From: a virus
Virus record (IMG/VR): IMGVR_UViG_3300035188_000705
Location: 1 to 22,934 of that record
Length of the DNA: 22,934 nucleotides
Direction: 5' to 3' (one strand)
Below the pieces are notes generated by a model, which made no database searches, was not told the origin of the DNA, and worked only from the letters and a program-made list of their open reading frames with translations. Below, in pieces: positions 1 through 22,934 of the stretch (its first letter is position 1; each line of letters starts with the position of its first letter). A program made the position numbers and the translations under genes.

Positions 1-3
1 CAT
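1..3 (-). other. Possible start codon of the next gene, cut by window edge
   Basis: An ATG on the minus strand occupies the last three bases before the left edge, three bases after the TAG stop of the membrane protein gene. A purine-rich AAAGGGAA lies about 12 bases upstream. Gene order in lysis cassettes makes an endolysin or spanin plausible, but no coding sequence is visible, so this is only a position where a gene may begin. Confidence 0.35.
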
Positions 4-6
4 ACA

Positions 7-282
7 CTACTTGTTCCCTTTCAAAAACTTCTCGCGCTCTTCAAGGAGTTTGACCTTGACCTGAAGGTCATTGATGTCCTTGTAGATTTGCTCTTTCATA
101 ATAGCCCTGCGCTCGGCGCTGATCGGACTGTCAGTCGGCACGCCTTCTTTGGTAATCAGAGCAGGCATCTGCCCTTCGATCTTGGTCAGACGCTCAGAGA
201 AGGACGCCACTTGGCCTAAGAGCCAAGCAAGCGCAGCCACCACGATGGGAATGACTGCCTTGAGTACGTCTGACCAAGCCAT
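7..282 (-). CDS. Small membrane protein, holin-like or spanin-like (91 aa)
   Basis: The protein has one hydrophobic helix at about residues 7-24 (AVIPIVVAALAWLLG core) followed by a charged region with heptad-like spacing at about 60-88 (DINDLQVKVKLLEEREKF), which looks like a coiled coil. One N-terminal membrane span plus a soluble coil fits single-span phage holins or accessory lysis proteins. Its place after the fibre genes, at the end of the structural module, fits a lysis cassette. The start ATG follows a CGGAG Shine-Dalgarno site that overlaps the stop codon of the upstream gene. I recall similar proteins in uncultured aquatic phages as hypothetical proteins. The lysis role is inferred from topology and position; no catalytic motif is present. 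Confidence 0.6.
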   Translation of the reverse strand: MAWSDVLKAVIPIVVAALAWLLGQVASFSERLTKIEGQMPALITKEGVPTDSPISAERRAIMKEQIYKDINDLQVKVKLLEEREKFLKGNK

Positions 283-285
283 GTC

Positions 286-771
286 TTACTCCGGCTGTGC
301 GGGCCAGTTGACGGTCCAAGGGAACCCAGCTTGCGAGGTGATGTCGCGCAGGGCTTGGCGGTGGGTTGCCCACGCAGCCTTGTCCCCCGGGGCGTCTGCC
401 ACCTGAGTCCAATCAGAGGCCGCAAGACGTCGATTGCGTTCGGCGCGAATATCTGCCGCTTGATTCTCTGCGGCAATTTGCACTTCTGATGGAGTTTTGT
501 CACGAACGGTCCAACTTACGTGCCATTCATCCCCAACCCGAATTGGCGCACCAGCCTCACAAACTTTTACGCTTATGTCAACGGGTGGAGCAGGCAGTTT
601 CATTACCCGCACCAACTCAAACCCCTGCAAGTTCCGCTCGGTGCCTTGGTAGTTGTCAAACACCGTGGCGTATTTAAAGTTGGTGTTGGGGTTGTCAGCA
701 AACAAATCGACTTCGCCATAAGGGAAGCGAACGACACCGCCGTCTTTAATTTCAGCAAGAATAATTTCCAC
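286..771 (-). CDS. Tail fibre assembly chaperone-like protein (161 aa)
   Basis: Translation starts at GTG (769-771), chosen because AGGAG lies six bases upstream. Residues 1-60 form a short N-terminal domain of unknown role. Residues about 105-161 match the pattern of the phage tail assembly chaperone family (Phage_tail_APC): RAERNRRLAASDW, then WATHRQALRDI, then FPWTVNWP near the end. Such proteins are commonly encoded next to tail fibres and are thought to help fibre folding or attachment. Here it directly follows the 442-residue adhesin gene, with a gap of 12 bases, so that adhesin is the likely client. The last codons, CCG-GAG-TAA, also provide the Shine-Dalgarno site for the next gene. 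Family assignment is by remembered motif; client identity is inference. Confidence 0.72.
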   Translation of the reverse strand: MEIILAEIKDGGVVRFPYGEVDLFADNPNTNFKYATVFDNYQGTERNLQGFELVRVMKLPAPPVDISVKVCEAGAPIRVGDEWHVSWTVRDKTPSEVQIAAENQAADIRAERNRRLAASDWTQVADAPGDKAAWATHRQALRDITSQAGFPWTVNWPAQPE

Positions 772-783
772 TGTTCACTCCTG

Positions 784-2112
784 TTAAGCGTAACGATAAC
801 TCTGGAACCCATTTGTGGTGCCAAGCGTTGTAGACGCGCTTGGGCTTGGAAGCGTAGTACCCGTTGACGGACTGTAAGTGCTTAGGCTAACGCTTGATGT
901 AGATAAAGACACCGTTGTGGGGGTAACACTAAGCGTTACAGCACCCGATACTGCGTAGTTCCCGGGACCAAATCCAAGCGTTGAAACTTTCATCGCCAAC
1001 GCATAGCCAGAAACAGTGTCGCCCCCGACAACTCCAGTAACAAAAATACTATTACCATCGTCAGAAACGGTGACACTATTGAGATAGCAAGAAGGTGTCG
1101 AGCAAGATATTTTACTGGCCCACAGCACATTGTACGATGGCGTACATTTTGCAATCACTCCAAAACTGCCGGAGGTGCCAACAAGGTAAATGCTGCCAGA
1201 CGCATCTTCCGCTATTGCCGTGACATTAATACCTGTTGCAGACACTTTAACCGGAGAAGAGGCCGGGTTTGCTTGATTAACGACACCAAATGAACTGCCG
1301 CCCGCAGGCAAATAAATTTTTGTTGCGCCCACTGTACCCTTAGAGAAACCAATACCGCCAAACGCGGTGTAACAATTCCAAAAGGTCATGTTGCCGCCCG
1401 TACCGATTCTTATAAGATCGTAGTAAGGGCCACCGGCGCTGTAGTCTCCATTAAATGCTGTTGCCCACACGTTACCGGATGAGTCTATGCCAGCAATGTA
1501 GCCATCTTTTTGCGTAGTAGTCCCTGTATATGCATTATAAGCAGCCACAGGAACTAGCGATGTGTTTGTTCTAAAGAACCGTACACCATTGTTAGAAAAA
1601 CTTTCGGGAGCACAAAACCACATATCACCAGTGTTGGATACCGCGTTATTAGAGAAATCACGTTCTATTTGATTCCCTGCTATAACAGTTCCAGAGGCGT
1701 TCATCGTAAAAAACGCACCCGCGTAAGTCGCGCTGGTAAAAGAACGCCCCGATGCAACTAAGCGATTAAGCGATCTATTCCAAGTAGTCCAAGTGCTTAT
1801 TATTGTTGGATAATTGTTTGGGGCAAAATTTCTGTTGAATTGCACAACCCCAGTTGAATTTATTTTAGATACCAGCAACTGTCCGCCAGCGTTGCCGGAT
1901 GTTGCATTATTTGGTCGCCAACCTAAATAAATATCGCCACTACCGTCAATAATCTCTGTTATTGATTGCGAAACATTACCCCAACTTTGAGAACCTGCTC
2001 CGCCCGTGTTATCTACAAGAAGCGTAATAAAGGATGGCGGAATTGCTTTTCTGCCGCCGGAGAAGCCAAAGCCTCTGGCAGATGCTGCGCCTCTAGTAGA
2101 AAGAAGTGGCAT
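784..2112 (-). CDS. Tail spike/fibre adhesin with beta-propeller-like repeats (442 aa)
   Basis: The N-terminus has a short basic, glycine-rich segment (RGAASARGFGFSGGRK, residues 7-22) of a type I recall at the start of phage adhesins, probably for attachment. The body carries recurring blade-like motifs of the DxxGxIYVxG kind: DGSGDIYLG (56-64), DSSGNVWAT (210-218), DASGSIYLVG (303-312) and DDGNSIFVTG (351-360). These resemble the SBBP beta-propeller repeat. Residues about 390-432 are a serine/threonine-rich low-complexity tail, followed by a short aromatic end (FQSYRYA). The gene is clearly more AT-rich than the head genes: 1801-1860 has 21 G+C in 60. The start ATG has AAAGGGG six bases upstream. 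It is the last large fibre gene and precedes the chaperone-like gene. A receptor-binding role is inferred; the host receptor cannot be predicted. Confidence 0.68.
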   Translation of the reverse strand: MPLLSTRGAASARGFGFSGGRKAIPPSFITLLVDNTGGAGSQSWGNVSQSITEIIDGSGDIYLGWRPNNATSGNAGGQLLVSKINSTGVVQFNRNFAPNNYPTIISTWTTWNRSLNRLVASGRSFTSATYAGAFFTMNASGTVIAGNQIERDFSNNAVSNTGDMWFCAPESFSNNGVRFFRTNTSLVPVAAYNAYTGTTTQKDGYIAGIDSSGNVWATAFNGDYSAGGPYYDLIRIGTGGNMTFWNCYTAFGGIGFSKGTVGATKIYLPAGGSSFGVVNQANPASSPVKVSATGINVTAIAEDASGSIYLVGTSGSFGVIAKCTPSYNVLWASKISCSTPSCYLNSVTVSDDGNSIFVTGVVGGDTVSGYALAMKVSTLGFGPGNYAVSGAVTLSVTPTTVSLSTSSVSLSTYSPSTGTTLPSPSASTTLGTTNGFQSYRYA

Positions 2113-2123
2113 TTGACGCCCCT

Positions 2124-2786
2124 TTAAGCAAACTGAGTTTGAGAGGCAAACACCGAGAATGTGGCATTGGCCGTCTTGACCACGGTGTAGGAATAGATGT
2201 CCACACTACTAGCGTTACCGCTTGATGGAGCCGTGCCTCCTTGCCACCGGGTCGTCACCCCCGAGGTCGTACCATCCACCTGCACCGAGGTGTTGTAGTA
2301 GGCTGTTCCGCCGTTGGTTACCAAGAACGCCACCGTCACCGACTGTCCTGTGGATAAGGCCGTGTTCAGACTCGTGACGCTTGATGCCCGCAGGTTGACC
2401 GTCCAGTTCGCAGAGGCATTGGAGGTGTAGAACAAGACCGACTGCGTGGTGATGTCGTAAGCAATCGTACCGGTAGCGGCAGTGGCTGAAACAGTGGTGG
2501 TTTCAGCGGCGTCGTTGAGCACCATCGCCAGCGCGCTGGAAGTGCCGCTGAAAGTCTGCGTGCCGGTGAAGGTGTTGTTGGCCGAAGTAACAGGGATGCC
2601 TGCCCCCGACAAAGAAGTTGCGCCAGTACCACCCGAACTAACAGACAGCGCATTGGCCAATGTGACGCCACCTGCGCCTACGGTCAGTTTTGTGGAGCCT
2701 GCTGCTTGCAGCCCCAGTTCGCCAGAAGCATCAGCAGTGACGATTGCACCGCCAACGACGGTGTCTGCATTGATGAAGGTGGTCAT
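2124..2786 (-). CDS. Tail fibre-like protein with GGTG collar (220 aa)
   Basis: The protein is rich in threonine, serine, alanine and glycine, as in fibrous phage proteins. The first 50 residues contain the ADASGELGLQAAGSTKLTVG type of segment found in fibre shafts, followed by SSGGTGATSL at 50-59, the glycine-rich turn shared with the other fibres in this window. Residues about 65-220 form a compact beta-rich C-terminal domain with a TGTIAYDITTQSVLFYT stretch and WTVNLRAS, of a type seen in fibre heads. AGGAG lies six bases before the ATG and overlaps the stop of the upstream small gene. It sits between the 85-residue small gene and the 442-residue adhesin. Virion attachment and receptor binding are inferred from composition and context. 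Confidence 0.66.
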   Translation of the reverse strand: MTTFINADTVVGGAIVTADASGELGLQAAGSTKLTVGAGGVTLANALSVSSGGTGATSLSGAGIPVTSANNTFTGTQTFSGTSSALAMVLNDAAETTTVSATAATGTIAYDITTQSVLFYTSNASANWTVNLRASSVTSLNTALSTGQSVTVAFLVTNGGTAYYNTSVQVDGTTSGVTTRWQGGTAPSSGNASSVDIYSYTVVKTANATFSVFASQTQFA

Positions 2787-2789
2787 GGG

Positions 2790-3047
2790 TTACTCCTGGT
2801 AAGGGAAGCGGGTTTTGATCTCAGCCACCTTGGCCTCCCACTCCTGCGCAGTCGCTTCACCGCGCTGCGCCTTGAAAAACAGCGGATCAGCTTCCGCCTT
2901 GTATGCGGACTCGCGCTTCTGCTTCATCTCAGCGTTGTGGCGGGCTTTTGCATCAGCCGCCCACGCAGCCTCTTGAGCGTCCCATTCGGCTTCTTCTTCC
3001 GGGGTGAAGGGAACCGGCCCTTCAGCCGTCATGTGATGTCGTCCCAT
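2790..3047 (-). CDS. Small acidic fibre-associated protein, unknown function (85 aa)
   Basis: ATG at 3045-3047 is preferred over the in-frame GTG at 3051-3053 because AAGGAG ends five bases before the ATG but runs straight into the GTG. The protein is predicted to be mostly helical and rich in Ala, Glu and Lys, with repeated EAEW/EAAWAADAK segments. The C-terminal half contains a pattern I recall from many phage genomes near fibres: AEADPLFFKAQRGEAT, then EWEAKVAEIKTRFPY. No enzymatic motif is visible. It follows the 286-residue fibre gene and precedes the 220-residue one, so an assembly or adaptor role for a fibre is plausible but unproven. The gene ends in GAG-TAA, which supplies part of the next gene's ribosome binding site. 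Confidence 0.62.
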   Translation of the reverse strand: MGRHHMTAEGPVPFTPEEEAEWDAQEAAWAADAKARHNAEMKQKRESAYKAEADPLFFKAQRGEATAQEWEAKVAEIKTRFPYQE

Positions 3048-3056
3048 GATCACTCC

Positions 3057-3917
3057 TTAACTGTTCTTGATGCCGTAAAGACGGAAGGTGCCGGTGGCCA
3101 TGTTTCCAGCAGACATATAAAACTGGAGCCCAGTTAAGGCCGAGGTGCTATCAATGTGCCATCCTGTTCCAGTATTACTAGAAACATCAGTGCTGCTACT
3201 ACCCAATCCAGCCGCACAAAAAGTTAATCCCTTATAGATAGAGGTACTTGACGGCATCGAAAAGAATATTTGCCCCATGCCTGTCCTAGCAGAAGCGTTA
3301 CCCATTCCAAATCGTATTAAGTCAATTTGAGTGGTTACGTAATTCGTGCTTGACGACGTGGTTGGGAATACATAAAACGACATGCTTGTGTAGTTGCTTG
3401 TTTGGTAACTACCATCAAGTCTAAGCCTACATCTAAGTTGAACGCTATCACTTGCAGGGCGCACGTTACTAAAAATAATTGCGTAGTTATCGTACGTGCT
3501 GTCGATACCCGTTTCAAGCACAACCGTTGCGCTATTACTGGCCGTTACACTGGCCAAGAAAACCCAAGACCCACCGCCCGCAGGAGCCGTGCTCTGCCAC
3601 GTCGTGCCGTTTGAAGTCAGCACGTTGCCGTTGGTGCCCGGAGCCACGACCTGGACAGCCGAGGTGCCGTTACCCAACAGAACATTGTTGGCTGTCAGTG
3701 AGGTTGCCCCAGTACCGCCGTTGCCTACAGGCAGCGTACCCGTCACCCCGGTAGCGAGGTTGACCGTGGGCACCGCACCAAACGACGGGGCGCTTGATCC
3801 ATTACTGAGCAGCACCTGACCCGCAGTGCCTGCGGACGTGAACGCCAGTTCTGTACCGTCACCATACCCCACACCACCAGCGGTGGGGGTGTTTGATCCA
3901 TCAATTGTTACGGGCAT
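3057..3917 (-). CDS. Tail fibre protein with shared collar and variable tip (286 aa)
   Basis: Residues 1-50 form a short glycine-rich N-terminal segment (GYGDGTELAFTSAGTAGQVL). Residues about 52-113 are the collar segment shared almost word for word with the 612-residue fibre: NGGTGATSLTANNVLLGNG (66-84) followed by VVAPGT-GNVLTSNGTTWQST (90-110). From residue 117 a different C-terminal domain begins (WVFLASVTASNSATVVLETG), beta-rich, with DNYAIIFSNVRP and ending FRLYGIKNS. This looks like a globular fibre tip. The DNA changes composition at the same place: 3301-3360 in the tip has 25 G+C in 60, lower than the collar. The ATG is preceded by CGGAG. A receptor-binding role is inference from modular structure. 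Confidence 0.7.
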   Translation of the reverse strand: MPVTIDGSNTPTAGGVGYGDGTELAFTSAGTAGQVLLSNGSSAPSFGAVPTVNLATGVTGTLPVGNGGTGATSLTANNVLLGNGTSAVQVVAPGTNGNVLTSNGTTWQSTAPAGGGSWVFLASVTASNSATVVLETGIDSTYDNYAIIFSNVRPASDSVQLRCRLRLDGSYQTSNYTSMSFYVFPTTSSSTNYVTTQIDLIRFGMGNASARTGMGQIFFSMPSSTSIYKGLTFCAAGLGSSSTDVSSNTGTGWHIDSTSALTGLQFYMSAGNMATGTFRLYGIKNS

Positions 3918-3920
3918 GAT

Positions 3921-4184
3921 TTACTCCGGCTGGGGGATAGGTTCTGGAGCAACCCAATCAGGGTTGGGCGTCCAAGCGGTGCCGTCAAACAGGTACTTGC
4001 AGCCAAACCAGTCGTCGGGTGCAGTGATGTTTTCATGCAGCACAGCGTTTGCGGAAGTGCAGTCAGGTATGTGCATGTCAACCGGGTCGCCCGCCTGGGT
4101 CATGGCGTCGCCGACAACCACTGGCACTTCATCTGCCCACAGGAACAAAGAGACGTTCGTGTCTTTCCAAACAAGCGTTTTCAC
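3921..4184 (-). CDS. Small fibre-associated protein, GTG start (87 aa)
   Basis: The start is GTG at 4182-4184, supported by AAGGGA six bases upstream and a gap of only three bases from the upstream stop. The protein begins VWKDTNVSLFLWADEVPV and ends with PDDWFGCKYLFDGTAWTPNPDW followed by a proline/glutamate tail. I recall this C-terminal pattern (DDW-GCKYLFDG-W--NPDW) in many small phage proteins encoded beside fibres; the function is not established as far as I know. Its position between the 612- and 286-residue fibre genes suggests an assembly, capping or tip role. It has no obvious membrane segment or enzyme motif. Its stop codon overlaps the CGGAG site used by the next gene. Confidence 0.62.
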   Translation of the reverse strand: MKTLVWKDTNVSLFLWADEVPVVVGDAMTQAGDPVDMHIPDCTSANAVLHENITAPDDWFGCKYLFDGTAWTPNPDWVAPEPIPQPE

Positions 4185-4187
4185 GGT

Positions 4188-6026
4188 CTATCCCTTCACG
4201 AGAATCGAAGTTGCGCTCAATGCCAACCCCGCATATGGCTGAGTTGTTGCGGAACTATTTAGGGTTCCATCCGCAACAACATGATATCTGTTGCCCGCCG
4301 TCAACCCAGATTGAGCAGAGTTACGTGCCCCGACAACATTTATCGTTGCCGTTTGCCCGTTGGTATAAGACGCGCTCGAAAAACCAGCGAAGTTGGAGGA
4401 TGTAAGATTTGAGGTTATGTTGGTAAAAGTACGCCCTGCGACACCTGTGCTGCCATTGCCCGCACATACAACAAACTGTAGGTTTATAGGGTCTACAGTA
4501 GCAATTGGCTTATATGTCAACGTAGAGCCAGGGCTCACATCTTGCAAAGAACCAGTGCTACTTGAAGTGCCTGTTACAGTGACCGGAGCCGCATACACTA
4601 CGCCGCCACCATTACTGTTCTCGGCAATAAAAAAAGTAACATTCGATCCCGGCATCGTTCTGAACTGAGTTGAAAACGAAGTAAACGAATAGCCAATTGA
4701 GCCGGAAGGAGAACCAAAAGTAAGCGTATAACTTGACAAGGAGGCAACACGAATCACATAACTACTTCCCGAAACATAGGCAAAAACAAAATTCCCACTG
4801 GGTACATCATATCCTGTCGCTATTCTATAGTTGGAGTTGCCTGTCGTCTTTACAGAAGTGGCTGCGCTAAGGTTGGTAATTGTCACCCCCGACGAAGGTA
4901 ATTGCGCGACTCTTGCCCACAAATATTCGTTCGTGCCTTGATAAAAGAAAATTACCTTGCCTGTTGACGGTTCAGTTGTGACCGAAGTTGTAACGCCGTT
5001 ATAGTTGGCATTATCCAATCCAATATCACTGCCGTTATAAAAATAACCGGAACTGTCCGTGTATCCACAGAATGCGGCAACATAAGCATTTGCTATATAA
5101 TCGGTATACATCACAACGATTCTATTGACCGTTGCGTTATAGGCCGCGCTAAGTCCCTCATAGTTAGAGCCCGACGGGTTTATCGACGATAAGTTCTGAA
5201 CTACGCTTACTGTAAGTAAAGATGTTATTTTGCAGGAAGAATAATATAAACCTGTTCCAGTGCTGTTGATCCAAAAACACACATGAGTGTTTGAGGAGGG
5301 ATCATAAACGCTAGTGGTTGGTTTATTACTTTCGTTCCCGCTAACATTGGCACTGCTCTGTACGAGAGTGGCGGTGCCCCAAGAAATCGTGGAGCCCGAA
5401 ACAGTACCAACGACCGCATATAAATATTGGTTATTAGAATCCACGTAGTAGACCAAGACCGCGTTTCTCAGCGTGTCGTATGTCGCTGTGGGCTGCCGTA
5501 CATTACCAGTAGCTACCGCCCTCGACGCATAAGTTCCGGAGACATACGACCCGGCTGTTGCTGCCACCGCACTTACTGTGCCGTTGGAGTTGAGAACGAC
5601 GGTGCAACCGTTAGGGAGTGTTCCTGAAGCCACCGCCGTGATTGATCCGGCAGACGGCGCAGGGGCCGTGCTCTGCCATGTCGTGCCGTTGGAAGTCAGC
5701 ACGTTACCCGCCGTACCTGGCGCAACCACTTGCACAGCAGAGGTGCCGTTACCCAACAGAACATTGTTGGCCGTCAGGGAGGAAGCGCCTGTACCGCCGT
5801 TGGCAACCCCCAACGTCCCAGTAACTGCCGAAGCCAAATTAAGCCCGGAGGTGCTGCCCGTACCGCCTGATGCCACAGGCAGTGGCTGAGCAAGCGTCAC
5901 GACTTGATTGGTGCCGATGGTGACAGCGGTGGTCGTGCCGTTGGTCTGCAACACCAACTGGCCGGTGGTATCCCCAGAATTGACTAGGGCGGTGCTGGGG
6001 GAGGTGCCTGCGGAAATGGTACTCAT
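4188..6026 (-). CDS. Large tail fibre with seven-unit propeller-like repeat domain (612 aa)
   Basis: Residues 1-50 form a fibre-like N-terminus. Glycine turns SGGTG (53-57) and NGGTG (76-80) lead into the collar segment at about 65-121 that is shared with the 286-residue fibre. Residues about 180-540 hold seven related units of about 55 residues, starting near 183 (YDTLRNAV), 241 (YDPSSNTH), 296 (YNATVNRI), 351 (TEPSTGKV), 406 (YDVPSGNF), 458 (MPGSNVTF) and 511 (VDPINLQF). Each has a hydrophobic strand followed by a tyrosine-rich strand, as in a beta-propeller. Residues about 546-612 form a C-terminal domain (FAGFSSASYTNGQTATINV to LALSATSILVKG) of a type I recall closing such fibres. AAGGAG lies five bases before the ATG. 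Adhesion is inferred; blade count and fold need modelling. Confidence 0.72.
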   Translation of the reverse strand: MSTISAGTSPSTALVNSGDTTGQLVLQTNGTTTAVTIGTNQVVTLAQPLPVASGGTGSTSGLNLASAVTGTLGVANGGTGASSLTANNVLLGNGTSAVQVVAPGTAGNVLTSNGTTWQSTAPAPSAGSITAVASGTLPNGCTVVLNSNGTVSAVAATAGSYVSGTYASRAVATGNVRQPTATYDTLRNAVLVYYVDSNNQYLYAVVGTVSGSTISWGTATLVQSSANVSGNESNKPTTSVYDPSSNTHVCFWINSTGTGLYYSSCKITSLLTVSVVQNLSSINPSGSNYEGLSAAYNATVNRIVVMYTDYIANAYVAAFCGYTDSSGYFYNGSDIGLDNANYNGVTTSVTTEPSTGKVIFFYQGTNEYLWARVAQLPSSGVTITNLSAATSVKTTGNSNYRIATGYDVPSGNFVFAYVSGSSYVIRVASLSSYTLTFGSPSGSIGYSFTSFSTQFRTMPGSNVTFFIAENSNGGGVVYAAPVTVTGTSSSTGSLQDVSPGSTLTYKPIATVDPINLQFVVCAGNGSTGVAGRTFTNITSNLTSSNFAGFSSASYTNGQTATINVVGARNSAQSGLTAGNRYHVVADGTLNSSATTQPYAGLALSATSILVKG

Positions 6027-6035
6027 GTTTGCTCC

Positions 6036-7031
6036 TTAAATCACGACCCAGCGTTGGCCGGAGGATACGGTAACAGTCTGCCCGGAGGCAACTGTGATCG
6101 GGCCAACCGAGAAGGCGTTCGATCCCGTGGGTACGGTATAGCTCGTCGTTACCGTGGTCGTGTTGACAATCAGTGCGCCGCCCCCTTGCGCAGGGCTGCT
6201 AATCGTTTGCCAAGTCGGCAGTGCCCCTGCACCCGCCGAAGTCAGCACCTGACCCGAACTGCCCGTGCCGGATACCGTTTGGAACGCACCCGTGGATGTC
6301 GTACCGCCGGTTAGCAGAGCGTAGGCTGTGGCGCTGGTAACGCCCGTGCCGCCGTTGGGGACCGTGAGCGCGTTGGTCAAGCCCAGGGTGTTGGCCGTCA
6401 GCGTCGTGCCATCAAACGTCAGGTTGGCAGAGTCGGTCAGGTTGCCGCTTGCCCCCGCGTAGGTCACGCGCCCCGAAGTCAACGAAGAGTCTGCAAAGCT
6501 GGCCGCTGTCAGCGTCGTGCCATCAAACGTCAGGTTGGCAGAGCCCGCAAGGTTGCCACCGTTGTTGTACTGGACCTGGGTGTTTGAGCCGCCCGCCGAT
6601 GCGCCGATGCGCACAAAGTCAGAACCGTTCCACGCCACCAGCGCCTTGTCACCCGAGGCAATCGTCACGCCCGTGGTCGGGCCTGCCCCCACAATCTTGA
6701 CGGACTGCGAAGTAGACGTGGAGTTGATGACGATGTAGGGCTTGCTTGCCGCAGGAGCGGTGATCGTCAAAAGCGAAGCGGGGTTGCCCGTGCAGTTGAT
6801 GATCATGTACTGGGACGAACCAGTCGATCCCGACCCAGCCTGAGACAGCGACGCGGCTGTCGTCTTGCTCAGCGTTACCGCTGTTTGGGAACCACTGATG
6901 GTCTGAGTACCCGCAACCGCACCATCAAGGTACTGCGTGATGTAGTCGTTGACCGTGTCGCCCCATGTGCCGGACAGTTCGCCCGTAACCGGGAGAGCAA
7001 GGCCCAAGAGGGAGGTATACGTGGTGGGCAT
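6036..7031 (-). CDS. Tail fibre protein with virion-anchor-like N-terminus (331 aa)
   Basis: The N-terminus reads LLGLALPVTGELSGTWGDTVN (8-28), a pattern I recall at the start of many phage fibre proteins and likely used for virion attachment. Residues about 35-145 form a beta-rich domain. Residues about 148-215 hold a direct repeat in which SANLTFDGTTLTA occurs twice, 37 codons apart, matching an exact 36-base DNA repeat. A glycine turn (VPNGGTGVTSATAYALLTGG) follows. The C-terminus (TVTTSYTVPTGSNAFSVGPITVASGQTVTVSSGQRWVVI region, about 293-331) is a short beta domain common at the ends of fibre proteins. AGGAG lies six bases before the ATG. It is the first true fibre gene in transcription order, so it may attach other fibres; that is inference. 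Confidence 0.72.
   Translation of the reverse strand: MPTTYTSLLGLALPVTGELSGTWGDTVNDYITQYLDGAVAGTQTISGSQTAVTLSKTTAASLSQAGSGSTGSSQYMIINCTGNPASLLTITAPAASKPYIVINSTSTSQSVKIVGAGPTTGVTIASGDKALVAWNGSDFVRIGASAGGSNTQVQYNNGGNLAGSANLTFDGTTLTAASFADSSLTSGRVTYAGASGNLTDSANLTFDGTTLTANTLGLTNALTVPNGGTGVTSATAYALLTGGTTSTGAFQTVSGTGSSGQVLTSAGAGALPTWQTISSPAQGGGALIVNTTTVTTSYTVPTGSNAFSVGPITVASGQTVTVSSGQRWVVI
6397..6432 (-). repeat. 36-bp direct repeat, copy 1
   Basis: This segment is identical to 6508-6543, 111 bases away in the same orientation and the same reading frame. It encodes part of the ANLTFDGTTLTA unit of the fibre gene. The spacing of 37 codons means that recombination between copies would add or remove one unit without breaking the frame. 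Confidence 0.9.
6508..6543 (-). repeat. 36-bp direct repeat, copy 2
   Basis: This is the second exact copy of the repeat at 6397-6432, and encodes the upstream unit of the pair in the 331-residue fibre. Sequence after the copies also stays similar for a few bases (GGTTGCC on the plus strand), consistent with an older, longer duplication. Confidence 0.9.
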
Positions 7032-7040
7032 TTAATGCTC

Positions 7041-8033
7041 CTATTCCGTTGGAATCACAGTCCAGTTACCGGACTCCGCGTTGTCGATATTCTGCCAGTT
7101 GGCGTTCTCGGCGTCATCAATTAATGACCAGTAGAAAACCCCAAACGAGCCAACCCTGCCCATTGCTTGATTTCCGGTAATCGCCACCAGTCGTGCGCCA
7201 ACAGAGACTGACCCTACCGCCCCGCCTGCGGCCACACCCGTAAGGGCCATCACCTTGGTCGGGACTTCATTACCCAGCAAGCCCTGCGCACTCACGCCCG
7301 TGAGAGCAACGATACGCTCAGCCACAGTAACGGAGCCAACCGCTCCGTCCGCTTGGACACCCGTGACAGGGCGGGTGAACTCAACCGACCCGACTGCACC
7401 GGACGCAGCAACCCCGCTCAGGGCTACCGTTGTCGTTGGCGTGGTGTTGCCAACACTGCCAGTGGCCACCAACCCCGTTTCAGCATCAGACGTGTTGGGC
7501 GCAACCGTTCCGATTTGGCCAGAAGCAGCAACCCCTGTCAGCGCAATTTGCCGCTCTGCTACAGAAACGGAGCCAACCGCGCCATTTGCCTGAACCCCGG
7601 TAAGGAAGGCTTCCTTGTATATCTCGGTACCAACCGTGCCTACGGCGCCGGATGTGGACACCCCAGAAATGGCGACGACGTGCGCCGGGCCTACCGTTCC
7701 AACAGAGTTGTCCGCGTGGACATCCGTGAGTTCAGGGGTCGGCCCAGGGAAGACTATCTCGACGTTGCCATCGAGGAAGACGCCGCTCAGTTGTACAGAT
7801 TGCGACTGGACAACTGACCCAACAGCGCCGGAAGCAGCGACTCCCGTAAGGGCGGGGGCCTGAGCGGCAGCAACAGACCCTACCGCACCAGACGCGGCAA
7901 CACCCGTCAGCGCAACGGTGACGGATTTACCAACAGAACCTACGGCACCTGTTGCTTGGTTACCGGCGCCCTCTGCTTGAGAGCCGCCCCAAGTATTACT
8001 GCCCCAGGTGTCGTAACCCCATGCGGTAGCCAT
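7041..8033 (-). CDS. Virion repeat protein with about 14 LTGVxAxGAVGSV units (330 aa)
   Basis: After a Trp/Gly-rich start (WGYDTWGSNTWGG, residues 5-17) the protein consists of about fourteen tandem units of roughly 20 residues. The consensus is LTGVAASGAVGSV followed by a variable 6-9 residue linker. Units 4, 5 and 9 are the most diverged (for example LSGVFLDGNVEIV). The end switches to tryptophan-spaced repeats: WSLIDDAENANWQNIDNAESGNW (about 302-324). Regular short beta repeats of this sort suggest an elongated beta-solenoid or fibrous protein, probably a fibre base or appendage. I recall similar low-complexity repeat proteins in aquatic phages, with no established role. The ATG has a weak GGCGG site. 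The unit is about 60 bases, so copy number may vary between relatives. Confidence 0.65.
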   Translation of the reverse strand: MATAWGYDTWGSNTWGGSQAEGAGNQATGAVGSVGKSVTVALTGVAASGAVGSVAAAQAPALTGVAASGAVGSVVQSQSVQLSGVFLDGNVEIVFPGPTPELTDVHADNSVGTVGPAHVVAISGVSTSGAVGTVGTEIYKEAFLTGVQANGAVGSVSVAERQIALTGVAASGQIGTVAPNTSDAETGLVATGSVGNTTPTTTVALSGVAASGAVGSVEFTRPVTGVQADGAVGSVTVAERIVALTGVSAQGLLGNEVPTKVMALTGVAAGGAVGSVSVGARLVAITGNQAMGRVGSFGVFYWSLIDDAENANWQNIDNAESGNWTVIPTE

Positions 8034-8053
8034 ACGTTACCGCCGCAGGGGGA

Positions 8054-8512
8054 TTAGGTCGTCGCCAGACGCAGCAGAGCGTTTGTCGTGTTGTTGGTCG
8101 GCATCGTCAGGGTGAACGTACCTGCCGTCACCGTCTGCGAACCAAACGTGTGGACGCTCACTGCCTTGTTCGACTTCGTGGAGTTGTAGATCAGCACGGC
8201 ATCAAACGGGGTCGTCAGCGTGACGTTGGTGTACGAGATGCTGGCCGAAGGAGTCCAGTACGCCACACCCGCCGTTGCCGTCGAGTTGGCAGCGATAGGA
8301 GCCGTACCGTTGGTCACAGCCACACCGCCTGGGGTGTAGTTCGTGCCCGTCACCTCGCCCGAAGTGGAGTAGGCGGTGGTGGCCGCGTTGTACGTAGCCG
8401 TGGCGTCGTACAGAGCAGCCTTGAAGGTGTCGCCCGTAGAAGGCGTGAAGTTGTGCGTGGCCGTCAGGAGTTCTCCCATGAACGACGTGCACATGCTTTG
8501 GGTGTTTGCCAT
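8054..8512 (-). CDS. Small virion structural protein, paralogue A (152 aa)
   Basis: This beta-rich protein of 152 residues has DTFKAALY (28-35), AYSTSGEVTGTNYTPGG (47-63), GVAYW (82-86), AVLIYNSTKSNKAVSVHTFG (105-124) and a closing PTNNTTNALLRL. The same motif order is found in the 138-residue protein encoded at 8724-9140, so the two are diverged paralogues. I recall this family in many uncultured phages as a putative virion protein; its role is not established. Position between adaptor-like genes and fibres suggests a part of the tail hub or a fibre base. AAGGAG lies seven bases before the ATG. Confidence 0.66.
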   Translation of the reverse strand: MANTQSMCTSFMGELLTATHNFTPSTGDTFKAALYDATATYNAATTAYSTSGEVTGTNYTPGGVAVTNGTAPIAANSTATAGVAYWTPSASISYTNVTLTTPFDAVLIYNSTKSNKAVSVHTFGSQTVTAGTFTLTMPTNNTTNALLRLATT

Positions 8513-8526
8513 TTGGAGGCTCCTTT

Positions 8527-8724
8527 TTAACCAATAGACGCTGCTTCAGCGCCGATGAAAGTGGGCATCTTCTTCAACTGAACATGCACCGAACGGTGAA
8601 CAAGTTCACCCTCATGCCAGTACTCGACCCAGGTCGTGTACTCGTTTTCATTGTCCGTGACCCCTTCTTTTTTCTCAAGAAGAGACTCGTCCATATCGCC
8701 CTTGGTGGTGAAGACGGTGGCCAT
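8527..8724 (-). CDS. Small conserved phage protein, unknown function (65 aa)
   Basis: ATG at 8722-8724 is preferred to the in-frame TTG just upstream, because AAGGAT sits six bases before it. The A of the ATG is shared with the last base of the upstream TGA stop, indicating translational coupling. The sequence starts MATVFTTKGDMDESLLEKKEG and has a short beta-like WVEYWHEGELVHRSVHVQLK segment (about 32-51). It is highly charged and has no membrane segment or enzymatic motif. It lies between the two paralogous structural genes. I recall similar small proteins in aquatic phages but know no function. Confidence 0.6.
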   Translation of the reverse strand: MATVFTTKGDMDESLLEKKEGVTDNENEYTTWVEYWHEGELVHRSVHVQLKKMPTFIGAEAASIG

Positions 8725-9140
8725 CAAGTAATCCTTATCAGTGCCGCATCAGGGTTGTTGGGTGGAAGCTGAATCTGGAAACTCTGGCTCAACATCGTCT
8801 GATCGATACCAAAGTTTAGAACAGCAATCGACTTGTTGGCCTTGGATGCGTTGTAGATCAACGCGCCACGGGTAGAGAACGTCGCTGCGATCCAGGTCGG
8901 ATTATTAAACGACGCATACGCAATCCCGTTGCTCAAGTTGACCGAGACGTTGACCAGGACCTCTCCCCCTGCCACATAGCCGGGTCCAGAAACCTCCGCC
9001 GCGGTGGTGTAGACCAACGTGCCGGGGCCCAGAACAGCCGACGACGTGTACAGCGCAACCTTGAGCGTGTCCGTCTCAAGGTCATGCTGGCCCAGCAGAA
9101 GCTGCTCCTTGAAGCTATTGGTCAAGCCTGCGGTAATCAC
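8724..9140 (-). CDS. Small virion structural protein, paralogue B (138 aa)
   Basis: The start is GTG at 9138-9140, one base after the upstream gene's TGA, with GAAGG about nine bases before it. The motif order matches the 152-residue protein: SFKEQLL (9-15), DTLKVALY (24-31), YTTAAEVSGPGYVAGG (44-59), GIAY (72-75), ALIYNASKANKSIAVLNFG (93-111) and PPNNPDAALIRI near the end. The two genes flank a 65-codon gene, so an old duplication was later separated, or the small gene was inserted. Function is unknown; a tail hub or fibre-base role is inferred from position. Similarity between the paralogues is seen directly. Confidence 0.66.
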   Translation of the reverse strand: MITAGLTNSFKEQLLLGQHDLETDTLKVALYTSSAVLGPGTLVYTTAAEVSGPGYVAGGEVLVNVSVNLSNGIAYASFNNPTWIAATFSTRGALIYNASKANKSIAVLNFGIDQTMLSQSFQIQLPPNNPDAALIRIT

Positions 9141-9141
9141 G

Positions 9142-9807
9142 TCACTGCACCTTCAACTTGACTTGACCATCGCGATAGGCATCGCCACGCTGCTTGGCAT
9201 CGCCCAGGTTCTTCAGAAGCGCCAGCGCCTCCACGTACTTCTGGTTGTACAGGCCCATCATGTCGGCCTCGCCCTTCATGTAGGTGTAGGCTTCCACCAG
9301 CGAACCGTACAGCAGCACCGTGTCGAAGTTATCGCCAAGCCAGCTCGTGCCCGCATCGACAATCGACGTGGGATAGTAGTAGTAATGCAGCTCTACCTGA
9401 TAGTTGGCGTTTGGCGTAGGCCCCAAAATAAACGTCAACTCGTTTGTGATCGTTGATCCCGCCACGGTCGGGCCAAAAATGGCGTAGTACTTGGGCAAGG
9501 CGGTGTACGTCGGAGACGGATAGACCTGCCGAATGAAGTTGACGTCCTTGTTCTGCAAGTACGTGTAGTTGCCCTGCGCATCAACCACGGCCAACGAATA
9601 CGTGGACAAATAATCATCCGGGGCAGACAGGTATTTGTTGCCGGTGGCAGTGGTTCCCACCATGTTCTTGCGAAGATTGGCAAGCTGAACCGTGTTGTAG
9701 ATGCGCTGCTCAGCCTGCTTCACAAACGTAGGAATCTGCGCCGCGAACGAGGGGTCCTGGTTCTCGGTGTACGCAATGATCGCCGCAGTGAGTTGAGCGT
9801 AGTTCAT
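9142..9807 (-). CDS. Head-tail adaptor or tail tubular-like protein (221 aa)
   Basis: ATG at 9805-9807 is chosen over an upstream in-frame start at 9847-9849 because it overlaps the preceding stop as ATGA and gives the natural start MNYAQLTAAIIAYTEN. The protein is helical at the start (PTFVKQAEQRIYNTVQL, about 26-42) and has a central beta region (LTFILGPTPNANYQVELHYYYYP). It ends with helices (YGSLVEAYTYMKGEADMMGLYNQKYVEAL). This layout is what I recall for adaptor proteins of short-tailed phages that sit between the portal and the tail tip. It follows a zinc-ribbon gene and another adaptor-like gene. The structural assignment is by remembered pattern and gene order, not by a database search. 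Confidence 0.64.
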   Translation of the reverse strand: MNYAQLTAAIIAYTENQDPSFAAQIPTFVKQAEQRIYNTVQLANLRKNMVGTTATGNKYLSAPDDYLSTYSLAVVDAQGNYTYLQNKDVNFIRQVYPSPTYTALPKYYAIFGPTVAGSTITNELTFILGPTPNANYQVELHYYYYPTSIVDAGTSWLGDNFDTVLLYGSLVEAYTYMKGEADMMGLYNQKYVEALALLKNLGDAKQRGDAYRDGQVKLKVQ

Positions 9808-10139
9808 GTAATGCTCGTCTGAACCGATCCAAGGATTGCATCTGCCCACAAGGGCTTGGCATACGGCATTGGCATCATGCCAACACTGGCAAACGAAGTG
9901 TCCACGGTGAACCCCACGAACACCGTCACGCCCATTGTCGCTTCAGGACGGGGCTGATACAAGGCCTGCGGCTCGGTAATCGTGCGCTTGGGCTCCAACT
10001 GCGGATGCTTGGGCTCATAGCACTCATCGCAGACCTTGAAGCCCTTCCAGTCCTTGATCAACGAATTAAGCTTGAACCGTTGGCCACACTGGTCGCACAG
10101 CGCAATCGCGAACTTGCCTGATGCAAACCCAGCGCCCAT
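9804..10139 (-). CDS. Zinc-ribbon phage protein (111 aa)
   Basis: Two CxxC knuckles are present: CDQC at 15-18 and CDEC at 37-40, separated by 18 residues, the spacing of a zinc ribbon. The segment after the second knuckle, YEPKHPQLEPK, and the start MGAGFASGKFAIALC are patterns I recall in a small conserved protein of many tailed phages. The C-terminal half (about 60-111) is hydrophobic and glycine-rich without a clear membrane helix. GAGG five bases upstream serves as ribosome binding site, and the stop overlaps the next start as ATGA. Location between two adaptor-like genes suggests a virion or assembly role; DNA binding is possible but unproven. Confidence 0.68.
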   Translation of the reverse strand: MGAGFASGKFAIALCDQCGQRFKLNSLIKDWKGFKVCDECYEPKHPQLEPKRTITEPQALYQPRPEATMGVTVFVGFTVDTSFASVGMMPMPYAKPLWADAILGSVQTSIT

Positions 10140-10141
10140 GA

Positions 10142-10819
10142 CTACCTCGTCGTGTAGGTCGGGACAGCGAAGTAGCTGGACCGCTCACGGTCTTCCGTAG
10201 CAGCCCGGAAGAACTCTTCTTCGTAGAACGATTTGAGGATCTGGATGCGGTCTGGAGCCTTCTTGATGGCCAGATAGTAGGCAAGGCCTGCGATCAAGCA
10301 CGGCAAGAACCGGAACGAAATGTCGGCCGTGTTCGTGTACGCCCCAGTGTCCTGGATGCGACGAATCACGTAGTACCGAAACTCGTAGGTAGTCGTAGCA
10401 TCCGGCGCCGGGTACAAAAACAGCTTGGCTGGGGCCGTGCGCTGCACAAAGTACTGCGCAGGGCGTGACCGCGTGTTCTTGTTGGGAACGTGCAGGTACT
10501 CGGCGTAGCCAATCCGGTCGATGGTGATGTCCTGCTGGTTCGAGGTCCCCGCATTGGTGCGGATGACCGCGGACAGGGCGTCCACCGTGTCGTCCGGCAG
10601 CGTGTACTCGTACTGGCCAACAACCAGCGGAATCTGCCGCTGCTCAATGGTCCACAAGTTCAAGCCGCGGTTGGCCCACTCCGCAAACATGAGGTTGATC
10701 GAGCGCAGGGCGGTCTTCATGTCGTAACCGTCCCGATTCTCATAGCCGCAGCGTTCGTACGCTTCGGTGATGATGTCATCGAACTCCAGATTGAAGTTCG
10801 ACGTGCCCGATGTAGCCAT
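10142..10819 (-). CDS. Head completion / head-tail connector protein, gp4-like (225 aa)
   Basis: The N-terminal third is helical: FDDIITEAYERCGYENRDGYDMKTALRSINLMFAEWANRG (about 13-52), a pattern I recall for P22 gp4-like tail accessory factors that dock under the portal. A beta region follows (VVGQYEYTLPDDTVDALSAVI), then a tyrosine-rich strand and a C-terminal helix (ILKSFYEEEFFRAATEDRERSSY). The ATG has no good Shine-Dalgarno site and lies three bases after the upstream TAA, so translation probably depends on coupling. Its order relative to the portal and fibres fits a connector. The specific family name is inferred. Confidence 0.68.
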   Translation of the reverse strand: MATSGTSNFNLEFDDIITEAYERCGYENRDGYDMKTALRSINLMFAEWANRGLNLWTIEQRQIPLVVGQYEYTLPDDTVDALSAVIRTNAGTSNQQDITIDRIGYAEYLHVPNKNTRSRPAQYFVQRTAPAKLFLYPAPDATTTYEFRYYVIRRIQDTGAYTNTADISFRFLPCLIAGLAYYLAIKKAPDRIQILKSFYEEEFFRAATEDRERSSYFAVPTYTTR

Positions 10820-10822
10820 GAT

Positions 10823-11074
10823 TTAGTAGATGGTTGCCTTGCGAGCGCGAGCGGCGCCCACGCCGCGGACTTGCACCACGTCACCAGTAGAAGCCTTTTT
10901 GACCGGCTCGCTCATGGTCTTGCCCTGGGGGCCAGCCGTGTCAGCGCCAGAGGCAGAGATCTTGCCGCCCTTGGGCACGCCCTTCATGGCCATGCCGCCG
11001 TCCTTGAAACCCTTAACGGCGATGCCCTGACCACGCTTGGCCAGACCGCCCTTCTTGTAGTTGCCGTTCATCAT
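10823..11074 (-). CDS. Small basic glycine/lysine-rich protein, RGVG-type C-terminus (83 aa)
   Basis: The protein is short and basic, with repeated glycine turns: YKKGGLAKRG, GFKDGGMAMKG and VPKGGKIS in residues 6-40. It ends with VQVRGVGAARARKATIY. The same end pattern (RGVG-AR-5-Y) occurs in the 61-residue protein encoded at 11722-11907, so the two may be related or share a binding site. The start overlaps the upstream stop as ATGATGA, and either of two adjacent ATGs may be used. I recall such KGG-rich short proteins as hypothetical in aquatic phages. A virion or DNA-binding role would fit the charge, but is not shown. Confidence 0.58.
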   Translation of the reverse strand: MMNGNYKKGGLAKRGQGIAVKGFKDGGMAMKGVPKGGKISASGADTAGPQGKTMSEPVKKASTGDVVQVRGVGAARARKATIY

Positions 11075-11241
11075 TTCTTGCCGCCTTTCTTGGCTGGTTT
11101 GGACATCCCGGCCTCGCTCAAGGCGATGGCCACTGCTTGTTTGCGATTGGTCACCTTCTGGCCAGACGAGGACTTCAGTGCCCCGGTCTTGAACTCATGC
11201 ATGACCTTTTCCACTTTCGCGGGCTTCTTATGAGAGGGCAC
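11071..11241 (-). CDS. Small basic DUF6496-like protein, GTG start (56 aa)
   Basis: This gene is short and easily missed. It starts at GTG (11239-11241), with AAGGAG seven bases upstream, and overlaps the preceding gene by 14 bases and the next by the ATGA junction. The product begins with PSHKKPAKVEKVMHEFKTG and continues with ALKSSSGQKVTNRKQAVAIALSEAGMSK, ending in a KKGGKK tail. The KVMHEFK-G-LKS-SGKKVT-RKQAIAIALSEA pattern is one I recall as a widespread small phage/bacterial family (DUF6496). It is lysine-rich and may contact nucleic acid, but no function is established. The good ribosome site, tight overlaps and family match make it convincing. Confidence 0.78.
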   Translation of the reverse strand: MPSHKKPAKVEKVMHEFKTGALKSSSGQKVTNRKQAVAIALSEAGMSKPAKKGGKK

Positions 11242-11476
11242 TGCGCTGCTCCTTTATAAAGGCATCCAACTTCTCGTCAAGCCTGTCCAGCCGAACAAGC
11301 ACCCGATTGATGTCGCTGTGGACATCCGCCCGAGTGACAAACTTTTCCGCGTTCTCTTCCCGCGTCTTGCTCAGCAAAATAGACACGCGCTTGAGCTCGT
11401 CGTGCATCGACTTGACCCAAAGCAGTGCTGCCGCGGACGCAAACGACAGCACGATGTTCCATATCAGCACTTCCAT
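11228..11476 (-). CDS. Small single-span membrane protein with coiled coil (82 aa)
   Basis: A hydrophobic helix occupies about residues 3-21 (VLIWNIVLSFASAAALLWV). It is followed by charged helical sequence with heptad spacing, especially DINRVLVRLDRLDEKLDAFI (55-74). The topology resembles that of the 91-residue lysis-type protein at the left edge, but the two sequences are not clearly related. The start overlaps the end of the previous gene by 13 bases and has only a weak CGGA site, so coupling is likely. I recall relatives as hypothetical proteins in aquatic phages. Holin, antiholin or virion membrane protein are all possible; its place among head and adaptor genes argues against a simple holin. 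Confidence 0.62.
   Translation of the reverse strand: MEVLIWNIVLSFASAAALLWVKSMHDELKRVSILLSKTREENAEKFVTRADVHSDINRVLVRLDRLDEKLDAFIKEQRSALS
11249..11254 (-). promoter_or_regulatory. Shine-Dalgarno site that fixes the GTG start at 11241
   Basis: AAGGAG on the minus strand lies seven bases before GTG (11239-11241). No ATG upstream in that frame fits, and the first in-frame ATG (codon 14) has no such site, so this element decides the start of the 56-residue gene. It lies inside the coding sequence of the upstream membrane protein. Confidence 0.7.
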
Positions 11477-11718
11477 TTCCGAAGACTCTTGTTGATACGA
11501 CTATCAGGATCGTTTGCCGTCTTTTCGCTAGTCAGCTTGGCCTTCATGCCGGACATCCTGGCGCAAAAAGACTTCTTGCGTGGCCCACCCTCCGGCTGCG
11601 GAGCTTTCAGCCCCGGTTTGCCAGGATTGGCGCGGTTGTAGGAGGCGCGCCCTTTGGCGTTCAAGCCGCCGCTGGGGCTCTTGCCCTCCTTGCGCTGCCA
11701 AGTGGGTGTCTTGGCCAC
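11464..11718 (-). CDS. Small basic conserved phage protein, DUF6321-like (84 aa)
   Basis: The start is GTG at 11716-11718, three bases after the upstream TGA stop, with a weak ribosome site. The protein reads TPTWQRKEGKSPSGGLNAKG (4-23), ASYNRANPGKPGLKAP, KKSFCARMSGMKAK (48-61) and then TANDPDSRINKSLRKWKC at the end. This complete order of motifs is one I recall from many marine and freshwater phages, where the family is called DUF6321 as best I remember. It is strongly basic. Function is unknown; frequent occurrence close to head and packaging genes suggests a virion or DNA-associated part. Confidence 0.75.
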   Translation of the reverse strand: MAKTPTWQRKEGKSPSGGLNAKGRASYNRANPGKPGLKAPQPEGGPRKKSFCARMSGMKAKLTSEKTANDPDSRINKSLRKWKC

Positions 11719-11721
11719 GGG

Positions 11722-11907
11722 TCAGTACATCTTGCACTGCTTGTTACGTGCCTCGCCAACGCCGCGAGGGGCCACAGAGGCGCTGGGCTTCTGATAGTCC
11801 TTGCGGGGCGTCTGCTTCGGCCCGCCTTTGCTCATGTCTTGCTTTTGAGCGCCCGGCTGCATTTCGCCTTGGTACTCAGGAATCGACATCTTTGCTGCGC
11901 GTCCCAT
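11722..11907 (-). CDS. Small basic protein with RGVG-type C-terminus (61 aa)
   Basis: This 61-residue protein is rich in Lys, Gln, Pro and Gly and has no membrane helix. AAGGAG lies six bases before its ATG, so translation should be efficient. It ends with APRGVGEARNKQCKMY, which mirrors the end of the 83-residue protein (RGVGAARARKATIY). It lies between the 98-residue structural protein and the DUF6321-like gene. I do not recognise a function. The shared C-terminal end points to a common partner or to an ancient duplication. Confidence 0.55.
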   Translation of the reverse strand: MGRAAKMSIPEYQGEMQPGAQKQDMSKGGPKQTPRKDYQKPSASVAPRGVGEARNKQCKMY

Positions 11908-11917
11908 GCTGGGCTCC

Positions 11918-12214
11918 TTAGCCGTAGAAGAACGTCACCGAGGTGACGTTGGTGAGAGTCACGTATGGATCTGCTTCAAATCGCACACCATCGTTGGGGA
12001 CGATGATGTAAAGATAGCCGCTGCCCGTGGTGTTGGCCGGGGTGTCAAGCTTGATCAGCTCCGTACCACCTGCACCTCCGTCCTTAAAAGACAAAGACCC
12101 GGCAAGATTGCCGAGGACAGCATAGATCCCCTTGACGCGAGCACGTGGGGTACCGATGCCAGAGGCACCGGTAGCCACCATGTTTTTCGCTTTTACGTCA
12201 TATTGAAAGCCCAT
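11918..12214 (-). CDS. Small beta-rich virion protein, unknown role (98 aa)
   Basis: The start has a strong AAGGAGG site six bases before the ATG, which suggests high expression, as for a structural protein. The sequence starts MGFQYDVKAKNMVATGASGIG, contains RARVKGIYAVLGNLAGSLSFKDG (25-46) and ends with VTLTNVTSVTFFYG, all consistent with a compact beta fold. I recall relatives near capsid genes of aquatic phages. A head decoration, stopper or small connector part is plausible; nothing in the sequence decides among these. Confidence 0.6.
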   Translation of the reverse strand: MGFQYDVKAKNMVATGASGIGTPRARVKGIYAVLGNLAGSLSFKDGGAGGTELIKLDTPANTTGSGYLYIIVPNDGVRFEADPYVTLTNVTSVTFFYG

Positions 12215-12229
12215 CTCAGGCCTCCTTTA

Positions 12230-12547
12230 TCAGGTCAGCAAGCCGAGATTACGCAGGGCTTTGACAACCTTGGCGAGGGTGTAGCCGTCGAACGTGGAGT
12301 CTTCGGTAACCGCAGTGCCAGTGCCTGCAACCACCGTGGCAGACGCCACAGCCGTCGTCGGGCGAGCGATCTTGGTGGCGCCGTAGAAACCGATGGTGTC
12401 GGTGCCAGCGTTGCCGATGCCCGTGTTGCCGGTAATTTCGACGTTGTTAAACGTCGAGGTGCCGGTGGTGGCGGTCACATTACCAGTGACGGTGCCGAGG
12501 AAGCCGTTGTCGGACTTGACTGGGCCTGTAAATCGAGTCTGAGCCAT
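12230..12547 (-). CDS. Head fibre-like small virion protein (105 aa)
   Basis: The ATG shares one base with the stop of the endonuclease gene (TAATG), and AAAGGA lies eight bases upstream, inside that gene. Residues 1-60 are Gly/Thr-rich with alternating beta character (GFLGTVTGNVTATTGTSTFNNVEITGN). The end is different: STFDGYTLAKVVKALRNLGLL (84-104), a helical pattern that I recall in phage head fibre or decoration proteins. The order, head gene then endonuclease then this gene, suggests it belonged directly behind the capsid gene before the endonuclease arrived. The head fibre assignment is moderate confidence. Confidence 0.55.
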   Translation of the reverse strand: MAQTRFTGPVKSDNGFLGTVTGNVTATTGTSTFNNVEITGNTGIGNAGTDTIGFYGATKIARPTTAVASATVVAGTGTAVTEDSTFDGYTLAKVVKALRNLGLLT

Positions 12548-13137
12548 TAGATGTTTCCTTTCAAGTGTGCATACTTGATAGCCAATCTACGAACTGAGCT
12601 TATGTCAGATCCCAGCCGTCTGGCCCGTTCTGCGTATGACAGGTCTGAATTGTCAAGAATGAACTTCAACTTGGCAACAAAATTTGGGTCCCCGTGAAAG
12701 CGTGCCATCTGCGCATTCGACAAAGTTTTTCTGTACTCGGTGCTTCGGTAATCAAAGGTCGTTGCCCGTCGCCCAAGTCGAATCCTCTGGCGGGACTCTT
12801 CGTTGTGGGTTTTACCACGCATCGGTGCTTTTGCAAAGTCGGCGATGTTGTACACGGTCGGCTCATCAAACCATGCCTCCCCCTGCAGAAACTGCTCCTC
12901 CAACATGTCAAGTTCCTCTAGGTCTTGGCACTCAATCTCGATGGCACCATAAAAAGCATCTGGGCCGTACTTGTTATAAGCATGCTGCAGGTGCGGATTG
13001 GTATGCTTGTTCCACCGCAAGAGCCGAAAGTGCTCTTTTATTCGCTTTTGGACCCGTTGTGACTGGCCAACATAGCACTGCCCCGTGGCGGTGTTTACGA
13101 TCTTGTAGAGCCCACAAATATCGACTTTGTATGGCAT
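12547..13137 (-). CDS. GIY-YIG homing-type endonuclease with NUMOD3-like motif (196 aa)
   Basis: The GIY-YIG nuclease core is visible: GLYKIVN (9-15) as the GIY strand, CYVGQS (21-26) as the YIG strand, then VQKRIKEH (29-36) with the basic helix. Acidic residues at about 80-81 (MLEEQFL) are candidates for the catalytic metal-binding Glu, and VYNI (95-98) holds the usual Asn. GKTHNEESRQRIRLGRR (108-124) looks like a NUMOD3 DNA-binding motif. Residues about 158-190 (DLSYAERARRLGSDISSVRRLAIKYAH) look like a helix-turn-helix of the NUMOD1 kind. The gene starts 6 bases after AAAAGGGGG and lies just past the capsid terminator. Free-standing genes of this type usually spread by cutting related phages lacking them. 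Activity is inferred. Confidence 0.85.
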   Translation of the reverse strand: MPYKVDICGLYKIVNTATGQCYVGQSQRVQKRIKEHFRLLRWNKHTNPHLQHAYNKYGPDAFYGAIEIECQDLEELDMLEEQFLQGEAWFDEPTVYNIADFAKAPMRGKTHNEESRQRIRLGRRATTFDYRSTEYRKTLSNAQMARFHGDPNFVAKLKFILDNSDLSYAERARRLGSDISSVRRLAIKYAHLKGNI

Positions 13138-13143
13138 GTACTA

Positions 13144-13152
13144 CCCCCTTTT
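13144..13152 (-). promoter_or_regulatory. Purine-rich ribosome binding site of the endonuclease gene
   Basis: AAAAGGGGG stands six bases before the ATG of the endonuclease gene. It is close in sequence to the AAAGGGGGC arm of the terminator 30 bases upstream, and so could pair with the CCCCC arm of that hairpin in the RNA. This could couple termination and translation, but is inference. Confidence 0.5.
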
Positions 13153-13170
13153 GTGAAGTATGTGCCATTT

Positions 13171-13205
13171 TTATTAAAAAGAAAAGGGGGCACAAGGCCC
13201 CCTTT
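13171..13205 (-). terminator. Rho-independent terminator after the major capsid gene
   Basis: On the minus strand, AAAGGGGGC and GCCCCCTTT form a nine-base-pair perfect stem (13197-13205 with 13183-13191) around a five-base loop, followed by TTCTTTTT and further T/A bases. It begins 19 bases after the capsid gene's stop. It should stop part of the transcripts after the capsid gene, giving more capsid message than downstream tail message. No obvious promoter follows, so downstream genes probably rely on read-through. Confidence 0.85.
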
Positions 13206-13223
13206 CCCGGTTTCCGACGCTGA

Positions 13224-14132
13224 TTAGGCGCCAGGAGAGCCGTAGGCGCCGCGAGGGTCGCTCCAGCCGAAGCTGTAACGCTCGCGAGCCTTGTAACGGA
13301 CGTTGCCGGTGTCAAAGTCGCCTTCAAAGGCGGTCTTGATCGGCGAACGCTCGAACATCTTGAGGCCGTTGGGGGCATCAGTGATGAGGAACCAAGCGTT
13401 GACGTCGGTCAGGTAGTGGTTGACAGAGTAACCCTCCGGGATCAGGCCCATGGACTTGATCGCGTTGATGTCGTTGTCAGCCGTGGCCGTACGCAGCGTG
13501 CTCTTCATCAGGCGCTCAGCAGTGAACTGGAGCTCCTTCGGAACGATCAGCTTGCGTGCGGTCAGCGCCACCTTCAGGCCACGTTCGTCGATGAACGCGG
13601 CGATGTCGATGATGCCCTGCTCCAGAGACGTCTCGTTCAGGTCCGCGCCGACCGTGGGACGGTTGGCGAAGTTGGCCGACAGAGCCGTGGGGTGGTTGGT
13701 AGCGAACAGCGAAACGCCGTCACCGCCCGGGAAGGCAGCGTCGAAGCCGTTGTTCAGAACCGCAGCGCCCTTGACCTGCTTGGTGTGGGCCATCGAACGA
13801 GCCATTGCCTTGGTGTAACGGCCAGCCAGTCGGTCGTAGAGGTTGTCCTCAACGGCTTCCTCGGTCAGCGCGAAAGCCATGGCAATCGTCTCGTGGGTGT
13901 AGCGCGCAGTGAAGGACTCAATTGCGTTGTCGTACTGGACGCCAGCGCCTTCAGTCTTCACCGGAGCTGCACCGAAGCCGGTCAGCATGACTTCCTCTTC
14001 AAACGCACGATCCGAAGTCTCGATGGAGAAGATCTCCTCGTGCTCGTTCTCGTAACGCTTGTACTCCAGACCGAACAGAGCGTTCAGACCTGGCTCCAGC
14101 TCTTTAACAAGTTGTGAACGGGTGATTGCCAT
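13224..14132 (-). CDS. Major capsid protein, Mu gpT-like / HK97-fold (302 aa)
   Basis: The length of 302 residues and the gene order (portal, scaffold, capsid) fit a major head subunit. The N-terminal region is helical (TRSQLVKELEPGLNALFG, 4-21), followed by an extended arm (EIFSIETSDRAFEEE). Then come FTARYTHETIAMAFALTEEAVEDNLYDRL, an Ala-rich helix, GDGVSLFATNHP (about 137-148), and a C-terminal beta region ending in RYSFGWSDPRGAYG. The SLFATNHP and TARKLIVPKEL segments resemble the Mu gpT-type head subunit pattern. GGAG lies about ten bases before the ATG, and a terminator follows. HK97 fold is family knowledge, not shown here. Confidence 0.85.
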   Translation of the reverse strand: MAITRSQLVKELEPGLNALFGLEYKRYENEHEEIFSIETSDRAFEEEVMLTGFGAAPVKTEGAGVQYDNAIESFTARYTHETIAMAFALTEEAVEDNLYDRLAGRYTKAMARSMAHTKQVKGAAVLNNGFDAAFPGGDGVSLFATNHPTALSANFANRPTVGADLNETSLEQGIIDIAAFIDERGLKVALTARKLIVPKELQFTAERLMKSTLRTATADNDINAIKSMGLIPEGYSVNHYLTDVNAWFLITDAPNGLKMFERSPIKTAFEGDFDTGNVRYKARERYSFGWSDPRGAYGSPGA

Positions 14133-14134
14133 GA

Positions 14135-14719
14135 TTAGGGTGCTCCATCCGCTGCAACACCGACGCTACCGTACTGATGTTGATTGAGTTTGACAACGAC
14201 CACTGCATACTGGCCAAGCTCGTTGCCAGCTTGATTGCTCAAGCCAACAATCTTCATGGTCAGTGCAGCCGTCTTGGCGGGAGTGCCCAGCGAGCCAGCA
14301 GAGACGCCAGTGATGTTGCTACCAGCGGTAGCAGCAGTCGGGTCAGCGTTCTTGCCGATGTCGGCCTGGGTGATCGTGCCAGCAGCCTGGATCAGGAACA
14401 GTTGGCTCGGATCGTCCAGCACTTCGCAGTCGATCTGGCCGATGTTGGGAGTAATATTACCGGGGTAATAGTTCTTCCAGGTCGGCTTGTCAGCGCGAGT
14501 GGGGTCGTTGTACTGCACGCCGTTGAACACGCCCGTGGGGGCAGCGTGCGTAGCTGCGTCGTACTTGATGATGTAGCCGTCATAGACGACCACGAGGTCA
14601 CCCTGGTAGATTGCGGTTGCGTAGCCAGCCTCAATCTGATAACCGTATTGCTTTTGGGCACCGGTCGCAGAAAGGTTGCCAACGGGACGCAATCCAAAGG
14701 GCTTATTGACGTTTGCCAT
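14135..14719 (-). CDS. Head decoration/stabilisation-like protein (194 aa)
   Basis: The protein begins ANVNKPFGLRPVGNLSATG (2-20) and has YGYQIEAGYATAIYQGDLVVVYDGYI (25-50), then FNGVQYNDPTRADKPTWKNYYPG. It ends in ALTMKIVGLSNQAGNELGQYAVVVVKLN. It is beta-rich with no membrane segment. I recall this protein directly before the capsid gene in many uncultured short-tailed phages, where it is taken as a capsid decoration or cement protein. Good GGAG site seven bases before the ATG; two-base gap to the capsid gene. The cement role is inferred from composition and location. Confidence 0.62.
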   Translation of the reverse strand: MANVNKPFGLRPVGNLSATGAQKQYGYQIEAGYATAIYQGDLVVVYDGYIIKYDAATHAAPTGVFNGVQYNDPTRADKPTWKNYYPGNITPNIGQIDCEVLDDPSQLFLIQAAGTITQADIGKNADPTAATAGSNITGVSAGSLGTPAKTAALTMKIVGLSNQAGNELGQYAVVVVKLNQHQYGSVGVAADGAP

Positions 14720-14748
14720 TTGTAAGCTCCAAAGATTGATTAGCCAGA

Positions 14749-15222
14749 TTACTCCGGCTTACGGAAGGTGGTGCGCGAACTCCGCTCGGGGCTCTGAATC
14801 CGCATTGACGAGTGTGCGTTCTCACGCAGCATCTCGTTATCGACCGCAATCAACTGATCCCGGGCCTTCTGGGCGAAATAAGCATTGCGCTCTTCGACAG
14901 TTTCAAGGGGAATGCGGGCCAGCATCAAGCCGCCTACGGAAACCACGCCTGCGTGCTTGCCATCTTCGATGGTAGGCAGCATGCCTTGGTATTCCTCGGG
15001 CAACTCCTCCAGTCGGACTAGCTCGTAGCCCTCGCGGAGACGTCCGTAGATGTTTTGCCGGTCATCAAACCCATTGACCTCTGATCGAATCCAGCGATGC
15101 TGAAAACCTTCAGGGGCGGGAGGGGCGTCAAGACGTGAAGGAGGCTTCCAAGGGCGGCGACGTGATTCTTTTTCGCGGGAAGCGCGAGAGGCACGGTCGA
15201 TGGTGATTTTGGGTTCGCTCAT
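14749..15222 (-). CDS. Conserved phage protein between scaffold and capsid genes (157 aa)
   Basis: The first 40 residues are basic and disordered-looking (RASREKESRRRPWKPPSRL). The middle shows FQHRWIRSEVNGFDDRQNIYGRLREGYELVRLEELP (about 40-76), a pattern I recall as conserved in this position among aquatic podoviruses. It continues with SVGGLMLARIPLETVEERNAYFAQKARDQLIAVDNEML and ends with a basic tail (RSSRTTFRKPE). AAGGAG lies seven bases before the ATG. It lies between scaffold and decoration genes, so a minor head or assembly protein is likely; no known function. Confidence 0.7.
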   Translation of the reverse strand: MSEPKITIDRASRASREKESRRRPWKPPSRLDAPPAPEGFQHRWIRSEVNGFDDRQNIYGRLREGYELVRLEELPEEYQGMLPTIEDGKHAGVVSVGGLMLARIPLETVEERNAYFAQKARDQLIAVDNEMLRENAHSSMRIQSPERSSRTTFRKPE

Positions 15223-15226
15223 GATT

Positions 15227-16171
15227 TCACTCCTTTACGTACTTGGCATATTCCTCGAGAGGAACATTCAGCTTCTTAGCGATAGCAACTTGGCTCGGGG
15301 ATAGCCGAACAGTACGGCGCGCACTATTGATTCCGGAACTCCGGGTAGCAGGGGCAACAGCCGGCGCGGAACGCTGTTGTCTGTTGGTTTGTTGCGGACT
15401 TTCATCCGGGAACCGCTTCGGAAATTCCTCCCGAAGGCGGCGGTCCAATTCAGTATAGTATTCGTCGCTGTTGGGGTCAAACCCCTCGTTTTCCACAAGA
15501 GTTTGGTGGATGCCCCAAGCTCCATAGGTCAGCACGCGATCCTGGCCAAACCACTTATTGCGCGCAGCCCACTCCTCGGCCTTGGGGCTCGGAGCTGCGG
15601 CCTGTTGAGGCTGCGGCTGGTACGCCTGCTGAGGCGGTGCGGGGGGCTGAACCTGTTGCGGCTGCTTGATTTGCTGCTCTTGCGTCTGCAGCCAACCCGA
15701 AACCTGACGCTGCTCCATCACCAGCTCAGAAAGACGCTGTGTGGCCTCAGTTTCGGTGTCGATGTCGTTCTCTTCGCGGGCCTTCTTGATGATGGCCTTC
15801 AGCGTAGCCTGCTGCGTCTCCAAGCGGGTCTTGGCTTCGTTCAGGCGGCTGTAGTCCGTGTGCACCAGCTTCTGTTGAAGCTCCTGCGTCTGCTGCTGCA
15901 GGCCGCGGGCGTACTCAATGGCTGCCTGCTCGCGCCGCTCGGACTCCCGCATGCGGGCGGTCAGCTTGGCAATGCGCTTTTGGACCGCATCACTGACGTG
16001 ATCAAGCTCTTCGCGCTGCTCTCTTTCGGGCTGGGACTCGGCTACTGCCCTGTTGGCAGTCTCCATCTGCTGTTTGGACGAGTCAACGGGCTCGTCCAGA
16101 GTGATCTCGGCCGGTTTTTCGTCCGCGCCCAGATCAAACTCAAGTTGTGTGTCGGGAACTGTGTTTGCCAT
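15227..16171 (-). CDS. Scaffolding protein (314 aa)
   Basis: Domain layout is typical of a phage scaffold: an acidic N-terminus (residues 1-50), a long charged coiled-coil region (about 50-170) and a Pro/Gln-rich linker (169-196). A conserved block follows with WAARNKWFGQDRVLTYGAW and DPNSDEYYTELDRRLREEFPKRF (201-254). The C-terminus is short and basic-helical (RLSPSQVAIAKKLNVPLEEYAKY, 289-311), which would bind the capsid subunit. It has no cysteine. GAGG is six bases before the ATG. The gene lies between GroES and the capsid region, as expected. No protease motif is seen, so a separate protease or exit through the portal would be needed. Confidence 0.82.
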   Translation of the reverse strand: MANTVPDTQLEFDLGADEKPAEITLDEPVDSSKQQMETANRAVAESQPEREQREELDHVSDAVQKRIAKLTARMRESERREQAAIEYARGLQQQTQELQQKLVHTDYSRLNEAKTRLETQQATLKAIIKKAREENDIDTETEATQRLSELVMEQRQVSGWLQTQEQQIKQPQQVQPPAPPQQAYQPQPQQAAAPSPKAEEWAARNKWFGQDRVLTYGAWGIHQTLVENEGFDPNSDEYYTELDRRLREEFPKRFPDESPQQTNRQQRSAPAVAPATRSSGINSARRTVRLSPSQVAIAKKLNVPLEEYAKYVKE

Positions 16172-16179
16172 GGTCTACC

Positions 16180-16632
16180 TCACAGGTGAAGGATGTCTTC
16201 GGGGTCTTGAATGCGCGCCAAGATCTCGTCATCGTTCAAGATTCGGATCTCGCCGCCATCAATGTTGAGCCGCGCCCCGGCATACCGGCCAAAAATGACC
16301 CAGTCGCCCTTCTGGCACCATGCTCCGTTCGGAAATTTGGCTTCATCCTTGTACGCAAGGTCGCCAACCGACAAAACATACCCGCAGACTGTCGCTACCT
16401 GCTCGCGTTGACGCGTTTGATCGGCCAGGACGATACCGCCCTTGGTTTTCTCAGCGCCGCGGTACGGCAGAATGACAATTCGCCAACCAGTTGGCCTGGG
16501 AATCCGTTCCAGAACCGATTCCTCGAGCTTTTCCACGCTCAGACTCCCGTCTGTCGTGTAAGCATCGTCCAAAACTGGCTCGTGAGCGGCTTTTTCCTCC
16601 GCCCACTTCTTTTCCAGAGCAGTCATTTCCAT
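16180..16632 (-). CDS. Phage GroES-like co-chaperonin (150 aa)
   Basis: Residues about 43-142 follow the order of the Cpn10/GroES fold: GWRIVILPYRG (49-59), then the mobile loop EKTKGGIVLADQ (61-72) with the GroEL-binding GGIVL intact. Next come VATVCGYVLSVGD (79-91), KGDWVIFGRYAG (108-119), and GEIRILNDDEILARI (127-141). An N-terminal extension of about 42 residues, charged and helical, makes it longer than bacterial GroES (about 97). ATG at 16632 is chosen over the TTG just before it, because AAAAGGA lies seven bases upstream. The protein should cap the host GroEL ring and help fold a large virion protein; the capsid subunit or scaffold are candidates from gene order. Confidence 0.87.
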   Translation of the reverse strand: MEMTALEKKWAEEKAAHEPVLDDAYTTDGSLSVEKLEESVLERIPRPTGWRIVILPYRGAEKTKGGIVLADQTRQREQVATVCGYVLSVGDLAYKDEAKFPNGAWCQKGDWVIFGRYAGARLNIDGGEIRILNDDEILARIQDPEDILHL

Positions 16633-16647
16633 CAAAAGGTCCTTTTG

Positions 16648-16842
16648 CTAGTCATCGGCCTTGCGCAGAAGGGACTGAACAGCCTCTTCCACGAACTTGT
16701 AGCCTTCCAACCGGCCCATCAGGAACCTGTACTGCTCCATGTCGCGAACACCGCCGCTAATGATCATCGAATACGTGTCCTCACGCAGTCTTCGAATCTC
16801 ACGCAGCAGAGTTTCTGTGAATTCCAGCATGGATATCCCCAT
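16648..16842 (-). CDS. Small helical protein between portal and GroES genes (64 aa)
   Basis: The protein is mostly helical: MLEFTETLLREIRRLREDTYSMI (5-27) and MEQYRFLMGRLEGYKFVEEAVQSLL (35-59). Two ATGs are possible: 16842, giving 64 residues with no clear ribosome site, and 16830, giving 60 residues after a GGGG six bases upstream. The second may be the true start. I recall a short helical protein of this type behind the portal gene in aquatic podoviruses. Function is unknown; a scaffold helper or packaging part is possible from its position. Confidence 0.6.
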   Translation of the reverse strand: MGISMLEFTETLLREIRRLREDTYSMIISGGVRDMEQYRFLMGRLEGYKFVEEAVQSLLRKADD

Positions 16843-16876
16843 GAAGCAGACAGATAGGCCCCTGTCCGAAGGCTGC

Positions 16877-16892
16877 GGTGCATATTAGCACC
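16877..16892 (-). promoter_or_regulatory. Small hairpin with extended -10-like sequence
   Basis: On the minus strand GGTGC and GCACC pair across a six-base loop, TAATAT. The same bases read TGCTAATAT, an extended -10-like element (TGnTATAAT with two mismatches), without a good -35. It lies in the only sizeable gap (54 bases) before the head genes. It could be a weak promoter or an RNA element; the evidence is thin. Confidence 0.25.
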
Positions 16893-16896
16893 AGTT

Positions 16897-17031
16897 TCAA
16901 GCCAGTTTTACCTTGTTGAACGCGTCTTTGCGATAAACATAGGTTACTTTTGGCTCGGCCGAGGGCTTTTTAACGGGCTTGGGACCGTCTTTGGGCACTT
17001 TGGGCGACGACTTGTTGGGTTTTTTGGACAT
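16897..17031 (-). CDS. Small Lys/Pro-rich protein overlapping the portal gene (44 aa)
   Basis: ATG at 17029-17031 follows AAGGAG by seven bases. The first 62 bases of the gene overlap the portal gene's end in another frame. The product is very basic: SKKPNKSSPKVPKDGPKPVK (2-21), then KPSAEPKVTYVYRKDAFNKV. It is probably disordered, with a beta-like end (KVTYVYR). The good ribosome site and the Lys/Pro-rich sequence suggest a real gene, perhaps one that binds DNA or the head. No family recognised. Confidence 0.62.
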   Translation of the reverse strand: MSKKPNKSSPKVPKDGPKPVKKPSAEPKVTYVYRKDAFNKVKLA

Positions 17032-19333
17032 CTGATGCTCCTTTTTGGGCCAATTTCGCTTGCTCGATGGCCATATCGTTGTTTTCCTTCTGCTGGTCGA
17101 AGGCCAAACGCTGCTGATCCATCGCCATCCGGGCCTGATCACGCTGACCGGCCTGCTGAATCTCTTGCTCCTTGAGCTTGACCAGCGGATCGGTCTGATC
17201 GCCCATCATCTGGGACTGCAGTTGCTTGACTTCCTGGAAGAACTGGGCCACTTTCAGGGCCACCATTGCCTCGCGCTGCAGGGCCGACACCAGTCCTTCT
17301 GGGTCCGTGCCGTACTGCTGGAACAACTCAGCTTCCACAGCCTCTTCTGCCTTCAGGCGGATGTGGTCAAACACGTGCTTCTGCAGATTCATGGCCACCT
17401 GCGGCATGCCACCAACGATAGGCGACATGCCAAACAGCAAGTGAGTCATGATGTGCGCATCATGCTGCTGGCCAGCGAAAGCCTTGAGCGGTGAGCCATC
17501 CAGCGCCTGCGAGTTCTCACTGGCCGGATCCTTGGGCTTGTCCACGTTCTGCGTGTTCAGGATCTGATCGATATCCCGCACGCCGATGGCCTCGTACATC
17601 CGGCGGTATGCCTCGTACATGTTGTGCATCTGCGGCGCGCTCTGCGCGAGCTGCAACTGCGTCTGCGCCATGGTGATGCGTTGCGCCACCGAGAAAATGT
17701 TGGGGTCCGACACCGGCAGCACATCGATCCGGTCATCAAAGTCTTTGGCTTTGATGAAGCGGCTCTCGCCAGGAACGTCGTACGGATACTCGGGCGGCAG
17801 GTACTCAGCGAAACCCTTGGCTAGAAGCTGGAACTCTAGCTTCTGTGCGTAGTGCAGGCGCTTGTGGATGGCCGACATCACGCTGGAGCCCTTCTCCAGC
17901 AGCGCAATCGTGGTGCCCACGGCAGCGTTTTGATTGCTGTCGCCCACCTGCATATCGGTGATGCTCGACAGACGACGGCCTGCATCCACGCAGAAGCCCA
18001 ACAGCGTGAACAGCGTCTGGCTCGGCTCCTTGTACGGCAGCGGCAGCAGCGACGAGTTGATCTCCGCGCCGCCCGTATCAATATCCCGGAACTCCCCAGG
18101 CTGCAGCGGCATGTCGTCGTTCATGATCCGCGCGCCCTTGGCCTTGAAGCCAGCAGGCAGGTTCGACAGCGTGCCCGCGTCGATCAACTGCTGCAGCGCG
18201 GCCGACGCCGTCTTGCTCAGGCCACCAACCAGATGCAGGAAGCCCAAGCCATACGCACCGGGGCCCTGAACCAGCAGGTAGTGCACGTAGTACTGGCAGC
18301 GACGATAGAGCTCGTCACCCTGCTTCCAGTTGCGGCGGATACCCACCACGTGGTTCGTGACCTCATCAATCGTCACGATGTACGGTAGCTTGATGCCCGT
18401 GGCCTCGCCGTCTTCCTTGTGCTCGAAGCCCGGCAGGTCATAGTCAACCTGGAACTCCAACAGCACGATCTCTTCATCATCACCACCCGTGGGCACGATG
18501 CCCACGACGCGGTCCTGCTCTTTCTGGATCACGTTTTGGCTTGTCTCAGCCACGGCCTGTGCTTGAGCGGTATCCAGATACTGGCCACGGACCACGGCCC
18601 GGCGATAGGCATTCACCGGCATCGTCACGCGGTGCGTGATCCGGGAGCATTCGCTCATCACGCTCGAGCCGTTGTACGGGATGTACAGATCCTCCGGCAG
18701 GATCAAGGCGCTCGTCATGCGGCCCTTGTCCTCGCAGTAGTACACCTTGCGGAAAGCCGAGCCGCCATATCCCACGTAGAACAGGAGCTGGTCGAAGTCC
18801 GGCGTGTACTCCTCCATCACCGTGGTGATCTGGTAGTTCATGAAGTCCTGCACGCGCTCGGCCTGCATCAACTTCTCACGCGTTTCCTTGCCCAGGACCT
18901 GCGTACGCACGGGCCCGCCCGCGGGCATCATTTCCTTCAGCGCCTGCGCCTGGAACTGCACCACGCTCTCGGTCAGCAAGGGATGCTGAACGGGGCACGC
19001 GCCCTTGAATGGCTTGGTGCGCTCCTCAAACGAGAAGCCCAGCAGCTTCAAGCCCTTGCCATACTGGTCTTCCCACTGCTTGCGCGAAGACTTGTCTGCC
19101 TCAAACAGAGCCATGAGCTCCGAGGACATGGACTGCAGCACAGACGGATCGACAACCTCAGCGAGGTTGCTGTCGAAGGGGACCTTGTCGTCCTCTTCCT
19201 TGCCAATCCCAATCACCACCTCGCCTGTTTCGGCATCGAACTCGATGTCCACATCAGGCAGCGCCTCTTCCATCTCGATTTCAACGTCACCTACAGGCAA
19301 CTCATCGACGGTGATGTTCTTTTCAATCGGCAT
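16970..19333 (-). CDS. Portal protein (787 aa)
   Basis: The N-terminus (1-60) is acidic. Residues about 80-150 give the typical portal start: KSSRKQWEDQYGKGLKLLG, ERTKPFKGACPVQHPLLTESVVQFQAQALKEMMPAGGPVR. The central wing follows, with DFDQLLFYVGYGGSAFRKVYY and DLYIPYN, and a mid-region with the ITDMQVGDSNQNAAVGTTIALLEKG pattern. The last 100 or so residues are Gln-rich coiled coil (KLKEQEIQQAGQRDQARMAMD) like the barrel of P22-type portals. AAGGAA is followed by a gap of five bases and ATG. Twelve copies normally form the DNA entry ring that the terminase docks to. Length is larger than many portals but usual for P22-like ones. Its 3' end overlaps a small gene. Confidence 0.87.
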   Translation of the reverse strand: MPIEKNITVDELPVGDVEIEMEEALPDVDIEFDAETGEVVIGIGKEEDDKVPFDSNLAEVVDPSVLQSMSSELMALFEADKSSRKQWEDQYGKGLKLLGFSFEERTKPFKGACPVQHPLLTESVVQFQAQALKEMMPAGGPVRTQVLGKETREKLMQAERVQDFMNYQITTVMEEYTPDFDQLLFYVGYGGSAFRKVYYCEDKGRMTSALILPEDLYIPYNGSSVMSECSRITHRVTMPVNAYRRAVVRGQYLDTAQAQAVAETSQNVIQKEQDRVVGIVPTGGDDEEIVLLEFQVDYDLPGFEHKEDGEATGIKLPYIVTIDEVTNHVVGIRRNWKQGDELYRRCQYYVHYLLVQGPGAYGLGFLHLVGGLSKTASAALQQLIDAGTLSNLPAGFKAKGARIMNDDMPLQPGEFRDIDTGGAEINSSLLPLPYKEPSQTLFTLLGFCVDAGRRLSSITDMQVGDSNQNAAVGTTIALLEKGSSVMSAIHKRLHYAQKLEFQLLAKGFAEYLPPEYPYDVPGESRFIKAKDFDDRIDVLPVSDPNIFSVAQRITMAQTQLQLAQSAPQMHNMYEAYRRMYEAIGVRDIDQILNTQNVDKPKDPASENSQALDGSPLKAFAGQQHDAHIMTHLLFGMSPIVGGMPQVAMNLQKHVFDHIRLKAEEAVEAELFQQYGTDPEGLVSALQREAMVALKVAQFFQEVKQLQSQMMGDQTDPLVKLKEQEIQQAGQRDQARMAMDQQRLAFDQQKENNDMAIEQAKLAQKGASDVQKTQQVVAQSAQRRSQAR
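17038..17043 (-). promoter_or_regulatory. Shine-Dalgarno site within the portal gene that fixes the 44-aa start
   Basis: AAGGAG on the minus strand ends seven bases before ATG 17029-17031. It lies inside the portal coding sequence, 71 bases before the portal stop codon. It is the only good site for the small Lys/Pro-rich gene, and rules out the longer reading of that frame starting at 17142. Confidence 0.65.
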
Positions 19334-19335
19334 GG

Positions 19336-22300
19336 TTATTCCTTCGACTTCGTCACGTTTTTATACGCTTGCAGGATGAGGGGGCTGACTGCGTCCTCAA
19401 GATAGCGGCGGCCTTTGGTTGCATCCATCACCTTGTCCATGTCAATTTCCACAAAACTAGAGCCGCCATTTAAACGCCGCACCTCGTTGCGAACGGCCTG
19501 TGCCAAGTCGAGGCTTATAGGCAGAGAATTGGACCGCAAGATATGCGAAATAAATGCCGTGGCGGCCGTCAAGCCGATCCCATCCAGGTTGTCCACCGCG
19601 TTTTCCAGATCGTACTGGCGGTCGAGATCCTTGACAAACTGCTGAACTTTGCCGACGTACGGCTCTTTCTGCAACTTCGTCTCGTTGTTGAAGCCTTTGA
19701 TCTCCGTAATGCTGACGTTTGCGGGCTGTGACCGAGCCCATTGCTGGAACTCCGGGGAGTTCAAGACGGCATCCTCGTAGTAACTGGACCAGGGGTCCAT
19801 GCCCTGAACGGCGGCAGGTTCCCCTTCAAACCGGAGGAAATCCTTGATGCTCGGCTCTGCACGGTTGATTGTGAGTTGCGCCTTGGGCCGTGCTTTGCTA
19901 TCAAACAGGATCGATAGGCGGTTCTCGCCACTGCCGTAGTCCAAAGCATGGTGCTCTTCTCGCGTACACCAGTTCCCGTCACAGCCCACATCCTGAACAA
20001 TTTCACGCACGCGGGGATACGCCTCCAGGTCGGGGGCATTGATCATCACATACCCGTCGTCAAAGACTTTCTTATCAAGGCTTGCATCTTCAAACAGGGC
20101 TTTAGACGCCATGCGCTGGCGCGTTTCCTGCCGCCATGCGCCAAACTGGGCTACGCGCTCAGATGCCTGTGCGGGGGTTAGACCCTCCAACGCGGAGTCC
20201 ATAAGACGATACTGCTCAGGAACTGTTTTTGGCGGCTGGCCGTAGGCGCTGTACTCCTTGGGCTGCTGACGCATTTCCAACATCGATTTTTTTAGTCCCC
20301 TCAAGTCCATATGCCCCAGTCCCGGCTGGAAGCTATAAAGGGGCATTGACGGGTCTTCGGTCACAAACCGGCGAAGCCCTGGCGGAACCATCTCCATCTT
20401 CATCGACGCAACGTCTTGAATTTCTGTCGGATAAATGCCCAAGTCTGAGTAGTTCTCCATTATCCTGCCCAGCTGAGTCTTGGCCATCCCGGATTCAGGG
20501 AAACCGGCGCCCTTTCGAGTCAGCCGAAGCACTTCCCCCGTCCAATCACGACTTGATAGCTCGTCTGCAGGCGTAAGGGCCCCAAGTGGGAAAATGTGAG
20601 ATTTGCGCCCCTCTTCCGCAGCTTTTACAAACGGGTCATTTTCTGTGCCAATGTCCCGGCGCAAGTACATGGCGATCTTCTGATCGAACCACTTATTCAG
20701 CACCGGATCGGACGTATTGCTGAGGTTATCCATGACGTACGCTGACACCGGATCGCCGTACTGTTCCACCGTCTGATAGTTGGTTTCCGGGCCAGTTACA
20801 AACCGGCGCTCTTGAATGAAGCTGCCGCCCGGCAGCCGCACCGCACCACGCTGCGAGCCCATGCTGCCACTGAGAAGGGGGTCCCGCTCCACGGGCCGCG
20901 TGGCCATCTCTGCCAACATCTTGGCCGCCTGCCCGGTCTTCTCCACACCCTTGACCGCGGTCCGCGTAGCACCAGCCGGGTTCACCAGATTGCTGCCAAT
21001 ATCCCCCGCCGTGTAGAAGGCCCGCAATGTCGGATCCGTCGGCTCAGGAAACGCCACGCCCGCTTGACGCGACTTTTCCTTCAACCATTCGCTGCCCATG
21101 ACGGGCTTCTCGACGTTGTAGCCCAGCGGCCGCATCAACAGAGTAGCGATATCCACCGGCGCACCGACGATGTTCTGCGGCAACAAGGTCGCGCCCTTGG
21201 CTGCTTCCGCCTGCGCTTGCCCAGACTGCAGCGCCTCCGTCACGCGCCCCGCCTTGCGGCCCTTGCCAGAACTGGGGACGATACCGAACGCAGCCTTGCT
21301 TGCACGCTCCAATTCCTCGGCGGTGGGCTCATCGCTGACCTCACCGCCTTCCTTAAAACCCAGCTTGCCGCGGATGAAACCCATCACGCCTTCAGGCTTC
21401 TCAGGAATCGGCGTGTACGGACTCAAATCCCGCGCATCCAAGCGCGTTTGACGCAACCCAGTCAGCGAGTTGTACACCTCGCGGACTTTCTTGTCCTTGA
21501 AGATCGTATTGCGCAGCGTCGGATCCTTCGTCAGATCCGTGTTCCGCGACTGCTCCACCGCAGCCAACTCAGCGAGCTGCTCAAACAGCAGGTTCGGCAA
21601 CAACGGGCCCTGAAACTCCCGCTGCCTTGGATTGAAGTACCCGCTCGTGATCCCATAAGTGTTGCGCAAGTAGTCCTGCAGCCCCAGCGCCTCACTAACA
21701 AACCGGCGCCGCGCCTTTGGATCCCCCATCAACTCATCAAACTTTGTGTTGATGGAGCGCGCATTTCCCAACCCACGCTTGGCCAGCACATGCTCAGCCT
21801 CATGCGCCCGCGTGTGCAACTCATCCATCGCAGGGCGACCCGGCTTCAGGAACACCACGTCCTGCGTCGGCACACCCTTTTCGCCCCTCAACGCCGACAC
21901 CGCATACCCACGAGTGTTGGAATCCAAGTCCTGCAAAGACTTGTCATACATGGCCCGCGCGCCAGGAATTGTGGACAACGTGTACGGCAAAGAAACACTG
22001 GCCGGTGCAGGATACAAAGCCGTCACCCTGCGTGGATCTGCTTGAATAATGGCCTGCTGCGTTTCCTCATCCAACTTTCTAAAATCCCGCAACCGGGACT
22101 GCGCCGTGCCCTGATTGACACTTGGTCCGCGGTCCGCGACGATCTCTTGGGCAGCCACTTCCCCGCCTTCGGCATAAGCAGGCGGGGTGTCATAACCCAC
22201 AGCTATAAAGCCACCCTCGGCCGCGCGCACCGGTTCAGGCTCCGAACCGAACGGGGAGCTGTACGGCATTGCCAACATCTCCGGCGATACCTTGCGGCTG

Positions 22301-22923
22301 CTACTGGCCAGCCACTGCTGCGCCACACTCGGGCCGCGCTCGTCATACTCCCGGCCCTTTTCCTCCCGCTCCGCTTCATCAGCCAAGAAGGACAGCGCCA
22401 GAGCAGCCTGATAACTCGTACCAAGGTCCGCGGTCCGCTGTACAGGAAACGCAAGAGGGCCACCACGGGCCGTCGGAGGCCGCTGAGCAGGCGCTGGTGT
22501 TGGCGAAGCAGCAGGCTTTGACGACCTGTCCGCTACCCGCTCACCACCCAACGTCGATTTGATCTTGTCAATATAACTGCGCGTCTCAGACGGCAACTTC
22601 TTCGGATCCGCACCAGCAGCAATCCACTTGTCCGTGTTCCCCGGACCCCAGTTGTACGCAGCCAGAGCCTTATCCAGCTCACCATACTTGTCCAGCATGG
22701 ACTTCAAATAGTCCCGACCAACACGCGCCAACTCCTCCGGCGACCTATCCTGCGCCGGAGCTACTCCATATCCAGGCGACTTCGCCGTCCCCGGCATCAC
22801 CTGCATCTCACCCTGAGCACCCTTGGACGAAGTCAACAAGTTGCCCTGCTTGTCAAAACGCCGACCACCACTCTCGGCCAGCATCACCGCATTCACAATC
22901 GCATCAAAAGAATCCTGGGCCAT
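19336..22923 (-). CDS. Multidomain virion protein: lytic transglycosylase, HExxH motif, WCT-type module (1195 aa)
   Basis: Residues 1-125 form an SLT-type lytic transglycosylase: catalytic Glu17 in AESGG, GEMQVMP (38-44), AYNWGPGN (89-96) and a closing YIDKI. This domain opens peptidoglycan. A Pro/Ala linker (135-155) and repeated EGG turns (AAEGGF, YAEGGEV, FKEGGEV) separate later parts. At 374-378 there is HEAEH, an HExxH zincin motif, with FEQLAELAAVE (447-457) as a candidate third-ligand region. Residues about 580-665 are hydrophobic to amphipathic. At about 979-1020 comes CDGNWCTREE, then DYGSGENRLSILFD and RPKAQLTI, followed by ITEIKGFNN (1072-1080); I recall this module in large phage proteins and it resembles PcfJ-like domains. 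It is likely ejected with the DNA. Functions beyond SLT are inference. No clear ribosome site. Confidence 0.78.
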   Translation of the reverse strand: MAQDSFDAIVNAVMLAESGGRRFDKQGNLLTSSKGAQGEMQVMPGTAKSPGYGVAPAQDRSPEELARVGRDYLKSMLDKYGELDKALAAYNWGPGNTDKWIAAGADPKKLPSETRSYIDKIKSTLGGERVADRSSKPAASPTPAPAQRPPTARGGPLAFPVQRTADLGTSYQAALALSFLADEAEREEKGREYDERGPSVAQQWLASSSRKVSPEMLAMPYSSPFGSEPEPVRAAEGGFIAVGYDTPPAYAEGGEVAAQEIVADRGPSVNQGTAQSRLRDFRKLDEETQQAIIQADPRRVTALYPAPASVSLPYTLSTIPGARAMYDKSLQDLDSNTRGYAVSALRGEKGVPTQDVVFLKPGRPAMDELHTRAHEAEHVLAKRGLGNARSINTKFDELMGDPKARRRFVSEALGLQDYLRNTYGITSGYFNPRQREFQGPLLPNLLFEQLAELAAVEQSRNTDLTKDPTLRNTIFKDKKVREVYNSLTGLRQTRLDARDLSPYTPIPEKPEGVMGFIRGKLGFKEGGEVSDEPTAEELERASKAAFGIVPSSGKGRKAGRVTEALQSGQAQAEAAKGATLLPQNIVGAPVDIATLLMRPLGYNVEKPVMGSEWLKEKSRQAGVAFPEPTDPTLRAFYTAGDIGSNLVNPAGATRTAVKGVEKTGQAAKMLAEMATRPVERDPLLSGSMGSQRGAVRLPGGSFIQERRFVTGPETNYQTVEQYGDPVSAYVMDNLSNTSDPVLNKWFDQKIAMYLRRDIGTENDPFVKAAEEGRKSHIFPLGALTPADELSSRDWTGEVLRLTRKGAGFPESGMAKTQLGRIMENYSDLGIYPTEIQDVASMKMEMVPPGLRRFVTEDPSMPLYSFQPGLGHMDLRGLKKSMLEMRQQPKEYSAYGQPPKTVPEQYRLMDSALEGLTPAQASERVAQFGAWRQETRQRMASKALFEDASLDKKVFDDGYVMINAPDLEAYPRVREIVQDVGCDGNWCTREEHHALDYGSGENRLSILFDSKARPKAQLTINRAEPSIKDFLRFEGEPAAVQGMDPWSSYYEDAVLNSPEFQQWARSQPANVSITEIKGFNNETKLQKEPYVGKVQQFVKDLDRQYDLENAVDNLDGIGLTAATAFISHILRSNSLPISLDLAQAVRNEVRRLNGGSSFVEIDMDKVMDATKGRRYLEDAVSPLILQAYKNVTKSKE
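20953..20966 (-). repeat. Partial GCGGACC repeat copy, inside the transglycosylase gene
   Basis: The plus-strand sequence gaccgcggtccgcg shares ten contiguous bases (cggtccgcg with its preceding base) with the GGTCCGC tandem copies at 22124 and 22425. It encodes the Arg-Thr-Ala segment near residue 654. It is the weakest of the four related sites and may be due to chance in GC-rich DNA. Confidence 0.45.
22124..22137 (+). repeat. Tandem GGTCCGC heptamer (14 bp), copy 1
   Basis: The plus strand reads ggtccgcggtccgc, two exact copies of the heptamer GGTCCGC. It lies in the coding sequence of the multidomain protein, where the minus strand encodes ALA-Asp-Arg-Gly-Pro. An exact second copy is at 22425-22438. 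Confidence 0.75.
22425..22438 (+). repeat. Tandem GGTCCGC heptamer (14 bp), copy 2
   Basis: This is an exact copy of the 14-base sequence at 22124-22137, 301 bases away. Here the minus strand encodes Arg-Thr-Ala-Asp, a different reading frame from the first copy, so protein-level selection does not explain the identity. Confidence 0.75.
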
Positions 22924-22934
22924 GGTCCGCGGTC
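22924..22934 (+). repeat. GGTCCGC repeat, copy 3, cut by window edge and just before the start codon
   Basis: The last 11 bases of the window, ggtccgcggtc, match the first 11 of the 14-base repeat. They lie immediately before the ATG (22921-22923) of the multidomain gene, in the place of its ribosome binding site, which is otherwise not recognisable. The next bases beyond the edge would show whether the copy is complete. Confidence 0.6.

Follow-up and report, generated by a model that had tools for sequence, protein, structure and literature searches.

Phage polyvalent proteins combine unrelated activities in one polypeptide, among them a zincin MPTase and a lysozyme-like domain, and are encoded in the neighbourhood of packaging genes (PMC5512222). 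The internal protein gp16 of phage T7 carries an N-terminal SLT domain (PMC8954989), is more than 1100 residues long and is thought to exit the virion ahead of the DNA. MuF polymorphic toxins of temperate phages have variable C-terminal modules and are located in the head-gene region (PMC5576092). Members of the PcfJ family are widespread in plasmids and phages, with no assigned function in the literature searched. Here, we describe, from an uncultured aquatic phage, a 1195-residue protein built of modules that are exchanged as cassettes, with Gly-Gly motifs at the joints. The cassette structure and a GNAT-like predicted fold of its C-terminal module are new relative to the preliminary description of this DNA.

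Gene Position and Genomic Context

The window, i.e., the whole stretch of 22,934 nucleotides that was analysed, carries the gene at positions 19336..22923 on the minus strand; the preliminary description had recognized the ORF and its length and left out the strand. The ATG start lies 11 bases off the window edge and is supported by the relatives, whose open frame begins only 19 codons earlier. As had been proposed, the portal gene (16970..19333, minus strand; phrog_1216, 2e-37) is directly downstream, starting 2 nt past the stop codon of the 1195-residue gene, and its product is 61% identical to the portal of phage DSL-LC04. TerL was located upstream of the portal gene in all related loci having both genes (126/126), with recognised cargo modules between the two in nearly all of them; these tallies, like the other counts of slot contents, are biased, as the loci were gathered by searching for the same modules. 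The gene is flanked by the terminase on one side, as seen in relatives, and by the portal gene on the other.

The N-Terminal SLT Domain

Residues 1–125 (22549..22923, minus strand) had been described as an SLT domain, and the Pfam search agreed: PF01464 matched residues 10–105 with 46.5 bits and an E-value of 3.3e-12, against a gathering cut-off of 21.3. A phmmer match to Slt70 (1qsa) was also obtained (E 2.8e-6). The SLT motifs are present as E17, GAQGEMQVMPGT, and AAYNWGPGN, and the GAxGLMQ motif reads GAQGEMQ, with Glu in place of Leu. On the basis of the motif pattern (AESGG), Glu17 is the probable catalytic residue, a position that the PDB alignment does not reach. Among 13 compared records, the number of SLT domains never exceeded one per genome. 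The domain was inside the slot in 5 records, in whose genomes no other SLT was found, and outside it in record G009, where the slot held a zincin only; it was absent altogether from 6 of the 13 records and hence is not universal in the group.

An N-terminal SLT domain on a polypeptide of internal-protein size, as in T7 gp16 (PMC8954989), followed by a conserved middle region (residues 535–672; 20908..21321, minus strand) that is common to most cassette combinations, would also suit an ejectosome component with a structural C-terminal DNA conduit and no effector function. We regard this as improbable, since strongly hydrophobic segments are lacking (the highest Kyte-Doolittle mean over 19 residues was 1.19), the protein keeps no fixed C-terminal part, as its C-terminal modules are swapped or absent in relatives, and an essential conduit fits poorly with a slot that holds only a 265-residue zincin in some relatives and is empty in CRP-902.

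The Zincin-Like Module

Residues 281–520 (21364..22083, minus strand) are predicted, from conservation and modelling, to form a zinc protease of an uncatalogued zincin family. The HEAEH motif noticed earlier was found exactly at residues 374–378 (21790..21804, minus strand) and would supply two zinc ligands and the general base, while the Glu/Ala helix noted at about 447–457 spans residues 445–458 (LLFEQLAELAAVEQ). By chance, HExxH arises in just 0.5% of shuffles of the 1195-residue protein. Across 50 diverse relatives, no variation was seen in the two His and two Glu of HExEH or in E448 and E457. A third acidic zinc ligand had been expected as well; the best candidate, from conservation and the model, is Glu448 (21580..21582, minus strand) on the next long helix.

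The AlphaFold2 model (pLDDT 87, pTM 0.82) contains, in model numbering, three strands (49–53, 65–68, and 82–85) followed by the HEAEH helix (91–111), with Glu174, which corresponds to E448, on helix 160–186, where pLDDT exceeds 90. Together with the conservation, the model upholds the proposed zincin site. The VIA-align rows were mostly zincins, the nearest structures being anthrax lethal factor, PprI/IrrE, and PPEP zincins; the highest Z, 6.3 for anthrax lethal factor, is below 8, in the range where common arrangements score too. Zincins were grouped only by VIA, and plain Foldseek gave no match at E <1. The module matched no Pfam family above the cut-off (weak matches to M78, M90, and DUF6782) and no PHROG family; its profile retrieved nothing relevant from PDB sequences, and no match was found among phages of the annotated collection. 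Bacterial genome scans yielded only two MAG contigs, and the module was not found in DSL-LC04 and three other cultured or named relatives. In about 40 contigs, a stand-alone zincin gene is located directly before the portal gene, and the zincin may serve virion assembly in the phages that have it.

The WCT Module and Its Relation to PcfJ

The WCT module (residues 945–1125; 19549..20091, minus strand) contains the four motifs reported in the preliminary description: CDGNWCT at residues 981–987 (19963..19983, minus strand), DYGSG at 995–999, RPKAQL at 1012–1017, and ITEIKG at 1072–1077 (19693..19710, minus strand). All 43 relatives compared keep the W-C-T triplet unchanged. The suggested link of this region to proteins of conjugative elements is supported by homology to PcfJ, via the DSL-LC04 protein P0002. 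The module itself had no match in Pfam or PHROG, and PF14284 did not match the window protein at E-values up to 10.

P0002, named “PcfJ-like protein,” occupies the same gene slot in DSL-LC04 and is assigned to PcfJ by Pfam (36.5 bits, cut-off 25). The hhalign comparison that links it to the WCT module extended over 348 columns with a probability of 99.6% (E 3.4e-24), and the helical region that precedes the module (residues 694–943; 20095..20844, minus strand) is homologous to P0002 as well (hmmsearch E 7e-20, and hhalign). In the alignments, CDGNWCT corresponds to HCVGGYC of PcfJ proteins and ITEIKG to their Q-h-[KR]-G-x-x-N strand-turn-helix. The best BFVD matches of the module were mainly PcfJ-like proteins, and relatives with a closer PcfJ module in the C-terminal slot matched PF14284 with E-values down to 8e-4, under the cut-off. 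Profile comparison thus relates the WCT module, in divergent form, to the PcfJ family found on conjugative plasmids, with P0002 as the bridge. The link emerged with a deeper alignment and this bridge; direct hhalign comparison of 14 WCT with 6 PcfJ-type slot sequences gave a probability of 3.5%. The WCT profile found nothing relevant among PDB sequences, and no copy of the module was found in the bacterial genome scans.

The predicted structure of the module (pLDDT 89) was matched to ESCO1 by Foldseek (probability 0.99, E 0.012), and named acetyltransferases or their complexes made up 48 of the 50 top VIA rows. The best row was Hat1, with 126 residues at 3.9 A and a Z of 6.8, again below 8. 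The modelled module resembles GNAT acyltransferases at modest Z (≤6.8). ITEIKG is placed like GNAT motif A; the window reads EIKGFNN there and does not conform to Q/R-x-x-G-x-G/A, while QIKGKGN of P0002 fits it. No sequence match of the module to GNAT acyltransferases was obtained. A phage PcfJ relative with a confident model, whose predicted fold is acyltransferase-like, makes the biochemistry of PcfJ testable.

Exchange of Cassettes at Gly-Gly Joints

The DNA matches the related locus L001 at 93% as far as codon 253, where homology is lost, and at 99% once it returns at codon 526; both breakpoints fall exactly at the Gly-Gly motifs flanking the zincin cassette. The left junction, Gly253, belongs to a linker with two such motifs, AAEGGFIA and YAEGGEVA (residues 236–256; 22156..22218, minus strand); the right one is GFKEGGEVSD (residues 521–530; 21334..21363, minus strand), a match to the GG tail in which stand-alone zincins end. 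In addition, a segment of about 110 residues found in close relatives is absent from the window, between two GG motifs. Modules are swapped or encoded as separate genes in related contigs, and about 20 module combinations were recorded in the TerL-portal slot.

Breakpoints on GG codons, and the tolerance of Gly-rich linkers to fusion, would be expected if the joints were mere flexible linkers aiding DNA recombination, with no function in the protein. This explanation can be reconciled with the cargo function proposed below; it is possible, but we consider it somewhat unlikely. A fixed DNA recombination word was sought at the joints and not found: the nucleotides vary (GGCGGT, GGTGGC, and GGCGGG), yet the protein motif recurs, and stand-alone proteins, in which there is no fusion, also end in defined GG tails (GGxVERxxxDxRxYL or GGxVxxAGNxKLI).

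Polyproteins of adenovirus and African swine fever virus have GG-x cleavage sites. The zincin could likewise be a protease for virion maturation or self-processing, cutting the polyprotein, and perhaps other virion proteins as well, at the Gly-Gly joints before the pieces are packaged. GG is far above random expectation at fused zincin ends (34 of 44, 9.3 expected) and at C-termini (68 of 80, 15.6 expected), and it is kept in the protein while its codons vary. The zincin genes immediately before the portal gene and the MPTase autoprocessing proposed by Iyer et al. (PMC5512222) also count for such a protease. Nevertheless, we find it unlikely, as the zincin itself is replaced by other cassettes in relatives that are 93–99% identical outside it, and DSL-LC04 (a complete genome) and two relatives of about 50 kb have GG joints or tails with no detectable zincin. 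Since zincin-free phages carry GG joints too, the zincin is unlikely to be the obligatory processing protease of these joints.

Proposed Role of the Protein

An ejected cargo of the polyvalent type is favoured by three features: no compared genome has more than one SLT, the zincin lies beside the portal gene, and the slot is variable. The absence of WCT from the scanned bacterial genomes, and the scarcity of the zincin there, count for it too, as does the position of PcfJ on two plasmids next to genes for AcrIIA9, a protein that carries the PcfK domain (PMC6739104). Against it count the six records with no SLT, the relatives in which no zincin was found, the structural Z values below 8, and the departure of the window from GNAT motif A. 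We consider it reasonably probable that the protein is a modular cargo that is packaged and ejected, with the SLT domain opening the wall and the zincin and WCT modules acting on the host. The region between the terminase and portal genes is a variable cargo slot in a group of aquatic phages, and its product would most likely be carried inside the head and be the first to leave it. The N-terminal SLT domain, a predicted enzyme, would open the peptidoglycan; the middle region and the long linkers would lead the other modules through the channel. Once in the cytoplasm, the zincin might cut a host protein or release modules, and the WCT module might modify a host target or bind to it, allowing the incoming DNA to survive. 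Zincin, DUF6973-like, WCT, PcfJ, and other cassettes are traded at the Gly-Gly joints within this group, which is what an arms race would lead one to expect of cargo. The domains, their conservation, the models, the position in the slot, and the exchange of cassettes were observed; from these we infer packaging in the virion, ejection, the enzymatic activities with their targets, and a host take-over or anti-defence action. A zincin-like model was obtained around HEAEH and the WCT module proved related to PcfJ of conjugative elements; the preliminary interpretation as a whole is partly supported.

A bolder proposal, doubtful at present, is that PcfJ-like and WCT modules are hidden GNAT-fold acyltransferases sent with phage or plasmid DNA into recipients, where their effect would be to disarm defences. 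The phages described here would use them as interchangeable warheads, linked to the uncatalogued zincins by Gly-Gly motifs with a second use as packaging or cleavage signals. In practice, effectors that are likely delivered by virions can be collected from uncultured phages with the TerL-portal slot as a marker, and the borders of modules can be read from the Gly-Gly joints.

Comparison With Known Systems

As in polyvalent proteins, at least two disparate domains are found in one polypeptide, in the order TerL-cargo-portal, and a predicted zincin is combined with a lysozyme-like domain near packaging genes. Unlike in those proteins, the zincin and WCT families match no Pfam or PHROG model, the joints are Gly-Gly motifs, and the slot can also contain the zincin by itself; the text of Iyer et al. 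(2017; PMC5512222) contains no occurrence of PcfJ. The size and N-terminal SLT domain are shared with T7 gp16, whereas the gene is located before the portal gene, the C-terminal cassettes are swappable, and no segment of transmembrane hydrophobicity is present. With C-terminal modules that vary and a gene placed among the head genes, the protein is reminiscent of MuF toxins; however, there is no MuF match, no immunity ORF (the portal gene being 2 nt on), and the WCT module is not found in bacterial genomes. The likeness to GNAT acyltransferases lies in the predicted fold of residues ~932–1182, and the difference in the non-canonical motif A. The WCT module is homologous to PcfJ-like proteins (PF14284) by profile comparison via DSL-LC04, and the C-x-G-x-[YW] and [QE]-h-[KR]-G-x-x-N positions align, whereas the window protein has C-D-G-N-W-C-T for H-C-V-G-x-Y, E for Q, and some tens of extra residues inserted before ITEIKG.

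Position of the putative cargo gene

The cargo gene (19336–22923, minus strand) of this 22,934-base record of an uncultured virus encodes a product of 1195 residues. Its ATG at 22923 lies 11 bases from the window edge; this is consistent with relatives, with open frames starting 19 codons earlier. The portal gene lies 2 nt past the cargo stop codon and is followed by a GroES-like gene, a phrog_28737 gene, which judged by its position encodes the scaffold, and the major head protein gene. In relatives the gene for the terminase large subunit (TerL) immediately precedes the cargo slot: TerL was located upstream of the portal in all related loci with both genes (126/126), with the cargo gene or genes in between, and about 20 module combinations occupied this slot.

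Domains of the putative cargo protein

The SLT domain claimed for residues 1–125 in the preliminary description was recovered at residues 10–105, which matched PF01464 (46.5 bits) as well as Slt70. On a reading of the sequence, Glu17 together with GAQGEMQ and AAYNWGPG agrees with the catalytic motifs of this family, which cuts peptidoglycan. Among 13 larger relatives, the SLT was within the slot protein in five. G009 had a zincin alone in the slot and its SLT in an 839-aa ORF elsewhere; the SLT of the Caulobacter phage was likewise outside the slot. Since none of the 13 genomes had more than one SLT, the slot SLT is suggested to be the virion wall enzyme, with no SLT seen in six of them. In the proteins of three relatives (L046, 9944–13840; L030, 3–3467; L054, 2749–7143), an extra segment after the SLT with a GDSL...GLHLT pattern had no Pfam match and reads like a putative SGNH hydrolase.

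The zincin relatives were gathered by three scans. In 50 diverse sequences, no substitution was seen at the two His or the two Glu of HExEH, at Glu448, or at Glu457. The AlphaFold2 model (pLDDT 87) showed three strands, a helix bearing HExxH, and a long helix with the Glu, the layout described for polyvalent MPTases (PMC5512222). Thus, invariance and a confident model both support the predicted zincin site at HEAEH. The top structural matches were anthrax lethal factor, PprI, and PPEP zincins (Z ≤6.3); no family was found in Pfam or PHROGs, and weak matches included M78, M90, and DUF6782 peptidases. In about 40 distinct contigs the zincin was a separate gene, mostly of 250–300 aa and usually 4 nt before the portal. 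In L050 and L064 it lay between the SLT/WCT gene and the portal; therefore, the window protein is a fused form of genes adjacent elsewhere. A zincin relative (39% identical) was also present in L215, an 84-kb Chitinophagales MAG contig binned as a bacterium; this contig may be phage DNA placed in the wrong bin, or it may point to a host.

The WCT module had no match in Pfam or PHROG. Phage DSL-LC04, which shares 61% portal identity with the window, carries at the same gene position a protein annotated as PcfJ-like and scoring above the PcfJ cut-off. In hhalign, the WCT profile matched this protein with 99.6% probability and an E of 3e-24. It was also matched by the HMMs for either half (6e-10 and 7e-20), and a PcfJ-type HMM matched both it and plasmid PcfJ proteins. 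CDGNWCT was aligned to HCVGGYC of PcfJ, and E-I-K-G-x-x-N to Q-h-[KR]-G-x-x-N. The first matches of the WCT AlphaFold2 model (pLDDT 89) among viral models were also PcfJ-like proteins. The supposed likeness to conjugative-element proteins is thus borne out by PcfJ, through the DSL-LC04 protein.

Against the PDB, Foldseek placed ESCO1 at the top (prob 0.99, E 0.012), followed mostly by GNAT-bearing chains, and 48 of 50 VIA rows were named acetyltransferases or their complexes, with Z up to 6.8, where values <8 can reflect a common structural arrangement; for this reason the model-based GNAT fold is proposed only as a lead.

In the plasmid records L217 and L219, pcfJ was directly downstream of AcrIIA9-family anti-CRISPR genes. 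AcrIIA9-family proteins contain a PcfK domain (PMC6739104), and the presence of PcfJ beside these genes gives indirect support to a defence-related role. The slot protein of L015 (3077–7492) had yet another C-terminal module, which is distinct from both WCT and PcfJ and contains the string HFHELQSDLSRD.

Cassette exchange at Gly-Gly joints

The DNA of L001 was 93% identical to the window up to codon 253 and 99% identical from codon 526, with a different, DUF6973-like cassette in the interval; in L063 and in L014, DUF6973 itself exceeded its Pfam threshold. Both borders fell at the first Gly, of AEGGEV and of KEGGEV, and the L001/L003 and window/L002 comparisons broke at the same type of motif. 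A GG motif was found within 30 residues of 34 of the 44 fused zincin ends (expected 9.3) and of the C-terminus in 68 of 80 large slot proteins (expected 15.6). The GG codons varied; therefore, the protein motif is conserved rather than a DNA word.

Zincins hydrolyse peptide bonds, and the zincin could be an obligatory protease of the GG motifs; this reading is disfavoured because zincin-free records, including the complete DSL-LC04 genome, carry GG motifs.

The tail GG[MAP][VI]ERxxxDxRxYL was common to the C-termini of otherwise unrelated slot proteins (L050, L063, L067, L012, L046), and stand-alone zincins of other phages ended in GGxVxxAGNxKLI. Such shared tails are possibly a packaging or processing signal. 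A small basic 83-aa protein (10823–11074, minus strand) carries KKGGLAK and FKDGGMA motifs in a style like the joints, and the cargo protein of DSL-LC04 is full of similar motifs at its N-terminus.

Other features of the window

The gene immediately downstream of that for the major head protein (12547–13137, minus strand) encodes a GIY-YIG endonuclease (PF01541, 26.9 bits), apparently of the homing type, in which a NUMOD3 motif scored below threshold. A 177-nt direct repeat, 80% identical (3579–3755 and 5658–5834), lies in two separate tail-region genes (3057–3917 and 4188–6026), as an N-terminal block common to two putative tail fibre proteins. At the tail end of the structural cluster, a 330-aa protein (7041–8033, minus strand) consists of imperfect LTGVxAxGAVGSV-type repeats.

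Proposed role

One proposal (PMC5512222) holds that phages package and inject multidomain proteins near the portal. The slot protein would be packaged and ejected ahead of the DNA; the wall would be opened after ejection, and the zincin and WCT module would then act in the cytoplasm. A role as a pure conduit is disfavoured because the slot content is variable. With its function predicted, the 1195-residue protein represents a new variation on the theme of polyvalent proteins; it brings in two uncatalogued families of modules, a link to PcfJ, and a clear exchange rule.
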